From contig NZ_JQLN01000004.1 of assembly GCF_000744225.1 (NCBI RefSeq), positions 124,001-188,000 of the forward strand: a stretch of DNA of 64,000 nucleotides, in the 5' to 3' direction. Positions 1 to 64,000 of this stretch are shown here, in pieces. The notes under the pieces were generated by a model. The model made no database searches. It was not told the origin of the DNA and saw only the letters and a program-made list of their open reading frames with translations. Position numbers and translations under genes: made by a program. This DNA comes from Kitasatospora mediocidica KCTC 9733 (lineage in GTDB: Bacteria; Actinomycetota; Actinomycetes; Streptomycetales; Streptomycetaceae). Every line of letters starts with the position of its first letter. The stretch's first letter is position 1.

Positions 1-669
1 TTGTGCCAGCTCGCCGCCGAGGAGCTGCGGGCGCAGGGGCACGAGGCCAGCTTCGTCGCCGTCCGACTGCCCTACGGCGTTCAGGCCGACGAGCACGACG
101 CGCAGATCGCGCTGGGGTTCATCAAGCCCGACCGGTCGATCGAGGTGAACGTCAAGCCGGGCGCGGACGCCGTCGCCGCCGAGGCGGCACTCAGCCTGCG
201 GGAACTGCTGGGCGAGGCGCCCACGCTGCGGGACTTCGTGCGCGGCAACATCAAGGCCCGTGAACGCATGGTGATCCAGTACGCGATCGCCGGGCAGCTC
301 GGCATGCTCGTCGTGGGCACCGACCACGCGGCCGAGGCGGTGACCGGTTTCTTCACCAAGTACGGCGACGGCGGCGTCGACATCACCCCGCTGACCGGTC
401 TGACCAAGCGTCAGGGTGCCGCTCTGCTGCAGGAGTTGGGCGCACCGGCGAGCACCTGGGAGAAGGTGCCGACCGCCGACCTGGAGGACGACCGGCCCGC
501 GCTGCCCGACGAGGTGGCGCTCGGCCTGACCTACGCCCAGATCGACGACTACCTCGAAGGCGCCGACGTCGCACCGGAGGTGGCGGCGAAGCTGGAGTCG
601 ACCTTCCTCGCGACCCGGCACAAGCGGGTCGTCCCGGTCACCCCGCTCGACGACTGGTGGCGGCGCTGA
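1..669 (+). CDS. nadE: NAD+ synthetase, 5'-truncated by the window edge
   Basis: NAD+ synthetase of the NadE family makes NAD from nicotinate adenine dinucleotide using ATP and ammonia, in the cytoplasm. The 222 visible residues contain the family stretch [20 protein letters not shown] followed by DITPLTGL, and later [12 protein letters not shown], all typical of the C-terminal two thirds of NadE. Bacterial NadE is about 270-275 residues, so about 50 N-terminal residues, including the SGGxDS ATP-binding loop, lie left of the window. The TTG at position 1 is therefore most likely an internal leucine codon and not a start. The stop is followed by a GC-rich hairpin. Confidence 0.93.
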
Positions 670-684
670 TCCGGAGGTAGGCGC

Positions 685-708
685 GCCCCGGGGTGAAGTC
701 CCCGGGGC
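685..708 (+). terminator. Hairpin after nadE
   Basis: Perfect 9-bp inverted repeat (GCCCCGGGG, 6-nt loop TGAAGT, CCCCGGGGC) 15 bases after the nadE stop. It lies between two converging genes and has no U-tract, as is common in high-GC actinobacteria, so it may serve both strands. Confidence 0.6.
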
Positions 709-735
709 TGGGGCCCGTTCACGCCCGCTGCGGGT

Positions 736-2016
736 TCAGTGGCCGCCGGCCGCGATCACCGCCGTCGGGTCCTGGTACACGGCGTCCAGGGCCAGCAGCG
801 CGCCGCCGCGCGAGGTGCCGGCCAGGCCGAGCTGGGAGAGCACGATCTCGCTGCCGCCGGCGTCGGGGGCCATCACGAGCTCGCGCACCCGGGCGGTCAC
901 CGCGTCGATCAGGTGCTCGCCGAAGTAGGCGAAGTGGCCGCCGAGGACCAGCAGTCGGGGGTTGAGGATGTCCGCCAGCAGGGCCAGCCCCGGGGCCAGG
1001 TGGTCGGCGATCCGGCTGAGCGCCTCCAGGGTGCGGCGATCGCCCGCATGCGCGCGGTTGCGCAGCTCGGCGAGGCGTCGGCCCAGGTCGATCATCGGGT
1101 CGCAGACCATGTCCGCCGGATCGGCGGCGTAGCGCAGCAGGGCGTCGCGTCCCACCGTGGTCTCCCAGCAGCCGCGCCGCCCGCAGGCGCACGGCTCGTC
1201 CGAGGCGACCAGCCGCAGGTGTCCGACCTCGCCCGCGTATCCGCTGGTGCCACGCACGAGTTGGCCGCCGGCGATGATGCCGACGCCGACGCCGGTCTGA
1301 CCAGTGACGTAGACCAGATCGCGCACGTTGTCGGCGGAGGCCAGTACGTATTCGGCCAGTGCGCCGAGCTTGGCGTCGTTCTCCAGGTGCAGTTCCGGGG
1401 TTCCGGGGCCGAGCCGCTCCCGCAGCCCGGCCAGCGCGCGGACCTCCCGCCAGCCGATGTTGGACGCGTACTTGACCACCCCCGCGTCCATGTCCACGGC
1501 GCCGGGGGTGGCCAGGGTGACGCCGACCACCTGACCGCCGGCGCCGCGCACGGCGGCGATGCCGTCGGCGGTCAGGCGGGCCACCGCGTCCAGCGCCGCC
1601 TCGACGCCCACGGCCCGTACGTCCAGGGGCGTGCGCTGCTCGAAGGTGACCTCGCCGCGCAGGTTGAGCGCGAGCAGGCTGATGTAGTCCACGTTGATCT
1701 CGGCGCCCAGGCCGTGGACGCTGCGGCCGTCGACCTCCACCGCCTGACCGGGCCGCCCCACCGCGCCGCGGTCGCGCTCGGCCTCGCCCTCCCGGACCAG
1801 GCCGCCGTCCAGCAGCTCGGCGATCAGGTGGGAGACGGTGGCCTTGGGCAGGCCTGTCTCCTCGGCGATCCTGGCCCGGGAACGCGAGCCGTCGTCGCGC
1901 AGCAGCCGCAGCACAAGGCTCAGATTGGCCCGCCGGGACGCGGACCGGTCCCGCGCGACGGCCGGGCGCGCCATGGCCAGATCGCGCACGCCCGTTCCCT
2001 GCAGCGCCTGCTTCAC
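736..2016 (-). CDS. ROK-family transcriptional repressor
   Basis: A 426-residue ROK protein: an N-terminal winged helix (about residues 20-85, with RIAEETGLPKATVSHLIAEL) fused to a sugar-kinase-like fold. The zinc signature CACGRRGCWE and the GEVGH histidine are intact. ROK regulators of this kind (XylR/NagC type) usually repress sugar uptake genes and release DNA when they bind a sugar. The GTG start at 2014-2016 is preferred because GAGGGG lies 9 bases upstream; an ATG 14 codons further in is an alternative. The gene is divergent from a sugar ABC operon, and a 17-bp palindrome between them is the likely operator. The sugar ligand cannot be read from the sequence. Confidence 0.9.
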   Translation of the reverse strand: MKQALQGTGVRDLAMARPAVARDRSASRRANLSLVLRLLRDDGSRSRARIAEETGLPKATVSHLIAELLDGGLVREGEAERDRGAVGRPGQAVEVDGRSVHGLGAEINVDYISLLALNLRGEVTFEQRTPLDVRAVGVEAALDAVARLTADGIAAVRGAGGQVVGVTLATPGAVDMDAGVVKYASNIGWREVRALAGLRERLGPGTPELHLENDAKLGALAEYVLASADNVRDLVYVTGQTGVGVGIIAGGQLVRGTSGYAGEVGHLRLVASDEPCACGRRGCWETTVGRDALLRYAADPADMVCDPMIDLGRRLAELRNRAHAGDRRTLEALSRIADHLAPGLALLADILNPRLLVLGGHFAYFGEHLIDAVTARVRELVMAPDAGGSEIVLSQLGLAGTSRGGALLALDAVYQDPTAVIAAGGH

Positions 2017-2051
2017 CGGACTGCTCCCCTCGTGTGGATGAACCCAGCCTA

Positions 2052-2080
2052 TTGACTTGGCCGATATTAGTTCAAACAAT
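2052..2080 (+). promoter_or_regulatory. Promoter of the sugar ABC operon
   Basis: TTGACT (2052-2057), a 17-base spacer, and AACAAT (2075-2080, 4 of 6 matches to TATAAT). This is an unusually A/T-rich patch for this DNA, 81 bases before the start of the solute-binding protein gene. Confidence 0.55.
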
Positions 2081-2081
2081 A
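2065..2081. promoter_or_regulatory. Candidate ROK operator
   Basis: Imperfect 17-bp palindrome TATTAGTTCAAACAATA overlapping the -10 box of the ABC operon promoter. Its TTAGTT/AAC-type half-sites resemble known XylR/ROK operators. A second 17-mer with the same ends (TATT-N8-CAATA) lies upstream of the alpha-galactosidase gene at 17431-17447. Binding by the adjacent ROK protein is an inference. Confidence 0.5.
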
Positions 2082-2160
2082 GCCGAACGAATCCGGCTTG
2101 TTCACGCTTCGAGCCTCTTCGATCCCGTGCTCTTCCCCCCACGACCTCCAGGAGACGTCC

Positions 2161-3507
2161 GTGAAGGCAAGAACCCACTCCCTGACCGCCGCGATCGCGG
2201 TCCTCACGGCAGCCACCGTCCTCAGCGGATGCTCCTCCAGCGGATCCGGCGGATCCAGCAGCTTCGGCGGATCCGGTTCGACGGCGTCGTCCGGCTCCGC
2301 CGGCGGCGTGGTGAAGCTGGACTTCTGGGGCTGGGCGCCGGGTTACGACCAGTCGGTGGCGCTGTTCAACAAGACCCACCCGAACATCCAGGTCAGCTTC
2401 GACAAGACCGCCTCCGGCTCCAAGGGCGGTTACACCAAGATGCTCACCGCGGCCAAGGCCGGCAACGCCCCCTGTCTGGGCCAGGTCGGCTACGAGACGC
2501 TGCCCAGCTTCGCCGCCGCCGGCGCTCTGGAGGACGTCAGCAAGTACGCCGGCGCCGCCAAGTCGCAGTTCGCCGACTGGACCTGGAAGCAGGTCACGAT
2601 CGGCGGGCAGACCTACGGCATCCCGGTGGACACCGCCCCGATGGCCCTGATGTACCGCAAGGACCTGTTCGCCAAGTACGGCATCACCACCGCGCCGGTC
2701 ACCTGGGACGAGTACGCGGCCGACGCCGCCAAGGTGCACGCCGCCGACCCCACCGTCTACCTCGGCGACCTCGGCAACGACGCCTACAACTACGCGGGCC
2801 TCGCCTGGCAGGCCGGCGCCGGGTGGTTCGGCACCGCGGGCGACCAGTGGCAGGTGAGCATGGCCAGCGCCGCCAACCAGAAGGTGGCCGGCTTCTGGCA
2901 GGGCCTGCTGGACAAGAAGCTGGTCAAGACCGACCCGAGCTACGACCCCTCGCTCTACAGCGACATGGCGAGTGGCAAGGTGCTCTCCGACGTCAACGCG
3001 GTCTGGGACGCGCCGATCATCGCCAGCAGCGTCAAGGACGGTGCGGGCCAGTGGGCGGTCGCGCCGATGCCGGTCTGGGACGCCGCCAACCCGGTCTACG
3101 GCAACGACGGCGGCTCGGCCACCGCGGTGCTCAAGGGCTGCGGCCACGCCAAGGAGGCCACCGAGTTCGCCACCTGGATGAGCACCGACCCGGACAGTCT
3201 CAGCAACCTGATCAAGGTCACCGGGATCTACCCGGCCGCCACCTCGGGACTGTCCAACCCGGTGCTCTCGGCAGCGGACCCCTTCTACGGCGGCCAGAGC
3301 ATCTTCGACGTGTTCAAGGCGGAGAGCGCGCACATCAGCACCGACTGGCAGTGGGGCCCGACCATGACCCAGACCTCCACCGACCTCGGTGACGGGCTCG
3401 GCCAGGCCGGCACCGGCGGCACCACGCTGCCGAACATGCTCAGCACCGTGCAGACCAAGACGGTGGCCGGCATGAAGCAGCAGGGCCTGAGCGTCTCGGG
3501 CGGCTGA
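2161..3507 (+). CDS. Sugar ABC transporter solute-binding lipoprotein
   Basis: Extracellular family 1 sugar-binding protein (448 aa) that captures a sugar outside the membrane and passes it to the two permeases encoded just downstream. The GTG at 2161 follows CAGGAG and begins a lipoprotein signal peptide ending in LSGC, with Cys24 as the lipidated residue. A Ser/Gly-rich linker follows, then the mature domain starting near KLDFWGWAPGYDQSVALFN. Features typical of the family include PVDTAPMALMYRKDLF and NDGGSATAV. No ATPase gene is present in the operon; in Streptomyces a shared MsiK-type ATPase often powers such importers. The substrate is unknown. Confidence 0.92.
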   Translation: MKARTHSLTAAIAVLTAATVLSGCSSSGSGGSSSFGGSGSTASSGSAGGVVKLDFWGWAPGYDQSVALFNKTHPNIQVSFDKTASGSKGGYTKMLTAAKAGNAPCLGQVGYETLPSFAAAGALEDVSKYAGAAKSQFADWTWKQVTIGGQTYGIPVDTAPMALMYRKDLFAKYGITTAPVTWDEYAADAAKVHAADPTVYLGDLGNDAYNYAGLAWQAGAGWFGTAGDQWQVSMASAANQKVAGFWQGLLDKKLVKTDPSYDPSLYSDMASGKVLSDVNAVWDAPIIASSVKDGAGQWAVAPMPVWDAANPVYGNDGGSATAVLKGCGHAKEATEFATWMSTDPDSLSNLIKVTGIYPAATSGLSNPVLSAADPFYGGQSIFDVFKAESAHISTDWQWGPTMTQTSTDLGDGLGQAGTGGTTLPNMLSTVQTKTVAGMKQQGLSVSGG

Positions 3508-3537
3508 CCCACCGTCAACCGAAAGGCAGTAACCTCC

Positions 3538-4482
3538 ATGACCACCGCTCTGCACGAGCGGGCAGCCGGCCGGACGACGGCCGACGGCGCGCGCCGCACC
3601 GGCCGCCGGCGCGGGCGGCCCGTCGTGCTCTTCCTCGCCCCGTTCCTGCTGCCGTTCGCGGCGCTCTACCTGGCCCCGATCGGCTACACGGTCTACCAGA
3701 GCCTGTTCCGGATGCACCGCTCGGGCCTCGGCCTCACCGCCCCCACCCAGGTGTTCAGCGGACTCTCCAACTACGCGACGGCGCTGGGCGACGCGGACTT
3801 CCGCGGCTCACTGCTGCGGGTCCTGCTGATCGGCGCGGTGCAGGTGCCGCTGATGCTGCTGCTGGCGCTCGGCCTGGCCCTGCTGCTGGACGCCAGATCC
3901 ACGCTCTTCAAGCGGTTCTTCCGGCTGGCCTTCTTCCTGCCGTACGCGCTGCCCGGCGTGGTCGGCGCCATCATGTGGTCCTACCTGGTCGCCCCCGGCC
4001 TGAGCCCGATCAGCGCGGCCGCCCGTCACCTGGGCCTGCACCTCGACCTGACCTCGAACGCCCTGCTGGCGCCGACCATCGGCAACATGCTGACCTGGGG
4101 CTGGACCGGCTACAACATGCTGATCATCTACTCCGCCCTGCAGGCCATCCCGGCCGAACTCAGCGAGGCGGCCACCATGGACGGCTGCTCGGCCTTCGGC
4201 ATCGCCTGGCGGATCAAGGTGCCGCTGGTCCGCCCGGCGCTGGTGCTCACCACGGTCTTCTCGATCATCGGCACCGCCCAGCTCTACAACGAGCCGGCCA
4301 TCCTGCACAACGTCGCCCCCAACCTGCCCAGCACCTACACCCCGATCTACGCGGCCTACGACGCCGTGAACGCCAACAACTTCAACGCCGCCGCCGCCGA
4401 GTCGGTCATCCTCGCGCTGCTCGCCTTCGTCCTGTCCTTCGGTTTCCTCAAGCTGGTCCAGCGCCGTGGAGGTTCCCTGTGA
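3538..4482 (+). CDS. Sugar ABC transporter permease, MalF/UgpA type
   Basis: A 314-residue inner-membrane permease with about six transmembrane helices. The first follows an arginine-rich N-terminus (GRRRGRPVVLFLAPFLLP). The cytoplasmic EAA loop that contacts the ATPase is present near residue 215 (EAATMDGCSAFGIAWRIKVP). It starts 30 bases after the binding-protein stop and overlaps the next permease by four bases, so the three genes are cotranscribed and probably translationally coupled. Known family role: import of oligosaccharides, disaccharides or monosaccharides. Confidence 0.92.
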   Translation: MTTALHERAAGRTTADGARRTGRRRGRPVVLFLAPFLLPFAALYLAPIGYTVYQSLFRMHRSGLGLTAPTQVFSGLSNYATALGDADFRGSLLRVLLIGAVQVPLMLLLALGLALLLDARSTLFKRFFRLAFFLPYALPGVVGAIMWSYLVAPGLSPISAAARHLGLHLDLTSNALLAPTIGNMLTWGWTGYNMLIIYSALQAIPAELSEAATMDGCSAFGIAWRIKVPLVRPALVLTTVFSIIGTAQLYNEPAILHNVAPNLPSTYTPIYAAYDAVNANNFNAAAAESVILALLAFVLSFGFLKLVQRRGGSL

Positions 4483-5339
4483 GCGCCGCCCCGCGTCAGT
4501 CGGCGGGACCGGCCCGCTGGCTGGTCCTCGGCGTCCTCCTGGTCGCCTCGGTGTACTTCCTGGCCCCGGTCTGGTGGTTGCTGGTCTCCTCGACCAAGAC
4601 CAACGCGGACCTGTTCAGCGGCAACGGATTCTGGTTCGCCCGCTTCGCGCTCTTCGACAACGTCCAGCAGGTCTTCGCCCAACAGGGCGGCATCTACTGG
4701 CAGTGGCTCGCCAACAGCGCGCTCTACGCCGTCGGCGGCGCGGCCGTCAGCACCCTGATCGCCGCGCTGGCCGGCTACACCCTGGCCAAGTACCGCTTCC
4801 GGGGACGGGAGTTGACGTTCAACTCGGTCCTCGCGGCGGTACTGGTGCCGCAGCCGCTGCTCGCCGTCCCGCTCTACCTGATGTTCTCCCAGATCCACCT
4901 GGTCAACACCTACTGGGCGGTGCTGCTGCCCAGCATGGTCAGCCCGTTCGGGGTCTACCTGGCCCGGATCTACGCCGGGGCCTCGGTCCCCGACGAGGTC
5001 ATCGAGGCCGGACGGATCGACGGCGCCGGCGAGTTCCGGATCTTCGCGACCATCGCACTGCGGGTGATGTCCCCGGCGCTGGTGACCATCTTCCTCTTCC
5101 AGTTCGTCGCGATCTGGACCAACTACCTGCTGCCGGTGCTGATGCTGGCCAACGACCACCTGCAACCGGTCACCGTCGGCATCGTCGGCTGGCAGGCCCA
5201 GCGCGGGATCGGCCCCAGCGCCGTGCCGTTCAACATCGTGATCACCGCGGCCGCGATCTCCGCGATCCCGCTGGTCGTCCTCTTCCTGTCCCTGCAACGC
5301 TTCTGGCGCTCCGGTCTGACCGCCGGCAGCACCAAGTGA
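4479..5339 (+). CDS. Sugar ABC transporter permease, MalG/UgpE type
   Basis: Second permease half (286 aa) with about six membrane helices. The first, VLGVLLVASVYFLAPVWW, is followed by the STKTNADLF stretch typical of MalG-like permeases. The EAA loop appears as EAGRIDGAGEFRIFATIAL. The GTG start at 4479 overlaps the previous stop in a GTGA arrangement, preceded by GGAGG, which indicates coupled translation. It pairs with the upstream permease to form the membrane channel of the importer. Confidence 0.92.
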   Translation: MSAAPRQSAGPARWLVLGVLLVASVYFLAPVWWLLVSSTKTNADLFSGNGFWFARFALFDNVQQVFAQQGGIYWQWLANSALYAVGGAAVSTLIAALAGYTLAKYRFRGRELTFNSVLAAVLVPQPLLAVPLYLMFSQIHLVNTYWAVLLPSMVSPFGVYLARIYAGASVPDEVIEAGRIDGAGEFRIFATIALRVMSPALVTIFLFQFVAIWTNYLLPVLMLANDHLQPVTVGIVGWQAQRGIGPSAVPFNIVITAAAISAIPLVVLFLSLQRFWRSGLTAGSTK

Positions 5340-5350
5340 GGAGGCCCCTC

Positions 5351-7330
5351 GTGCCCGCGAGGTACCACCTGCGCTTCCAGCTCCACCCCACCCCGGAGGC
5401 CGCCCAACACGCCAAGGAGCTGGCCAAGTTCTGCGGCGAGGCCGGCATCGACGAGGTGGTGCTGCTGCTCGGCGCCGAGGAGCTCTACACCGGCCACCCG
5501 ACCGGCGCGGCCGAGGATCTGCTCTTCGAGACCGCGGCGACCGCGACCACGGTCCTGCGCGAGGCGGGCATCGGGGTCAGCCTCAACCCGTGGGTCACCG
5601 CCGGCCACGCCGACCGCGGCCGCGTCGACCGGCTCGGCTTCGCCCCCATGGTCGACCCCGAGGGCACCGCCGCCGTGGCCCAGGCCTCCTTCGCCTGCCC
5701 GCGCTGGCGCGGCTGGCTCGCCGCCCATTACGCCCGCTACGCCACCCTGGACCTGCGGGTCCTCTGGCTGGAGGACGACTTCCGCTACCACAACCACGCC
5801 CCGCTGCACTGGGGTGGCGGCTTCGAGCCACTGATGCTGGAGCGGTTCGCGGCGGTCGTCGGAAGACCGGTCACCCGGGAGCGGCTGGTGACCGCCGTCA
5901 CCTCCCCGGGGGAACCCCACCCGTGGCGCGAGCTGCTGCAACAGGTCTGGCGCACAGCCCAGTTGGAGACCGCAGCACTGGTGGCGGCGGCAGTCGGCGC
6001 GCAGTCCGGCGGACGCGTCCAGCTCGGCCTGATGAGCTCCGAACTGGGCGTCCACTCGGTGGAGGGCCGTGACTGGCCGGCCCTGTTCGAGGCGCTCAGC
6101 ATCGACGGCCGGGTCGCCCACCGCCCGCACTTCGCCCGTTACGGCGACGCCCCCGGACGTGAACTCAGCTTCTCCGTCTGGATGCTGGAGGCTCAACGGG
6201 CGCTGCGACCGGCGCATGCCACGAGCGAACCCGAGATCGAGAACTGGCCGCACACCGCCTGGTCCAAGTCCGACACGCAGACCTGGTCCGAACTGGTCGC
6301 TGCCCAACTCGCCGGATCCGACGCGATGTTCCTCAACGTCCACCCCATGCAGTCCGGGCGCGCCCAGCGCTTCCCGCGGATCGCCGACCTGCTGCGCCGC
6401 TCGCGCCCCGCCCTCGACTGGGTCGCCGAACGCCAACCGCGATCACCGCGCACCCACGGGGTCGGCCTACCGGTACCCCCGCAGGCGGCCGCGCATGTGC
6501 GCACCCGCACCGGAGGTGAGCTCGCCGAACTCGCCGTCGACGCCGGCCCCGCGGCCGATCTCCTGCTGCGCTACGGCGTCCCGGTCACCGCCGGCCCGGC
6601 CCCCGTGCAGGCGGTATTCGGCCAACTCGCCTGGTCCTTCGAGGACTCCGAGATCGAAGAGATGCTGTCGGGCGGGCTGCTGCTGGACGGCACGGCCGCC
6701 GAGGTGCTCACCCGGCGGGGCTTCGGCCACCTGCTCGGCCTGCGCGCCTGCGGCCTCGTCGAGCGCGAGGCCGCCGGCCTCGGCGGCCCGTACGCGCTCG
6801 AACACGTGGCGCGGGAGGACGCGTACCTGAGCGTCAACGTCCAGCCGGCGCTGGCCCTGCTCTCCCTCGCTCCACAGGCCGAGCCCTGGACCAGCATTCT
6901 GACGTCAAGTCAGCAGTACTGGGGGCCGGGCAGGTTCGTGTTCGCCAACGAACTCGGCGGCCGTGTCGCGGTGCTGGCCGCGACCGCGCCCGAGCTGCTG
7001 CCGTACGACGACGACGGCCAGCGCCTGCTGCACGCCATGGTCCGGTTCCTGGAGGGCGACCGGCCCACCCTGCCGCTGGTGAGCGGCGGCCCCCACCTGA
7101 TCCCGCACCTCTCCCACTCCGAGCGCGGCTGGCTCCTCGCCGTGGCCAACGGCAGCGCCGACCCGGCCCGGCCGCGGATCGCGCTGCCGACCGCCCCCAC
7201 GGCCCCCGGCGCCACCCTGCTGGCCCCGCTCGCCCCACCGACCTCGGTCCGCGTCACCGAGCACCACCGCGGGCTGAGCCTCGACCAGGACCTGCCGCAC
7301 CGCGGCTGGCTGGTCGTGGACTGGCACTGA
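5351..7330 (+). CDS. Uncharacterised glycoside-hydrolase-like protein in a sugar ABC operon
   Basis: A 659-residue protein without a signal peptide, so it is presumably cytoplasmic. It starts with GTG 11 bases after the permease stop, preceded by GAGG. The N-terminal part reads like a (beta/alpha)8 barrel, with acidic clusters typical of glycoside hydrolases (LRVLWLEDDFRYHNHAPLHW near residue 140). The part around residue 435 (FGQLAWSFEDSEIEEMLSGG, then LLLDGTA) resembles the middle domain of GH42-like enzymes. I cannot assign a GH family. Its place in the operon suggests it hydrolyses the sugar imported by the transporter. Active-site residues are not established; the paired Glu/Asp of WLEDDF are candidates. 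Confidence 0.6.
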   Translation: MPARYHLRFQLHPTPEAAQHAKELAKFCGEAGIDEVVLLLGAEELYTGHPTGAAEDLLFETAATATTVLREAGIGVSLNPWVTAGHADRGRVDRLGFAPMVDPEGTAAVAQASFACPRWRGWLAAHYARYATLDLRVLWLEDDFRYHNHAPLHWGGGFEPLMLERFAAVVGRPVTRERLVTAVTSPGEPHPWRELLQQVWRTAQLETAALVAAAVGAQSGGRVQLGLMSSELGVHSVEGRDWPALFEALSIDGRVAHRPHFARYGDAPGRELSFSVWMLEAQRALRPAHATSEPEIENWPHTAWSKSDTQTWSELVAAQLAGSDAMFLNVHPMQSGRAQRFPRIADLLRRSRPALDWVAERQPRSPRTHGVGLPVPPQAAAHVRTRTGGELAELAVDAGPAADLLLRYGVPVTAGPAPVQAVFGQLAWSFEDSEIEEMLSGGLLLDGTAAEVLTRRGFGHLLGLRACGLVEREAAGLGGPYALEHVAREDAYLSVNVQPALALLSLAPQAEPWTSILTSSQQYWGPGRFVFANELGGRVAVLAATAPELLPYDDDGQRLLHAMVRFLEGDRPTLPLVSGGPHLIPHLSHSERGWLLAVANGSADPARPRIALPTAPTAPGATLLAPLAPPTSVRVTEHHRGLSLDQDLPHRGWLVVDWH

Positions 7331-7382
7331 CTCCACCGTGAACCCCCACGGCGGTGTGCGTTCCGCACAGCAAGGAGCATCC

Positions 7383-9590
7383 GTGTTTCCCACGTTTCCC
7401 CCACCCCGCGGCGCCCTGGTCGCGATCCTCGCCAGCGCGGCCCTGAGCCTGACCGGCCTGGCCGCCGGCCCGGCGGCCGCCACCCCCGCCGCCGTGCCCA
7501 CCAGCGGCTACGGCGTCACCGTCGGCACCCCCGTCCCGTTCGGCCAGATCTCCGACAGTCCGGCCGCGCCCTTCACCGACAAGGACGGCAGCTTCCACTA
7601 CCAGGAGTCCGACGCCCTCTACGGCGCCACCGACAACCGTTCCTGGAGCTTCTACAGCGGCAGCGACTTCGACTCCGCGACAGCCGACAACGCCCTGGAC
7701 AACGCGGTCAACCCCGCCAACGCCAACGACAAGAACAACGACACCACCTGGCGCTGCAACAACAGTCCCACCGGCCTGACCGCGAGCTACTCCGTCGGCA
7801 ACACCAGCTACGCCCAGAAGAACTACTGCGACCTGGTCGGTACCTGGGTCGACCCCGACACCGGCGACTGGTACGGCCTGGTACACAACGAGTTCACCCC
7901 CTCGCCGTTCAACGACGGCCTGCACTACGACGCCATCGACTACGCGGTCTCCACCGACCAGGGCCACACCTGGACCATCAAGGACCACGCCATCACCTCG
8001 CCGTACAGCACCCAGCGCGGCGACACCGGCCAGTTCCCCGGCCAGACCTACTCCTACGGCGACGGCGACCAGCGGCTGTACGTGGACACCGCCTCCGGCT
8101 ACTTCTACGTCTTCTACGGCTCCCGCGTCATCGACAAGAGCGGCGGCTGGAAGGCCTTCTACGAGCACGCGGCACGCGCGCCGATCGCCTCGAAGATGGC
8201 TCCCGGCTCCTGGCAGAAGTGGTACAACGGCGCCTGGTCCCAGCCCGGTCAGGGCGGCCTGGAGAGCAACATGGTGCCGGTCGACTCCTCCCACCCCACC
8301 GGCTACACCCCGGCCTCGGCCGAGTACAACCCGGCCACCGCCGGGACCGCCGAACAGCAGATCGCGGCGGGCCAGATGCCGCCCACCTCACCGCTGTTCG
8401 TCATGGACGTCAGCTACGACGCCTACCTGGGCCTGTACATCGGCGAGCCGCAGGGGGTCGACCAGAGCGGATCGGCGCCGCAGCATTTCTACGCCACGGC
8501 CGACCTCTCCACCCAGAAGTGGTTCGCGCTCGGCGACACCGGCGGCTACCACACCGCCTCCTGGTACCGATGGTTCCTGGACGGCGCCAGCCGGACGAAC
8601 AACACGGTCGTCGGCAAGACCTTCCGCTCGTACTGCGCGTGGTCCTGCTCGAACGGCTCCAACGGCGAGTACACCGATATCACGCTCAGCTCCCCGAGCC
8701 CGGCCGCGCCGGTGGACACCGGCAAGACCTATCGGATCGGCAACGCGGACGGCAGGGTGCTGGCCCAGTCCCAGGGCGGCTCGGCGGCCACCTCGCTGGC
8801 CTCGGCCACCGGCTCCGCGCTGCAGTCGTGGAGCTTCGCGGCCGACGGGGACGGCTCCTACCGGATCGTCAACTCGGCCACCGGGCAGCTGCTAGGAGTC
8901 GACTCGACCACCCAGGCCGGCCGCGCCTGGGGCGCCAAACCCACGGTCACCGCGGACAGTTCCTCGGTCGGCCAGCAGTGGTTCGTGATCCCCGGCACGG
9001 CCGGCGGATTCCATCTGGTCAACCGCTACAGCGGCCTGGTGCTCGGGCTCTCGTCCGACAGCAGCCGCGCGGCCGAGACCACACCCACCCGCAGCTGGAC
9101 CAACACCACCGGCAACGCGGTCGGCGGCGCCCGTACCGCGGGCGAACAGACCCTGACGTTCACCGTGACCGGCACCGGCGTCAGCCTCAACGGCACCCAC
9201 ACGCTGACCACCTCGGGCAAGGCGCTGGACGACCCCAACCACTCCACCAGCGCCGGCACCCAGTTGGTCACCTGGAGCCCCAACGGCGGCGCCAACCAGA
9301 ACTGGGTCCTCACCCAGCAGTCCGACGGCTCCTACCAGATCACCAACGGCCAGTCGAACCTGTGCATGGACGTCAGCGGCGGCTCCACCACAGCCGGCGC
9401 CCAGGTGATCCAGTGGACCTGCACCGGCAACGCCAACCAGCGCTGGACGGTGACCGCGGTCAACGGCGGCTACACCATCGCCTCCCGCAGCAGCGGCCTC
9501 CTGCTGACCACCGCCACCGGCTCGGACGGCTCGCTGGTCACCCAGCAGGCCGACACCGGCTCGGCGTTGCAACACTGGACGGTCAACTGA
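7383..9590 (+). CDS. Secreted protein with beta-propeller-like domain and C-terminal RICIN lectin domains
   Basis: A 735-residue exported protein. The GTG at 7383 follows AAGGAG and opens a Sec signal peptide (hydrophobic core LVAILASAALSLTGLAAG, then AAATPA). The next 430 residues are rich in Trp/Tyr/Asp strands (WSFYSGSDF, GTWVDPDTGDWYGLVHNEF, VSTDQGHTWTIKDH, FVMDVSYDAYLGLYIGEPQG) that look like a beta-propeller sugar hydrolase fold, family not identified. Two C-terminal beta-trefoil lectin (RICIN) regions carry QxW-type repeats (LQSWSF, QQWFV, NQNWVL, NQRWTV, LQHWTV). It lies 52 bases downstream of the sugar operon, so it may attack the polymer that supplies the imported sugar. Confidence 0.75.
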   Translation: MFPTFPPPRGALVAILASAALSLTGLAAGPAAATPAAVPTSGYGVTVGTPVPFGQISDSPAAPFTDKDGSFHYQESDALYGATDNRSWSFYSGSDFDSATADNALDNAVNPANANDKNNDTTWRCNNSPTGLTASYSVGNTSYAQKNYCDLVGTWVDPDTGDWYGLVHNEFTPSPFNDGLHYDAIDYAVSTDQGHTWTIKDHAITSPYSTQRGDTGQFPGQTYSYGDGDQRLYVDTASGYFYVFYGSRVIDKSGGWKAFYEHAARAPIASKMAPGSWQKWYNGAWSQPGQGGLESNMVPVDSSHPTGYTPASAEYNPATAGTAEQQIAAGQMPPTSPLFVMDVSYDAYLGLYIGEPQGVDQSGSAPQHFYATADLSTQKWFALGDTGGYHTASWYRWFLDGASRTNNTVVGKTFRSYCAWSCSNGSNGEYTDITLSSPSPAAPVDTGKTYRIGNADGRVLAQSQGGSAATSLASATGSALQSWSFAADGDGSYRIVNSATGQLLGVDSTTQAGRAWGAKPTVTADSSSVGQQWFVIPGTAGGFHLVNRYSGLVLGLSSDSSRAAETTPTRSWTNTTGNAVGGARTAGEQTLTFTVTGTGVSLNGTHTLTTSGKALDDPNHSTSAGTQLVTWSPNGGANQNWVLTQQSDGSYQITNGQSNLCMDVSGGSTTAGAQVIQWTCTGNANQRWTVTAVNGGYTIASRSSGLLLTTATGSDGSLVTQQADTGSALQHWTVN

Positions 9591-9595
9591 GCTGA

Positions 9596-9631
9596 GCCCG
9601 GCCCTCGGTGGAGCCTCACCGAGGGCCGGGC
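9596..9631. terminator. Bidirectional terminator hairpin
   Basis: Perfect 15-bp inverted repeat (GCCCGGCCCTCGGTG, 6-nt loop, complement) between the converging RICIN-protein and membrane-protein genes. Confidence 0.8.
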
Positions 9632-9644
9632 GCGCACCGCCCCC

Positions 9645-10301
9645 TCACGGCAGCAGGCCGGACGCGCGGACCTGCCAGGCCAGCGACGCCCCGAAACGGA
9701 GCGTGCCCAGCAACCCGACCAGGGCGAAAGCGACCCAGATCGGGATCGCCAGGATGTCCGGCCGCCCGGTGATCATCGTTGCGCCGTCCAGCCACACCCT
9801 GGTCGGACGGCCGTCCGGATACAGCTGGTCGGTGGAGCGCTGGGCGCTGAACGCGCGGCCGTCGACCGTCCAGTGGTAGGTGCAGCCGTAGGTGTAGCTG
9901 ACGTGGTCCTGATCGTCCAGCTCCCGGCCCGTGGTCCGGCACGCGGTCATGGTGGCCGAAGCGCTGGGCAGTTCGTGCCGTTGGATCCGGATGGCGTCGG
10001 CGGCCTGGGCCGTCGCGAAGACGGTGCCCAGCGCGAGGGCCAGGAACAGCACGACTGCCAGACAGGCGGAGACGTACGCGCCGGCGGAGATCTCCCGGCG
10101 CAGCGGGCCTGAGGCCCCGAGCGCCACCAACAGGGCGGCCCCGCAAGCCAGTAACCACCCGCGCCGATCACCCGGAACGTCCTGCGAACCCGCCCAGACC
10201 ACCGGCGCGGCGGCGACCGCCAGGGCGGACAGGGCCACCAGCACGGCCACGGCACACCGTCGGTGGAGGGTGCTCCACCGGACGGAAGGTTGGTGTGCCA
10301 C
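9645..10301 (-). CDS. Hypothetical membrane protein
   Basis: A 218-residue protein with about four hydrophobic segments: two near the N-terminus ([20 protein letters not shown] and LLACGAALLVALGA), one near residue 85 (YVSACLAVVLFLALALGTVF), and one at the C-terminus (ILAIPIWVAFALVGLLGTL). Between the last two lies a roughly 80-residue extracytoplasmic region with two cysteines (MTACRTTG and YGCTYHW) that could form a disulfide. The pattern YGCTYHWTVDGRAFSAQRS resembles DUF3592-like proteins, but this is not certain. The GTG at 10301 is chosen over an upstream in-frame start because the protein then begins just before the first helix. Function unknown. Confidence 0.65.
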   Translation of the reverse strand: MAHQPSVRWSTLHRRCAVAVLVALSALAVAAAPVVWAGSQDVPGDRRGWLLACGAALLVALGASGPLRREISAGAYVSACLAVVLFLALALGTVFATAQAADAIRIQRHELPSASATMTACRTTGRELDDQDHVSYTYGCTYHWTVDGRAFSAQRSTDQLYPDGRPTRVWLDGATMITGRPDILAIPIWVAFALVGLLGTLRFGASLAWQVRASGLLP

Positions 10302-10435
10302 GTTGCCCCCAGCTCGCTCCGCACATCCCCGACCGCCCCATCGTCGCGGCCGTCGCCCGCGGAGCACACCCTCCCTGCGAGTCTCTGCCGAACCGGTGAC
10401 AGAACCGCGACATCGTCACGGGCCGGCCGGCCCGC

Positions 10436-10891
10436 TCAGGGCGCGAGCGCCGGTGCCTCTCGCCTCCCGACCGGTCCTGCCGGCTGCCGCGTCGCCGGCA
10501 CGGTGCCCGACGCGGTGCCCGACGCGCCGCGCGGGTAGGCGCTCGGCGCCACGCCGACCAGCTCGGTGAAGCGGGTGCTGAAGACGCCCGGCGACGAGCA
10601 GCCGACCGCGCGGCGGACCTCGTCGACGCCGAGCTCGTCACAGCGCAACAGCAGCTCCGTCGCGCGCTCGACGCGACGTGCCGTCAGGTACGCGTAGGGC
10701 GACCTGCCGTAGGCCAGCCGGAACTGGCGGCTGAGCTGCCCGGCGGGCATCCGCGCGTCGCGGGCGAGCGCCTCGACGTCCAGCGGCCGCGCGTACTCCC
10801 GGTCGATCCGGTCGCGGACGCGGCGCAGCCGGGCGAAGTCGCTCAGCCGCTGCGCCGCGAGACGTGCACGTCCCCACGAGGGGTGACACAT
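10436..10891 (-). CDS. Short AraC-family transcriptional regulator
   Basis: A 151-residue protein consisting almost only of an AraC/XylS double helix-turn-helix: VEALARDARMPAGQLSRQFRLAYGRSP is the first helix pair, and VDEVRRAVGCSSPGVFSTRFTEL the second. There is no ligand-binding domain, so it may respond to level rather than to a ligand, or act with a partner. It lies 45 bases downstream of the VOC gene on the same strand, and the two are probably one transcript. A GGAG lies upstream of the ATG. The Ala/Pro/Arg-rich C-terminal tail is of unknown use. Confidence 0.85.
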   Translation of the reverse strand: MCHPSWGRARLAAQRLSDFARLRRVRDRIDREYARPLDVEALARDARMPAGQLSRQFRLAYGRSPYAYLTARRVERATELLLRCDELGVDEVRRAVGCSSPGVFSTRFTELVGVAPSAYPRGASGTASGTVPATRQPAGPVGRREAPALAP

Positions 10892-10936
10892 GAGGAGACT
10901 CCCTTTCGAGGGCGATGACCGCCTTGCCGGAACGGC

Positions 10937-11347
10937 TCAGCGAAGTTCCTGGATGCGGACCAGGTTGCCGGCCGGGTCGCGGAAGGCGCAGTCGCGGATG
11001 CCGTACGGCTGCTCGGTCGGCTCCTGGACGACCTCGGCGTCACCCGCCTGCACCTTCTCGAAGGTCGCGTCAAGGTCGTGGGTGGCCAGCAGGATCCAGC
11101 CGTAGGTGCCCTTGGCCATCATCTCGGCGATGGTGCGGCGTTCGTCCTCGGTGACCCCGGGGTCGACGGCCGGCGGCGCCAGCAGGATGGACGTACCGGG
11201 CTGGCCGACCGGGCCGACCGTGATCCAGCGCATCTTGCCCTGTCCGACGTCGCTGCGGACCTCGAAGCCGAGGGCGTCGCGGTAGAAGGCCACCGAGGCG
11301 TCCGGGTCGTCGTGCGGGAGGACGCTGGTGTGAATGGTGATGTCCAT
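10937..11347 (-). CDS. VOC-family (glyoxalase/bleomycin-resistance fold) protein
   Basis: A 136-residue vicinal-oxygen-chelate protein starting MDITIHTSVLPHDDPDASVAFYRDALGFEV, with the second beta-alpha-beta-beta module near ATFEKVQAGDAEVVQEP and the closing strand RDCAFRDPAGNLVRIQEL. Putative metal ligands are the His of ITIHTS and the terminal Glu of RIQEL. Members include glyoxalases, dioxygenases and drug-binding proteins, and the substrate cannot be told here. The start is supported by TAGCAT (-10, 11355-11360) exactly 7 bases upstream, which implies a leaderless mRNA. An ATG three codons upstream is less likely. The AraC gene follows in the same direction. Confidence 0.85.
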   Translation of the reverse strand: MDITIHTSVLPHDDPDASVAFYRDALGFEVRSDVGQGKMRWITVGPVGQPGTSILLAPPAVDPGVTEDERRTIAEMMAKGTYGWILLATHDLDATFEKVQAGDAEVVQEPTEQPYGIRDCAFRDPAGNLVRIQELR

Positions 11348-11427
11348 GGCGGTCATGCTAGGTGCGGCTTGGGGACGGCGCTTCTCGATTCCTGACCGAT
11401 CTGGCCGCGGTTCAGCCCTGGCGCCGT

Positions 11428-12093
11428 TCAACCCTGACGCAGTTCGCCCGCTTCGCCGAGCCAGACCAGCCGGCCGCGCTCCAGCACGTGCACCAGGGCG
11501 TCGTCCGGCGCCCAGGGCGGCAGGGTCCGGGCGGTCAGCAGGACCGCACGGCCGGCCAGCGCCCGTTCGGCCAGCAGCCGGCGCAGCCGGACCGCCACGG
11601 CGGGGGCCAGCCCGCGTTCGGGTTCGTCGAGCAGCAACAGCGCCGGGTCGGCCAGCACGGCCCGCGCGAGGGCCACCAACTGTTGTTGACCGCCAGAGAG
11701 TTCGGTGCACCGGCGGCCGAACAGGGAGCTCAGCTCCGGGAATCGGACCACCGCACGCTCGGGCGGGCCGGACAGGCCGAGCGTCTCGGCCACCGTCAGA
11801 GTCGAGAAGACCGCTCGGCGGGCCGGAACCAGCACTACCCCGAGCGCGGCCCGGCGGTGGGCGGCCAGCGCGGTGACGTCCCGCCCGGCCACGGTGACCC
11901 GGCCCTGGTACGGGCGGGCGAGGCCCGCCAGGGTCGCCAGTACGGTGGAACGCCCGGACCCGTTGCGCCCGACCAGAAAGCCGAGCCGCCCGTTCGGGCA
12001 GCGCACGTCCACCCCGTGCAGCCGCTCGACCCGTCCGTCGCGGACCCGGACGCCGCGCAGCTCGGCGGCCAGCCCGCCCGTCGCCCCGCTCAC
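11428..12093 (-). CDS. livF: Branched-chain-type ABC transporter ATPase, LivF-like, with altered Walker A
   Basis: A 221-residue LivF-type ATPase, shorter than the usual 233-240. The Walker A loop reads GRNGSGRST: the conserved lysine is replaced by arginine (codon at 11950-11952). The signature motif TELSGGQQQLVALARA and Walker B LLLLDEP are canonical. The LivF-type VPEGR and VEQN elements are changed (VPARR, TARTLP). It overlaps livG by four bases (GTGA) and ends the transcript of a Liv-type import system. Together with LivG it would leave one normal and one impaired ATP site. Identity as a LivF-type subunit is firm; the symbol reflects family only. Confidence 0.85.
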   Translation of the reverse strand: MSGATGGLAAELRGVRVRDGRVERLHGVDVRCPNGRLGFLVGRNGSGRSTVLATLAGLARPYQGRVTVAGRDVTALAAHRRAALGVVLVPARRAVFSTLTVAETLGLSGPPERAVVRFPELSSLFGRRCTELSGGQQQLVALARAVLADPALLLLDEPERGLAPAVAVRLRRLLAERALAGRAVLLTARTLPPWAPDDALVHVLERGRLVWLGEAGELRQG

Positions 12094-12848
12094 CAGAGCC
12101 GCCGGACCCGCTGGTCGGCGAGCACCCGCTCGATCGGCCCGGTGGCCACCACCCGGCCGCCGTCCAGGACGTAGGCGAGTTCGGCGAGCCGGGAGACCAG
12201 CCCGAGGTCGTGCTCGACCAGCAGGACGCCGGCCCCCTCGCGGGCCACCAGGGCCAGCACCCGGGCGACCTGGGCGACCTGGCCCGCGTCGAGGCCGACC
12301 GAGACCTCGTCCACCAGCAGCACCCGCGGTGATCCGGCCAGCGCTCTGGCCAGCTCGACCAGCCGGAGCACGCCGAGCGGCAGGTCGCCCGCCGGCCGGT
12401 GGGCGAGCGGGGTCAGGCCCAGCAGCCGCAGCGCGCCGGCCACCCGGAGCGCGGCGGCGCCCGGCGCGGTCGGCCGCCGGCGCCGCTGCTCGGCGCCGAC
12501 CAGGACGTTGTCCGCGACCGTCAACTCGGGGAAGACCGCAACCTGTTGGAAGGTCCGCGCCAGACCGAGCCGGGCCCGCCGGTGGCAGGGCGCCCGGGTG
12601 ATGTCGAGGTCGTCGAGCAGGATCCGACCGCCGTCGGGCCGGGCCAGCCCGCTGAGGCAGTCGAGCAGCACGCTCTTGCCCGCGCCGTTCGGGCCGACCA
12701 ACGCGGTGACCCGTCCGGGCCGGACCGTCAGGTCCACGCCGTCCACCACCGCCACGCCGCCGAGCCGCCGCAGCACCGCGCGCCCGGCCAGCAGCCCGGG
12801 GCGGCCCACCCCATCTCTCGTACCCGGGTCGGTCCGGTCGGTGCTCAC
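12090..12848 (-). CDS. livG: Branched-chain-type ABC transporter ATPase, LivG-like, with degenerate signature
   Basis: A 252-residue LivG-type ATPase. Walker A (GPNGAGKS), the Q-loop region (GLARTFQQVAVFPELTVADNV), the catalytic Glu (VLLVDEVSVGLD) and the switch His (LLVEHDLGLVSRLA) are kept. The ABC signature, which in LivG is normally close to LPYGQQRRLEIARAL, reads LPLGVLRLVELARAL, losing the Tyr, Gln and Arg residues. The GTG start overlaps the permease stop by four bases. The neighbours encode the fused permease and the LivF-like ATPase. Confidence 0.87.
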   Translation of the reverse strand: MSTDRTDPGTRDGVGRPGLLAGRAVLRRLGGVAVVDGVDLTVRPGRVTALVGPNGAGKSVLLDCLSGLARPDGGRILLDDLDITRAPCHRRARLGLARTFQQVAVFPELTVADNVLVGAEQRRRRPTAPGAAALRVAGALRLLGLTPLAHRPAGDLPLGVLRLVELARALAGSPRVLLVDEVSVGLDAGQVAQVARVLALVAREGAGVLLVEHDLGLVSRLAELAYVLDGGRVVATGPIERVLADQRVRRLW

Positions 12849-14692
12849 CCGGCCACCATCCGCCGGATCCCGCCCGCGAGTCCGCCGGGCAGCCACCCCG
12901 CGCCCGCCGCGAGGGCGCCCACCACCACGGCCGACATCCCCGGCACCGTCGCCGCGTCCAACCCCACCAAGGCGAACGCCGCCAACACCGCACCCACCGC
13001 ACTGTCCACCCCCGCCACCACCACGGCCGCGAACCAGAGCAGCCCCTGCACCGGGTCGAAGACCGAGGCGTCGAAGGCCTCCCCGGCCAGCGCGAGCAGC
13101 ACCCCGCCCGCACCCGCCAGGCTCGCGCCCAGCCCGAAGACCAGCAGCTTGACCCGGGGCACCGCCACCCCCGCCGCCCAGGCGCCCGCCTCGTGGTCAC
13201 GCATCGCCACCAGCGCCCGGCCCAGCCGCCCCCGCCGCACCGCCGCCACCAGCAGCGCACCCGCCCCGAGCACCGCCAACTCGGCGGCGTAGAAGGCGTG
13301 GTCGCCGCGGAGGAAGGCGGGCCGCAGCACCGTCAGACCGGCGGTGGCATAGGGCTGTTCGAAGACAAAGCGGCTCAGGCCGAGCGCCAGCGCGAAGGTC
13401 ACCAGGGCCAGCACCAGGCCGCGCCGGTGCACCACCGGGCGGCCGATCAGCAGCCCGGCCGCCGCCAGCCCGAGCACGGTGACCACCAGCGCCGCGCCCG
13501 CCGGGATCCGTCCCGACGCGAGCAGCGCGGCGGCGAGTGCGCCCAGGCCCGCGAAGGCGCCCTGGCCCAGCGAGACCAGCCCGCCGCCGCCGGTCACCAG
13601 CACCACCGAGAGCAGGATCAACGCGAGCGCGGGCACCGTCAGCACGGCCCGCACCCCGCCCGCCCGCAGCGCCAGCGGGGTGAGCAGCGCGAGCGCGCAG
13701 GCGACGGCCGCCCAGCCCCGGCCCCGGCCACCGCCGGGCGGCCGCCCGAGCTGCGGGAGCCCGCCGCCGCCCAGCAGCCCCTGGTCGGCGAAGCCCTCGA
13801 CGAATCCCCACGGCACCAGGGCGGCCACCAGCAGCGCCACCGCGAACAGGTTGGACTGCACGGCGTCCAGCAGCGGCCCCAGGGTGCCGGCCGGGTGCAG
13901 CCAGCTCAGCTCGGACTGACCGATACCCAGCGCGAGCCCGACGGCCACCGCGATCGGCAGGCTGCGCAGCCGGGCCGCCACCGCGACCGCCAGGGTCTCC
14001 ATCACCAGCAACGGCAGCCCGTACGGGTCGAGCAGCACCAGCGGTGCCAGCAGCACGCCCACCAGCCCGGCCGCGAAGGAGCCGAAGGCCCAGCCGGCCG
14101 CCGCCACCCGCCCGGCGTTCACCCCGGCCAGTTCGGCCAGCGTCGGATCCGCGGACACCGCCCTGGCCCGCACCCCGAAGCCGGTCCAGCGCCCGACCGC
14201 CCAGAGCGCCACCGCGATCACCAGCACGGCGCCGAGCTGGGCCACCGCGTCCACCCGGAGCAGGTGGCCGCCGGGCAACGTGACGGTCCGCGCCGGGACC
14301 AGCGCCGGGACGTCGGCCAGCGGTGTGGTACCCCAGATCGCCGCGACCGCGCCGATCAGCAGCACCAGGACGCCGACGCAGGCCACCACCAACTCGCCGA
14401 CAGCCGCCCGCCGCCGCTGGAGCGGTCCGAAAACGGCCAGCTGGAGCAGCATGCCGAGCCCGGGAGCCACCACCAGCAGGCAGAGCACCGCGCCCCACCC
14501 CACCGGCCAGCCCCGCACCACCACCAGCTCGCGCAGCAGATAGGCGATGAAGACGGCGATACCGCCCTGGGCCAGGTTGAGCACGCCGGTCAGCTGGTAG
14601 CAGACCACCAGCCCGACCCCGCTGAGCGCGGCCGCGGCGCCGACGGCCACGCCCGCCAGCGCGAAGTCGATCGCCAGCCCGGGGTCGGCCAT
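12845..14692 (-). CDS. Fused LivH-LivM permease of a branched-chain-type ABC importer
   Basis: A 615-residue membrane protein joining the two permeases that are usually separate. The N-terminal half is LivH-like (GVGLVVCYQLTGVLNLAQGG near residue 25; RAVSADPTLAELAGVNAGRV near 190). The C-terminal half, from about residue 325, is LivM-like (VSLGQGAFAGLGALAAALLA; LVAMRDHEAGAWAAGVAVPR; VKLLVFGLGASLAGAGGVLL). A Gly/Pro-rich linker (GGGGLPQLGRPPGGGRGRG) separates them. It imports amino acids or related acids through the cytoplasmic membrane in this family. The ATG shares its A with the stop of the upstream gene. Joined permease genes are known elsewhere but are a minority form. Confidence 0.88.
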   Translation of the reverse strand: MADPGLAIDFALAGVAVGAAAALSGVGLVVCYQLTGVLNLAQGGIAVFIAYLLRELVVVRGWPVGWGAVLCLLVVAPGLGMLLQLAVFGPLQRRRAAVGELVVACVGVLVLLIGAVAAIWGTTPLADVPALVPARTVTLPGGHLLRVDAVAQLGAVLVIAVALWAVGRWTGFGVRARAVSADPTLAELAGVNAGRVAAAGWAFGSFAAGLVGVLLAPLVLLDPYGLPLLVMETLAVAVAARLRSLPIAVAVGLALGIGQSELSWLHPAGTLGPLLDAVQSNLFAVALLVAALVPWGFVEGFADQGLLGGGGLPQLGRPPGGGRGRGWAAVACALALLTPLALRAGGVRAVLTVPALALILLSVVLVTGGGGLVSLGQGAFAGLGALAAALLASGRIPAGAALVVTVLGLAAAGLLIGRPVVHRRGLVLALVTFALALGLSRFVFEQPYATAGLTVLRPAFLRGDHAFYAAELAVLGAGALLVAAVRRGRLGRALVAMRDHEAGAWAAGVAVPRVKLLVFGLGASLAGAGGVLLALAGEAFDASVFDPVQGLLWFAAVVVAGVDSAVGAVLAAFALVGLDAATVPGMSAVVVGALAAGAGWLPGGLAGGIRRMVAG

Positions 14693-15213
14693 CAGAGCGG
14701 GCCCTGTGCGGGCAGCACGTCCGGCTCGCAGACCGGACAGGGCGCCAGCCCGCGGGCCCGGATCGCCGCGCCGTCCACCGCGGCGGCCCGCGGCTTGCCC
14801 GCCACCAGCGGGCAGTCGGGGCGGTGGCACAGGGTGCCGCCGGGGACGGCGACCAGGCCACCGCCCCACGCCGCCGACTCACCCACGACCTCGCCTCCGG
14901 CCTCCCCTGTCGCCTCTCCCCCGGCTTCGGGGGGCCACCCGTCGACGGCGCTCGGCGCATCAGGGAGCGCGGGCGTGGCCGCATCGCCCGCGCCCGGGGT
15001 GCGCAGCGCCGCCCAGACCACGCCCGCCACGATGAGTGCGGCGCCCGGCGCGGTGGCGGACGCGAGGTAGGGGAGCTGGCGGGCGGTCAGCCGCTCGCCC
15101 GAGACCGCGTACCAGCCGAGCACGCACATCGCCCCGCCCAGCAGGGCCAGCAGCCAGCCGAACGGTGCGCCGGCGAGTAGCCGGGCGCGGACCGGGCGCC
15201 CCGAGCCGTCCAT
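14692..15213 (-). CDS. Small membrane protein with a C-terminal Cys/His cluster, in the Liv operon
   Basis: A 173-residue protein with two N-terminal membrane helices (WLLALLGGAMCVLGWYAV; APGAALIVAGVVWAAL), an Ala/Gly/Glu-rich linker, and a cytoplasmic C-terminal cluster LCHRPDCPLVAGK followed 18 residues later by APCPVCEPD. The four cysteines with one His resemble the Ada-like zinc cluster (xHxxxCxx...CxxC). It is the first gene of the leftward Liv operon; its ATG follows GGAGAGG. It could be a metal-dependent regulator or assembly factor of the importer, but the function is not known. Confidence 0.6.
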   Translation of the reverse strand: MDGSGRPVRARLLAGAPFGWLLALLGGAMCVLGWYAVSGERLTARQLPYLASATAPGAALIVAGVVWAALRTPGAGDAATPALPDAPSAVDGWPPEAGGEATGEAGGEVVGESAAWGGGLVAVPGGTLCHRPDCPLVAGKPRAAAVDGAAIRARGLAPCPVCEPDVLPAQGPL

Positions 15214-15317
15214 CGCGATCCTCTCCACCCCCCGCCAGGGGCCGGCGAGACCGCCGGCCGCACCGGCCGGCGCGGCCGCCCCTCGTGTTGCGGGCGGGCG
15301 GTCGATCGGCCTTCATA

Positions 15318-15335
15318 GTGTCACCTGCGTCACAC
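15318..15335. promoter_or_regulatory. Inverted-repeat element between the divergent Liv genes
   Basis: GTGTCACCTGCGTCACAC, an imperfect palindrome (GTGT-AC/GT-ACAC) 32 bases before the lipoprotein gene and inside the only divergent intergenic space of the Liv locus. It is a candidate operator for both transcripts; no regulator gene lies beside it. Confidence 0.35.
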
Positions 15336-15367
15336 CCGGTCGCAGCGCGACACCAGGCGGAGAACCC

Positions 15368-16009
15368 ATGCGCAGCACGCCCAACGACCGACCGGCCGAC
15401 TCGGCGCGGCACTCGTCCGCAGCCCCGCGCTCCCACCCGTCCGGCCGCCTGGCGGTCCTTCGGACCGTGGCCTGCGCGCTCGGGGCCGTGCTGCTGGTGG
15501 CCTCCTGTTCGAGCAGCACGAAGAGCAGCTCCGGCAGCACCCCGACCCCCTCGGCAAGCAGCGCGTCGTCGGCGACGCCGTCCGCGGCGCCGTCCGGGTC
15601 CGCCGCGGCCTCGCCGTCCGCCACCGGCACCGCCCCGGCCGACGTGGCCGCCGCCACGGCACAGGTCACCCAGAACTGGCAGAGCTTCTTCTCGCCGTCC
15701 ACGCCGATCACCGCCAAGGCCGCGCTGTTGCAGAACGGCGCCCAACTCCAGCCACTGCTGGAGGCCTTCGCCGCCGACCCGCGGATCTCGCAGATCAGCG
15801 CGCAGGTGACGAACGTCCAGTTCAGCGACGCCAGTACGGCGATCGTCACCTACAACCTGTCGCTGCAGGGCCAGGTGGTGCAGCCCAACGCGGCCGGTCA
15901 GGCGGTACTGGAGAACGGCACCTGGAAGGTTTCGCAGAGCACGCTCTGCGCGCTGGTCGCGCAGAGCGGGAACACCGCGGCCGGCGCGGTGCCCGGGTGC
16001 AGCAGCTGA
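15368..16009 (+). CDS. Lipoprotein with MTB12-like domain
   Basis: A 213-residue secreted lipoprotein. After an arginine-containing N-terminus comes a hydrophobic stretch (VACALGAVLLVASC) with lipobox LVASC, then about 45 residues of Ser/Pro/Ala/Thr linker. The C-terminal domain of about 105 residues (VAAATAQVTQNWQSFFSPST, NVQFSDASTAIVTYNLSLQG, ENGTWKVSQSTLCALVAQ) matches the low-molecular-weight antigen MTB12-like fold of actinobacteria. It ends 13 bases inside the next gene, so it is translated together with the substrate-binding protein and may be an accessory surface subunit of the Liv importer. GGCGGAG precedes the ATG. Confidence 0.75.
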   Translation: MRSTPNDRPADSARHSSAAPRSHPSGRLAVLRTVACALGAVLLVASCSSSTKSSSGSTPTPSASSASSATPSAAPSGSAAASPSATGTAPADVAAATAQVTQNWQSFFSPSTPITAKAALLQNGAQLQPLLEAFAADPRISQISAQVTNVQFSDASTAIVTYNLSLQGQVVQPNAAGQAVLENGTWKVSQSTLCALVAQSGNTAAGAVPGCSS

Positions 16010-17361
16010 CCCCACCGCGCACCGCCAGGGTGGCCGCCGCGCTGGCGGCCACCCTGCTGGCGTTGTCCGGCTCGCTGACCGGCTGCGGCACCCGGCTGCC
16101 GGAGAGCGACTTCGCCGCGCCGGCCCCGACGGCCGCCGGAGGCAACCCGGCCGGCGACACCGGGGTGACACCGGGGCAGATCAAGATCGGCATCGTCACC
16201 TCGCTGACCAGCCCGCTCGGCACCGAGGTGCTCTCCGGCCCCCGGTACGGCGCGCTGGCGTTCTTCCAGGCGCTGAACGCGGCCGGCGGCCTGCACGGTC
16301 GGACGGTGCAGGTGGTGACCTGCGACGACTCCGGCAGTGGTCTCGGCAACCAGAGTTGCGTGCACAAGCTGATCGACCAGGACCAGGTCTTCGCCTTCGC
16401 GGCCGGCAGCGTGCTCGACTACGCGGGAGCCCCGTACGTCAACGGCAAGGCGGTGCCGGACGTCGGCGGCCAACCGCTGGGCACCCAGTACGACACGTAT
16501 CCGCACCTCTACGGGATCTACGGGAGCAACGCCCCGCGCGACGGCCGCTCGGTCGGCTGGGACGGGACGCTCTTCCTCAGCACCGAGGTCTACCGGTACT
16601 TCCGGCAGCGGCTGGGCGTGCGGCGGGCCGCGGTGGTCGCCTACAACCAGGCGGAGTCGCTGAGTTACGCGCACCAGATCGAGCAGGGCCTGACGGCCGA
16701 GGGCTACCACGTGCTGACGAAGACGGTGGACCTGGCGCTGCCCGCGTTCGCCGCGGTGGCTACCGCGATGGCCTCCGACGGCACCCAGATCGTCTTCGAC
16801 GCGATGGACACCCGGGGCAACACCGGGCTCTGCCAGGCGCTGGACGCGGCGGGGGTGCGGATCACCGCCAAGGTGACCAACGTGCAGAACTGGACCCAGA
16901 CGGTCGGCCGCGACTACGCGGCGGCGCCCGGCTGCCGCGGCGAACTGTGGGCCACCTCGTCCAGCCGCAACTACGCGGACACCCGGTACCCCGCCGTCCA
17001 GCAGTTCCGCAGTGCCATGAGCCGGTACTTCCCGGATCGCGAACCCCTGTTGTCAGCCTGGGAGTTGGAGGGCTGGGCGGGCGCGCAGTGGCTGACCGAC
17101 GCGATGGACTCGTGCGGGGCGGCGCTGACCCGGGCGTGTGTGGAGCGCTTCATGAACCGGACCCAGCCCTATGACGCGCACGGGTTGCTGATCCCCGCCG
17201 ACTTCGTCCGCGAGCCGCGCCCCAGCGGGCCGGTCCGCGCCTGCCTGAACGTGGCCCGCTGGCAGGACGTCACCCCGGCGGGTGGCCCCGGCTGGGTCAC
17301 CCAGGTGCCCGACATGGACACCAACTGCTTCGACGTGCCGCAGCTGCCCTACCGGCCCTGA
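15997..17361 (+). CDS. Branched-chain-type ABC transporter substrate-binding lipoprotein
   Basis: A 454-residue type I periplasmic-binding-fold protein with a lipobox (SLTGC). It starts at a GTG inside the previous gene. The mature part opens with DTGVTPGQIKIGIVTSLTSP, the usual opening of LivK-like receptors, followed by YGALAFFQALNAAGGLHGR and VVTCDDSGSG. It has several cysteine pairs. It is divergent from the Liv permease/ATPase genes and would deliver its ligand to them. Ligands of this family range from Leu/Ile/Val to amides and aromatic acids; the actual one is unknown. Confidence 0.88.
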   Translation: MQQLTPPRTARVAAALAATLLALSGSLTGCGTRLPESDFAAPAPTAAGGNPAGDTGVTPGQIKIGIVTSLTSPLGTEVLSGPRYGALAFFQALNAAGGLHGRTVQVVTCDDSGSGLGNQSCVHKLIDQDQVFAFAAGSVLDYAGAPYVNGKAVPDVGGQPLGTQYDTYPHLYGIYGSNAPRDGRSVGWDGTLFLSTEVYRYFRQRLGVRRAAVVAYNQAESLSYAHQIEQGLTAEGYHVLTKTVDLALPAFAAVATAMASDGTQIVFDAMDTRGNTGLCQALDAAGVRITAKVTNVQNWTQTVGRDYAAAPGCRGELWATSSSRNYADTRYPAVQQFRSAMSRYFPDREPLLSAWELEGWAGAQWLTDAMDSCGAALTRACVERFMNRTQPYDAHGLLIPADFVREPRPSGPVRACLNVARWQDVTPAGGPGWVTQVPDMDTNCFDVPQLPYRP

Positions 17362-17423
17362 GCCACCGGGAGCCGCTCTCACCCCCCAGGGGCACGCTTT
17401 CGATGATCTATTGTGTTTGGTCT

Positions 17424-17451
17424 TGTGGGGTATTGAGCGGTGCAATATCGT
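17424..17451 (+). promoter_or_regulatory. Promoter with palindrome before the alpha-galactosidase gene
   Basis: TTGTGG (17424-17429), a 16-base spacer, and TATCGT (17446-17451). The spacer is almost filled by the 17-mer TATTGAGCGGTGCAATA (17431-17447), an inverted repeat TATTG/CAATA. Its ends match the ROK-linked palindrome at 2065-2081. A repressor there would block RNA polymerase. Promoter assignment is by inspection only. Confidence 0.45.
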
Positions 17452-17546
17452 ATGGCACTGGCCGTCCCGGCCCCCCACCAGCCGTTGTCAGGACCGCCCT
17501 TCGGGTGGACACGACCCCGGCCCACCCACCCTCGGGAAGCCCCCAC

Positions 17547-19658
17547 ATGCGCACATCACCCCAACGCGTCGCCGGCATGCTCGCCGCCATGGCCCTGGCC
17601 GTCTCCGGCCTCGGCACCGCCTCCCTCGTCACCGCCGCTCCGGCTGCCGCCCTCGGCAACGGCAACGCCCTCACCCCGCCCATGGGGTGGAACTCCTGGA
17701 ACAGCATGGGCCCGTCCGTCACCGAGGCCGAGGTCAAGCAGACCATCGACTTCATGGCGGCCAACGGCCTGGTGCAGGCCGGCTACAACACCGTCACCGT
17801 GGACGACGGTTGGTCGATGCGCCACCGCAGCGGCCAGAGCGCGGACTTCGCCAAGACCGCCGACAACGCCATGCAGTTGTACGACGGCAACGGCAACCCG
17901 GTCTCCGGCACCGACGGCAACGGCAACGACCCCACCAGCGGCCACCTGGTCCCCGACCCCACCTCGTTCCCCTCGCAGACCGTCAACGGCCAGACCCTGA
18001 ACGGCATCCAGTACCTGACCTGGTACGCCCACAGCAAGGGCATGAAGTTCGGCCTGTACGGCACCGACACCTACACCACCTGCCAGGGCCACCCCGGCAG
18101 CCTGGGCCACGAGACCACCGACGCAGGCGACTTCGTCGCCTGGGGCGTCGACTTCGTGAAGTACGACGACTGCCCGTACGGCCCGACGATCACCGGCCCC
18201 GACGGCTACGCCTACTACCCGCAGGGCGAGGGCAAGGAGCTCACCGAGTCCATCTACGCCCGCACCCAGACCTTCCAGCGGGCCCTCGACGCGGCGACCT
18301 CGGCGGCGGGCAGGCCGAAGGTCACCCTCAGCCTGTCCGCCCAGCCCGCGCACACCGGCATCCCCTACCTGCTCAACGCCAACGACCCGGCCCGCACCGA
18401 CCCGCTGATCCTGGCGGCCGGCGTCCAGCCGCACCAGGCGGCCGGCTACTACCCCACCGGAGTGTGGTGCGGCCAGGTCGCCAACATGTGCCGGATCGGC
18501 GGCGACCGGGACAGCGAGCTGGACGGCGTGCTCTACAACGGCCAGTTGCAGACCGCGTTGAAGTACCCGGGCAACGTGCACCCCGGCAGCTGGAACGACA
18601 TGGACATGATGTTCGCCGGCTGGCAGGACCCGAACGGCGTCTGGGGCGTCACCGACACCTACAAGGGCGACAAGCCGTTCACCGACGACGAGTCGCGCAC
18701 CGAGCTGTCCGTCCTGTCGATGATGGCCGCCCCGCTCATCTCCGGCGCCGACCTGCGCGCCACCGCCGACGCCCAGCACACCTCGAACGGCTACACCTGG
18801 TCCACCGGGATCAGCTCCTCCGCCCTGGGGCTGCTGAAGAACCCCGACATGATCGCCGTCGACCAGGACAGCCTCGCCAAGCCCGCCACCCTGGTCGGCA
18901 CCATGCCCAACTACCCCGCCTCGCAGACGGCCCCGGTGATCCTCAAGCGCCAGCTCGCCAACGGTGACCTGGCCGTCGCGCTGGTCAACCAGGACCCGAA
19001 CAACTGGGCCATGCCCAGCGCCAGTTTCGCCGACCTCGGCCTGACCGGCTCCAGCTACTCCTACCGCGACCTGTGGACCGGCTCCACCGGCACCCTCACC
19101 GGCACCGTCGGCGGCAGCTGGATCCCGGCGCACGGCGTCACGCTCCTGCGCATCGCCGGCGGAAGCATCGACATGGGCGGCACGGGCGGCGGCACCGGAA
19201 CCGGCGCGGCGAGCGTCGTCGGCGACAACAAGTACCACGCGATCAGCGCGGGCGGCACCGGCGGCCAGGCGCTCGAGGTCCAGGGCGGCTGCTACGCCCC
19301 GACCGGCGGCAACTCCGACATCAACGCCTACCAGAGTGGCAACGCCGCCCAGCAGTGGCTGTTCACCCCCAACGCGGACGGCACCGTGCAGATCACCGAC
19401 AACTGCTACACCGCCCCCCAGTCGCACACCGTGCTGGCCGGCGGCGCCGGAGTCGGCAGCGCCTACCTGCTCGCCCCCTCCGCCAACAACCCCTGGCAGA
19501 AGTGGAAGGTCACCCAGAACTCCGCCGGCGCCCTGACCATCACCAACGTCGGCAACGGCCTGACCCTGGACACCGCCGGCAGCACCGCCGGCTCGACCGG
19601 GATGACCAACCCGCCCAACCCGGCCGCCCCCGGCCAGACCTGGAGCGTCCTGTCCTGA
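17547..19658 (+). CDS. Secreted GH27 alpha-galactosidase with RICIN domain
   Basis: A 703-residue exported alpha-galactosidase that removes terminal alpha-galactose from oligosaccharides or galactomannan. The signal peptide (LAAMALAVSGLGTASLVTAAPAAA) is followed by the family opening NALTPPMGWNSWN. The catalytic nucleophile is Asp207 in VKYDDC; the acid/base Asp lies in CRIGGDRDSE. The conserved SWNDMDMM and DESRTELSVLSMMAAPLISG follow, then a C-terminal beta-sandwich. The last 150 residues form a beta-trefoil lectin region (AAQQWLFTPN, PWQKWKV, GQTWSVLS). The ATG at 17547 follows GGGAAG. It is monocistronic and ends at a strong hairpin. Confidence 0.95.
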   Translation: MRTSPQRVAGMLAAMALAVSGLGTASLVTAAPAAALGNGNALTPPMGWNSWNSMGPSVTEAEVKQTIDFMAANGLVQAGYNTVTVDDGWSMRHRSGQSADFAKTADNAMQLYDGNGNPVSGTDGNGNDPTSGHLVPDPTSFPSQTVNGQTLNGIQYLTWYAHSKGMKFGLYGTDTYTTCQGHPGSLGHETTDAGDFVAWGVDFVKYDDCPYGPTITGPDGYAYYPQGEGKELTESIYARTQTFQRALDAATSAAGRPKVTLSLSAQPAHTGIPYLLNANDPARTDPLILAAGVQPHQAAGYYPTGVWCGQVANMCRIGGDRDSELDGVLYNGQLQTALKYPGNVHPGSWNDMDMMFAGWQDPNGVWGVTDTYKGDKPFTDDESRTELSVLSMMAAPLISGADLRATADAQHTSNGYTWSTGISSSALGLLKNPDMIAVDQDSLAKPATLVGTMPNYPASQTAPVILKRQLANGDLAVALVNQDPNNWAMPSASFADLGLTGSSYSYRDLWTGSTGTLTGTVGGSWIPAHGVTLLRIAGGSIDMGGTGGGTGTGAASVVGDNKYHAISAGGTGGQALEVQGGCYAPTGGNSDINAYQSGNAAQQWLFTPNADGTVQITDNCYTAPQSHTVLAGGAGVGSAYLLAPSANNPWQKWKVTQNSAGALTITNVGNGLTLDTAGSTAGSTGMTNPPNPAAPGQTWSVLS

Positions 19659-19667
19659 CACCGGACA

Positions 19668-19715
19668 CGGTCCCGGTGGTCACCGAGCGCCCAGCCTCGG
19701 CGATCACCGGGACCG
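19668..19715. terminator. Long bidirectional terminator hairpin
   Basis: Two 20-base arms (19668-19687 and 19696-19715) pair at 18 of 20 positions around an 8-base loop. The hairpin lies between the converging alpha-galactosidase and oxidoreductase genes. Confidence 0.8.
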
Positions 19716-19764
19716 ACCGCGTTCCAGCCCGGCCGAGCGGGTGACGGCCGAACCCGGCTGCGGC

Positions 19765-20688
19765 TCAGGGGGATTCGATGCGCTGGACGATCTGCTCGCA
19801 CAACTCGTGGGTGCGCAGGGCATCGTGGGCGTCGAGGGTCTTGCCGGTGCGGACCGCGTCGAGGAAGAGGTGCACGACCTGTTCGATGCCGCGCTGGCGT
19901 GCGACGGGGACCCAGTCGCCGCGGCGGCGGATGGTGGGCTGGCCGCGGTGGTCGACCACGTCGGCGAGGTTGAGGACGGCGCGCTTGGAGTCGCCGCCGG
20001 AGACCTCAAGGACCTCCTCGGTCGCGCCGCTCATCCGGTTCATGATGCCCAGCGCCGTGAAGCCGTCCCCGGCCAGGGTCAGCACCAGGTGCTCCACCAG
20101 CCCGTCCCGCTTGCGCCAGCGGACGTCCACCTGCTCGATCTCGCCGGGCACCAGGAAGCGCAGGGTGTCCACCACGTGGATGAAGTCGTCGAAGACCAGG
20201 GTGCGGGCGGCCTCCGGCAGGCCCTCGCGGTTCTTCTGCAGGACGATCAGGTCGCGCGGGCGCTCCTTGGCCTGCACGTAGCCCGGGGCGTGGCGGCGGT
20301 TGAAGCCGACCATCAGGGAGCGGCCCAGCGAGTCGGCGAGGGCGGTCAACCGGGTTGCGCCGGCGAGGTGGTAGTCGAGCGGCTTGTCCACGTAGACGTC
20401 GATGCCGGCGGTCAGCAGGCGCTCGCTGATGGCCACGTGCTGATCGGTGGCGGCGTGCACGAAGGCGGCGCGGATGCCGCTGTCGATCAGCTCGCCGAGG
20501 TCGGTGAAGCGGGGGGCGATCCGGTAGGTGTCGCCGATCCGGTCGAGCTTGGCCCGGTCACGGGTCATCAGACGCAGGTCGAGGCCCGGCAGCGCCGCCA
20601 GGACCGGGAGGTAGGCCTTCTGCGCGATGTCACCGAGCCCGATCACCCCCACCGGAAGCAGGGCGTCGGGGGCGGGGGTCTGACTCAT
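19765..20688 (-). CDS. Gfo/Idh/MocA-family oxidoreductase
   Basis: A 307-residue NAD(P)-dependent dehydrogenase of the Gfo/Idh/MocA family. The Rossmann motif is GVIGLGDIAQKAYLPVLAAL, the EKP-like catalytic lysine motif is YVDKPLDY, and the segment GRSLMVGFNRRHAPG is typical of MviM-like members. Such enzymes oxidise sugars, inositols or amino-sugar derivatives. The ATG at 20688 follows AGGAG closely. It lies downstream of the LysR gene in the same direction but is separated by a 12-bp tandem repeat. Substrate not identified; the alpha-galactosidase converges on it. Confidence 0.88.
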   Translation of the reverse strand: MSQTPAPDALLPVGVIGLGDIAQKAYLPVLAALPGLDLRLMTRDRAKLDRIGDTYRIAPRFTDLGELIDSGIRAAFVHAATDQHVAISERLLTAGIDVYVDKPLDYHLAGATRLTALADSLGRSLMVGFNRRHAPGYVQAKERPRDLIVLQKNREGLPEAARTLVFDDFIHVVDTLRFLVPGEIEQVDVRWRKRDGLVEHLVLTLAGDGFTALGIMNRMSGATEEVLEVSGGDSKRAVLNLADVVDHRGQPTIRRRGDWVPVARQRGIEQVVHLFLDAVRTGKTLDAHDALRTHELCEQIVQRIESP

Positions 20689-20739
20689 GGGATCTCCTGG
20701 CGTACGGACGATCATCGGGCCGTCCCCACCTTACGCGCC

Positions 20740-20799
20740 GGGTCCCGCCCCGAGTCCCGCTCCGAGTCCCGCTCCGAGTCGCACCCCGGGTCCCGCTCC
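20740..20799. repeat. Five copies of a 12-bp tandem repeat
   Basis: Five head-to-tail units of GAGTCCCGCTCC with small changes (20740-20751, 20752-20763, 20764-20775, 20776-20787, 20788-20799); the second and third are identical. It lies between the LysR stop and the oxidoreductase start. No role is evident; units of this kind often vary in number between strains. Confidence 0.85.
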
Positions 20800-20810
20800 G
20801 GAGGGCGGCC

Positions 20811-21731
20811 TCAGGACCGGCCCGCGACCTGTTCCGCGGCGTCGCCCAGCGCGCGCAGGACGGGACGGATCAGTGGGTGCAGTTCGGCGCCGCTGCGCAC
20901 GGCCGCGAACACCTTGCGGGTCGCGAGGTCGCTGTCCACCGGCCGTACCGCGACCTGTGCCAGGTCCACCCCGGCCAGCGCCGAGCGGGGCACCAGCGCC
21001 ACGCCGGCGCCCGCCGAGGCGAGCGCGACCACCGCGCGGAAGTCGTCCGAGGAGTGCACCAGGCGCGGGGTGAAGCCGGCGTGCTCGCAGGCCAGCAGCA
21101 CCACGTCGTGGCAGGGATTGCCGGGGTAGGGGCCGATCCACGGCTCGGCCGCGAGCTCGGCCATCGCGACCGGTCCGGGTCCGGCGGCCAGCCGGTGGCC
21201 GAGCGGCAGGACGGCCTCGAACGGCTCGGCGTACAGCGGGAAGCGGGCGAGGCGCCGGTCGCCGGCGCGCGGGGCGCCGCGGTACTCCACGGCGACGGCC
21301 AGGTCCGCCTGCCCGTCCAGCAGCATCGGCAGGCTGGCGTCGCCCTCGGCGTCCAGCACCTTGAGCAGCACCCCGGGCGCGGAGGCGGCCAGCGCGGTGA
21401 TCGCCGGGGCCAGCACCAGCGAGATGCCGGTGGCGAAGGAGGCGACGGTGACCTGTCCCTGCACGCCGGCCGCGTACGCCGCGAGGTCCGCCTCGGCGCG
21501 TTCCAGCTGGGCGAGCACGGCGTCGGCGTGGGTGACCAGGATCTCGCCCGCCGGCGTCAGCCGTACGCCCCGGCCGTCGCGGGCCAGCAGCTCGTGGCCG
21601 GTCTCCTGCTCCAGGGCGGCCAGTTGCTGGGAGACCGCGGAGGGGGTCAGGTAGAGCGCGGCGGCCGCGGCGGTCACCGTTCGGTGGTCCGCCACGGCCC
21701 GCAGGGTCCGCAGTCGTCTGGCGTCGATCAC
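20811..21731 (-). CDS. LysR-family transcriptional regulator
   Basis: A 306-residue LysR regulator. The N-terminal winged helix reads RRLRTLRAVADHRTVTAAAA and LYLTPSAVSQQLAALEQE; the effector domain begins near residue 90 (GQVTVASFATGISLVLAPAI). It starts with GTG. No divergent partner is obvious: tdh-kbl lies upstream on the same strand, 43 bases from this start, and could be its target or simply a neighbour. The effector is unknown. Confidence 0.9.
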   Translation of the reverse strand: MIDARRLRTLRAVADHRTVTAAAAALYLTPSAVSQQLAALEQETGHELLARDGRGVRLTPAGEILVTHADAVLAQLERAEADLAAYAAGVQGQVTVASFATGISLVLAPAITALAASAPGVLLKVLDAEGDASLPMLLDGQADLAVAVEYRGAPRAGDRRLARFPLYAEPFEAVLPLGHRLAAGPGPVAMAELAAEPWIGPYPGNPCHDVVLLACEHAGFTPRLVHSSDDFRAVVALASAGAGVALVPRSALAGVDLAQVAVRPVDSDLATRKVFAAVRSGAELHPLIRPVLRALGDAAEQVAGRS

Positions 21732-21774
21732 GCACCCATTCTGACAGGCGCCGGGGGACGGCCCGAGCGCCTGC

Positions 21775-22962
<1,188 letters not shown>

Positions 22963-22984
22963 AAGGGCTCCTTCAGGGGGTTGG

Positions 22985-24013
22985 TCAGACGGTCCAGTCG
23001 AGGATGATCTTGCCGCACCGGCCGCCGGCGGCCTCGTCGAAGGCGGCCTCGAAGTCCTGCGCGGCGTAGCGGCCGGTGATCACCGGGCTGAGGTCGAGGC
23101 CGCCCTCCAGCAGCACCGACATCGCGTACCAGGTCTCGAACATCTCGCGGCCGTAGATGCCCTTGAGGGTGATCATCGAGGTGACGATCCGCGCCCAGTC
23201 GACCGGGAAGTCCTCGGCGGGCAGGCCGAGCATGGCGATCTTGCCGCCGTGGGTCATGTTGGCGATCATCGACTGCAGCGCCTCGGGGCGGCCGGACATC
23301 TCCAGGCCCACGTCGAAGCCCTCGCGCAGGCCCAGCTTCTGCTGGCCCTCCTCGATGGTCTGCTCGGCCACGTTGAGCGCCAGCGTCACGCCGACCTCGC
23401 GGGCCAGGTCCAGGCGGTACGGGCTGACGTCGGTGATCATCACGTGCCGGGCGCCGGCGTGCTTGGCGACGGCCGCCGCCATGATGCCGATCGGGCCGGC
23501 GCCGGTGATCAGCACGTCCTCGCCGACCAGCGGGAAGGAGAGCGCGGTGTGCACCGCATTGCCGAACGGGTCGAAGATCGCCGCCACGTCCAGGTCGACC
23601 GGCACCCGGTGCACCCACACGTTGGAGGCGGGCAGCGCCACGTACTCGGCGAAGGCGCCGTCCCGGCCGACGCCCAGGCCGACGGTGTTGCGGCACAGGT
23701 GGCGGCGGCCGGCCAGGCAGTTGCGGCACTTGCCGCAGACCAGGTGGCCCTCACCGCTGACCAGGTCGCCGACCGCGATGTCCGCGACCGCGGCGCCGAT
23801 CGACACGACCTCGCCGACGAACTCGTGACCGAGCGTCAGCGGCGTGCGGATGGTCTGCTGGGCCCAGCCGTCCCACTTGCGGATGTGCAGGTCGGTGCCG
23901 CAGATGCCGGTGCGCAGCACCTTGATCAGCACGTCGCCCGGGCCGGTCTCGGGCTCGGGGACATCGGTCATCCACAGACCGGGCTCGGCGTGCTTCTTGA
24001 CGAGTGCCTTCAC
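22985..24013 (-). CDS. tdh: L-threonine 3-dehydrogenase
   Basis: A 342-residue zinc-dependent medium-chain dehydrogenase that oxidises L-threonine to 2-amino-3-ketobutyrate with NAD+. Visible features are the catalytic zinc motif GICGTDLHI with GHE, the structural-zinc cysteines [15 protein letters not shown], the NAD motif [17 protein letters not shown], and [14 protein letters not shown], which is typical of Tdh. The GTG at 24011-24013 ([15 protein letters not shown]) with AGGAG upstream gives the standard Tdh length; an upstream in-frame start would add 21 unmatched residues. It forms an operon with kbl. Confidence 0.95.
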
Positions 24014-24226
24014 GGCGACGGCTCCTGACACCTGGTTGACGCGCGAGGGTGGGGGGAAACCCGGCATCGGCGCCATTCCTCACCGGGCCCCTGCAATCTG
24101 CCTGGTGGGAGGGGGTGCGGTCCATCGAGGAATTCTTAACGGCGGCGACAGCTGGGCTTCACGATCGTGCCCGAGCCTGCGCCGCCGGGCCCGGCGCCGT
24201 GCCGAGGGGCACCCGTTCGAGCGAGT

Positions 24227-24254
24227 TCGGCGGACGGGAGTTCACGTCCGCCGA
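24227..24254 (-). terminator. Hairpin after the TetR gene
   Basis: Perfect 9-bp arms TCGGCGGAC/GTCCGCCGA around a 10-base loop, 37 bases beyond the stop of the leftward TetR gene and upstream of tdh. Confidence 0.55.
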
Positions 24255-24291
24255 GCGTGTTCGGGGCGCTCGCGCCAGGCGGTCGCGCCGG

Positions 24292-24897
24292 TCAGGAGAG
24301 CGCGAGCGCAGGGACGGGGTTCCGCAGGAGCGCGAAGGCGGAGTCCAGGCAGGCGGTGGTGCGGGCCGGGTCCGGGTCGACCTTGCGCATGATCTGCAGG
24401 CCCTGGACGAGGGTCAGCAGCAGGTGCGCGGCCTCGGGCGCCCCGATCGCGGGCGACAGTTCGCCGCCCCGCCGGGCCCGCTCCAGCTGGACGGCGAACG
24501 TCTGCTCGGCCTTGCGCAGGCTGCGCCGCGCGCGGTCCGCGACCTCCTCGTCGTTCGGCAGCAGCTCCGCGATGCTGTTGACGCTGAAGCAACCCGATTC
24601 GCTGCACACCGAGTCGGCCTGCAGCAGCCGCTCGAAGAGCTCCCGCAGCTGTGGGAGCGCGGGTCGCAGGTCGTCGAAGGACGAGGCGAGCAGGTCGTCT
24701 TGGCGGCCGAGGTAGCGGCCGAGCGCCAGCACGAACAGACGGTGCTTGTCGCCGAACGCCGCGTAGATCGAGCCGCGGCCCAGGCCGAGCTCCTCCACCA
24801 GGTCGTTCATGCTGGTGGCCTCGTAGCCCTTGCGCCAGAACAGGAGCATCGCCCGGTCCAGGATCGCCTCTTCGTCGAACGTGCGCGGTCGTCCCAT
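24292..24897 (-). CDS. TetR/AcrR-family repressor
   Basis: A 201-residue TetR regulator starting MGRPRTFDEEAILDRAMLLF, with the HTH at TSMNDLVEELGLGRGSIYAAFGDKHRLF and a C-terminal ligand domain containing three cysteines, two close together (SVCSESGCFSVNS). It is divergent from a DsbA-like/quinone-oxidoreductase pair, and a large perfect palindrome between them is the likely operator. The nearby cysteines and the redox targets suggest sensing of electrophiles or quinones. This is inference from context. Confidence 0.92.
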   Translation of the reverse strand: MGRPRTFDEEAILDRAMLLFWRKGYEATSMNDLVEELGLGRGSIYAAFGDKHRLFVLALGRYLGRQDDLLASSFDDLRPALPQLRELFERLLQADSVCSESGCFSVNSIAELLPNDEEVADRARRSLRKAEQTFAVQLERARRGGELSPAIGAPEAAHLLLTLVQGLQIMRKVDPDPARTTACLDSAFALLRNPVPALALS

Positions 24898-24950
24898 GGG
24901 CCCAACGCTACCCAAGTGCGGGGGCGACCGGGGACGAAAGGGCCAAGTAT

Positions 24951-24996
24951 TTGACCTCTCGTTCCACAATCGGTATGTTCTGGAACGAGAGGTCAA
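24951..24996. promoter_or_regulatory. TetR operator and promoter: 15-bp perfect inverted repeat
   Basis: TTGACCTCTCGTTCC (24951-24965) and its exact complement (24982-24996) are separated by 16 bases. The left arm begins with a -35 box, TTGACC; 17 bases on is TATGTT (24974-24979) as -10 for the rightward genes. The symmetry puts the same TTGACC on the other strand for the TetR gene. One repressor bound here would control both directions. Confidence 0.85.
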
Positions 24997-25033
24997 CAAC
25001 TCCTCCGTCATCCCGAACCCGTCAGGAGCAGTC

Positions 25034-25657
25034 GTGAAGGTCGAGATCTACTCGGATGTCGTGTGCCCGTGGTGCTACATCGGCAAGCGCCGCTTCGAGA
25101 AGGCCCTCGCGGCGTTCCCCGGGGCAGCCGAGGTCGAGGTGGTCTACCGCCCGTTCCAGCTCAACCCCGGGGCATCGGAGGTCGGCGAACCGTCCGCGAA
25201 GGTCTACGAGCGGAAGTTCGGCCGGCCCGCGCAGAGCATCTTCGGCCCGCTCACCGAGGCGGCGGCGGCCGAGGGCATCACCTTCCGGCTGGACGACGCG
25301 GTGGCCGTCAACACCTTCTCGGCACACCGCCTGATCTGGTTCGCCGGACAGCGCGGACACCAGAGCGCGGTCAAGGAGGGCCTGCTGGCGCACTACTTCA
25401 CCGACGGCGGCGACCTCGGCGACCACGCGGCGTTGACGGAGATCGGCACGGCGGCCGGGCTGGACCGCGCCGAACTCGCCGCCTTCCTCGCCTCGCAGGA
25501 CGGCGTCAAGGAGGTCCGCGCCGAACTCGCCGAGGCGGCGCGGCTGGGCGTCACCTCGGTTCCCACCTTCGTGTTCGACGGCGAACTGGCCGTCCAGGGG
25601 GCACAGAGCCCGGAGCTGCTCCTGGAGGTCATGACGAAGATCGCCGCCGGGGCGTAG
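25034..25657 (+). CDS. DsbA-family protein, FrnE-like
   Basis: A 207-residue cytoplasmic thioredoxin-fold protein starting VKVEIYSDVVCPWCYIGKRRFE, with redox motif CPWC at residues 11-14. The helical insertion (RKFGRPAQSIFGPLTEAAAA) and the cis-Pro segment GVTSVPTFVFDGE are typical of FrnE/2-hydroxychromene-2-carboxylate isomerase-like proteins. FrnE proteins are linked to oxidative stress and, in Streptomyces, to polyketide-type chemistry. The GTG at 25034 follows AGGAG. It is the first gene under the TetR palindrome. Confidence 0.92.
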   Translation: MKVEIYSDVVCPWCYIGKRRFEKALAAFPGAAEVEVVYRPFQLNPGASEVGEPSAKVYERKFGRPAQSIFGPLTEAAAAEGITFRLDDAVAVNTFSAHRLIWFAGQRGHQSAVKEGLLAHYFTDGGDLGDHAALTEIGTAAGLDRAELAAFLASQDGVKEVRAELAEAARLGVTSVPTFVFDGELAVQGAQSPELLLEVMTKIAAGA

Positions 25658-25756
25658 TCCCGCACGGACCACACAGTCCGGCACAGTCCCGCACACCGCG
25701 CCCGCCCGCACATTCCGCTCTTCCACCGATACACAGCAACGCAAGGAAAAAGCACC

Positions 25757-26692
25757 ATGAAGGCAGCAGTCATCCACAGCTACGGTCCCGTCACCGACGT
25801 CGTGACGGTCGAGGACGTGCCCGCTCCCGCGGTCGGCCCCCAGGACGTGCTGATCGAGGCCCGGGCCGCCGGGGTCAACCCGATCGACCACCTGATCGCC
25901 AAGGGCTTCATGCAGCCCGAGGGCCTCACGCAGACTCGCGTGCTGGGCAACGAGGTCGCCGGGGTGGTCGCCGCCGTCGGTGCCGCGGTCACCCGCTTCG
26001 CGGTGGGCGACGAGGTCTTCGCCCGGGTCGACCCGCGGGTGGGTGCGGCGTTCGCCGAGTTCGTCGCGGTGGACGAGTCCCTGGTCGCGGCCAAGCCGGC
26101 CGCGCTCTCCTTCGAGGAGGCCGCCTCGCTGCCGCTCGTCGCGCTCACCGCCTGGCAGGCCCTGACCGAGCACAGCCGACTCCAGGCCGGACAGCGGGTG
26201 CTGATCCACGCCGGCGCGGGTGGCGTGGGGGCCGCCGCCATCCAGATCGCCAAGCACCTCGGCGCCGAGGTGGTCACCACCGTGAGCGCGGACAGTGTGG
26301 AGCTGGTGCGGGGACTGGGTGCCGACCAGGTGATCGACTACCGCAACGAGAAGTTCGACGAGCTCGTCGAGCCCGTCGACATCGTCCTGGACACCGTGGG
26401 CGGGGACACCCAGGACCGCTCGTTCCCGCTGCTCAAGCCGGGCGGCACCCTGGTGTCGATCGTCTTCATCCCCGACGTCGAGGCCCGGAAGGCCCAGTGG
26501 GGCGTGCAGGCGAGCGCCTTCCTCATGCACCCGGACGGCGGCCAACTGGCGCGCATCGCCGGCCTGGTGGAGAGCGGCGAGCTGCGTCCCGTGGTGCAGA
26601 GCGTCTTCCCGCTCGACCAGGCGGCGCAGGCCCTGACCCAGGTGGAGGGCGGCCGCGCCCGGGGGCGGACGGTGCTCGGCATCCCGTCCTGA
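25757..26692 (+). CDS. NADP-dependent quinone oxidoreductase (zinc-free MDR)
   Basis: A 311-residue medium-chain reductase without zinc ligands. It opens MKAAVIHSYGPVTDVVTVEDV, carries the quinone-reductase stretch AAGVNPIDHLIAKG and the coenzyme motif HAGAGGVGAAAIQIAKHLGA, and ends in the usual RARGRTVLGIPS. Such enzymes reduce quinones or enones with NADPH. It follows the FrnE-like gene by 99 bases and is probably in the same TetR-controlled unit. AAGGAAA precedes the ATG. Confidence 0.93.
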   Translation: MKAAVIHSYGPVTDVVTVEDVPAPAVGPQDVLIEARAAGVNPIDHLIAKGFMQPEGLTQTRVLGNEVAGVVAAVGAAVTRFAVGDEVFARVDPRVGAAFAEFVAVDESLVAAKPAALSFEEAASLPLVALTAWQALTEHSRLQAGQRVLIHAGAGGVGAAAIQIAKHLGAEVVTTVSADSVELVRGLGADQVIDYRNEKFDELVEPVDIVLDTVGGDTQDRSFPLLKPGGTLVSIVFIPDVEARKAQWGVQASAFLMHPDGGQLARIAGLVESGELRPVVQSVFPLDQAAQALTQVEGGRARGRTVLGIPS

Positions 26693-26777
26693 ACCGGCCC
26701 CGGGGGGAGCCGTGATGGGGGCGAGCCGTGATGGGGGGGGGCTGTTTCGAACGGGCGGGATCTGCGAGCATGGTGCG

Positions 26778-27170
26778 ATGGATCATGCTCGGCAGCTCGT
26801 CAGTTCCGGCTCACCACTCGAACCACAGATCGGGTTTTCCCGGGCCGTGCGCAAAGGTGCGCACGTCGCGGTCGCCGGGACCGCTCCCCTCGGCGACGAC
26901 GGGACGACCGTGGGGCAGGGCGACGTCTACGCCCAGACCGTCAGGTGCCTGGACATCGCGCAGGCCGCGCTGAAGGCGGCGGGCGCCTCGCTGGAGGACG
27001 TCGTGCGGACCCGCATCATGCTCACCGACGTGACGCGGTGGAAGGAAGCCGCGCGAGCGCACGGCGAGCGGTTCGCGGCGGTCCGTCCGGCCTGCACGTT
27101 CATCGAGGTCTCACGCTTCATCGATCCCGAGTGGCTGGTCGAACTGGAGCTCGACGCGATCTCCGACTGA
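26778..27170 (+). CDS. RidA-family (YjgF/YER057c/UK114) protein
   Basis: A 130-residue RidA-family protein. The conserved arginine in VVRTRIMLTDVTRW and the ending ACTFIEVSRFIDPEWLVELEL match enamine/imine deaminases that hydrolyse reactive intermediates of PLP enzymes; RidA proteins form trimers. The ATG at 26778 (MDHARQLVSSGSP) aligns with the family N-terminus; upstream in-frame ATGs would add an unrelated 22 residues. No ribosome binding site is obvious. It could act in detoxification beside the upstream reductase, but a shared transcript is not shown. Confidence 0.9.
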   Translation: MDHARQLVSSGSPLEPQIGFSRAVRKGAHVAVAGTAPLGDDGTTVGQGDVYAQTVRCLDIAQAALKAAGASLEDVVRTRIMLTDVTRWKEAARAHGERFAAVRPACTFIEVSRFIDPEWLVELELDAISD

Positions 27171-27214
27171 CGTCCGGCAGAGCGCTTGCGCTCGCCCGGG
27201 CGGGCCGGGCGCGG

Positions 27215-29410
27215 CTACGACGCGTCCGGCTTCGCCACGACCTCGTCGGCCTTCTCGGCCGCACCGGCCCGGCGGTAGGCGTCCGCGGACTCCTCGCGCA
27301 CCGCACGGACCTCGGCGGCGGGCAAGCCTGCCGCGCGCAGCGTGTCGGCGAGTTCGTCCAGGGCCTCGCCCTCGCGGTAGACGTCGCCCTGCTCCCTGAG
27401 CATCGCCACTGCCTGCCGCCCGGCCGCCGTAGCCTCTCCGAGCACCCCCAGACTCCGCAGTGCCACGCCGAGATTGTTCCACCCAAGCGCCGTGCTGTCG
27501 TCGTCGTCCTGGCTCTGGTAGATGGTGAGGGCGGTCTGATGGGCGTCGGCAGCCTCCTGGAAACGGTCCAGCTTCTGCAGGTCGTTGCCCAGCCCGGTCC
27601 ATGCCCAGGCAACTCCGTGCTGGTGCTCGAGATCCAGGAAGATAGCGAGGGCGGCCCGATGAGCAGCAACAGCCTCGTGAAGCATGCCCAGTTTCTGCAA
27701 GGCGTTGCCGAGGTTCCCCCACGACCGAGCAGCACTGTGCTGGTTGTCGAGATCCAGGAAGACGCTGAGGGCAGTCCGTTGAGCATCCACCGCCTCGCTG
27801 AGCTTGCCCAGCTCCTGCAGGACGGTCCCGAGATTCGTCAACGCCCTGGCCTGGCTACGGCGGTCGTCAGTGGCGTGTGCGGCTTCACGGCTGACCACGG
27901 CGATGCCCCACAGGTCTTCGAGGTGCCGACGCAGCAGCAGATACTCCCCCAGAGTGGCGGGAAGGCGGTGGGCGATGTCGAGATGGCCAGCGACATAGGC
28001 GCTGTGGACGGCGGCGATGAGGTTGTCGCGTTCCGCGTCCAGCCAGGTCAACGCCCTGGCCCGGTTCCGGACGGCAGGCCGTCGGCCGGGGTCTCGGTTC
28101 AGATGAGTCTCGGCCTCCCAGGCAGCGCGGTCGTAGTACACCAGGATGCGGCGCAGTGCCTGCGCCTCCGCCACGGGGTGGGCGTGGGCCTGTTCGGCGG
28201 CGTAGGCGCGGACGAGGTCGTGCATGCGCCAGCGGCCGGTGTCGGCGTCCTGGCGGATGAGGCTGGCCCGGACGAGGGTGGTGAGCCGCGCGCGGACGTC
28301 CTTCGGCTTGGCGGCGCCGGTGAAGCCGACGACGCTCTCGGTGGACACGTCGGGGCCCGGGTTGAGGGCCAGGGTGCGGAAGAGTTCGGCGTGGGTGGGC
28401 GCCAGCCGCCGGTAGGAGCGGTCCAGCACGGCTCTGACGGTCCGGCTCCCGTCGTCCAGGACGTCGAGCCGGCCGTCGATGTCGTGGAGGTCGTCGGCGA
28501 GTTGGGCCGGCTTGAGGTGGCGTTCGGCGACCAGCTGGGCGGCGGCGATCTGCAGGGCCAGTGGCAGGAAACCGCAGAGCTGCGCGACCCGGGCGGTGCC
28601 GGCCGGGTCGTCGGCGACCCGGGTGTCCCTGGGCAGCGCGATGGCCACGGCGGTGCGGATCAGCCGGGCGGCGGGGGCGGGTTCCAGCACGTCGAGGTCG
28701 ACCAGCCGGGCGCCGAGTCCGGGCAGGTCGTCGCGGGAGGTGACGAGCAGGCGGTGCGGGCCGTCGCCGGGTGGCAGCAGGTGCTCGACCTGGCCGAGCC
28801 GCGAAGCGTTGTCCGCGATCACCAGGATCCGTTGCCCGTGCCGCGAGCGGAGCTGGAGTTGGGCGCGGTAGAGCGCGGCGCGGGCGTGGTCCTCGGACGG
28901 GATCTGCTCGACCGCGACGCCCAACGCCCGCAGCGCGCCGTCCAGCGCCTGCCCGGCCTCGACCGGGCTGTCGTCGTAGCCCAGGAGGTCGAGGAACAGT
29001 GCCCCGGTGAACAGGCCGCAGCGCAGGGCGGCGTGGCCGGCGGCCAGGGCGAGGGTGGTCTTCCCGATGCCGCCCATCCCGGCCACCGCGGTCACCACGA
29101 CGGCGGGCACCTCGTCGTCGTCGGCGTAGCTGCCGGTCTCGGCGCCGGGCGCCTGCCGAGGGCCGAGGAGGTCGAGCAGCCCTTGGACCTGGTCCTCCCG
29201 GCCGGTGAACCCGGGCGGAACGGACGGGAGGGGAGCCGGCTCCGGCAGTGCGGGCACGGTCGGGGCGGGCCTGGTTGGGGCGGTGGGCCCGGACGGCTGA
29301 TGGATGGTCACAAGGGCGGTCTCCGCCATGACCGTGGAGCCGAACGTCCCCCCGCTGATCGTGTTGGCCGTCCCCTCCCGTGCCTGCGGGCCACGCCCCG
29401 GTACCGCCAT
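27215..29410 (-). CDS. NB-ARC/TPR (NLR-like STAND) protein with N-terminal NTISGG motif
   Basis: A protein of about 731 residues with the architecture of an NLR. A short N-terminal motif (ANTISGGTFGSTVM) and a Pro-rich linker precede an NB-ARC ATPase from about residue 60: Walker A GMGGIGKTTLALAAG, Walker B-like ILVIADNASR, sensor LLVTSRDDLPG, GxP-like CGFLPLALQIAAAQL, winged helix, and an MHD motif (RWRMHDLVRAYAAEQA). About six TPRs follow (ARALTNLGTVLQELG, ARSWGNLGNALQKLG, AWAWTGLGNDLQKLD, ALGWNNLGVALRSLG). Bacterial STAND proteins act as signal-triggered switches, some in phage defence. The N-terminal motif resembles short motifs of other actinobacterial STAND proteins. In-frame starts exist at 29431 and 29443; 29410 is a choice. 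Confidence 0.85.
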   Translation of the reverse strand: MAVPGRGPQAREGTANTISGGTFGSTVMAETALVTIHQPSGPTAPTRPAPTVPALPEPAPLPSVPPGFTGREDQVQGLLDLLGPRQAPGAETGSYADDDEVPAVVVTAVAGMGGIGKTTLALAAGHAALRCGLFTGALFLDLLGYDDSPVEAGQALDGALRALGVAVEQIPSEDHARAALYRAQLQLRSRHGQRILVIADNASRLGQVEHLLPPGDGPHRLLVTSRDDLPGLGARLVDLDVLEPAPAARLIRTAVAIALPRDTRVADDPAGTARVAQLCGFLPLALQIAAAQLVAERHLKPAQLADDLHDIDGRLDVLDDGSRTVRAVLDRSYRRLAPTHAELFRTLALNPGPDVSTESVVGFTGAAKPKDVRARLTTLVRASLIRQDADTGRWRMHDLVRAYAAEQAHAHPVAEAQALRRILVYYDRAAWEAETHLNRDPGRRPAVRNRARALTWLDAERDNLIAAVHSAYVAGHLDIAHRLPATLGEYLLLRRHLEDLWGIAVVSREAAHATDDRRSQARALTNLGTVLQELGKLSEAVDAQRTALSVFLDLDNQHSAARSWGNLGNALQKLGMLHEAVAAHRAALAIFLDLEHQHGVAWAWTGLGNDLQKLDRFQEAADAHQTALTIYQSQDDDDSTALGWNNLGVALRSLGVLGEATAAGRQAVAMLREQGDVYREGEALDELADTLRAAGLPAAEVRAVREESADAYRRAGAAEKADEVVAKPDAS

Positions 29411-29495
29411 GCCACCCACCCGTTCGTCCATCCGACAGGCCACTCAGCGTACCCGGGCAACCCCGGCGGGAGAGCGCCCGATTAGAGTGCCGATC

Positions 29496-30149
29496 ATGGA
29501 CAAGCAGACACTGGCCGCCATCCTGGACGACGCCGCCCGCGGGGTGTTCCCGCCCTCGGACGGGACCGTCACGGTGGTGCCGCAGCCGTCGGAGCGGGAT
29601 GCGGGGGTGCTGTCGTTCAGCGCGCATGCGGTGGTGTTCACCGACGAGGACCCGGCGTGGGTACGCGCGGAGCTGGCGGCGACGGTGGTCGACCCGCTGG
29701 CCGCGCCGCTGAGCCCGGCGTTCCTGTCCGCGTTCGAGCGGCGGACGGGACGGGTGGTGAACAACATCGACCTGGTCACCGTCGCCGGGCGGCTGACCGG
29801 TGAACCGCCCCTGGCGCTGCGGGAGATCGAGGACCGCGAGCACCCGCGGATCGCCCGGGCACTGCGTTACCGCGACGACGTCCGGGCCTGGACGGTGCCC
29901 GGCGGGGTGCTGGTGCTGGGGCGGGCGGTGGCCGGGCGGTGGGAGGCGGCGATCGAGGTGGACGTGGCGGGCCGGGGCCAGGGGCTGGGCCGGGCCCTGG
30001 CGTTGAGCGCCCGCCACCTGGTGCCTGAGGGCGACGTGGTGTGGGCGCAGCAGGCGCCGGGCAACGCGACGAGCGTCCGGGTCTTCCAGGCCGCCGGATT
30101 CCGGCCGGTGGGCGCAGAAGCCCTGCTGGTGCAGAGCCACCAGGTATAG
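29496..30149 (+). CDS. GNAT-family N-acetyltransferase
   Basis: A 217-residue protein whose C-terminal third has the GNAT acetyl-CoA fold: VAGRWEAAIEVDVAGRGQGLGRALALSARHL carries the R/Q-x-x-G-x-G/A loop, followed by VWAQQAPGNATSVRVFQAAGFRPVG. The N-terminal 110 residues have no assigned domain. TAGAGT (29483-29488) lies 7 bases before the ATG, which suggests a leaderless transcript. Its stop TAG is formed by the first bases of a palindromic mobile-element-like sequence, so the original C-terminus may have been longer or different. Substrate unknown. Confidence 0.85.
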   Translation: MDKQTLAAILDDAARGVFPPSDGTVTVVPQPSERDAGVLSFSAHAVVFTDEDPAWVRAELAATVVDPLAAPLSPAFLSAFERRTGRVVNNIDLVTVAGRLTGEPPLALREIEDREHPRIARALRYRDDVRAWTVPGGVLVLGRAVAGRWEAAIEVDVAGRGQGLGRALALSARHLVPEGDVVWAQQAPGNATSVRVFQAAGFRPVGAEALLVQSHQV

Positions 30150-30204
30150 GCCGTGTCTGACAATTCCCGCCGGGCCCGCGACGCGAATCGTCAGACACGG
30201 CCTA
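30147..30204. mobile_element. 58-bp MITE-like palindrome with 15-bp terminal inverted repeats
   Basis: Terminal repeats TAGGCCGTGTCTGAC (30147-30161) and the exact complement (30190-30204) enclose 28 bases whose symmetry continues imperfectly. TA flanks the GGCC ends on both sides, as expected for a TA target duplication. One end of 27 bases recurs with one difference at 52057-52083. It has no coding capacity. The left end supplies the stop codon of the GNAT gene and the right end carries the TGA that ends the leftward ArsR gene. It may now act as a bidirectional terminator. Confidence 0.8.
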
Positions 30205-31183
30205 GTGCCGACTGGGCCCGGACCAGGGTCTCGCCGACGTCCGTCCGGTAGTAGAGCACCGAGCGTCCGGCGCGGCGGCGCCCGACCAGTCGGGCGTCCA
30301 GCAGGACCTTGAGGTGGCGGCCGACCGAGCCGAGCCCCTGGCCGGTCAGGGCGACCAGCTGGGTGGTGCTCTTCGGGGCGTCCAGCAGGACCAGGACGCC
30401 CGCCCGGGCGGGGCCGAGCAGCGCGCCCAGCGCCTCGGGCGGCTGCGCCCGGTCCGCGCCGGCCAGCACCCCCGCACACGGGTACACCACCGCGTAGCGG
30501 GGGCCGAAGGCGGGCAGCGCGTCCCAGGAGACCCAGCCCCGGCGCGGGGTGATCGGGACGAAGAGCAGCTGTGCCCCGGAGATCTCCCGGGGCGGGTAGT
30601 CGTGGCCGTTGATCTGGAGCCGCCCCTCCCCCAGCCAGCGCATCCCCGGGCGCATGTCGTCCAGCGCCGCCGCCCAGCCGCCCTGGCTCAACTGGGCCGT
30701 GCGGGCGACGACATCGGCCTCCATGACGCGTCGGCGTCGCGGCCAGTACGGCAGGACCGTCTCCGTCCACACCCATTGCAGCAGGTCGGCCGCACGCTGC
30801 GGCAGATCGGACCGGCGCAACAGGGCTGGCAACGCGCCACCATGAGACACCGTCAGATGATCGAGGGCCTCCTCGGGCGGCGTCCGGCGGATCCGCGCCA
30901 GCTCCTCGTCGAAGGTCTGCTCGCCCCGGCCGCTCGGCGTGGGGGTGAGGAAGTCCGCGTTCCAGACGCCGCCCAGCCCGACCCTGACGAGCTGCGCGGT
31001 GACCGGGTCCTCGGCCAACCGCGCCCGGTGCGCGCCCTGGTGGGCGTCCAGCCAGCCGCGCTCACCCGGGTGGGCGGCGCGTCCCCACTCCAGGTCCATC
31101 AGGCTCGCGACGGTCTCGGCGACGGGCGACAGCACGAACCGGCTGCTCACCAGGGTGTCCGCGTTGACCTGCCACAACCCCAT
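30191..31183 (-). CDS. ArsR-family regulator with N-terminal DUF5937-like domain
   Basis: A 330-residue protein. The C-terminal 75 residues form an ArsR winged helix (LGALLGPARAGVLVLLDAPKSTTQLVALTGQGLGSVGRHLKVLLDARLVGRRRAGRSVLYYRTDVG). The N-terminal 230 residues (SRFVLSPVAETVASLMDLEW onward) correspond to the large domain (DUF5937 type) found in many actinobacterial ArsR proteins. It is divergent from an MFS transporter, a very common pairing in which it represses the pump. Its stop lies inside the right repeat of the adjacent palindromic element. Confidence 0.88.
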   Translation of the reverse strand: MGLWQVNADTLVSSRFVLSPVAETVASLMDLEWGRAAHPGERGWLDAHQGAHRARLAEDPVTAQLVRVGLGGVWNADFLTPTPSGRGEQTFDEELARIRRTPPEEALDHLTVSHGGALPALLRRSDLPQRAADLLQWVWTETVLPYWPRRRRVMEADVVARTAQLSQGGWAAALDDMRPGMRWLGEGRLQINGHDYPPREISGAQLLFVPITPRRGWVSWDALPAFGPRYAVVYPCAGVLAGADRAQPPEALGALLGPARAGVLVLLDAPKSTTQLVALTGQGLGSVGRHLKVLLDARLVGRRRAGRSVLYYRTDVGETLVRAQSALGRV

Positions 31184-31267
31184 CGCCCGCTCCTCCCCCA
31201 GCTCCCGTTGTTTCGCCGCCGCGCGAAAGAGTAACGCCCCTCGGGGCAGGCCGCCGAGACTCTCGGC

Positions 31268-32464
31268 ATGCGCACTTACCAGGAACTCTTCCGCACGCCG
31301 GAGTTCACGCCGTACTTCCTCGCCTCCTCGCTCCAGGTGGCGGCTTCGACGGTCGCCGGGCCGGCCCTCGGCACCCTCATCTACTCCTCGACCGGCTCCC
31401 CGCTGCTCTCCGCGCTCGCGATGTTCGGCCCCTCGCTCGCCCAGGTGGTCGGCGCGACCACGCTGTTGTCGGCGGCCGACCGGCTGCCGCCGCGCGCGGC
31501 GCTGACCGGCATCGCGGTGCTGTTCGGCCTCGGCGACGCCGCCCAGGCCATCCCCGGCCTGCCGGTGTGGGCCGCCTTCACCGTGCTCCTCGCGCTCGGG
31601 ACACTCGCCTCGCTGGGCGGCGGAGTGCGCTACGGACTGCTCAACGAGATCCTCTCCAAGCAGGGTTACCTGCTCGGCCGCTCGGTGCTCAACATGTCGG
31701 TCGGCCTGGTCCAGATCTGCGGATACGCGGCCGGCGGGGTGCTGGTGTCGACCGTGTCACCGCGCGGCACGCTGCTGGTCGGCGCCGCGCTGGGCCTGGC
31801 CGCCGCGGCCGTCGCCCGGAGCGGCCTGAGCCGACGGGCGCCGCGCGCCACCGGCCGGCCGTCCGTCGCGCAGACCTGGCGAACCAACGCGCTTCTGTGG
31901 TCGTCCACTTCGCGACGCTACGTGTTCCTCGCCCTCTGGGTCCCCAACGGGCTGATCGTCGGCTGCGAGTCCCTCTTCATCCCGTACGATCCCCGGCACG
32001 CCGGGGCGCTGTTCGCCTTCGCCGCGCTCGGCATGCTGATCGGGGACACCCTCACCGGCCGCTTCCTGCCCGCGCGTTGGAAGGCACGGCTCGGGTCGCC
32101 GCTGCGGCTGCTGCTCGCCGTCCCCTATCTGGCCTTCGCGCTGCGCCCGGCGCTGCCGCTCGCCGTGGCAGCCGTCGTCCTCGCCTCGGTCGGCTACTCG
32201 GCCAGCCTGCTGCTCCAGGAGCGCCTGATGGCCCTGACGCCGGACGAGTTGAGCGGACAGGCACTGGGCCTGCACTCCTCCGGGATGCTCACCATGCAGG
32301 GCGTGGGCGCCGCGGTCGCCGGAGCCGTCGCCGGGCGGACCTCCCCCGCAACGGCGATGGCGTGCGTGGCGGCGGTCTCGGTGGCGGTCACGCTGGCCCT
32401 CGCGCCCGGCCTGCGGGCCCGGCCGGCCGCGCAGGTACCCGCGAGCGATCGGGTGGCGGCGTAG
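31268..32464 (+). CDS. MFS transporter
   Basis: A 398-residue membrane protein with about twelve helices and Gly-rich transmembrane segments (VFTVLL-like stretches, LVGAALGLAAAAVARSGLSR, LFAFAALGMLIGDTLTGRFL). It belongs to the DHA-like efflux branch that usually sits beside DUF5937/ArsR regulators. It is divergent from that regulator by 84 bases and is followed at once by a terminator hairpin, so it is a single-gene unit. Substrate unknown; drug or metabolite export is the usual role. Confidence 0.88.
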   Translation: MRTYQELFRTPEFTPYFLASSLQVAASTVAGPALGTLIYSSTGSPLLSALAMFGPSLAQVVGATTLLSAADRLPPRAALTGIAVLFGLGDAAQAIPGLPVWAAFTVLLALGTLASLGGGVRYGLLNEILSKQGYLLGRSVLNMSVGLVQICGYAAGGVLVSTVSPRGTLLVGAALGLAAAAVARSGLSRRAPRATGRPSVAQTWRTNALLWSSTSRRYVFLALWVPNGLIVGCESLFIPYDPRHAGALFAFAALGMLIGDTLTGRFLPARWKARLGSPLRLLLAVPYLAFALRPALPLAVAAVVLASVGYSASLLLQERLMALTPDELSGQALGLHSSGMLTMQGVGAAVAGAVAGRTSPATAMACVAAVSVAVTLALAPGLRARPAAQVPASDRVAA

Positions 32465-32465
32465 T

Positions 32466-32490
32466 GCCGGTCCCCCGGCGGGGGACCGGC
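32466..32490. terminator. Bidirectional terminator hairpin
   Basis: Perfect 10-bp arms GCCGGTCCCC/GGGGACCGGC around a 5-base loop, one base after the MFS stop and 10 bases from the end of the converging enoyl-CoA hydratase gene. Confidence 0.8.
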
Positions 32491-32500
32491 GCCCGGTGAC

Positions 32501-33274
32501 CTACGCGAACTTGGCCTTGCCCGGGCCGTCCTCGACGAAGCTGCGCATGCCGGTGTCGCGGTCCTCGGTGGCGAAGAGGCCGGCGAAGAGCGTGCGCTCC
32601 AGGGCGAGGCCGGAGTCGATGTCGCTCTCCAGGCCGCGGTCCACGGCCTCCTTGGCCGCGCGCAGCGCCCAGGCGGGGCCGGTGGCCAGCTTGCCGGCCC
32701 AGGCCAGCGCGGCGGAGTAGACCTCCTCGGCGGGGACGACCTGGTCCACCAGGCCGATCCGCAGCGCCTCGTCGGCGCGCACCATGCGGCCGGTGAAGAT
32801 CAGGTCCTTCGTCTTGGCCGGGCCGACCAGGCGCGCCAGGCGCTGGGTGCCGCCGGCGCCGGGGATCAGGCCGAGCAGGATCTCCGGCTGGCCGAGCTTG
32901 GCGTTGTCGCCGGCGATCCGGATGTCCGCGCAGAGCGCCAACTCGCAGCCGCCGCCCAGCGCGTAGCCGGTCACGGCGGCCACCACCGGCTTGGGGATCC
33001 GGGCCACCGCGGTGAACGCGTCCTGCAGGGCCCCGCCGCGCTGCACCATGTCGGTGTACGACATGCGCTGCATCTCCTTGATGTCGGCGCCCGCCGCGAA
33101 CACCTTCTCGCCGCCGTAGATCACCACGGCCCGCACGTCGGCCCGGGCGGCGGCCTCCTCGGCGACCTCCTTGAGCTGGTCCTGCATGGCCACGTCGAGG
33201 GCGTTCATCGGCGGCCGGGCCAGCCGGATGGTGCCGACGGCGTCCTCGACGTCCAGGGTGACGAACCGCGTCAT
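32501..33274 (-). CDS. Enoyl-CoA hydratase/isomerase family protein
   Basis: A 257-residue crotonase-fold enzyme acting on acyl-CoA thioesters. The oxyanion-hole segments FAAGADIKEM and VTGYALGGGCELALCADIRI are intact, and the catalytic region PEILLGLIPGAGGTQRLARLVG keeps the Glu of the hydratase-type active site. The usual role is beta-oxidation (hydration of 2-enoyl-CoA). GGAGG precedes the ATG. A short GTTAA/TTAAC inverted repeat lies 19 bases upstream of the start. Confidence 0.9.
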   Translation of the reverse strand: MTRFVTLDVEDAVGTIRLARPPMNALDVAMQDQLKEVAEEAAARADVRAVVIYGGEKVFAAGADIKEMQRMSYTDMVQRGGALQDAFTAVARIPKPVVAAVTGYALGGGCELALCADIRIAGDNAKLGQPEILLGLIPGAGGTQRLARLVGPAKTKDLIFTGRMVRADEALRIGLVDQVVPAEEVYSAALAWAGKLATGPAWALRAAKEAVDRGLESDIDSGLALERTLFAGLFATEDRDTGMRSFVEDGPGKAKFA

Positions 33275-33292
33275 GGCGAATCCTCCAGAGCT

Positions 33293-33308
33293 GTTAAGCG
33301 GCGTTAAC
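33293..33308 (-). promoter_or_regulatory. Candidate operator before the enoyl-CoA hydratase gene
   Basis: GTTAAGCGGCGTTAAC: inverted GTTAA/TTAAC with a 6-base centre, next to the ribosome binding site of the leftward gene. A/T-rich palindromes stand out in this DNA. The regulator is unknown. Confidence 0.35.
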
Positions 33309-33345
33309 TATCCTGAACTCCAGAGACTAGCGGTCCATCAGCTGC

Positions 33346-33379
33346 TAGCGTGACCCCCATGTTCCTCCCCCGTGCATAG
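33346..33379 (+). CDS. Leaderless six-codon upstream ORF before an MFS pump
   Basis: TAGCGT (-10, 33346-33351) lies 7 bases before ATG at 33359, which opens the ORF Met-Phe-Leu-Pro-Arg-Ala-stop (33359-33379). The MFS gene starts 102 bases later at its own ribosome binding site (CGAGGAA). The space between can fold: CGCCGG near 33400 pairs with CCGGCG near 33447. The layout resembles translation-attenuation leaders of antibiotic-inducible resistance genes in actinobacteria. Expression of the peptide is inferred, not shown. Confidence 0.45.
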
Positions 33380-33481
33380 GACCCGCCCCGCGACCGCACC
33401 CGCGCCGGCCCCCTTGGGCCAGAGCCGCTGCGGCGCCCCGGCGTCCTTGCACCTTCCCTCCGCACGTCGAGGAACATTCCC

Positions 33482-34657
33482 ATGTCTTCTTCCCCCTCCT
33501 ATCGCGCTGTCCTGCGCGCGCCGCAGGCCGCCCGCACCTTCGGCGCCGCTCTCGTCGGCCGGCTCTCCTACGGGACGGTCTCCCTCTCGCTCACCCTCAC
33601 CATCGCCCGCTCCACCGGCTCCTACGCCGCCACCGGGGGCGTGCTGGCGATGTTCGGGCTCACCATCGCCCTGCTCTCGCCGGTCCGGGCCGGTCTGATC
33701 GACCGGCACGGGCCGCGCCGGGCGCTGCCGCCGATGGCGCTGCTGTACGCGGCGGCACTGCTCGGGCTGACCGTGGCGCACGGCGCGGCGCTGGCCGCGC
33801 TGGCGCTCGCCGCCGGGGCCGTCGCTCCCCCGCTGGGCCCGGTGATGCGTGGACTGTGGAGCGAACTGCTGCCACAGGAAGGGCTGTTGCAGCGGGCCTA
33901 CAGTCTGGACACGGTCGCCGAGGAGCTGCTCTACGTCGGCGGACCGCTGCTCGTCGGGCTGATCGGGCCCACGCCCGGCCTGCTGCTGAGCGCCACGCTG
34001 GTGCTCACCGGGACGCTCGCACTGGTCGGCGCACCGGTCGCCCGGGCGCCCCGGCCGCGCGCGGCGGCCGCCGGACGCGGCGGCGGGCTGGTGCCCGGGA
34101 TCGGACGTCCGGTGGCGGTGACCGCCGCGCTGGGCGTGGGTCTGGGCGCGCTCGGCCTGCTGATGATCTCCGCCGGGCACGGACGGCCGGGCGCGGTCGC
34201 CTGGCTGGAGGCGGCGCTGGCCACCGGCAGCGCGCTCGGTGGCCTGGCGTACGGCGCGGTGCGTTGGCGGCGGCCGGCCCAGGTGCGGCTGGCCCTGGTG
34301 GCGACCGGGCTGGGCGCGGTGCTGGCGGTCAGCGGGCTCGCGCCCGGGCTGGGCGGCTTGGCGGTACTGGTCGGCCTGGCCGGGCTCTTCGTCAGCCCGG
34401 CGCTGGCCACCGCCTATCTGGTCGCGGACGAGTGCGCCGCGCCCGAGCACCGCACCCGGGCGGGAGCCTGGGTGAACACCGCGTTCAACGCGGGCTCGAC
34501 GGCGGGCACCGCGGCGGCCGGGTTGGCCACCGGCGCCCTGCCGCCGATCGCCTGCTTCGCCCTGGCCGCCGTCCCGCTGCTGGCCGTCGGGACGGCGCCC
34601 CTGTTGGCGGGGAGGGCGCCGCGACCGGCCCGAGCGGCTACGGCGCCGTCGTCGTGA
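33482..34657 (+). CDS. MFS transporter (efflux type)
   Basis: A 391-residue integral membrane protein with about twelve helices, starting MSSSPSYRAVLRAPQAARTF. The loop between helices 2 and 3 reads RAGLIDRHGPRRALPP, a form of the MFS loop motif. Poly-Gly/Ala/Leu helices and TRAGAWVNTAFNAGSTAGTA near residue 330 fit drug-efflux-type MFS proteins. It is preceded by a short upstream ORF that may control it. Its last 20 bases overlap the end of bioF on the opposite strand. Confidence 0.87.
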   Translation: MSSSPSYRAVLRAPQAARTFGAALVGRLSYGTVSLSLTLTIARSTGSYAATGGVLAMFGLTIALLSPVRAGLIDRHGPRRALPPMALLYAAALLGLTVAHGAALAALALAAGAVAPPLGPVMRGLWSELLPQEGLLQRAYSLDTVAEELLYVGGPLLVGLIGPTPGLLLSATLVLTGTLALVGAPVARAPRPRAAAAGRGGGLVPGIGRPVAVTAALGVGLGALGLLMISAGHGRPGAVAWLEAALATGSALGGLAYGAVRWRRPAQVRLALVATGLGAVLAVSGLAPGLGGLAVLVGLAGLFVSPALATAYLVADECAAPEHRTRAGAWVNTAFNAGSTAGTAAAGLATGALPPIACFALAAVPLLAVGTAPLLAGRAPRPARAATAPSS

Positions 34658-35813
34658 TCACTCGCACTGCGAAGCGGATCTGCTCCGCGGTCAGGTCCCC
34701 GCGCGCGGTCAGGCGCAGCCGGGAGTGACCGTCCGGGACGGACGGCGGGCGGAAGCAGCCCACCGCGAGTCCGGCCCGCCGGCAGTCGGCGGCCCAGGCG
34801 ACGGCCTGCTCCGGGCCCGGTGCCCGGACCGAGACCACGGCCGCGTCCGGGCGGCTGGCCCGCAGGCCGGCGGCGGTGAGCTGCTCGGCGAGGGTGCGGG
34901 CCACCTCGCGGGCGCGCTCGGCGCGCTGCGGCTCGGCGCGCAGCAGGCGCAGCGCGCCGAGCGCGGCGCCGACGGCGGCCGGGGCGAGGCCGGTGTCGAA
35001 GATGAAGGTGCGGGCGGTCTCGGTGAGGTGCCGGATCACCCGGCGCGGGCCGAGCACCGCGCCGCCCTGCGAGCCGAGCGACTTGGAGAGCGTGACGGTG
35101 GCGACGGTGTCCGGCGCGCCGGCCAGACCGGTGGCGGCGAGGGCGCCGCGGCCGCCGGGGCCGAGCACGCCCAGGCCGTGCGCGTCGTCCACCAGCAGGG
35201 CGGCGCCGTGCGCGCGGGCGGCGGCGGAGAGCTCGCGCAGCGGCGCGGCGTTGCCGTCGACCGAGAAGAGCGAGTCGGTGACCACCAGGGCCCGCGGCCG
35301 GCTGCGCTCGGCCAGCGCCGCCGCGACGGCCTGCGGGTCGCTGTGCGGAGCGCGGTGCACGTCGCTGCGGGAGAGCCGGCAGCCGTCGATCAGTGAGGCG
35401 TGGTTGTAGGCGTCGGAGACGATCAGGGTGTCGGGGTCGGTCAGCGCGGTCAGGGCGGCCAGGTTGGCGGCGTAGCCGGAGGAGAAGACCAGGGCGGCCT
35501 CCACACCGCAGAAGTCGGCCAGCTCGACTTCCAGCTCCGTGTGCAGCGCGGTGGTGCCGGTGACCAGCCGCGAGCCGGTCGACCCGCCGCCCCAGCGCAG
35601 CGCGGCGTCGGCGGCGGCACGGGTGACCTCGGGGTGGTGGACCAGGCCCAGGTAGTCGTTGCTCGCCAGGTCGAGCACCGGGTCGTCGGCCGGACGGCTG
35701 CGCAGCGTGCGGGTGAGACCGGCCCGGGCGCGCAGCTCGGCGGCCTCGTCGAGCCAGTCGAAGACGGCGGCGGGGGCGGCGGCCCGGGCGGGCGCGGAGG
35801 AGGGAAGGACCAT
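34638..35813 (-). CDS. bioF: 8-amino-7-oxononanoate synthase
   Basis: A 391-residue PLP enzyme of the alpha-oxoamine synthase family that condenses pimeloyl-thioester with L-alanine in biotin synthesis. Diagnostic stretches are LDLASNDYLGLVHHPEV, GGGSTGSRLVTGTTALH, VFSSGYAANLAAL, LLVDDAHGLGVLGPGG and the PLP lysine in TLSKSLGSQGG. GSTGSRLVTG and the separate biotin operon 3.7 kb away favour BioF over a second Kbl. The ATG at 35813 is preceded by CAGGCT 7 bases upstream and may be leaderless. Confidence 0.92.
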   Translation of the reverse strand: MVLPSSAPARAAAPAAVFDWLDEAAELRARAGLTRTLRSRPADDPVLDLASNDYLGLVHHPEVTRAAADAALRWGGGSTGSRLVTGTTALHTELEVELADFCGVEAALVFSSGYAANLAALTALTDPDTLIVSDAYNHASLIDGCRLSRSDVHRAPHSDPQAVAAALAERSRPRALVVTDSLFSVDGNAAPLRELSAAARAHGAALLVDDAHGLGVLGPGGRGALAATGLAGAPDTVATVTLSKSLGSQGGAVLGPRRVIRHLTETARTFIFDTGLAPAAVGAALGALRLLRAEPQRAERAREVARTLAEQLTAAGLRASRPDAAVVSVRAPGPEQAVAWAADCRRAGLAVGCFRPPSVPDGHSRLRLTARGDLTAEQIRFAVRVITTTAP

Positions 35814-35873
35814 GAGCGGCAGCCTGGCACGGGCCGCCACGAGGGGGCAACGTGCTCCGTGGCACACCGTTCT

Positions 35874-35903
35874 TTGCCGTGCACCGGCGCGAGCAGGCAA
35901 GAT
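35874..35903 (+). promoter_or_regulatory. Leaderless promoter of the helicase gene
   Basis: TTGCCG (35874-35879), an 18-base spacer and CAAGAT (35898-35903), then 6 bases before the GTG start at 35910. Transcription would begin at the start codon. Confidence 0.55.
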
Positions 35904-35909
35904 GGGCCG

Positions 35910-38417
35910 GTGACCCTCCTAGATCTGATGCCCAAGCCGGCCGACCCCGATGCGCTGTACGCCACCTTCGCGGGCTGGGCGGAGGAGCGGGGTATCACGC
36001 TCTACCCCGCCCAGGAGGAGGCGCTGATCGAGCTCTTCACCGGCGCGAACGTGATCCTGGCGACCCCCACCGGCTCCGGAAAGAGCCTGGTGGCGGCGGG
36101 TGCGCACTTCGCCGCGCTGGCGGAGGGCAAGCGGACCTTCTACACCGCGCCGATCAAGGCGCTGGTCTCGGAGAAGTTCTTCGACCTGTGCAAGATGTTC
36201 GGCACCGAGCAGGTCGGCATGATGACCGGCGACGCGAGCGTGAACCCGACCGCGCCGATCATCTGCTGCACGGCCGAGGTGCTCGCGAACATCGCGCTGC
36301 GCGACGGCGACCGGGCCGACATCGGCCAGGTGGTGATGGACGAGTTCCACTTCTACGCCGAGCCCGACCGCGGCTGGGCCTGGCAGATCCCGATCCTGGA
36401 GCTGCCGCAGGTGCAGTTCCTGCTGATGTCGGCGACCCTGGGCGACATGCGGCGCTTCGAGGAGGACCTCAAGCGCCGCACCGGCCGCCCGACCACCGTG
36501 GTCCGGTCCGTCACCCGGCCGGTGCCGCTCTTCTACGAGTACCGCCGCACCACCCTGCACGACACCCTGGAGGAGTTGCTGACGACCGGTCAGGCACCGG
36601 TCTACGTCGTGCACTTCACCCAGAAGGAGGCGGTGGAGCGGGCACAGTCGTTGATGAGCATCAACATGTGCACCAAGGCCGAGAAGGACGCCATCGCCGA
36701 CCTGATCGGCCACTTCCGCTTCACCACCAAGTTCGGCCGCAACCTCTCCCGGTACGTGCGGCACGGCATCGGCGTGCACCACGCGGGAATGCTGCCCAAG
36801 TACCGCCGACTGGTCGAACGCCTCGCCCAGGCCGGCCTGTTGAAGGTGATCTGCGGCACCGACACGCTCGGCGTCGGGGTCAACGTGCCGATCCGCACGG
36901 TGCTCTTCACCGCACTCTCCAAGTACGACGGCGTCAAGGTCCGCACGCTGCGCGCCCGGGAGTTCCACCAGATCGCCGGCCGGGCCGGCCGGGCCGGCTT
37001 CGACACCGTCGGCCAGGTGGTGGCGCAGGCCCCCGAGCACGTGGTGGAGAACGACAAGGCGATCGCCAAGGCCGGCGACGACCCGAAGAAGAAGCGCAAG
37101 GTGGTCCGCAAGAAGGCCCCCGAGGGCTTCGTCGGCTGGACCGAGGAGACCTTCGAGCGCCTGATCGGCGCCGACCCCGAGCCGCTGGTCTCGCGGTTCC
37201 GGGTCAGCCACGCGATGCTGCTCTCCGTGATCGGCCGTCCGGGCAACGCCTTCGAGGCGATGCGCAAACTGCTCACCGACAACCACGAGGAACGGGGCTC
37301 CCAGCGCCGCCACATCCGTTCGGCGATCGCCATCTACCGCTCGCTGCTGGCCGGCGGCGTCGTCGAGCGGCTGGAGGAGCCGGACGCGGAGGGCCGGATC
37401 GTCCGGCTGACCGTGGACCTCCAGGAGAACTTCGCGCTCAACCAGCCGCTCTCCACCTTCGCGCTGGCCGCCTTCGAGCTGCTGGACCCGGAGTCGCCGT
37501 CCTACGCGATGGACGTGGTCTCGGTGGTCGAGGCGACGCTCGACGACCCGCGCCAGATCCTGGCCGCGCAGCAGAACAAGGCTCGCGGCGAGGCGATCGG
37601 CGAGATGAAGCGCGACGGCGTCGAGTACGAGGAGCGGATGGAGCGCCTGCAGGAGGTGACCTATCCCAAGCCGCTGGAGGAGCTGCTCACCCACGCCTAC
37701 GAGGTCTACCAGCGGGCGCACCCGTGGATCGGCGACCACCCGCTGCGGCCCAAGTCGGTGGCGCGCGACCTCTTCGAGCGCGCGATGACCTTCGTGGACT
37801 ACGTCGGCCACTACGACCTGGCCCGCACCGAGGGCATCGTGCTGCGCTATCTCGCGGGCGCCTACAAGGCGCTGGAGCAGACCGTCCCCGAGGACGCGAA
37901 GACCGACGAGCTCAAGGACGTGATCGCCTGGCTCGGCGAGCTGGTCCGCCAGGTGGACTCCAGCCTGCTGGACGAGTGGGAGCAGCTGGCCAACCCGGCC
38001 GACGAGGACGCCCCGGCCGTCGCGCTGGACGCCAAGCCGCTGCCGGTCACCGCCAACGCCCGCGCCTTCCGGGTGCTGGTGCGCAACGAGATGTTCCGCC
38101 GGGTGGAGCTGTGCGCGCTGGAGCACTACAACGTGCTCGGCGAGCTGGACGGCGAGTACGGCTGGGACGCGGACCGCTGGGGCGACGCGATGGACGCCTA
38201 CTACGACGAGCACGAGGACCTCGGGACCGGCCCGAACGCGCGCGGCCCCAAGATGCTGCTGATCGAGGAGGACTCCGACTCCTGGCGGGTCCGGCAGATC
38301 TTCGACGACCCGGCGGGCGACCACGACTGGGGCATCAGCGCCGAGGTCGACCTGCACGGCTCGGACGAGGAGGGGCGCGCCGTCCTGCGGGTCACCGCGG
38401 TGGACCGGCTGGGCTGA
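35910..38417 (+). CDS. DEAD/DEAH-box RNA helicase with DUF3516
   Basis: An 835-residue superfamily 2 helicase. Motif I is ATPTGSGKSLVAAG; the DEAD-position motif II is the variant MDEFHFY; motif III is LMSATLGD; motif VI is HQIAGRAGRAGFD. A basic insertion KKKRKVVRKKAPEG follows near residue 395. The 400-residue C-terminal part matches DUF3516, found with such helicases in actinobacteria. A role in RNA turnover or ribosome assembly is likely from family, not proven. It lies between bioF and the rest of the biotin genes but has its own promoter and a strong terminator. Confidence 0.92.
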   Translation: MTLLDLMPKPADPDALYATFAGWAEERGITLYPAQEEALIELFTGANVILATPTGSGKSLVAAGAHFAALAEGKRTFYTAPIKALVSEKFFDLCKMFGTEQVGMMTGDASVNPTAPIICCTAEVLANIALRDGDRADIGQVVMDEFHFYAEPDRGWAWQIPILELPQVQFLLMSATLGDMRRFEEDLKRRTGRPTTVVRSVTRPVPLFYEYRRTTLHDTLEELLTTGQAPVYVVHFTQKEAVERAQSLMSINMCTKAEKDAIADLIGHFRFTTKFGRNLSRYVRHGIGVHHAGMLPKYRRLVERLAQAGLLKVICGTDTLGVGVNVPIRTVLFTALSKYDGVKVRTLRAREFHQIAGRAGRAGFDTVGQVVAQAPEHVVENDKAIAKAGDDPKKKRKVVRKKAPEGFVGWTEETFERLIGADPEPLVSRFRVSHAMLLSVIGRPGNAFEAMRKLLTDNHEERGSQRRHIRSAIAIYRSLLAGGVVERLEEPDAEGRIVRLTVDLQENFALNQPLSTFALAAFELLDPESPSYAMDVVSVVEATLDDPRQILAAQQNKARGEAIGEMKRDGVEYEERMERLQEVTYPKPLEELLTHAYEVYQRAHPWIGDHPLRPKSVARDLFERAMTFVDYVGHYDLARTEGIVLRYLAGAYKALEQTVPEDAKTDELKDVIAWLGELVRQVDSSLLDEWEQLANPADEDAPAVALDAKPLPVTANARAFRVLVRNEMFRRVELCALEHYNVLGELDGEYGWDADRWGDAMDAYYDEHEDLGTGPNARGPKMLLIEEDSDSWRVRQIFDDPAGDHDWGISAEVDLHGSDEEGRAVLRVTAVDRLG

Positions 38418-38427
38418 CCGGAGCCGG

Positions 38428-38464
38428 GCCACCGACCCCTGACGCACCGTCAGGGGTCGGTGGC
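38428..38464. terminator. Strong bidirectional terminator
   Basis: Perfect 16-bp arms (GCCACCGACCCCTGAC and complement) around a 5-base loop, 11 bases after the helicase stop and 12 bases from the end of the converging membrane-protein gene. Confidence 0.88.
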
Positions 38465-38475
38465 GGCAGGCCTGT

Positions 38476-39312
38476 TCAGCCCCAGACGAAGGCGTCCGAG
38501 GCGGTGTACGAGGTGGCCCAGGTGGCGTCCAGCAGCTGCTGGTCCGGGGTGGCCGCCGTGCCGCTGGTGCCGTCCGCGAACCGGGAGGTCGCCACGGTCA
38601 CGTAGTGGTGCACCGCCTCGGTGCGCGCGACCGGCTTCTGGTGCTGCGGATCGGCGGCCGGCGAGGGCGCCGCGATCGTGGCGTCCGGCTGCATGAAGGC
38701 CAGCAAGCCCGGCTGCGCGTTCAGTTGGTCGGCCACCCGCTGGCTGGTGGCGTCGTCGCCGAACCGCAGGATGGTGACGCTGGACAGCACCTTGCCGTCG
38801 GGGGTGCGGCTGAAGCTGACCGTCAGGTAACCCTGGCAGCCGGTGCTCTGGAAGACGTTCTTCGTCCGGTCCTGGAGCGTCTCGGCACAGTCGCTGCCCT
38901 GCCGTACGCCGGAGCGCTTGGCGTGGTAGCCGTTCAGGTCGATCGGCCGGGCGACCGGGAAGTAGCGGTCCACGGTGAACGGGTTGGGGTCGGCGGCCGA
39001 GGTCGGCGGCGGGTTTCCGACCACCGGCGGCGTCCGGTCGGCGTCCTTGCTGGAGGGGCCGAGACCGGGCACCCAGTCGCCCGGGTTGGGCAGGGTGACC
39101 ACGAACCCGATCGCGCCGACCGCCACCACCGCGGCCGCCCAGCCGGCCATCCGCAGCGGGGTGGGGCGCCGACCGGTTCTGGAGGCTCTGCCCCAGTCCG
39201 GGCCGTGGTTCTGACTGTGCCCCAGCCCGCCGCCCTGGCCGGGTTCCTGTGGGCGTTCCGGTCCGTCGTCGGCGCGTGCGGGTATCGGGTGGGATTCCCC
39301 CTGCGTGGTCAT
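38476..39312 (-). CDS. Single-pass membrane protein of unknown function
   Basis: A 278-residue protein. The cytoplasmic N-terminus of about 60 residues is hydrophilic, a single helix follows ([21 protein letters not shown]), then about 195 extracytoplasmic residues with a Pro-rich stretch and two cysteines (GSDCAETLQ and [14 protein letters not shown]) that may form a disulfide. TAGAAT (minus strand, 39320-39325) lies 7 bases before the ATG, indicating a leaderless mRNA. It is divergent from bioB. The family appears to be actinobacterial; the function is not recognised. Confidence 0.75.
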
Positions 39313-39487
39313 GGCGCAGATTCTAGGGGGACACCCGACAGCCCAGGTCAGCAGCCCTACTCCAGGAATAGGACGTCCCCGTACCAACGGCGCGCAGTGG
39401 GACTGTGACAACTCGCACACCCGAGGAGCGATCTTCTGGCGGATTCCCTCTGGCGCCACCCGAGGTCGTCCGGGCAGGATTCACAGC

Positions 39488-40780
39488 ATGGATCTGCTTG
39501 ACACCCTCACTGCAAAGGGCCTGCGCCGCGAGCTCCCCACCCGGGAGGAGGCGCTGGCCGTCCTGGCCACCACCGACGACGAGTTGCTGGACGTGGTCGC
39601 GGCCGCCGGGCGGGTCCGCCGACAGTGGTTCGGCCGCCGGGTCAAGCTCAACTACCTGGTGAACCTCAAGAGCGGCCTCTGCCCGGAGGACTGCTCCTAC
39701 TGTTCCCAGCGGCTGGGCTCGAAGGCCGAGATCCTCAAGTACACCTGGCTGAAGCCGGATCAGGCCGCCGAGGCCGCGGCCGCCGGGGTCGCCGGTGGCG
39801 CGAAGCGGGTCTGCATGGTGGCCAGCGGGCGCGGCCCGACGGACCGCGACATCGACCGGGTCACCGACACCATCGCCGCGATCAAGGACCAGGACCCGGC
39901 CGTCGAGATCTGCGTCTGCCTGGGTCTGCTCTCCGACAACCAGGCCGAGCGGCTGGCCGCGGCCGGCGCCGACGCGTACAACCACAACCTCAACACCTCC
40001 GAGAACACCTACGGCACCATCACCAAGACCCACACCTACGCCGACCGGGTCGACACGGTGAACAAGGCGCACGGCGCCGGCCTCTCCGCCTGCTCGGGCC
40101 TGATCGCCGGTATGGGCGAGAGCGCCGAGGACCTGGTGGACGTGGTCTTCTCGCTGCGGGAGCTGAACCCGGACTCGGTGCCGGTGAACTTCCTGATCCC
40201 GTTCGAGGGCACCCCGCTGGCCAAGGAGTGGAACCTCACCCCGCAGCACTGCCTGCGGATCCTGGCGATGGTCCGGTTCGTCTGCCCGGACGTCGAGGTG
40301 CGGATCGCCGGCGGGCGCGAGGTGCACCTGCGCACCATGCAGCCGCTGGGGCTGCACATCGCCAACTCGATCTTCCTGGGCGACTACCTGACCAGCGAGG
40401 GCCAGGCCGGCCAGGCCGACCTCGACATGATCGCGGACGCCGGGTTCGAGGTCGAGGGCACCGGCCAGGTGACGCTGCCCCGGCACCGCTCGGAGGCGGC
40501 CGGCGGCGGGTGCGGCAGCCACGGCGAGAGCGCCGGCGGGTGCGGCGGCCACGGCGCCGAGCCGGCCGAGGCCGAGGGCACGGGCGGCGGCTGCGGCGGT
40601 CACAGCGGTGGCGGCTGCGGGCCGTGCGGCGGATCCGCTCCGGTCACTGCAGCCGCTGCGGCCGCTCCGGCCGAGGAGGCCTCCTCGGCCGACGAGGCGG
40701 CGGAGAGCGACGAGCTCCGCTCCGACCTGGTCCGGGTGCGCCGCCGCGGCGCGGGCACCACGCTCGCACCGAACGCCTGA
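39488..40780 (+). CDS. bioB: Biotin synthase with Cys/His-rich C-terminal tail
   Basis: Radical-SAM biotin synthase (430 aa) that inserts sulfur into dethiobiotin. The CPEDCSYC motif (Cys65, Cys69, Cys72) holds the SAM-binding 4Fe-4S cluster. [15 protein letters not shown] and the [2Fe-2S] region ([22 protein letters not shown]) are conserved. The family length is about 320-350; here residues 338-430 form a tail with three CG(S/G)H units and CGPC (five Cys, Gly-rich), then an Ala/Glu region ending [17 protein letters not shown] lies before the ATG. It is the first gene of bioB-bioA-bioD. Confidence 0.96.
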
Positions 40781-40815
40781 GAACACCCCGGCACACCCAG
40801 AGGAACAGCGACACC

Positions 40816-42117
40816 GTGGCACAGCTCCCCACCTCCGCCCTGCTCGACTTGGACCGGGCGCACGTCTGGCACCCGTACGGCCCGATGCCCGGCACCTCGA
40901 CGCCCTACGTCGTCGAGTCGGCCTCCGGCGTCCGGCTGCGGCTGGCCGAACCGGTCGGTGGTCACCGGGAGTTGGTCGACGGCATGTCGTCCTGGTGGGC
41001 GGCCGTGCACGGCTACAACCACCCCGTCCTGAACGAGGCGGTGCGCGACCAGCTGGGGCGGATGAGCCATGTGATGTTCGGCGGGCTCACCCATGAGCCC
41101 GCCGTCCGGCTGGCCGCCCGGCTGGTCGAGATCACCCCGGAGCCGCTCCAGCACGTCTTCCTCGCCGACTCCGGCTCGGTCGCGGTCGAGGTCGCGATGA
41201 AGATGTGCCTGCAGTACTGGCAGTCCGTGGGACGGCCGCAGAAGCAGCGGCTGCTCACCTGGCGCGGCGGCTACCACGGCGACACCTTCCACCCGATGTC
41301 GGTCTGCGACCCCGAGGGCGGGATGCACCAGCTCTGGGGCGGCGTGCTGCCGCGCCAGCTCTTCGCGGGCGAGCCGCCGGCCGGCTTCACCGCCGAGGTG
41401 GACCCGGCGTACGCCGCGGAGCTGGCCGAGCTGATCGAGCGCAACGCCGACACGCTGGCCGCGGTGATCGTCGAACCGGTGGTCCAGGGAGCCGGCGGGA
41501 TGCGCTTCCACTCCCCCGGCTACCTGCGGCTGCTGCGCGAACTCTGCGACCGGCACGGCGTGTTGCTCGTCTTCGACGAGATCGCCACCGGCTTCGGCCG
41601 CACCGGCGCACTCTTCGCCGCCGAGCACGCCGACGTCTCGCCGGACGTGCTCTGCCTGGGCAAGGCACTGACCGGCGGCTACCTCACGATGGCCGCCACC
41701 CTGTGCACCGGCGAGGTCGCGGACGGGATCAGCCGGGGCGAGGTGCCGGTGCTCGCGCACGGCCCGACGTTCATGGCGAACCCGCTCGCGGCGGCGGTCG
41801 CCAACGCCTCGATCGAGCTGCTGCTCGGCCAGGACTGGCGATGCGAGGTCAAGCGGATCGAGACCGGACTGCTGGACGGCCTGGCCGCGGCCGCCGACCT
41901 GCCGGGCGTCGCGGACGTCCGGGTGCTCGGCGCGATCGGCGTCGTCCAGCTCGACCACCCGGTCGACGTCCGGGCGGCCACCGAGGCGGCGGCCCGCGAG
42001 GGCGTCTGGCTGCGGCCGTTCCGGGACCTGATCTACACGATGCCGCCGTATGTGACCGGCGACGACGACCTGGCGCGGATCACCGCAGCGGTCGCGGCTG
42101 CGGCGGTGGCGGGATGA
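40816..42117 (+). CDS. bioA: Adenosylmethionine-8-amino-7-oxononanoate aminotransferase
   Basis: A 433-residue class III aminotransferase that uses SAM as amino donor to make 7,8-diaminononanoate. It opens with the BioA hallmark [10 protein letters not shown], keeps [17 protein letters not shown] and [15 protein letters not shown]-like sequence ([16 protein letters not shown]), [13 protein letters not shown], and the PLP lysine in [11 protein letters not shown]. The start is the GTG at 40816, 35 bases after bioB, with AGGAAC upstream. It overlaps bioD by four bases. Confidence 0.96.
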
Positions 42118-42845
42118 GCCTGCTCTTCGTCACCGGCACCGGCACCGAGGTCGGCAAGACCGCGGTGACGGCCGCCATCGCCGCCCTCGCCGTCCGCGCT
42201 GGCCGCTCGACGGCCGTCCTGAAGCCCGGCCAGACCGGCGTGAGCGCGACCGAGCCGGGCGACGCCGAGGAGGTCGTCAGGCTGGTCGGCGCCTCCCCGC
42301 ACTCCGCGCTGCTCAGCACCCGTGAGCTGGCCCGCTACCCCGAGCCGCTGGCTCCCGAGACGGCGGCCCGTCGCTCCGGGCTCCCGTTTCTGACGCTCGA
42401 TCAACTTGTGCGCACTGTGGGCGAACTGACGGAACATCATGACCTGACACTGGTCGAGGGGGCAGGCGGCCTGCTGGTCCGCTACGACCAACAGGGCCTC
42501 ACGCTGGCCGACATGGCGGCAGCAGTCGACGCCGAGGTCCTGCTCGTCGCCACCGCCGGACTCGGCACCCTCAACGCCACCGCGCTGACCGCCGAAGCCC
42601 TGCGGGCCCGCGGGCTGCGCCCGGCGGGCGTGGTGATCGGCTGCTGGCCCGCCGAACCCGACCTGGCCACCCGCTGCAACCTCGCCGACCTCCCCACCGC
42701 CGCCGGCGCCCCCCTGCTCGGCGCCCTCCCGGCCGGCGCCACCGCCCAGCCCGGCACCCCCTTCGCCGACCTGGCCGCAGCCTCGCTGGCCCCCGCCCTC
42801 GGCGGCCACTGGGACGCGGACGCCTTCGCGGCGATCCATCGGTAG
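42114..42845 (+). CDS. bioD: Dethiobiotin synthetase
   Basis: A 243-residue P-loop enzyme that closes the ureido ring of dethiobiotin using CO2 and ATP. The N-terminus [21 protein letters not shown] carries the P-loop; VLKPGQTG and [13 protein letters not shown] are BioD signatures, and VVIGCW is the usual later strand. ATGA overlap with bioA shows coupled translation. The biotin operon ends here. No BioQ- or BirA-like operator was recognised upstream of bioB. Confidence 0.96.
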
Positions 42846-42996
42846 TGCGTGGCGGGTGCCGGGCGCCGCGCACATCCCGTGGCTGGACGATCCGAGGTTT
42901 TTCGTCCGGACCGTTGGCGAATTCCTGAGCCGGAGCGACGCGTGACGATCGACTCCGGAGCCACCCACCGGAGGGCCGCCGTCCTATAGTTGGCTG

Positions 42997-43665
42997 ATGC
43001 GCGCACACCCCATCGACCGCCCGGCCGATCTCGACGTCGTCCGCGAGTCCTACGACCTGGTGGCCGACAACTACGCCCACATGGTCGCGACGACGGGCAT
43101 GGGTGACATCCGTCGCCATCCCTGGCTCAAGGCGTCGATCGACGCCTTCGCCGACACCGTGGGCGGGCTCGGGCCCGTCCTCGATGTCGGTTGCGGCCCC
43201 GGTACGGTGACCGGCTACCTCGCCGAACGCGGACTCGACGTATCGGGGGTGGACCTCTCTCCCCGCATGATCGAGAACGCGCGCCGCCTGTATCCGCAAT
43301 GCCGCTTCAGCGTCGCCTCCACCACCGAGCTCGACCTCGGCGAAGCCTCCCTCGGCGGCGTGCTCGGGTGGTGGTCGCTGTTCAACCTCCCCCGCGATGT
43401 CCTTCCGCAGGTCCTCGCCCATTTCGCGTACGCCCTGAAACCGGGCGGGCACTTCATCGCCGGCACCCATGTCGGCGACGAGGATACGGTGCGCACCGAG
43501 GCATACGGAGGCGTGCCCGTTCGCTGGACCACGCACAAGTGGCGGCCGGAGCAGCTCGTGGACCTGATCGAGCAGGCCGGACTGCACCCGGTCGCCGAAC
43601 TCCGGCTCCCTGCGGACGGGCAGACCGGACCGGGCGTGGTCGTCATGGCCCGACGCCCCGCCTGA
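42997..43665 (+). CDS. Class I SAM-dependent methyltransferase
   Basis: A 222-residue methyltransferase. VLDVGCGPGTVTGYLAERGLDVSGVDLS is motif I plus the acidic residue that binds SAM; ENARRLYPQCRFSVAS and LGGVLGWWSLFNLPRD are motifs II-III; LKPGGHFIAGTHVG follows. The N-terminal RESYDLVADNYAHM is common in small-molecule methyltransferases of this type. TATAGT (42985-42990) lies 6 bases before the ATG, suggesting a leaderless mRNA. Substrate unknown. Confidence 0.9.
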   Translation: MRAHPIDRPADLDVVRESYDLVADNYAHMVATTGMGDIRRHPWLKASIDAFADTVGGLGPVLDVGCGPGTVTGYLAERGLDVSGVDLSPRMIENARRLYPQCRFSVASTTELDLGEASLGGVLGWWSLFNLPRDVLPQVLAHFAYALKPGGHFIAGTHVGDEDTVRTEAYGGVPVRWTTHKWRPEQLVDLIEQAGLHPVAELRLPADGQTGPGVVVMARRPA

Positions 43666-43730
43666 GGCCCCCGGGCCTGCGGCCCCTACGAGGTGGTGTG
43701 GGCGCGGATCGGCCGTGACGCGGCAGCGCG

Positions 43731-44252
43731 TCATCGTCCAGGAACAGCTCCCGGGGCGAACGGGTGCTGGAAGGTGAAGGCGTGCGGCGCGGAGCCGTGG
43801 TCGTGGAGGTGTTCCAGCCTGGAGACCCCGTCCTGCCAGGTGGGTATCACGCCGTCGGAGACCCACCAGGACACGTAGGCCGGGTGTCCTGTCCGCTCGA
43901 ACCAGTCGTTGCGCCTGTTCAGCGCCGTACGGTGCAGACCGGTGTAGACGGCGTCGAGGGCGGCGCGCAGGTCCGTCCAGAGCGAGAGGGTCGCGGCCAG
44001 GGCGGTGGTTTCCACCGTATGGCCCTTGTCGTACCAGGTCGGTACGGCGAACGCGCCCCATGCGCCCCAGTCCAGGTCGAAGAGGGTACCCCGGGCGCCG
44101 TCCGCCGGTTCGGCACGAGCGACGTACCCGGGGTGCCGGCTGATCGTCCGGTAGACGGCCTCACTGCTGCCGTGCAGTTCGCGCGTGAGAGGTCCGGGAT
44201 CGGCGAGAGGTGACTTCAGGACGCCGAATGTGTAGAGCGCGAGTTGGGACAT
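43731..44252 (-). CDS. DUF3291-like protein
   Basis: A 173-residue cytoplasmic protein beginning MSQLALYTFGVLKSPLADPG, with FDLDWGAWGAFAVPTWYDKG, LSLWTDLRAALDAVYTGLHRTAL and the Trp-rich end RTGHPAYVSWWVSDGVIPTW, a pattern typical of DUF3291 proteins (dimeric alpha/beta-barrel-like fold). Function is not known for the family. AGGGAG lies before the ATG. It is divergent from the BlaI gene, with 189 bases between. Confidence 0.75.
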   Translation of the reverse strand: MSQLALYTFGVLKSPLADPGPLTRELHGSSEAVYRTISRHPGYVARAEPADGARGTLFDLDWGAWGAFAVPTWYDKGHTVETTALAATLSLWTDLRAALDAVYTGLHRTALNRRNDWFERTGHPAYVSWWVSDGVIPTWQDGVSRLEHLHDHGSAPHAFTFQHPFAPGAVPGR

Positions 44253-44441
44253 GCGTTTCTCCCTGGTTCAGCATGGAGGAACTCCGTTGCGAGCGTGGGC
44301 AATCGCCGGAGACACGGTGTGAAAGTAGCCGCCTCCGCGGGCCCTGTCGAAGTTGCGTTTCCGCTGTCCACATGGCCTCGTGCACCGGTCGTCGCGGGTG
44401 CTTGGCAGACGGTTAGGCTGGGCCGGGAAGGGAGCGTGGTG

Positions 44442-44807
44442 GTGCGCGGGTTCGGTCAGCTGGAAGCCGAGATCATGGAACGGCTGTGGGAGTGGGGACG
44501 ACCGGCGACGGTGCGCGAGGTGGTCGACGACCTCAACCGGGTGCGCCCGGTGGCGTACACGACGGTGACCACCGTCGCGGACATCCTGTTCCGCAAGGGC
44601 TGGCTGCGCCGGCACAAGGACGGGCGCGCCTGGGTCTACGAACCGGTGCGCTCGCGCGAGGCGTACACCGCGTCGCTGATGCGCGAGGTGCTGGAGGAGA
44701 GCGGCGACCAGCAGGCGGCCCTGCTGCTCTTCGTCGAGGGCATGGACGACGACCAGGCGCGGGCCCTGCGCGCACTGCTGGAGCGGGACGGCGGCGGCCG
44801 CGGGTGA
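44442..44807 (+). CDS. BlaI/MecI/CopY-family repressor
   Basis: A 121-residue winged-helix repressor: FGQLEAEIMERLWEWGRPATVREVVDDL and the recognition helix region PVAYTTVTTVADILFRKGWLRRHKDGRAWVYEP, then a short dimerisation tail. Partners of this family are membrane metalloproteases that cut the repressor when a signal (often cell-wall stress) is sensed. Three GTGs in a row (44436, 44439, 44442) are possible starts; 44442 gives the best spacing from GGGAG. It overlaps the protease gene by four bases. Confidence 0.92.
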   Translation: MRGFGQLEAEIMERLWEWGRPATVREVVDDLNRVRPVAYTTVTTVADILFRKGWLRRHKDGRAWVYEPVRSREAYTASLMREVLEESGDQQAALLLFVEGMDDDQARALRALLERDGGGRG

Positions 44808-45706
44808 GCATCCTCCTGCTACTGGCCGGCTACCTGGCCGCCGTCGGATGGCTGGCGCCCCGGCGGCTGGCCGGGTCCGCCTGGTCGGTCCGGGCGCCGC
44901 GCAGCGCGGCGGCGACCTGGGCCGTCCTCGCCCTCTCCTGGGCCGTGGCGGCGGTGATGACCGTGCACGTGCTCGCGCTGCCCGGCCATCTGCGGGCCCG
45001 GCCCGGCCGCTGGCTGGCCCCGACCGCGACCGGCTCACCGCTCGAGGGCGCGGCCGGTCACCACCACGCGCTCTCGCTCGGCGCGCTGGCCCTCGCGGCG
45101 GCGGCCTGCGTGGTCGGCGCCGGCTTGCTGCGGGCCGCCAGGGCGAGGGCCCGGCATCGCGAGATGTTGGACGTGGTCGGCCGACGGGACCGGGCGCGCG
45201 GGTGGTGGGTCGTGGAAGACGAGCGGGCCGCCGTGTGGTGCCTGCCCGGGGACGGCGGCCGGGTGGTGCTGACCCGCGGCGCGCTGGAGCGCCTGGACGC
45301 GGAGCACCGTTCGGCCGTGGTCGCCCATGAGCGGGCCCATCTGCGCGGGCGTCACCATCTGGCCGTGGCGGCGGCGAAGGCGCTGGGCGACGCGCTGCCC
45401 TGGCTGCCGGTCGCCCGGCTGATGGCCCACCAGGTGCCCGTCCTGGTCGAGATGGCCGCGGACGACGCCGCGCTGCGGCACTGCACGCCCCGGGTGCTGG
45501 CGGAGGCGCTGTGCGTGGTGGCCGCCGGCGGGCGGCCGGGCGGGACGCTGGCGGCCGGTGCCCACGCAGCCGTCCAGCGGGTGCGACGGCTGCTCCAGCC
45601 GGGCGGGCGGCTGCCGCCTGCCCTGGCGCTGCCCGTACGGCTGGGCTGGTGGGCCGCGCTGGTCGCGCTGCCGGTGGCACCGGTCCTGGTCGCCTGCGGA
45701 CCCTGA
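44804..45706 (+). CDS. Membrane zinc metalloprotease (M48/M56, BlaR1-like)
   Basis: A 300-residue membrane protease with about three to four helices (LLLLAGYLAAVGWLAP; AATWAVLALSWAVAAVMTVHVLAL; ALALAAAACVVGAGLLRAA; a C-terminal one at WWAALVALPVAPVLV). The zinc motif HERAH (HExxH) follows RSAVVAHERAHLRGRHHLAV, with the third ligand probably Glu in VEMAADDAAL. There is no penicillin-binding sensor domain, so it is the short actinobacterial form paired with BlaI-type repressors. GTGA overlap with the repressor gene indicates one unit. Substrate presumably the repressor; this is family inference. Confidence 0.88.
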   Translation: MSILLLLAGYLAAVGWLAPRRLAGSAWSVRAPRSAAATWAVLALSWAVAAVMTVHVLALPGHLRARPGRWLAPTATGSPLEGAAGHHHALSLGALALAAAACVVGAGLLRAARARARHREMLDVVGRRDRARGWWVVEDERAAVWCLPGDGGRVVLTRGALERLDAEHRSAVVAHERAHLRGRHHLAVAAAKALGDALPWLPVARLMAHQVPVLVEMAADDAALRHCTPRVLAEALCVVAAGGRPGGTLAAGAHAAVQRVRRLLQPGGRLPPALALPVRLGWWAALVALPVAPVLVACGP

Positions 45707-45868
45707 GCCGGCGAGCGGGGAGCGGGGGTGGTGATCGGGGGGCGGTTGCGCTGCTGCGACCGTCATCTACTAAGTTGATTAGAAAGTGGAGTGGCCGAAG
45801 CCCGCCGCACCGCTCGGGCCGGCCTGTGTCCGCAGGCGGCGCGTCACCTCGAAGGAGCCTGCCGCCCG

Positions 45869-46942
45869 ATGGGAAACCACCGCAAGCCGAACCCGCCGGG
45901 CCGCCTGCGCGCCGCCGCGCTGACCACCGCCGCCGCGGGCAGCGTTCTGCTGACCACCGCCACCGGGGCACACGCCGACCCCGCGCCCACCGTGGAGAGC
46001 GTCAAGGCCCAGGTCGACCAGCTCAACACCCAGGCCGAGGTCTCCACCGAGAAGTTCAACGGCCTCAAGGCCAGGCAGCAGCAGCTCCAGACCGACGCCG
46101 CCCAGCTGCAGGACCGGGTGGCCGCCGGCCAGGAGCGGATGAACCAGCTGCGGACCCGGCTCGGCGCCGTGGCCGGCAACCAGTACCGCAGCGGCGGCAT
46201 CGACCCGTCCCTCCAACTGATGCTCAACTCCGACCCCGGCAGCTACCTCGCCCAGGCCGCGGCGCAGAACCAGGCCGCCGACGGCACCGCCGCCCTGCTC
46301 AAGCAGGTCCAGGCCGAGCAGCGCCGCCTGGACCAGGACCGTGTCCAGGCCGCCGCCACCCTCGCCGAACTCGGCACCAGCACCACGGCGATGGGGAACG
46401 AGAAGAAGGACGTCCAGGACCGGCTGGCGCAGGCCCAGGCCCTGCTCAACAAGCTCAGCGCGGCCGACCGCGCCAAGCTCGCCGCGCAGGACGCCGGCCC
46501 CGGCGGCAGCGGCAGCGGCAGCGGCAGCGGCAGCGGCGCCGACGCCCGTGCCGCGCGCTCGGCCGACCGTCCGACGTACCAGGGTCCGGCCACCGGACGG
46601 GCCGCGGCCGCCGTCCAGTTCGCCTACGCCCAGCTCGGCAAGCCCTACGAGTGGGGGGCCACTGGTCCCAGCACCTTCGACTGCTCGGGACTCACCGGCG
46701 CCGCCTGGTCGGCCGCCGGGGTCTCCCTGCCGCGCGTCTCCCAGGACCAGTGGAACGCCGGACACCGCGTGGCCAGGGCCGATCTGCAACCCGGCGACCT
46801 GGTGTTCTTCTTCTCCGACCTGCACCACGTCGGCATCTACATCGGCAACGGCCAGATGATCCACGCACCGCGCACCGGCAAGAACGTGACGATCCTGAAC
46901 CTCGACAGCATGCCGTCGTACATGGGCGCCGTCCGCCCCTGA
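45869..46942 (+). CDS. Secreted NlpC/P60 peptidoglycan endopeptidase
   Basis: A 357-residue RipA/CwlO-like cell-wall hydrolase. The signal peptide (AAALTTAAAGSVLLTTATGAHA) precedes about 190 residues of coiled coil (KAQVDQLNTQAEVSTEKFNG onward, two long helical stretches), a Gly/Ser linker, and the C-terminal NlpC/P60 domain: the Cys nucleophile in FDCSGLTGAAW, His in HHVGIYIG, and the third polar residue in MIHAPRTG. It cleaves peptide stems of peptidoglycan outside the membrane; the coiled coil normally controls activity. GAAGGAG precedes the ATG. An A/T-rich patch at 45764-45786 with CTAA/TTAG symmetry is a possible promoter region. Confidence 0.92.
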   Translation: MGNHRKPNPPGRLRAAALTTAAAGSVLLTTATGAHADPAPTVESVKAQVDQLNTQAEVSTEKFNGLKARQQQLQTDAAQLQDRVAAGQERMNQLRTRLGAVAGNQYRSGGIDPSLQLMLNSDPGSYLAQAAAQNQAADGTAALLKQVQAEQRRLDQDRVQAAATLAELGTSTTAMGNEKKDVQDRLAQAQALLNKLSAADRAKLAAQDAGPGGSGSGSGSGSGADARAARSADRPTYQGPATGRAAAAVQFAYAQLGKPYEWGATGPSTFDCSGLTGAAWSAAGVSLPRVSQDQWNAGHRVARADLQPGDLVFFFSDLHHVGIYIGNGQMIHAPRTGKNVTILNLDSMPSYMGAVRP

Positions 46943-46988
46943 GGTCCTGGAGAGCGCGTCTGACCGCAGCGGCCTCCTGGGTGGTCGG

Positions 46989-47504
46989 TCACTCGACTCG
47001 GGGGCGTTCCGGCGGATCGGTCAGAGCGTGGTACCTGGTGAAGGCTTCCCGGGCGTCGGGGACGAAGTTCGGGCTGCGGATCGCATCCCGGAGTTCGGCT
47101 TCGGTGAGCCAGGTGTGCCAGGCGACCTCCGAGGCATCCGGTGTGATCAGCTGGGTGACGGTGGCCTCGTGCACGCCCAGCCAGTAGGGGCTGATCACTC
47201 CGCGGCAGAGGTACTTGAAGACGAACCGTGGGGAGGCGCGGACGCCGATCTCCTCGGCGAGTTCCCGGGCTGCCGCGGCCTCGTATGTCTCACCCACGTT
47301 GGCGGCGCCGCCCAGCAGCCAGTTGTACCGGCCGGGGAAGCGGGAGTCGTCGTCGGGACGTCGGTGGACCAGGAACCGGCCTTCTGGGTCGCGGCAGACG
47401 GTCGTCGCGACGCGATGCAGCCACCGGCGGCGGATCGCCTCGCTACGCTCCACGACTGCCAGTACGTGGTCTTCCTCGTCGACGCGTTCCACCAGTTCGG
47501 CCAT
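46989..47504 (-). CDS. Nudix hydrolase
   Basis: A 171-residue Nudix protein with the complete box GGAANVGETYEAAAARELAEEIGV. The N-terminal part (DEEDHVLAVVERSEAIRRRWLHRV) and YNWLLGGAANVGE resemble the IDI-like/YfcD subgroup that acts on nucleoside or isoprenoid diphosphates. The ATG at 47504 begins MAELVERVDEEDHV; an in-frame start upstream adds 14 residues without similarity. No ribosome binding site is seen. Substrate unknown. Confidence 0.88.
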   Translation of the reverse strand: MAELVERVDEEDHVLAVVERSEAIRRRWLHRVATTVCRDPEGRFLVHRRPDDDSRFPGRYNWLLGGAANVGETYEAAAARELAEEIGVRASPRFVFKYLCRGVISPYWLGVHEATVTQLITPDASEVAWHTWLTEAELRDAIRSPNFVPDAREAFTRYHALTDPPERPRVE

Positions 47505-47581
47505 GGCGCACACGATGCCAGAGGGCACCGACAGGTCCGCGCCCACGACTGCTCGGTCCGGGAACCGTCTGCGCCGCTCGG

Positions 47582-48307
47582 CTAGGCAGCCGTCAACTGC
47601 CAGACGGTGGTGGTCTTGAGGGCGGTGTCCTCCAGATCGGCCACCACCGGCACCTGGTACGCGGCCAGCGCCGTGAAGCGCGCGCGGGGCAGGTAGGCCC
47701 GGCCCGGGTCGCCGACGATCACGAGCGCTCCCCTGGCCTGCGCGCGCTCCAGGAAGGGCAGGAACCGGCCTGCCATCGCCCGCTCGTAGAACACGTCACC
47801 GGCGAGCACCACCTCGGCCGGACCGCCGTCGCCGTCGAGCAGGTCCTCGACCGCCGCGTCCACCCGCACGCCGTTCGCCTCGGCGTTGATCCCGATCGCC
47901 GCGACCGCGTAGGCGTCGATCTCGGCCGCCCGGACCGATCTCGCGCCGCGCAGGGCGGCGGCGATGCCGACCAGCCCCGAGCCCGCCGCCACGTCCAGCA
48001 CCGTTCGCCCCTCGACCAGTTCGGGGTGGTCGAGCACGTACCGCGCGACCGCGACCCCGCCCGCCCACGCGAAGGCCCAGAACGGCGGGGGCAGGCCGAT
48101 CTCGCCGCGCGCCGACTCCGTCGTCTCCCAGAGCGCGATGGCGTCGTCGGCCATCCGCAGGCGGACCTCGGGGACGAAGGGAACGGGAGCCGGCCGGGTC
48201 TCCTGCCGGACGAAGGCCGCATCGGACGTCGAGGCCGGATCGGACGTCAGGGCCGCATCGGACATCGCGGGCGTGCCCGGCTGGAGCGTACGGGTCTCGT
48301 TCGGCAT
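47582..48307 (-). CDS. Class I SAM methyltransferase (ETFB/PrmA-like)
   Basis: A 241-residue methyltransferase with the core VLDVAAGSGLVGIAAALRGARSVRAAEID, preceded by PPFWAFAWAGGVAVARYVLDHPELV, which is characteristic of the METTL20/PrmA-like protein-lysine methyltransferase group. EVVLAGDVFYERAMAG lies at motif IV. The first 40 residues are low-complexity. TATGCT (minus strand, 48314-48319) sits 6 bases before the ATG, so the mRNA may be leaderless. Target protein unknown. Confidence 0.87.
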   Translation of the reverse strand: MPNETRTLQPGTPAMSDAALTSDPASTSDAAFVRQETRPAPVPFVPEVRLRMADDAIALWETTESARGEIGLPPPFWAFAWAGGVAVARYVLDHPELVEGRTVLDVAAGSGLVGIAAALRGARSVRAAEIDAYAVAAIGINAEANGVRVDAAVEDLLDGDGGPAEVVLAGDVFYERAMAGRFLPFLERAQARGALVIVGDPGRAYLPRARFTALAAYQVPVVADLEDTALKTTTVWQLTAA

Positions 48308-48630
48308 TCCCGCAGCATAGGGCTCCGCCCAGCCCCCGGACGCCACCTGCGGGCGGCGCGCTGCCCCGACCGGACCGCGCGGGCCCCGAGGTACACCACA
48401 CGGCCCGCTCACAGTGATCGCAGTAACCTCACCTTTCGATACCGAACCGGTCATGAGCTGCACAAACGCTCGCGGTCAGGGGTGGTCGCGAGTACCATCC
48501 GGCTGACGGCCTCCGGCACGGCGCGCCCGCGTGACGGCACCGGCGGCAGGTCCTCGCGGGGCACCGGACGTCACCGCACACTCGTCAACCGCGCGCCAGT
48601 GCAGTCGCGCGAACGCGGAAAGGCAGCGTC

Positions 48631-49788
48631 TTGGCGGACCGACTCACCGGAGGAGACTCCTCGCTGCTGCGTCGCATCAACGCCGCGGTCACCCTGCGCG
48701 CGCTGCGCGACGGGCAGTCCGTCACGCTGACCCAACTGGTCGGCGACACCGGCCTCTCCCGGCCGACCGTGGAAGGCGTGATCGAGAACCTGGTCGAGTC
48801 CGGACTGGTCGCCGAGGTCGAGCAGACCCAGGACAGCAGCCGTCAACGCGGCCGTCCCGCACGCTGGTTCCGGTTCCGCGCGGAGGCCGGCCACACCCTG
48901 GGCATCGAGATCGGGGTGCACGGCGTCCGGGTCGTCCTGGCCGATCTGGCCGGCCAGCTGATCGGCAGTCACTCCCGGCTGGTCGACGAGAGCCTGGACG
49001 CCGAGGAGCGGGTCGGCGCGGTCCGCGCCGCCGTCGCGGAGCTGCTGCGCAAGGCCGGCGTCTCGCGCGACAACCTGTGGGCGGTCGGCGTCGGCAGCCC
49101 GGGGATCGTCGACAAGGACGGCGCCGTCCGGCTCGGCACCGCGATGCCGGGGTGGACCGGCCTGGATCTCGGCGCCCGGCTGAGACGCTCGTTCCGCTGC
49201 CCGGTCCTGATCGAGAACGACGCCAACCTCGCCGCCATCGCCGAACACTGGCAGGGCGCCGCGGTCGGCATGGGCGACGTGGTCTTCGTGCTGGCCGGGC
49301 TCAGCCCCGGCGCAGGCTCGCTGATCAACGGGCGGCTGCACCGGGGCTTCGGCGGCGCGGCCGGCGAGATCGGCGCGCTGCACCTGCTCGGCCAGGAGGC
49401 CACGCCCGAACGCCTGCTCTCCACCACCGGCCAGCCGCTCGACCCGCTGGACGAGGCCGCCGTGGCGCGCGTGCTGCGGCTGGCCCGCGAGGGCGACCAG
49501 GTGGCCAGGGTGGCGATGGACCGCTTCCTCGGCCGGCTGGTGCACGACGTGGCGGCCCTGGTCGTCGCCATCGACCCGCAGTTGGTGGTAATCGGCGGCG
49601 GGGCGGCCGGACTGGACGGCGTGCTGGACCCGTTGCGCGAGCAGCTGGCGCTCTACTGCCTGCGGGCGCCCGCGGTCACCCTCTCGGCGCTTGGCGAGGA
49701 CGTGGTCGCGCTCGGCGCGCTGCGCCTGGCGCTCGACCAGGTGGAGGAGCAGCTCTTCGCCGTCGACCAGCCGACCTCACGCGGCTGA
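48631..49788 (+). CDS. ROK-family regulator lacking the zinc motif
   Basis: A 385-residue ROK protein starting with TTG, 7 bases after GGAAAGG. The winged helix is SVTLTQLVGDTGLSRPTVEGVIENLVESGLV; the kinase-like core contains GHTLGIEIGVHGVRVVLADL, GVGSPGIVDKDG and ENDANLAAIAEH. Where other ROK proteins have GEIGH and CxCGxxGCxE, this one reads GEIGALHLLGQEATPERLL, so it lacks the zinc-binding His and cysteines. It converges with a HutC-type GntR gene across a terminator. Ligand and targets unknown; the missing zinc site suggests altered effector response. Confidence 0.88.
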   Translation: MADRLTGGDSSLLRRINAAVTLRALRDGQSVTLTQLVGDTGLSRPTVEGVIENLVESGLVAEVEQTQDSSRQRGRPARWFRFRAEAGHTLGIEIGVHGVRVVLADLAGQLIGSHSRLVDESLDAEERVGAVRAAVAELLRKAGVSRDNLWAVGVGSPGIVDKDGAVRLGTAMPGWTGLDLGARLRRSFRCPVLIENDANLAAIAEHWQGAAVGMGDVVFVLAGLSPGAGSLINGRLHRGFGGAAGEIGALHLLGQEATPERLLSTTGQPLDPLDEAAVARVLRLAREGDQVARVAMDRFLGRLVHDVAALVVAIDPQLVVIGGGAAGLDGVLDPLREQLALYCLRAPAVTLSALGEDVVALGALRLALDQVEEQLFAVDQPTSRG

Positions 49789-49821
49789 ACCACAGGCCCG
49801 AAGTAACCGAAGTACGCGAAG

Positions 49822-49855
49822 CAAGGGCCGTACCCCGCCCGGGGTACGGCCCTTG
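49822..49855. terminator. Strong bidirectional terminator
   Basis: Perfect 15-bp arms CAAGGGCCGTACCCC/GGGGTACGGCCCTTG around a 4-base loop, between the converging ROK and GntR genes. A short run of CGAAGTA-like 9-mers precedes it (49798-49821). Confidence 0.88.
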
Positions 49856-49873
49856 TCGAGCGTCTCGCCGGCC

Positions 49874-50683
49874 TCAGGAAGCCGTGCGGGCGGCCGGGAC
49901 GGCGGCCACCGGGGTGACCTCCACCAGGCCGGTCTCACCGAAGGTCAGCCGGCAGGTGTCCGCGCGGTAGGTCGACGTCCCCACCGCCGCCAGCCGGCCG
50001 GCCGCCGCGTACTGGGTCGTCACCACGAGCACCGGGGTGCCCGGCGGACGCTCCAGCAGCGCGGCCTCCTCGGCCTCGGCGACGCCGAGCTCCACCGAAC
50101 GCGAGTCGCCGTCCACACCCAGGCGCTCCAGGCGGCGCAGCACCGAACGGGCCTGATCGTCGCTCTCGGCCTGCGCCGCACCGGCCGTGCCGCCGCCGGC
50201 CGACAGGCGGATGGCGGGCAGCAGCTTCAGCGTCGAGTCCGGCACGTGCAGCGACTCGGTGGCCACGATCTGCCCCTGCGCCACGCGGATCCGCCGCACG
50301 GTGTGGACGAGTTCGCCGACCGCGATGCCGAGCGCCCGCGCCAGCTGCTCCGAGGCGCCGGCACTGGTGCAGTCGACCGCACGCCAGGACTGGTCGCGGC
50401 TGCTGCCGGGCCAGCCCTCCTCGCGACGGCTGACCGGGACGCCGACCCGCGGCGCTGCCACCAGCGTGCCGATCCCGCGACGGCGGACCAGACGGCCTTC
50501 GAGCTCCAACTGGTCCAGCGCCTGGCGCAGGGTGGCCCGGGCCACGCCGAAACGGGCGGAGAGGTCACGCTCGTTGGGCAGTACCTGGCCGGTGGAGAAC
50601 TCGGTGTCGATGGCGCGCAGCAGGACCGTGCGCAGGTGCCAGTACTTCGGCTCCGGTACCGCCGTGAGCTGTGCTGTCGCCAC
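49874..50683 (-). CDS. GntR-family regulator, HutC/DasR subfamily
   Basis: A 269-residue regulator. The N-terminal winged helix begins PKYWHLRTVLLRAI and continues LPNERDLSARFGVARATLRQALDQLELEGRLVRR. The C-terminal domain (UTRA type) binds a small effector (VHTVRRIRVAQGQIVATESLHVPD; VVTTQYAAAGRLAAVGTSTYRAD). It resembles DasR-type regulators of amino-sugar metabolism, but length and sequence differ, so it is not called dasR. The GTG at 50681-50683 follows GGAGG. A promoter lies about 150 bases upstream, giving a long leader with two palindromes that may be autoregulatory sites. Confidence 0.9.
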   Translation of the reverse strand: MATAQLTAVPEPKYWHLRTVLLRAIDTEFSTGQVLPNERDLSARFGVARATLRQALDQLELEGRLVRRRGIGTLVAAPRVGVPVSRREEGWPGSSRDQSWRAVDCTSAGASEQLARALGIAVGELVHTVRRIRVAQGQIVATESLHVPDSTLKLLPAIRLSAGGGTAGAAQAESDDQARSVLRRLERLGVDGDSRSVELGVAEAEEAALLERPPGTPVLVVTTQYAAAGRLAAVGTSTYRADTCRLTFGETGLVEVTPVAAVPAARTAS

Positions 50684-50756
50684 CTTGTCCTCCACCCTCG
50701 CCGGGCTTCGACCGCCAGGGGCGGGTCGCCGGCATCGTTGAAGGACCGTGTCCCCG

Positions 50757-50784
50757 TTCCACCTGCGGGTCCTGCCAGGTGGAA
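50757..50784 (-). promoter_or_regulatory. Hairpin in the gntR leader
   Basis: TTCCACCT (50757-50764) and AGGTGGAA (50777-50784) pair exactly around 12 bases, within the predicted 5' leader of the leftward GntR gene. It could be an operator or an RNA structure. Confidence 0.4.
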
Positions 50785-50805
50785 GCTCGGGCTTTATCCG
50801 TCCTT

Positions 50806-50822
50806 CTTTATTAAAGGTCCTT
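50806..50822 (-). promoter_or_regulatory. Overlapping palindromes in the gntR leader
   Basis: CTTTATTAAAG (50806-50816) and AAGGTCCTT (50814-50822) are two odd-length perfect palindromes that overlap. They lie just downstream of the predicted transcription start of the GntR gene, a normal place for an autorepressor site. Assignment is by position only. Confidence 0.45.
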
Positions 50823-50832
50823 GCAGTAAGTG

Positions 50833-50862
50833 ACCCTAGGGGGTTCCCGAGGAGATGGTCAA
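50833..50862 (-). promoter_or_regulatory. Promoter of the GntR gene
   Basis: On the minus strand: TTGACC (50857-50862), an 18-base spacer, TAGGGT (50833-50838). Start of transcription is expected near 50826, giving a leader of about 143 bases. Confidence 0.65.
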
Positions 50863-50992
50863 GACCAATGACGAGGCTTGACCGACCCATGGCACCGCTT
50901 CATGCCGCGTTCACGCCACGACGTCGACGCCCCCCGAGAACCCGCCAGCGCGGCGGTCCCGCACACCCCCGCACCCCCGGTACGCTGCCCCG

Positions 50993-51802
50993 GTGATCGT
51001 CGTAACCACTGTGAACGTGAACGGGATTCGGGCCGCCGCCAAGAAGGGCTTCGTGGAGTGGCTGTCCGCCACCGAGGCCGACGTGGTCTGCCTCCAGGAG
51101 GTCCGGGCCGAAGCCGACCAGCTCCCACCCGAGTTGAGCCGGCTGCCGGACTGGCACGCGGTCTGGGCGCCGGCCGCGGCCAAGGGCCGCGCCGGGGTGG
51201 CCGTCCTCTCGCGCGCGGAACCGACCCGCACGCAGATCGGATTCGGGTCGGAGGAATTCGACAATTCGGGCAGATATGCAGAAATCGACCTTCCCGGCCT
51301 CACCGTCGCCAGCCTCTACCTCCCCTCCGGCGAAGTCGGCACCGAACGCCAGGAGGAGAAGGAACGCTTCATGGCGGAATTCCTCGTCCACCTCGCCGCC
51401 CTGCGCACCCGCGCCGCCGCCGACGGCCGCGAGGTCCTGGTCTGCGGCGACTGGAACATCGCCCACCAGCAGGCCGACCTCAAGAACTGGAAGGCCAACC
51501 AGAAGGCCTCCGGCTTCCTCCCCGAGGAACGCGCCTGGCTCACCCAGGTCCTCGACGAGACCTCCGGCCCCGGCTACGTCGACACCGTCCGCCGCCTCCA
51601 CCCCGACCAGGAGGGCCCCTACTCCTGGTGGTCCTACCGCGGCCGCGCGTTCGACAACGACTCCGGCTGGAGGATCGACTATCTGATGGCCAGTCAGAAT
51701 CTCGCGGACTCCTGCACCAGGGCGTACGTCGAGCGAGCCGCCTCCCACGCCGAGCGGTGGTCGGACCACGCGCCGGTGACAGCCGTCTTCGACATCGGGT
51801 GA
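50993..51802 (+). CDS. xthA: Exodeoxyribonuclease III
   Basis: A 269-residue AP endonuclease/3'-5' exonuclease of base-excision repair. Conserved elements are TVNVNGIRAAAKKGF, the metal-binding Glu in VVCLQEVRAE, GDWNIAHQQADLKNW, WRIDYLMAS and the terminal SDHAPV. The GTG start at 50993 is 6 bases after TACGCT (50981-50986), consistent with a leaderless transcript. It is a single-gene unit ending in a hairpin. Confidence 0.95.
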   Translation: MIVVTTVNVNGIRAAAKKGFVEWLSATEADVVCLQEVRAEADQLPPELSRLPDWHAVWAPAAAKGRAGVAVLSRAEPTRTQIGFGSEEFDNSGRYAEIDLPGLTVASLYLPSGEVGTERQEEKERFMAEFLVHLAALRTRAAADGREVLVCGDWNIAHQQADLKNWKANQKASGFLPEERAWLTQVLDETSGPGYVDTVRRLHPDQEGPYSWWSYRGRAFDNDSGWRIDYLMASQNLADSCTRAYVERAASHAERWSDHAPVTAVFDIG

Positions 51803-51817
51803 AGGGACTCTCCAACG

Positions 51818-51845
51818 CGTCATCCACCCATCGGGGTGGATGACG
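51818..51845 (+). terminator. Terminator after xthA
   Basis: Perfect 12-bp arms CGTCATCCACCC/GGGTGGATGACG around loop ATCG, 15 bases after the stop, followed by TAACC. Confidence 0.85.
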
Positions 51846-52180
51846 TAACCCGCCTGCAGGCAGAGCCAGTTGGCTGATTCGCGGCGGTCCGATGCGAGCA
51901 CCTTCACACGCACTGGATCGCCGTCCCGCTCCGCAGACGCCCCAGTCGAAGATCCTCAGTCAATGGTTTGACGTCCGCCCGAACCGCTTTTGACGACCCA
52001 GTGCGAGGACGATCCGCCGGCACGCCCAGCCGGGCGCCCAACGCCGCGGGCTCATCCGACGCGAATTGTCAGACACGGCCTAGCCATGCCCGGGCGCCGT
52101 CCGGCCCGCGAAGTTCGCGACCGCTACTCCAGCGATCACGGACTGCGAGCCGATCACCAACGCCCGGAGACGCCGCCCCG
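51846..52180. other. Gene-free stretch with one mobile-element end
   Basis: No convincing gene on either strand. It contains the solitary element end described separately at 52057-52083. Codon bias is absent in all frames, which fits decayed sequence. Confidence 0.5.
52057..52083. mobile_element. Solitary end of the 58-bp palindromic element
   Basis: These 27 bases match 30179-30205 at 26 positions and include the 15-base end GTCAGACACGGCCTA. No matching left end is present nearby. It is therefore a half-element, either an insertion-sequence remnant or a broken MITE. Confidence 0.75.
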
Positions 52181-52468
52181 TCAGAAGGGGATCGATCCGC
52201 TCCCGGTGATTCGTAGCGTCGTGCGTCCGAAACCCTGCACCGCCCTGGTCACAGTGAAGGCTCCTTCCCGGCCGTCATAGAGTCGCAGCCTTCCGGAGTG
52301 GCTCTCGTGCATCGACTCGAAGTCCTCGCCCGCCTCCTCGGCCTGAAGAGTGCCCCGCCAGCCCGTCTGACCGTGGCGGGGAGTCTCGGCGGTCAGTTCG
52401 GCGTGGACCCTGATCTCCAGGCCCCCGGCGAGAACCATGGCCGGCCCTTCGTAGCTGGATGTACCCAT
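52181..52468 (-). CDS. Small conserved actinobacterial protein
   Basis: A 95-residue cytoplasmic protein starting MGTSSYEGPAMVLAGGLEIR, with GWRGTLQAEEAGEDFESM, SGRLRLYDGREGAFTV and the ending LRITGSGSIPF. Short proteins of this pattern (YEGPA... LRLPDGREG... ITGSGP-F, near DUF4873) are widespread in Streptomyces and of unknown function. The ATG at 52468 fits the family N-terminus. It is probably a single gene within the decayed region. Confidence 0.7.
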   Translation of the reverse strand: MGTSSYEGPAMVLAGGLEIRVHAELTAETPRHGQTGWRGTLQAEEAGEDFESMHESHSGRLRLYDGREGAFTVTRAVQGFGRTTLRITGSGSIPF

Positions 52469-52621
52469 GCCTGCAGTCTGCCGCCGCCCGAGCCTGGTTG
52501 CGACATGGCGAAGGCGGCAGGCCGAGGGCACGAAACGGTCAGGGTCCCTCTCCGCTCGGCGCCGCCCCGTACGCCCCCGGCTTCAGGCCGCCGCTCTACG
52601 CCTGGGCGGCCGACAGCCTCA

Positions 52622-52726
52622 TGCCGCTCGCGTCCGATCGCCAGGGCCCACCGGCCCCGGCACAGTGACGACGGGACAGCGCGCGTGGTGCAGGACTCCC
52701 TGGCCGACGGAGCCGAGCAGCATGCC
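52622..52726 (-). pseudogene. Remnant of a universal stress protein gene
   Basis: On the minus strand this encodes GMLLGSVGQGVLHHARCPVVTVPG, the C-terminal ATP-binding end typical of UspA domains (G-S-V-x-x-x-V-L-H-H-A-x-C-P-V). The residues just before it do not continue the fold (the expected VVGxRGRGG stretch is missing) and no frame supplies the rest. It is therefore a fragment of about 35 codons of a decayed gene. Confidence 0.6.
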
Positions 52727-52887
52727 GGCCTCGTCGAGCGCGTGCTGACCTGCTGTACGGAGCAGCGTGCGTTCGTCCTCCTGCCCGGCTCGGGCATTCG
52801 ACAGTAGGCGGCGGGTCGCTGACGCACAGCAAAAGGCCGCCTCCGCATCTCTGCGGAAACGGCCTACGACCAGCGTAAACGCCGATC

Positions 52888-52951
52888 GGAACACCAGGAT
52901 TGAACCTGCGACCCCTGACCCCGTAGCGAATCTACTGTCTTCCCGCTGAAG
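52888..52951 (-). other. tRNA-like remnant
   Basis: The minus strand contains GGGGTCGCAGGTTCAATCC, which is close to the variable-loop and T-arm of a tRNA (GGTC-GCAGG-TTCAAAT-CCTG) but one base short in the loop. A small stem-loop GTAG/CTAC precedes it. No pairing acceptor stem or intact D-arm can be drawn, so it is not a functional tRNA. It looks like a 3' fragment of the kind left at an integration site. Confidence 0.4.
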
Positions 52952-53546
52952 GGCCGGGCAAGAATTTCGCGATCACGAGTCGCAGAATAGCAATCCCGCC
53001 CTACTGATCTGCATATTTACTCCTCGCGGTCGCCCTGCCGGCCAGTTCTTCCGGCATATTCCAGGATACTCCGCAGAGCTCACAATCGGGCTCACCGAGA
53101 AGAATGATCGCACCGATAATTTCCATGCGCAGCGACTGCCCGAAGAGTCACCACGGAACGATTAATGGCATTCGTACTCAATCGTCCTCATCTCCACGAC
53201 CGTGGTCACATCACTCGTTCGGCGCTTTCCGACGCTGCCGAGGCGTCGCGCCGGACTGCCCATCACTGCCGGTCGGCTGCAAGAGCCCCCGCCGTACACC
53301 TCGCCCACCCTCGGGGATTTCACAGCCAGAGCCCAACCCAGGGCCCGGACGCCGCTGCGACAAGATCCATCCTGCCCCGGGTATCGCAGGTTGAGAGCCG
53401 GTGCGATCCTGAGACAGGGAGAACCCCACTGAGCGCTCGCGGATCTACGTGGTCACTAAGCCACAAACGCCGACAGGGGAGGATGGCCACTGCGGCGACG
53501 GCGATGCCAACGGCGGAATTCACCCGGGACAAGGAGCGAGGCTGCG
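52952..53546. other. Gene-free stretch of lower GC
   Basis: Between the tRNA-like remnant and the phosphatase gene no open frame shows actinobacterial codon bias. Parts (52960-53170) are clearly less GC-rich than the flanks, suggesting acquired or decayed DNA. No promoter, repeat or RNA gene was recognised. Confidence 0.5.
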
Positions 53547-54755
53547 GTGGACCGGTCGGAAGGATTCGGTGAGGGGCTACTGGGGCATCTGCTGGACCGG
53601 GCTCACGAGATGCCGCCTCAGCTCATCGGTCCACTGGTGGCGGAAGAGGTCCGCGCGATCGGCGGCCGGGACGTCTCGATCCTCCTGCAGGACTACGGTC
53701 AACTCCTGCTGGTGCCGCTCCCGGGCAACGGACTCACCGTTGGAGATCCGGTGTCCATCGACGGTTCTCGGGCTGGCGCGGTCTTCCTCAGCGCGACCCC
53801 GGCCGAGCATCCTCAGGCTGACGGCGTTCGGATGTTCCTCCCACTCCTGGACGGCGGCGACGAGGTCGGGGTCATGGCTGTCACTCTCGACAGCGTCGAT
53901 GACGACGACCGCCGGTTGCTGCGACGTCTCGCCAGGCTGGTCGCCGACATCCTGGTCACCAAGAGCGGCTACACGGACTGGTTCTTCCAGGTGCGGCGCC
54001 GCGAGCCGATGAGCGTGGCTGCGGAGATCCAGTGGTCGCTGCTGCCGCCACTGTCGATGAGCACCCCGCAGGTCGCGGTTGCCGGAATCCTGGAGCCCGC
54101 CTACAACGTCGCCGGCGACAGCCTGGACTACGCCCTCAACGACGACATCCTGCATCTGGCCATGATCGACGCGATGGGTCACGGCTTGAACGCCGCCGTA
54201 CTGGCGACTGTTGCCGTGGGCGCCTACCGGCATGCCAGGCGCGCTGGTGTCGGGCTTGCCGAACTGTACGCGTTCATGGATGCCGCCATCGACGAGCAGT
54301 TCGGCCCCGACCACTTCGTCACCGCGCAGATGATGCGCCTGAATGTCGAAACGGGCCATCTGCAATGGGTCAACGCCGGCCACCCGGCGCCGCTGCTGAT
54401 CCGCGACCACCAGGTGATCCAGGCCTTGGACAGCCCCGGAACCCTGCCGGTCGGCTTCGGCGGTGCCACACCGCAGATCAGCACCCGGCAGCTCCGGCGC
54501 GGTGACCGGGTGCTCTTCTACACCGACGGCCTCGTCGAGGAACACACGACCGGCGGGAAGCAGTTCGGCGAGGAACGCCTGCTCGACACGATCGAACGCA
54601 TCGGACCCGCCAGTGGCGCCGTACGGCAGACAGTGCGAAACCTCTCCCATGCCCTCATGCGCGAGCGAGGCGGGACCACGACCGATGACGCGAGCCTGTT
54701 CCTGGTCGAGTGGCGCGGCGGCGCTACGGACAGCCGTACATCCCCGGAACAGTAG
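53547..54755 (+). CDS. PP2C-type (SpoIIE domain) serine phosphatase
   Basis: A 402-residue protein. The N-terminal 150 residues form a GAF-like sensor (VRAIGGRDVSILLQDYGQLL; MFLPLLDGGDEVGVMAVTLD). The C-terminal SpoIIE phosphatase domain has SVAAEIQWSLLPPL, metal-binding Asp motifs NVAGDSLDYALND and AMIDAMGHGLNAA, GHLQWVNAGHPAPLLI, VLFYTDGLVEEH and the last Asp in TTTDDASLFLVEW. Such proteins act on anti-sigma-factor antagonists in partner-switching circuits; no anti-sigma genes lie nearby. The GTG at 53547 follows AAGGAG. It borders the decayed region. Confidence 0.93.
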   Translation: MDRSEGFGEGLLGHLLDRAHEMPPQLIGPLVAEEVRAIGGRDVSILLQDYGQLLLVPLPGNGLTVGDPVSIDGSRAGAVFLSATPAEHPQADGVRMFLPLLDGGDEVGVMAVTLDSVDDDDRRLLRRLARLVADILVTKSGYTDWFFQVRRREPMSVAAEIQWSLLPPLSMSTPQVAVAGILEPAYNVAGDSLDYALNDDILHLAMIDAMGHGLNAAVLATVAVGAYRHARRAGVGLAELYAFMDAAIDEQFGPDHFVTAQMMRLNVETGHLQWVNAGHPAPLLIRDHQVIQALDSPGTLPVGFGGATPQISTRQLRRGDRVLFYTDGLVEEHTTGGKQFGEERLLDTIERIGPASGAVRQTVRNLSHALMRERGGTTTDDASLFLVEWRGGATDSRTSPEQ

Positions 54756-54877
54756 CCGCCCGCGGCAGCGACCAAAACGCCCCGGGCCGGCTACCACGCG
54801 GGAGCGCGATGACCGGCCCGCCCTTCTTCAGGAATCGAGGCGCCGCCGCGCTGCTTGTTCTTCGGACGGCGGGCCCG

Positions 54878-55942
54878 TCAGCGGCTGTCCCGGAGGGGCC
54901 GGATGTCAGGTGCTCCGGAGGTGGGCTGGGCGGGCAGCGGGACGAACGGGCTGGAGGCGGTGGCGGCCCTGCGCCGCAGGAGCCGAGCGGCACGAGCAAG
55001 GCGGAGGAGGAGATGATCCGGCAGGAAGACGGCATCGGCGATGATCATGGCGCCGGAGAAGACCGGCAGCCCCAGGAGGACGGCGATCCCCGCGTGCATG
55101 CTGAGCAGAAGGGCCAGGGTGACGTACTTGAGCCTGCTGAACAGGGCGAACGGGAAGGCCACCTGAACCAGCACGGTCAGGTAGGCGCTGACCGCGAGGA
55201 TGAGACTGTGGTCGTCGGCCAGTTGGGAGAGGGCGGGCCACGGCCGGAAGAGGTCGAGGTGCAGGACGTAGTGCAGCGCGGTGCCGTCGCGCCAGAGGCC
55301 GCCCTGCACCTTGTAGAGGCCGGCGGATCCGTAGAGCACGCAGACCTGGGCCGCGATGACGAACATGCCGCAGTTGTGGACGAGCGCGGCCAGCCGGCTG
55401 CGGACCAGGGCGGCCTGCTGCCGCCACCCGGACAGTGCCCCGGGGCGGGTCTCACCCCTGCGCAGCCGTGCCCGACGGGCGTCGAGGGACCAGTGGCGTC
55501 CGCAGGCTGTAAGCGTGAGGTAGAGGGCCATCAGCACGATGAGGTTGTCCCCGCCGTCCGTCATGAAGACGGCCCGGCCGTCGAACGAGGTCACCACGAC
55601 GGCGAACAGCACGGAGACCGCCCTGGTGTGCCACCCGAGCGCGAACAGTGCGGACGTCAGGACGGCCAACGCATAGCAGGCCTCGAACCAGGCGCCGCTG
55701 TCCGAGAGCGTGAGAAGACTGAACTCTCCCGTCTGGCCCAGGAGTTCGCGCGCCAGGTCGGGAGTCCACGGTGAGCCCGGGCCCCAGATCTCCTCGCGGT
55801 GGGTGAACTCACGCAACAGGAAAGCGAGATAGAGCAACCCATAGCCGATCCGCAGCACAGCTGCCGCGTGGAGCGAGACGGCCCGCTCGGTGAGGAAGGT
55901 GAGCACCCTGGTGACCGGGTCGGGCCTGCGGTCAGTGGTCAT
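54878..55942 (-). CDS. HTTM-domain membrane protein
   Basis: A 354-residue protein with about eight membrane helices and the HTTM pattern (distantly related to vitamin-K-dependent gamma-carboxylase): RIGYGLLYLAFLLREFTHREE, LLTLSDSGAWFEACYALAVL, TDGGDNLIVLMALYLTLTAC, VCVLYGSAGLYKVQGGLWRDGTAL, ALHYVLHLDLFRPWPAL. The last set contains the Lys and Trp that are usual in the domain. Function is unknown in actinobacteria. Its first 11 bases overlap the end of the DUF5819-like gene, a pair seen in related genomes. Confidence 0.85.
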   Translation of the reverse strand: MTTDRRPDPVTRVLTFLTERAVSLHAAAVLRIGYGLLYLAFLLREFTHREEIWGPGSPWTPDLARELLGQTGEFSLLTLSDSGAWFEACYALAVLTSALFALGWHTRAVSVLFAVVVTSFDGRAVFMTDGGDNLIVLMALYLTLTACGRHWSLDARRARLRRGETRPGALSGWRQQAALVRSRLAALVHNCGMFVIAAQVCVLYGSAGLYKVQGGLWRDGTALHYVLHLDLFRPWPALSQLADDHSLILAVSAYLTVLVQVAFPFALFSRLKYVTLALLLSMHAGIAVLLGLPVFSGAMIIADAVFLPDHLLLRLARAARLLRRRAATASSPFVPLPAQPTSGAPDIRPLRDSR

Positions 55943-56666
55943 GGGACTTCACCTGCCACCACGGGAGATACCTGCTGTCGGAGGGATCGCCACTGGGGGT
56001 CGGGGCGGCGGGTACTGTCGATGCCGGGGGTGTGATCGGTGTACTGACGACGCGCAACTGGACTGCGTCGAAGGCGGAGTGCGCACCGGCGGCGAGGCGT
56101 TGGGCCGCGATGTTCGCCACGTACTCCTGGAGCAGCCGCGCCCGCTCCGACACGGGCGTCCGGCCGGTTCCCTGGGTGTCGAGGTAGGCGGACAACGCCC
56201 GGCGCAGCATGTTCTGCGCCGTGTGGCTGGGGAAGGGCGAGTGCAGGACGGCGGCGTCGTCGATCGCTGTCAGGTCGAGCCACTCGCCGACCCGCCGCGA
56301 GCCGTCGGGAGCCGTCGACGCCGTCCGGGCCGAGATCTGCCGGCGCACCGACTCCGGGTTCGGGGCGAAGAGCTGCCAGTTCTGCTCGAAGTAGGGGTAG
56401 ATCCAGGCGTCGGTCTGCCGTTGGTACCGCTGGGAGACCGCGTTGGACGGTGCGACGTGCAGGAACACCAGGCAGACATGGCCGAGGACCGCCAGGACGC
56501 AGAGGACGGTCGCGAAGGCCACGGTCAGCGCGGCCGGAAGCGACAGGGCCGGAGGCGCTGCTCCCGTGCCGCCCACCTGCTCCGGCATCCTCTGGGCCTG
56601 AGGCGCGGTGAGGCTGCCCACCGGCGGACGTCCGTTCTCCGCGCAGGTCTGGTCGATGTCGGTCAT
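55932..56666 (-). CDS. DUF5819-like membrane protein
   Basis: A 244-residue protein with one N-terminal-side helix (LPAALTVAFATVLCVLAVLGHVCLVFL near residue 45) and an extracytoplasmic domain of about 170 residues. The stretch YPYFEQNWQLFAPNPESVRRQ is the hallmark of DUF5819 proteins that accompany HTTM proteins. WLDLTAIDDAAVLHSPFPSHTAQNMLRRAL follows. It overlaps the HTTM gene by 11 bases, so both are translated from one mRNA and probably work as a membrane pair. Role unknown. The start MTDIDQT at 56666 was chosen because it matches the hydrophilic N-terminus of the family. Confidence 0.8.
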   Translation of the reverse strand: MTDIDQTCAENGRPPVGSLTAPQAQRMPEQVGGTGAAPPALSLPAALTVAFATVLCVLAVLGHVCLVFLHVAPSNAVSQRYQRQTDAWIYPYFEQNWQLFAPNPESVRRQISARTASTAPDGSRRVGEWLDLTAIDDAAVLHSPFPSHTAQNMLRRALSAYLDTQGTGRTPVSERARLLQEYVANIAAQRLAAGAHSAFDAVQLRVVSTPITPPASTVPAAPTPSGDPSDSRYLPWWQVKSHDH

Positions 56667-56730
56667 CGTTTTCTCGTGGTCAGCTCGCACCTCGTGCCAT
56701 CCCGTCTGCTATCTCACCGTGACGAACCGC

Positions 56731-56765
56731 GATGTCCCCACGCCAACCGCCCACGCGGGGACATC
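56731..56765 (-). terminator. Hairpin after the ice-binding-like gene
   Basis: GATGTCCCC (56731-56739) and GGGGACATC (56757-56765) pair perfectly around 17 bases, 20 bases beyond the stop of the leftward gene at 56786. Confidence 0.6.
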
Positions 56766-56785
56766 AGTCCAGGTGTGCCGTGCGG

Positions 56786-57955
56786 TCAGGATCCGGTCAG
56801 CGCGCGTCGGCGGACGACGAGGAAGCCGACAACGGTCAACGAGAGTCCGACGAGGATGCCGCCGATCGTGATCTCGGTCGCACTCGGTCCCTGCGCGGCA
56901 CCGCCGACACCGGTGCCCACGCCGCCGACCGGAGGACGACCACCGGAGCCTCCACCACCCGACGCGCCTCCGCCGGTCGTCCCCGCCGTCGTACCACTGG
57001 TGGCCCCTCCTGTCGTACCGGCCGTGGTCCCCGCAGTGGTGCCGGACGTCGTACCGGCCGTGGTCCCCGCAGTGGTGCCGGACGTCGTACCGCCGGTCGT
57101 CCCGCCCGTGGTCCCCGCGGTGCTGCCGCCCGTCGTACCGCCAGTGGTGCCACCCGACGTACCGGCCGTGGTCCCAGCGGTGGTGCCGGACGTGGTGCCG
57201 GAGGTCGTCCCGCCCGTCGAGCAGGTCTCCCGCGTGATGGTGTTGGTGTCCAGGGTGACCGACCCGTTCCGCGCGAGCGCGCGGCCGTCGATGGTCGCCC
57301 CGGTGGTGGCGGAGATCGACGTCAGCGCCAGGATGTTGCCCACGAAGGTGGAGTTGGTCCCGATCGTGGCGGAGCTGCCGATCTTCCAGAACACGTTGCA
57401 CGGCGCGGCGCCGTTGACCAGGAGCACCCGGCTCGCGGAGGCCGTTGTCAGCGTCGACCCGACCTGGAAGATCCAGACCGCGTTGGGGTCCCCGTGGGCG
57501 TCGAGCGTGAGGCTGCCGGTGAGCCCGATGGACGAGGAGGCGGTGTAGACGCCCGGATTCAGCGTCCGGCCGCCGAGGTCGCCCGAGACGCTGGCGTCGG
57601 AGGCCTGGCCGGCAGCGTTGTTGTACGCGACGGTCAGATCGGTCTGCGCCTGCAGGGCAACGGCGTCAGCCGCGTGGATGACGCCGCTCACGGTGCCCGG
57701 AGGAAAGCCGGTCACCGAGGTCCCCGGACTCACCCCGACATCGCCGGTGATGGTGCTGGGCCCGGTATTCGTGACGGACTGGCCGGCCAGGACGGCGAAG
57801 CTGGCAGCGGTTCCGAGGGGTACGGCGACCCCGATCGCGTGGGCGGGAGTCGGCAGCACCGCCATCCCCGCAGCCGTGAGGGCCAGGGTTAAGGCCGTGG
57901 AAACCCGGGCGGCAAATCCGCGCAGGTGAGGCACAGCCAGGGTGTTCGAGTTCAT
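56786..57955 (-). CDS. Surface protein with DUF3494 ice-binding-like domain, GTTx repeats and C-terminal anchor
   Basis: A 389-residue secreted protein. After a signal peptide (ALTLALTAAGMAVLPTPAHA) comes the DUF3494 beta-solenoid (AVPLGTAASFAVLAGQSVTNTGPS; GDVGVSPGTSVTGFPPG; WIFQVGSTLTTASASRVLLVNGA; CNVFWKIGSSATIGTNSTFVGNILA), about 210 residues. Twenty tetrapeptides of the type G-T-T-(S/A/G) follow, then a Gly-rich spacer and a C-terminal helix (ITIGGILVGLSLTVVGFLVV) with RRRALTGS. The tail resembles a cell-wall sorting signal but has no LPxTG. DUF3494 proteins bind ice in cold-adapted organisms; in soil actinobacteria an adhesive role is more likely. A class F sortase is divergent. AAGGAG precedes the ATG. 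Confidence 0.88.
   Translation of the reverse strand: MNSNTLAVPHLRGFAARVSTALTLALTAAGMAVLPTPAHAIGVAVPLGTAASFAVLAGQSVTNTGPSTITGDVGVSPGTSVTGFPPGTVSGVIHAADAVALQAQTDLTVAYNNAAGQASDASVSGDLGGRTLNPGVYTASSSIGLTGSLTLDAHGDPNAVWIFQVGSTLTTASASRVLLVNGAAPCNVFWKIGSSATIGTNSTFVGNILALTSISATTGATIDGRALARNGSVTLDTNTITRETCSTGGTTSGTTSGTTAGTTAGTSGGTTGGTTGGSTAGTTGGTTGGTTSGTTAGTTAGTTSGTTAGTTAGTTGGATSGTTAGTTGGGASGGGGSGGRPPVGGVGTGVGGAAQGPSATEITIGGILVGLSLTVVGFLVVRRRALTGS
56972..57211 (-). repeat. Twenty-unit 12-bp coding repeat (GTTx)
   Basis: 240 bases encoding 20 tetrapeptides of the form Gly-Thr-Thr-(Ser/Ala/Gly), with three single-residue changes (GTSG, GSTA, GATS). It forms the stalk between the DUF3494 domain and the anchor. 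Unit number may vary between strains. Confidence 0.9.
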
Positions 57956-58438
57956 TGAGGCGTCAAGCTCCTTCAAGAGGGTCCGACGGAAGGGAGTGCA
58001 ATCGATCGAAGAGTTCGAGCTCTCATCCCCGGGGCTACTCAAGGAGATGGAGCAGCAGCATCTGTCCCAACCCAGCCCTCTTGAAGAGAGTTCGTATACA
58101 AATACGATAGGAGTGCCTCGGCCCTGCCTTCGCCGGGCCGCGCCACGCATCCGGGTGATTCACGCAGGACTGCCAGGCCTCGCCCCACACGATCATGACA
58201 CCCGGTCAGATGATCCCGGCGACACCCGACACCGGAATTCGCACCCCGATACACACAATCACTCATTCAGTCCGGCGACGGCTGGCAGAGGGAGTGCCGG
58301 TCCGATGACACGATGGACGAATCTCGACAGCGACCCGCGCTGTCAGCCCGAGTCCGCCGCGGCCCCGACCCCGTACTGTCAGCGGCACTCTTCGGACCCC
58401 ACGGCGAACTCGGCCAGAGTCCAGCAAAGGAGGCGGCA
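57956..58438. promoter_or_regulatory. Divergent intergenic region of the surface-protein and sortase genes
   Basis: No gene. It holds the A/T-rich palindrome CGTAT-ACAA-ATACG (58093-58106), rare in this DNA. TTGAAG (58081-58086), 16 bases and TACGAT (58103-58108) could be a rightward promoter. The palindrome is a candidate operator for one or both genes. The remaining 330 bases before the sortase show no recognised element. Confidence 0.4.
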
Positions 58439-59086
58439 GTGCACGGGCTCAGAAGGCCTCGGCCAGCCGTCATCGTCGCCGTCCTGGTCCTGGTCATCGG
58501 CGTATGGCTCCTCCAGGACGGCCGCCGGACGGATCTCCCGCCCCAACCGACAGCCGCCCAGGCATCGGGCGGGAGCGGTGGCCACGGCGCTCCACCCGAC
58601 ACGAAGTCCGCGGCCCCCGGCATGAGCGCTTCACCACCGACCCGGATCCGCATCCGCGCCATCCGGGTCGAGGCACGGGTCATCCCCATCACACTGGACG
58701 CCGCCGGGCACCTCCAACCACCCCCGCCGGACGACAACAACGTCGTCGGCTGGTACCAGGGCGGCGTGACACCGGGTCAGAACGGCAACGCCGTGATGGC
58801 GGGCCACGTCGACAACAAGCACGGGCTCTCCGTCTTCTACAGCCTGGGCCGCCTGCACCCGGGCGCCGAGGTCGAGATCGATCGTAAGGACCGCACCAGC
58901 GCCGTCTTCACCATCGACGCCGTCGAGGTCTACCCCAAGGACCACTACCCGGACGACAAGGTCTACGGGGCGACCAGCCGATCGGAGCTTCGACTGATCA
59001 CCTGCGGCGGCCGCTTCTCCAAGAAGACCGGCTACCTGGACAACGTGGTCGCGTACGCCCACCTGACGCGCACCAAGCAGGCATGA
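58439..59086 (+). CDS. Class F sortase
   Basis: A 215-residue transpeptidase with an N-terminal anchor helix (RRPRPAVIVAVLVLVIGVWLL), a Pro/Ser linker and the sortase barrel. IRIRAIRVEARVIPITLDAAGHLQPP is the usual class F opening; catalytic His is in AVMAGHVDNK, Cys in LRLITCGG, and the following FSKKTGYLDNVVAYA holds the last strand. Class F sortases attach surface proteins to the wall in actinobacteria. A strong AAAGGAGG lies 5 bases before the GTG at 58439. It is divergent from a surface protein with a sorting-signal-like tail, its likely substrate or at least a coregulated gene. Confidence 0.92.
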   Translation: MHGLRRPRPAVIVAVLVLVIGVWLLQDGRRTDLPPQPTAAQASGGSGGHGAPPDTKSAAPGMSASPPTRIRIRAIRVEARVIPITLDAAGHLQPPPPDDNNVVGWYQGGVTPGQNGNAVMAGHVDNKHGLSVFYSLGRLHPGAEVEIDRKDRTSAVFTIDAVEVYPKDHYPDDKVYGATSRSELRLITCGGRFSKKTGYLDNVVAYAHLTRTKQA

Positions 59087-59215
59087 ACAGCCGTATGCGC
59101 TGCACATGAGGCAATAGCGCCGCGCAGGTCCACCACCGCATCCGACACCCGGGGTGGAGCGACCACGCTCCCGTGACCGCGGCCTACGACCTCAGGGGCT
59201 GATCACGCGCGGAAA

Positions 59216-59247
59216 GCCGGGCTGCCACGGTCGATCGGCAGCCCGGC
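59216..59247. terminator. Bidirectional terminator hairpin
   Basis: Perfect 11-bp arms GCCGGGCTGCC/GGCAGCCCGGC around a 10-base loop, between the converging sortase and beta-glucosidase genes. Confidence 0.8.
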
Positions 59248-59291
59248 CGTGCAACGGGCGTCATGGGGGCGTCACGGGGTGAGGCTCGGAC

Positions 59292-60767
59292 TCAGGACGG
59301 GTTCGGGACTGGCTCGATCGTGTTGGCGCGGGCCGTCGCCGCGTACCAGTGGGCACTGGCCTTGGGGATGCGACGCTGGGTCGGGTAGTCGACGTAAACG
59401 GCGCCGAAGCGCTTGGCGTAGCCGTAGGCCCACTCGAAGTTGTCGAGCAGGGACCAGAGGAAGTAGCCGCGCACGTCCGCGCCCGCGGCGATGGCTTGGT
59501 GGACGGCTGCCAGGTGGGTGTGCAGGTACGCGATCCGTTCGGGATCGTGGACTTCGCCGTCGGCGGTCAGGACGTCCTCGAAGGCGGCGCCGTTCTCGGT
59601 GATCAGCAGCCCCAGGCCGGGGTTGGCCCGGGCCACCCCGGTGACCAGGTCGAACAGCCCCGAGGAGTCGATCGACCAGCCCATGGCGGTGCGGTCGCCG
59701 GGCGGCTGGTGGAACAGGACGGACTCCGATCCCGGCCACGGCGAGTGCTCGCTGGCACCGTGCGCGTCGTGCTCGGCGGCCTTGGCGGGGGTCGGGGCTA
59801 CGGCGTCGGCGGGGGGCGCCGAAACCAGGGTGGGCGTGTAGTAGTTGATGCCGAGCAGGTCGAGCGGCGCCCCGATGGCCTGCTCGTCGCCGGGGTGCAC
59901 CAGGGCGTCCCAGTCCACCAGGTGTTCGGTGTCCGTGCGCAGGTCTGCGGGGTAGCCGCCCTGCAGGATCGGGCCGGTGAAGATCCGGTTGCCGACCGCG
60001 TCGATGCGTCGGGCGGCGTCCAGGTCGGCCGGAGCCTGGGTGAGGGCCCGCACCTGGTGCAGGTTGAGGCTGACCGCCACCTGGGAACCGGCGGGCAACG
60101 TGGACCGCAGGGCGGCCACCGCCCGTCCGTGGCCGAGGTTGAGGTGGTGCGCGGCGCGCAGCGCGGCGCGCGGGTCGGTGCGGCCGGGCGCGTGCACGCC
60201 GGAGCCGTAGCCGAGGAAGGCCGAGCACCAAGGCTCGTTCAACGTGGTCCAGACGGCCACCCGGTCGCGCAGTGCCTCGGCCGCCAGGGCCGCGTACTCG
60301 CCGAAGCGTTCGGCGGTGTCCCGCTCGGGCCAGCCTCCGCGGTCCTCCAACTCCTGTGGCAGGTCCCAGTGGTAGAGGGTGGCGACGGGCTGGATGCCGG
60401 CCTCGAGCAGCTGGTCGGTGAGCCGCCGGTAGAAGTCCAGGCCGCGTTCGACCGCCGGTCCTCGACCCGTGGGCTGCACCCGCGACCAGGAGATCGAGAA
60501 CCGGTACGCCTGCAGGCCGAGGTCGCCCATCAGCGCGACGTCCTCGCGGTAGCGGTGGTAGTGATCGGTGGCCTGGTCACCGGTGTCCCCGGCGTGCACC
60601 CGGCCCGGGGTGTGGCTGAAGGTGTCCCAGATCGACGGCGTCCGGCCGTCCTCGCGCACCGCGCCCTCGATCTGGTAGGCGGCGGTGGCCGCCCCCCAGA
60701 GGAATCCGGTGGGAAAGGTCAGTCGCGCGCCGGCGGGACGGTCGGTGGTGCGGGGTGGCAGTGGCAT
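59292..60767 (-). CDS. bglC: GH1 beta-glucosidase of the cellobiose operon
   Basis: A 491-residue cytoplasmic family 1 beta-glucosidase that splits cellobiose and related sugars to glucose. It has [20 protein letters not shown], the acid/base Glu178 in TLNEPW, the nucleophile Glu391 in LLITENGA, and the aglycone-site [13 protein letters not shown]. It lies 58 bases after the cebG-like permease in the gene order cebE-cebF-cebG-bglC known from Streptomyces. A CebR-like box lies directly before its ATG. Length and motifs are complete. Confidence 0.94.
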
Positions 60768-60769
60768 GG

Positions 60770-60783
60770 ATGGAGCGCTCCCA
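60770..60783 (-). promoter_or_regulatory. CebR-like operator before bglC
   Basis: On the minus strand TGGGAGCGCTCCAT, which matches 12 of 14 bases of the CebR box TGGGAGCGCTCCCA known from Streptomyces cellobiose genes. It begins three bases upstream of the bglC ATG, where a bound repressor would act as a roadblock to transcription coming from cebG or block a local promoter. Confidence 0.7.
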
Positions 60784-60825
60784 AGTAGATGACGATATGA
60801 GGGCTTGCAGAGGGGCAGTGGCGGG

Positions 60826-61671
60826 TCACCCCTTGATGGCGCCCTGGGTGATGCCGCCGACGATGTGCCGGCCGAAGAGGGCGAAGACCAGCAGCAGCGG
60901 CAGCGTGCCGATCAGGGCCCCGGCCATGATCACCGACCAGTCGGTGGACCAGCCGGTCCCCAGGCCCGCCAGCGCGACCTGCACGGTGGGATTGGTGGAG
61001 CCGTTCATCGCGATGATCGGCCAGAGGAAGTCGTTCCAGGACTGCACAAAGGTCAGCATGCCCAGAACGGCCATCGCCGGACGCGCGATCGGCACCACGA
61101 CATGCCAGACCACCCGCAGCGAGTTGGCGCCGTCGGTCCGGGCCGCCTCGAGCAGTTCGGTGGGCAGCGCCTGAACCAGGTACTGGCGCATGAAGAACAC
61201 ACCGAAGGCGGTCACCAGGGTGGGCAGGATCAACGCCCCGAGGTGGTTGCCCAGCCCCAGATTCTTCATCAGGATGAACAGCGGTACCACGCTGAGCTGC
61301 GCGGGCACCGCGAGCGTGGCGACCACCAGGGCCATCAGCACGCCGCGCCCGGCGAACCGCAGCTTGGCGAAGGCGAATCCGGCCAGCACCGAGAGGGCGA
61401 CCGTGCTGAGGGTGACCGAGCCCGCCACCAGGGTCGAGTTGAGCAGGGCCACCCCCATGCCCCGCCCGCCGGCGTTGTGCCAGACGTAGGCGAGGTTGTG
61501 GAACAGGTTGCCGCCCGGCAGCAGCGGCGGCGGGCTCGACACCACCCGGTGCGCATCGGTGGAGGCGGCCACCAGCGTCCAGTACAGCGGGAAGAGCGAG
61601 GCCAGGGCGACCATGATCAACACGAGGTACGTCAGCGGGCCCGCGTGGTGCTGGCGGCCGGCTCGGGACAT
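60826..61671 (-). CDS. cebG: Cellobiose-type ABC transporter permease
   Basis: A 281-residue MalG-type permease with six helices ([21 protein letters not shown] first). The EAA loop is [20 protein letters not shown]; the ending [16 protein letters not shown] is typical of CebG-like permeases. AGGAG precedes the ATG at 61671, 13 bases after cebF. It forms the membrane channel with CebF; the ATPase is expected to be the shared MsiK encoded elsewhere. Confidence 0.9.
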
Positions 61672-61684
61672 GGTTCTCCTCTCC

Positions 61685-62635
61685 TTACTGCGCACGGCGC
61701 AGCCGACGGGCTATCAGAGCGTTGACCAGGCCGAGCAGCAGGAGCAGCGCGAACATGGTCCAGGCGATGGCGGACGCCCGGCCGAGCATGCTGTCGCGGA
61801 AGCCCTGGTCGTACATCAGCACGCCGAGCGTCTCGTACTGGTTGGCGGCACCGCCCTGGTGGCCGCTCTGACCGCCGAACAGGAAGGGTTCACCGAAGAG
61901 TTGGGTGGCACCGATGGTGGAGATCACCACGGTGAACAGGATCGTCGGGCGCAGCGCGGGGACCGTGACGTGCCAGAACTGGCGCCAGCGGTTGGCTCCG
62001 TCGATGGCGGCGGCCTCGTACAGGTCGCCCGGCACGGCCTGCATCGCGGCCAGGTAGATCAGCGCGTTGTAGCCGGTCCAGCGCCAGGTGACGATCAGCG
62101 CGATGGCGAACTGCGAGGTCCAGTGCCCGGCTTCCCAGTGCACCGGGCCGACACCGACCAGGCCGAGCAGCCAGTTGGCCATACCGCCCTCCGGGCTGAA
62201 GATCAGCGCGAAGACCAGCGTGGCCGCGGCCACCGAGGTCGCGTAAGGGGCGAGCAGGGCGATCCGCAGGAACGAGCGTCCGCGCAGGCGGTAGTTGAGC
62301 AGGTGGGCCAGACCGAGCGCGAGGAGCAGCTGCGGGACGGTGGACAGCGCGCCGAGGGTGACGGTGTTGCGCAGCGCGTTCCAGAAGAAGCGGCTGGGTG
62401 GCCCGGAGAGCAGGTCGGTGTAGTTCTGCAGTCCGACCCAGCGTGAGCGGCTGACGTTGTAGAGGCTCACCTGGTGCAGCGAGAGCCAGCCGGTGTAGAG
62501 CAGCGGGAAGAGTCCGAAGGCGGCGAAGACGACGAAGAACGGCGCTACGAAGGCATAGGGGGCGCCCTTGCTGTCCCAGCGGTACAGGCGGGTCCGCCAG
62601 GTCTGGCGACGCTGGGGGCCGGTGGAGACGGCCAC
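61685..62635 (-). CDS. cebF: Cellobiose-type ABC transporter permease
   Basis: A 316-residue MalF-type permease. RLYRWDSKGAPYAFVAPFF followed by FGLFPLLYTGWLSLHQV is characteristic of CebF. The EAA loop is EAAAIDGANRWRQFWHVTVP. GTG start with GGAAGGAAA upstream, 60 bases after the binding-protein gene. Six membrane helices. Identity as CebF rests on sequence pattern and operon order. Confidence 0.9.
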   Translation of the reverse strand: MAVSTGPQRRQTWRTRLYRWDSKGAPYAFVAPFFVVFAAFGLFPLLYTGWLSLHQVSLYNVSRSRWVGLQNYTDLLSGPPSRFFWNALRNTVTLGALSTVPQLLLALGLAHLLNYRLRGRSFLRIALLAPYATSVAAATLVFALIFSPEGGMANWLLGLVGVGPVHWEAGHWTSQFAIALIVTWRWTGYNALIYLAAMQAVPGDLYEAAAIDGANRWRQFWHVTVPALRPTILFTVVISTIGATQLFGEPFLFGGQSGHQGGAANQYETLGVLMYDQGFRDSMLGRASAIAWTMFALLLLLGLVNALIARRLRRAQ

Positions 62636-62695
62636 GGTTGGTTTCCTTCCGTGGGTTCGGCGGGGGCCGGCGCGCAGTGCGCCGGCCCCGGCGGG

Positions 62696-64000
62696 CTACT
62701 GGATGCTGCTGTCGATCTGCTGGACGGTGGCGGCCCAGGCGTCGCTCGCGCTCTTGTGGTTCTGCTCGACCAGCAGGATGCCGTTGCTGAAGTCGTTCTG
62801 CAGATCACCGGCGTGCGGGCCGGTCTCGGCGGCCTTGATCGTGCCGGCGGCCGTGGAGAAGAGCTGGCCGGTGGCCGCGTTCGGTCCGATGTAGGGGTTC
62901 TTGAAGTCGACCAGTCCGGGCAGGCTGTACGCCTTCTGGTTGGACGGGATGTTGCCGACCGCCTGGAAGACCTTGGCCTGCTGCTCCGGTGCGGTCAGCC
63001 ACGCGACCAGCGCCTCGGCCTCGGCCTTGTGCTTGCCGGTGCTGGGCACGGCCAGGAAGGAGCCGCCCCAGTTGCCGACGGCCGGCGCCTGGGCGATGTT
63101 CCACTTGCCGCTGTTGGCGGGACCCGAGTACTTCTGGATGTTGGCCTGCTGCCAGGACGGGCAGACGGTGGTGGCGAAGGTGGACTGTGAGAACGCGGTC
63201 TGCCAGGGCGTGTCGAACTCCTTCAGGCCCTGCGAGGTGCCGGCCGCGTCGGCCTGCATCGCCAGGTCCCAGGCGGACTTCACGCTGGGCGAGTTCTTGT
63301 AGTCCAGCGTGCCGCCCTTGTAGTACTGCTGGGCGCTACTGGAGACCACCGCGTTGAACAGGCCGGTGGCGGAGTCCATGAAGTAGGTGCCCTTGGGCGC
63401 CTTGGCCTGGAACTCCTGGCCGACCTGGACGTACTTGGACCAGTCCCCGGCCCACAGTGCGGCGACCTGCGCGGGGTCGGAGGGCAGGCCGGCGGCCTGG
63501 AAGAGGTCCTGGCGGTAGCAGATCGCCATCGGGCCCACGTCGGTGCCCAGACCGATGGTCCGGCCGTCCGCGGTGGTGGCCTGCTGCCACTTCCACGCCA
63601 GGTAGTCGTCCTTGTTGACGCCGGGTGCCTTGGCGAGGTCCTCGAACGAGCCGTTGAGCGCGTCGGAGGTGGCCAGGGCGATCCGGCCGACCTCCAGGGC
63701 CTGGACGTCGTCGAGGCCGCCGCCGGCCGCGAGGTGGGTCTGCAGTGCGGTCCAGTAGTCGGCCTCGGCGGTGGTGGTGTCCTCCTTGATGGTGATGTTC
63801 GGGTGCAAGGCCGAGTAGGCGGCGAACAGTCCGGCCTCCTTGTAGCCGAAGGTGCCGAAGTCGCCGACGGTCAGGGTGATCCGGGACCCGCCGGTGGAGC
63901 CGGCTCCGGCGCTGCCCCCGCTGCTGCTGGAGCAGCCCGTGAGCACCAGGGCGGTGACGAGGAGTCCGGTGGTGGCGAGGGCTGCGGTTCTGCGGGAGTG
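62696..64000 (-). CDS. cebE: Cellobiose-type ABC transporter binding lipoprotein, 5' end outside the window
   Basis: At least 434 residues of an extracellular sugar-binding protein; the frame stays open to the right edge, so the start codon lies beyond 64000. The signal peptide is partly visible (RRTAALATTGLLVTALVLTGCSS) with lipobox LTGC. The mature protein begins after a Ser/Gly linker (RITLTVGDFGTFGYKEAGLF) and ends AATVQQIDSSIQ. The GTFGYKEAGL opening fits CebE-like receptors for cellobiose/cellotriose. It is the first known gene of the cebEFG-bglC unit; cebR would be expected just outside the window. Confidence 0.9.
   Translation of the reverse strand, partial: HSRRTAALATTGLLVTALVLTGCSSSSGGSAGAGSTGGSRITLTVGDFGTFGYKEAGLFAAYSALHPNITIKEDTTTAEADYWTALQTHLAAGGGLDDVQALEVGRIALATSDALNGSFEDLAKAPGVNKDDYLAWKWQQATTADGRTIGLGTDVGPMAICYRQDLFQAAGLPSDPAQVAALWAGDWSKYVQVGQEFQAKAPKGTYFMDSATGLFNAVVSSSAQQYYKGGTLDYKNSPSVKSAWDLAMQADAAGTSQGLKEFDTPWQTAFSQSTFATTVCPSWQQANIQKYSGPANSGKWNIAQAPAVGNWGGSFLAVPSTGKHKAEAEALVAWLTAPEQQAKVFQAVGNIPSNQKAYSLPGLVDFKNPYIGPNAATGQLFSTAAGTIKAAETGPHAGDLQNDFSNGILLVEQNHKSASDAWAATVQQIDSSIQ

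Follow-up and report, generated by a model that had tools for sequence, protein, structure and literature searches.

Leader layout and transporter at the Kitasatospora locus

In the window (the whole 64,000-nucleotide stretch of Kitasatospora mediocidica DNA that was analysed), a gene for an MFS transporter follows a compact leader with a -10-like element, a six-codon upstream reading frame (uORF), several predicted helices and a Shine-Dalgarno (SD) sequence for the transporter gene (Table 1). The transporter, called the pump below, comprises 391 amino acids and was assigned to the Pfam family MFS_1 (E 6.5e-18). Its AlphaFold model (pLDDT 83.7) found its best PDB match in NorA (TM 0.70) and also matched monocarboxylate, oxalate and vesicular amine carriers, i.e. 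the generic MFS fold; the protein showed no NCBIfam match, and its family profile matched no PDB sequence up to E 0.01. By family and predicted fold the pump is an MFS transporter, and we infer that it exports drugs.

The pump adjoins bioF and an enoyl-CoA hydratase gene. Elsewhere in the window, an ORF at 39305-40780 appears by eye to be biotin synthase-like and carries a Cys/Gly/His-rich C-terminal extension. A second MFS gene (31268-32464, Pfam MFS_1, within 30191-32464) is divergent from a gene for a possible ArsR/DUF5937-like regulator, whose family scores lie below the Pfam cut-offs.

Table 1. Features of the leader (window positions) and loci of the second leader type
Feature	Position	Strand	Basis or remark
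-10-like element TAGCGT	33346-33351	+	Read from sequence; same geometry in relatives
Spacer GACCCCC between -10-like element and uORF	33352-33358	+	Sequence
Six-codon uORF ATGTTCCTCCCCCGTGCATAG, MFLPRA-stop, predicted leaderless	33359-33379	+	Sequence, conservation
P1 5' strand ATGTTCCTC, predicted anti-SD in uORF codons 1-3	33359-33367	+	Fold, covariation
P2 5' strand, uORF end (region of codons 5-6)	33371-33375	+	Partner in the MFE structure 33462-33466
P3 5' strand, AG from the uORF stop followed by GACCCG	33378-33385	+	Pairs with 33439-33447
P4, central hairpin	33390-33436	+	Predicted fold, covariation
P1 3' strand GAGGAACAT, contains the pump SD	33469-33477	+	Nine pairs with 33359-33367
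Pump SD GAGGAAC	33469-33475	+	Sequence
MFS transporter gene after the leader	33482-34657	+	Pfam PF07690
Type-2 leaders, loci L149-L156, L160, L161, L171, L183-L194			Upstream of type-2 MFS genes

An earlier note on this DNA had placed TAGCGT 7 bases ahead of the ATG of a short MFLPRA-stop frame and the pump start, with its own SD, 102 bases past that frame, with complementary GC-rich segments between the two. Both distances were confirmed base by base: the frame reads ATG TTC CTC CCC CGT GCA TAG, and 102 bases separate its stop codon from the pump ATG. The complementary segments are likewise real, as the RNA from 33359 to 33484 folds at -55.9 kcal/mol compared to -39.28 (sd 3.6) for 200 dinucleotide shuffles, none of which (0/200) reached so low a value (z -4.62).

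Promoter geometry alone places the predicted transcription start at 33359, the first base of the uORF; no sigma-70-type site was called in 33250-33560. If the -10 assignment is right, the uORF has no SD of its own, with just GACCCCC in front of its ATG, which sets it outside the erm/cat-type attenuators in the strict sense.

The earlier note did not name one feature of the fold: the pump SD region, GAGGAACAT, and the start of the uORF, ATGTTCCTC, are reverse complements of each other. For the window leader as free RNA, the predicted probability that the pump SD is unpaired is 0.002. The partner of P2 differs between the single-sequence structure and the comparison with relatives, in which 33372-33376 would pair with 33448-33452. 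Membership in a known RNA family was dropped, as 33200-33600 gave 0 matches to Rfam covariance models up to E 5.

Conservation of the six-codon reading frame

The pump was searched in 70 Kitasatospora-group genomes. Among the matches listed, 33/70 genomes had one of at least 55% identity, a few being partial or in pieces, and loci were obtained for 30 of these 33. All 30 carry the promoter-uORF arrangement, with six codons in 29 and seven in one, and peptides such as MFLPRA, MFLSRA, MFLFRA, MFLLRD, MFPTRD and MSFLCA. A pump-alignment search of a named genome collection provided a wider set, for which the best 80 of 296 relatives were kept; these partly overlap the genus set, and a few are copies of genus loci. 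They come mostly from Streptomyces, and also from Kitasatospora, Streptosporangium, Planotetraspora, Actinomadura, Actinoallomurus, Nonomuraea, Winogradskya and others. A uORF behind TANNNT precedes the pump in 80/80 of these best-matching loci. Lack of conservation of the six-codon ORF had been named in advance as a possible refutation; in these two overlapping sets the uORF is kept throughout.

These counts depend on picking rules that were set after inspection, requiring F or S as residue 2 for the first 30 loci and, for the named 80, ATG or GTG, 6-7 residues and A, D or V as the last residue. We therefore also report a free rule, which admits any of four start codons at 6-7 nt from TANNNT and a length of 3-14 residues, with no restriction on the last residue or the stop. 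It returned exactly one candidate per locus in 80/80, 79 with six residues and one with seven, starting with ATG (61) or GTG (19) and ending in A (72), V (6) or D (2). The strict promoter-plus-uORF pattern was found upstream of 79/80 orthologs, the miss being a seven-residue uORF (L108), compared to a mean of 0.06/80 (maximum 2) in shuffled sequences and 0/80 in relocated windows (50 rounds each).

After removal of 5 duplicates, 105 distinct leaders remained from 110. Their uORFs start with ATG (79) or GTG (26), stop with TAG (100) or TAA (5), and comprise six codons in 103 and one codon more in two (L006, L108). The distance from the end of TANNNT to the uORF is 7 nt in 84 leaders, 6 in 19 and 8 in two, counted under a picking rule that demanded TANNNT at 5-9 nt. 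The -35 region is weak, a loose pattern occurring in 9/105 leaders versus 1 in shuffles. A leaderless promoter geometry fits in the 105 leaders and predicts the uORF at the 5' end of the transcript.

Among the 103 six-codon forms, position 2 is F in 84, position 3 is L in 82, and the last residue is A in 81, D in 16 and V in 6. Position 4 takes 11 different residues and position 5 may be R, L, C, M, F, S or W. As residues 2-5 vary, conservation mainly concerns pairing, length and frame and not one stalling peptide. A translated frame would be expected to look like this, with frame and length fixed while start codons, and likewise stop codons, exchange among themselves. The six varied codons showed no enrichment for a sensed amino acid; MFLLLA has three Leu, many other forms do not. 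A match between the type of start codon and the SD flank was also considered and gave no clear relation.

The reading frame as a predicted anti-Shine-Dalgarno sequence

The predicted pairing extends across the whole set. The MFE structure pairs at least 4/6 SD bases with the uORF in 105/105 distinct leaders, and P2, formed by the end of the uORF with bases further inside, has at least 3 pairs in 102/105, the misses being L066, L084 and L093. The probability of SD:uORF pairing exceeds 0.5 in 102/105 and 0.9 in 81/105 leaders, while it falls below 0.5 in L020, L026 and L080; after shuffling of the first 24 nt, 10% of 315 shuffles exceeded 0.5. In the shortest leaders, L096 and L108, the SD lies 64 and 67 nt, respectively, from where the uORF starts; L096 folds into just P1, P2 and a single hairpin and offers a minimal version of the structure that occurs naturally.

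Each uORF also fits its own SD. The mean duplex energy was -12.06 kcal/mol compared to -11.12 (sd 0.13) for swapped partners, with 0/10,000 permutations as low; as the leaders share descent, these permutations and the shuffles overstate independence. For 24 leaders with an SD other than GAGGAAC, the own uORF gave -12.4 kcal/mol, against an average of -9.7 for consensus uORFs. Compared with the median consensus uORF, 5/24 are exceptions, two doing worse (L030, L072) and three no better (L065, L070, L109). The variants illustrate how the complement follows the SD: in the leader encoding MTTPCA, TACTCCTT lies opposite GAGGAGTA, in that encoding MFSACA, GTTCTCCG lies opposite CGGGGAAC, and in those encoding MIHPRA and MLQPRA the complement is shifted to CCTCG opposite CGAGG.

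Covariation points in the same direction, although the CM-fitted alignments lean to the model and favour the structure, so that the following figures are supportive and not probabilities. Changes on both sides were found for 27/33 pairs with 65 distinct rows and for 28/33 with 90, and 84.0% and 83.3% of cells are paired, respectively. With 90 rows the covariation score was 0.227 versus 0.108 for shuffled alignments and at most 0.059 for slid structures; in both alignments it exceeds that of shuffles about twofold and that of slid structures by a factor of nearly four or more. Within the structure, the two helices of P3 have 85.1% and 75.2% of cells paired across 90 distinct relatives, and P4 has 81.3%, with changes on both sides in 7/9 pairs (90 rows). 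The inner pair of P2 is poorly supported, with column 20 unpaired in 62/90 rows. By these comparisons, selection appears to act on the SD:uORF pairing. Many soil actinomycetes retain the layout together with compensatory changes that match.

With bases 1-18 masked, or the uORF together with 12 nt, the mean predicted probability of an unpaired SD rose from 0.04 to 0.30. This is a partial opening, comparable to leaders with the first 24 nt shuffled (0.28). In these models the SD is inaccessible because of the uORF, and masking is not predicted to open it fully.

Linkage of the leader to the transporter

We also searched from the RNA side, using a covariance model built from the 30 genus leaders (R1) and a broader model (R2). 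R1 detected one leader each in 33/70 genus genomes, the same 33 for which a pump match of at least 55% identity was listed; the remaining 37 gave no hit at E <=0.05, under filters made stricter for the number of genomes. It recovered 66/80 named leaders at E <=1. Upon a renewed search for the 14 missed leaders, R1 gave weak matches in two, and two others (L111, L122) were strongly matched by R2, whereas L068, a copy of the training leader L004, was missed by both. As known leaders escape the RNA models, negative RNA searches carry little weight.

RNA-first searches matched 12/61 genomes in a family sample and, with R2, 5/98 in a class sample. Ten new loci came from these two samples, and all ten (10/10) have the uORF and the same transporter. 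Among the 33 genus matches and the 10 new loci, no leader stood beside other genes, in a search that is not exhaustive because the models lose real leaders. By contrast, the bioF and enoyl-CoA hydratase neighbours recur in the flanks (up to 2.5 kb) of just 2/80 named loci, and a link to biotin or fatty acids through these neighbours was dropped for that reason. Since the neighbours are not kept and the new loci all have the transporter, leader and transporter act as one unit.

A second leader type in the sister clade

Transporters at 38-45% identity, which form a sister clade, are preceded by a different uORF, mostly of seven codons (six to nine) and 6-7 nt behind TANNNT, with peptides such as MDISGPH, MYLSDPH, MFFSERH and MHLSGPH, each closed by a stop codon. 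Of 32 hand-picked paralog loci, 11 carry this type-2 uORF, one (L159) has a doubtful short uORF and 20 have none by pattern; in a family sample it was found in 12/12 type-2 orthologs. In most cases TCTCCGG or TCTCCGA within this uORF matches the pump SD, CCGGAGA or TCGGAGA. The predicted probability of SD:uORF pairing is above 0.5 in 20/21 type-2 loci, the exception (L191) being an SD mis-picked by the script. Type-1 uORFs against type-2 SDs gave -8.8 and the reverse combination -7.6, compared to -12.1 and -15.3 for the own pairs. A second, unrelated uORF with the same anti-SD design means that the design is more general than either peptide.

An RF1-specific termination signal was considered and rejected: TGA is absent from the type-1 stops (0/105), but the stops of 21 type-2 loci (one genome counted twice) are TGA in 16, TAG in 4 and TAA in one, and P3 includes a pair formed by the G of TAG.

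Other paralogs differ again. By eye, MFS genes about 36% identical (L157, L164, L169, L172-L175, L180) share a third leader, with an apparently SD-led ORF that starts ATGCCTGCG and seemingly extends into the start of the pump gene; GGTCC lies opposite the pump SD region GAAGGACC in several of these loci. Another group of MFS paralogs (L158, L162, L165-L167, L176-L179) has a common TTATACGTATAA palindrome just upstream, perhaps a repressor operator.

Proposed mechanism and alternative explanations

The uORF, its conservation, the SD:uORF pairing with its covariation and the linkage to the transporter clade are in silico findings. Very probably, the leader acts by translational attenuation: its leaderless uORF would serve as the anti-SD sequence, and the pump SD would be freed when a ribosome is held on this uORF. 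The earlier note had proposed a ribosome-sensed attenuation; the leaderless geometry, the conserved uORF and the foldable leader in front of an MFS gene bear out this build, and its mode can now be refined to translational, which is favoured because the pump SD is sequestered by the uORF and 33250-33560 holds no terminator-like site.

According to this proposal, the messenger would start at the AUG of the six-codon uORF, and a 70S ribosome would start on this leaderless AUG as the RNA emerges from RNA polymerase. The uORF would be transcribed about 110 nt ahead of the pump SD, leaving time for the leaderless 70S start. In unstressed cells, the ribosome would complete the six codons and depart, and the RNA would close: codons 1-3 would pair with the SD (P1) and the end of the uORF further in (P2), with P3, P4 and, in many relatives, also a hairpin P5 inside, so that uORF and SD would both be hidden. 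A ribosome held on the uORF, whether at start, elongation or stop, would occupy the P1 5' strand and keep the SD open, and the pump would be made. We infer this order of folding and the induction by ribosome inhibitors.

A different view of the same uORF is that it encodes a specific arrest peptide, selected as such, with one class of drugs arresting the ribosome at a defined codon according to the erm/cat logic. The MFL start of most leaders and the restriction of the last residue to A, D and V, free rule included, would fit. However, residues 2-5 vary, much of the constraint coincides with pairing in P1 and P2, MTTPCA, MIHPRA and MLQPRA retain the pairing and not the peptide, and the sister clade has an unrelated peptide, all of which makes this explanation rather doubtful. 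The tolerance at residues 2-5 and the second peptide type favour sensing of ribosome occupancy over a drug-specific arrest peptide.

The attenuator could also be real and the transporter not a drug pump but another exporter or an importer, with a different translation stress such as starvation as the signal. The database results for the pump (no NCBIfam match, no PDB sequence match at E 0.01, generic MFS folds alone) and its position next to bioF and the enoyl-CoA hydratase gene are compatible with such a role, but these neighbours are rarely kept, and ribosome-sensing leaders usually guard against ribosome inhibitors. We consider this explanation unlikely.

In transcription attenuation, as in wblC/whiB7 or ABC-F leaders, a stalled ribosome would block a terminator hairpin in the leader. 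A run of at least four T between the uORF (+20 nt) and the SD occurs in 9/105 leaders, including L064, where it follows a hairpin; it is missing in 96/105. The window leader also differs from the wblC/whiB7 or ARE5 type in that no terminator was called in it, and the SD lies at the end of the conserved long-range helix, which argues against this mode and leaves it very unlikely for the leaders as a whole. In L064 (Spongiactinospora) the last hairpin and the T run just upstream of the SD look by eye like an intrinsic terminator, so both transcription and translation attenuation may operate in some leaders of the Streptosporangiales; L139 has a T run too. Finally, a ribosome-independent RNA switch responding to a ligand or temperature, with an incidental uORF, would explain a fold that is strong by itself (z -4.62), but is barely plausible given that the free rule yields just ATG/GTG starts and six (once seven) residues in 80/80 loci, that the spacing from promoter to start codon is fixed, that the sister clade has a second uORF type and that Rfam gave no match up to E 5.

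Beyond the locus itself, it is quite possible, if somewhat short of probable, that the translational attenuator proposed here exemplifies a general, peptide-agnostic device of actinomycetes: a leaderless mini-ORF at the 5' end of the mRNA would be the anti-SD of the next gene, and any 70S ribosome trapped in the first codons, even at initiation, would switch this gene on. At least two types (MFLxRA/MFLLLA and MDISGPH/MHLSGPH, each with its stop) would control sister MFS clades, as a broad-spectrum sensor of ribosome occupancy and not a drug-specific arrest peptide.

Comparison with known leaders

Translational attenuators of the erm and cat type control inducible resistance genes with a sequestered SD, and their leader ORFs are SD-led and contain drug-specific arrest sites. 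Chloramphenicol MFS pumps of Streptomyces and Rhodococcus are inducible resistance genes as well. Two features of attenuators of the erm/cat/toiL kind are present in our leader, namely a short uORF upstream and, in silico, a sequestered SD.

The toiL leader of the E. coli topAI-yjhQ operon works in nearly the proposed way. It has an eight-codon uORF starting 139 nt upstream, with internal sequences predicted to base-pair with the ribosome-binding site downstream; a ribosome stalled at any point in the uORF is proposed to unmask this site, and several drug classes act (PMC12121999). It differs in having its own SD, in preceding a toxin-antitoxin operon and in involving Rho, whereas the present uORF is predicted to be leaderless, has six codons and stands ahead of actinomycete MFS genes; the two were compared by description and not aligned.

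Very short uORFs (MR[I/M], MIN, MK[L/Q] and MAGN) are likewise described for the ABC-F leaders cplR, vmlR, vmlR2 and lsaA, but these are Firmicutes leaders of ABC-F genes; in cplR stalling makes the SD accessible, and translational and transcriptional attenuation are combined (PMC10201436). The Streptomyces ARE5 leaders are5sc and tiaA are actinomycete antibiotic-responsive uORFs as well, on which LSAP drugs stall ribosomes at start codons; they differ by their own ribosome-binding sites, a terminator with anti-terminator and ABC-F genes downstream (PMC12421871). Drugs that stall at start codons are reported to act on other very short uORFs (PMC12421871, PMC12121999).

Leaderless uORFs that follow a TAnnnT -10 element are also described for the leader peptides of S. 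lividans amino-acid attenuators (PMC8079986) and for mycobacterial poly-cysteine uORFs (Canestrari 2020), the latter termed translation attenuation (PMC13236596), but these sense amino acids by codon content. The available part of Table 4 of PMC8079986 has no MFS gene. We recognised no description of the present leader in the open-access literature, and an earlier account is possible. Overall, the kind is known from E. coli toiL and the short ABC-F leaders, and what appears to be new is an anti-SD form that is leaderless, tolerates different peptides and precedes MFS genes.

If the proposal holds, the leader would be a widespread compact resistance switch in the makers of many antibiotics, with sensor and repressing strand merged in 21 nt. 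Regulation by leaderless initiation complexes would become directly testable, and the leader would readily serve as a reporter of ribosome trapping by drugs at an early stage. It would also point to an uncharacterised transporter clade that likely faces ribosome inhibitors.
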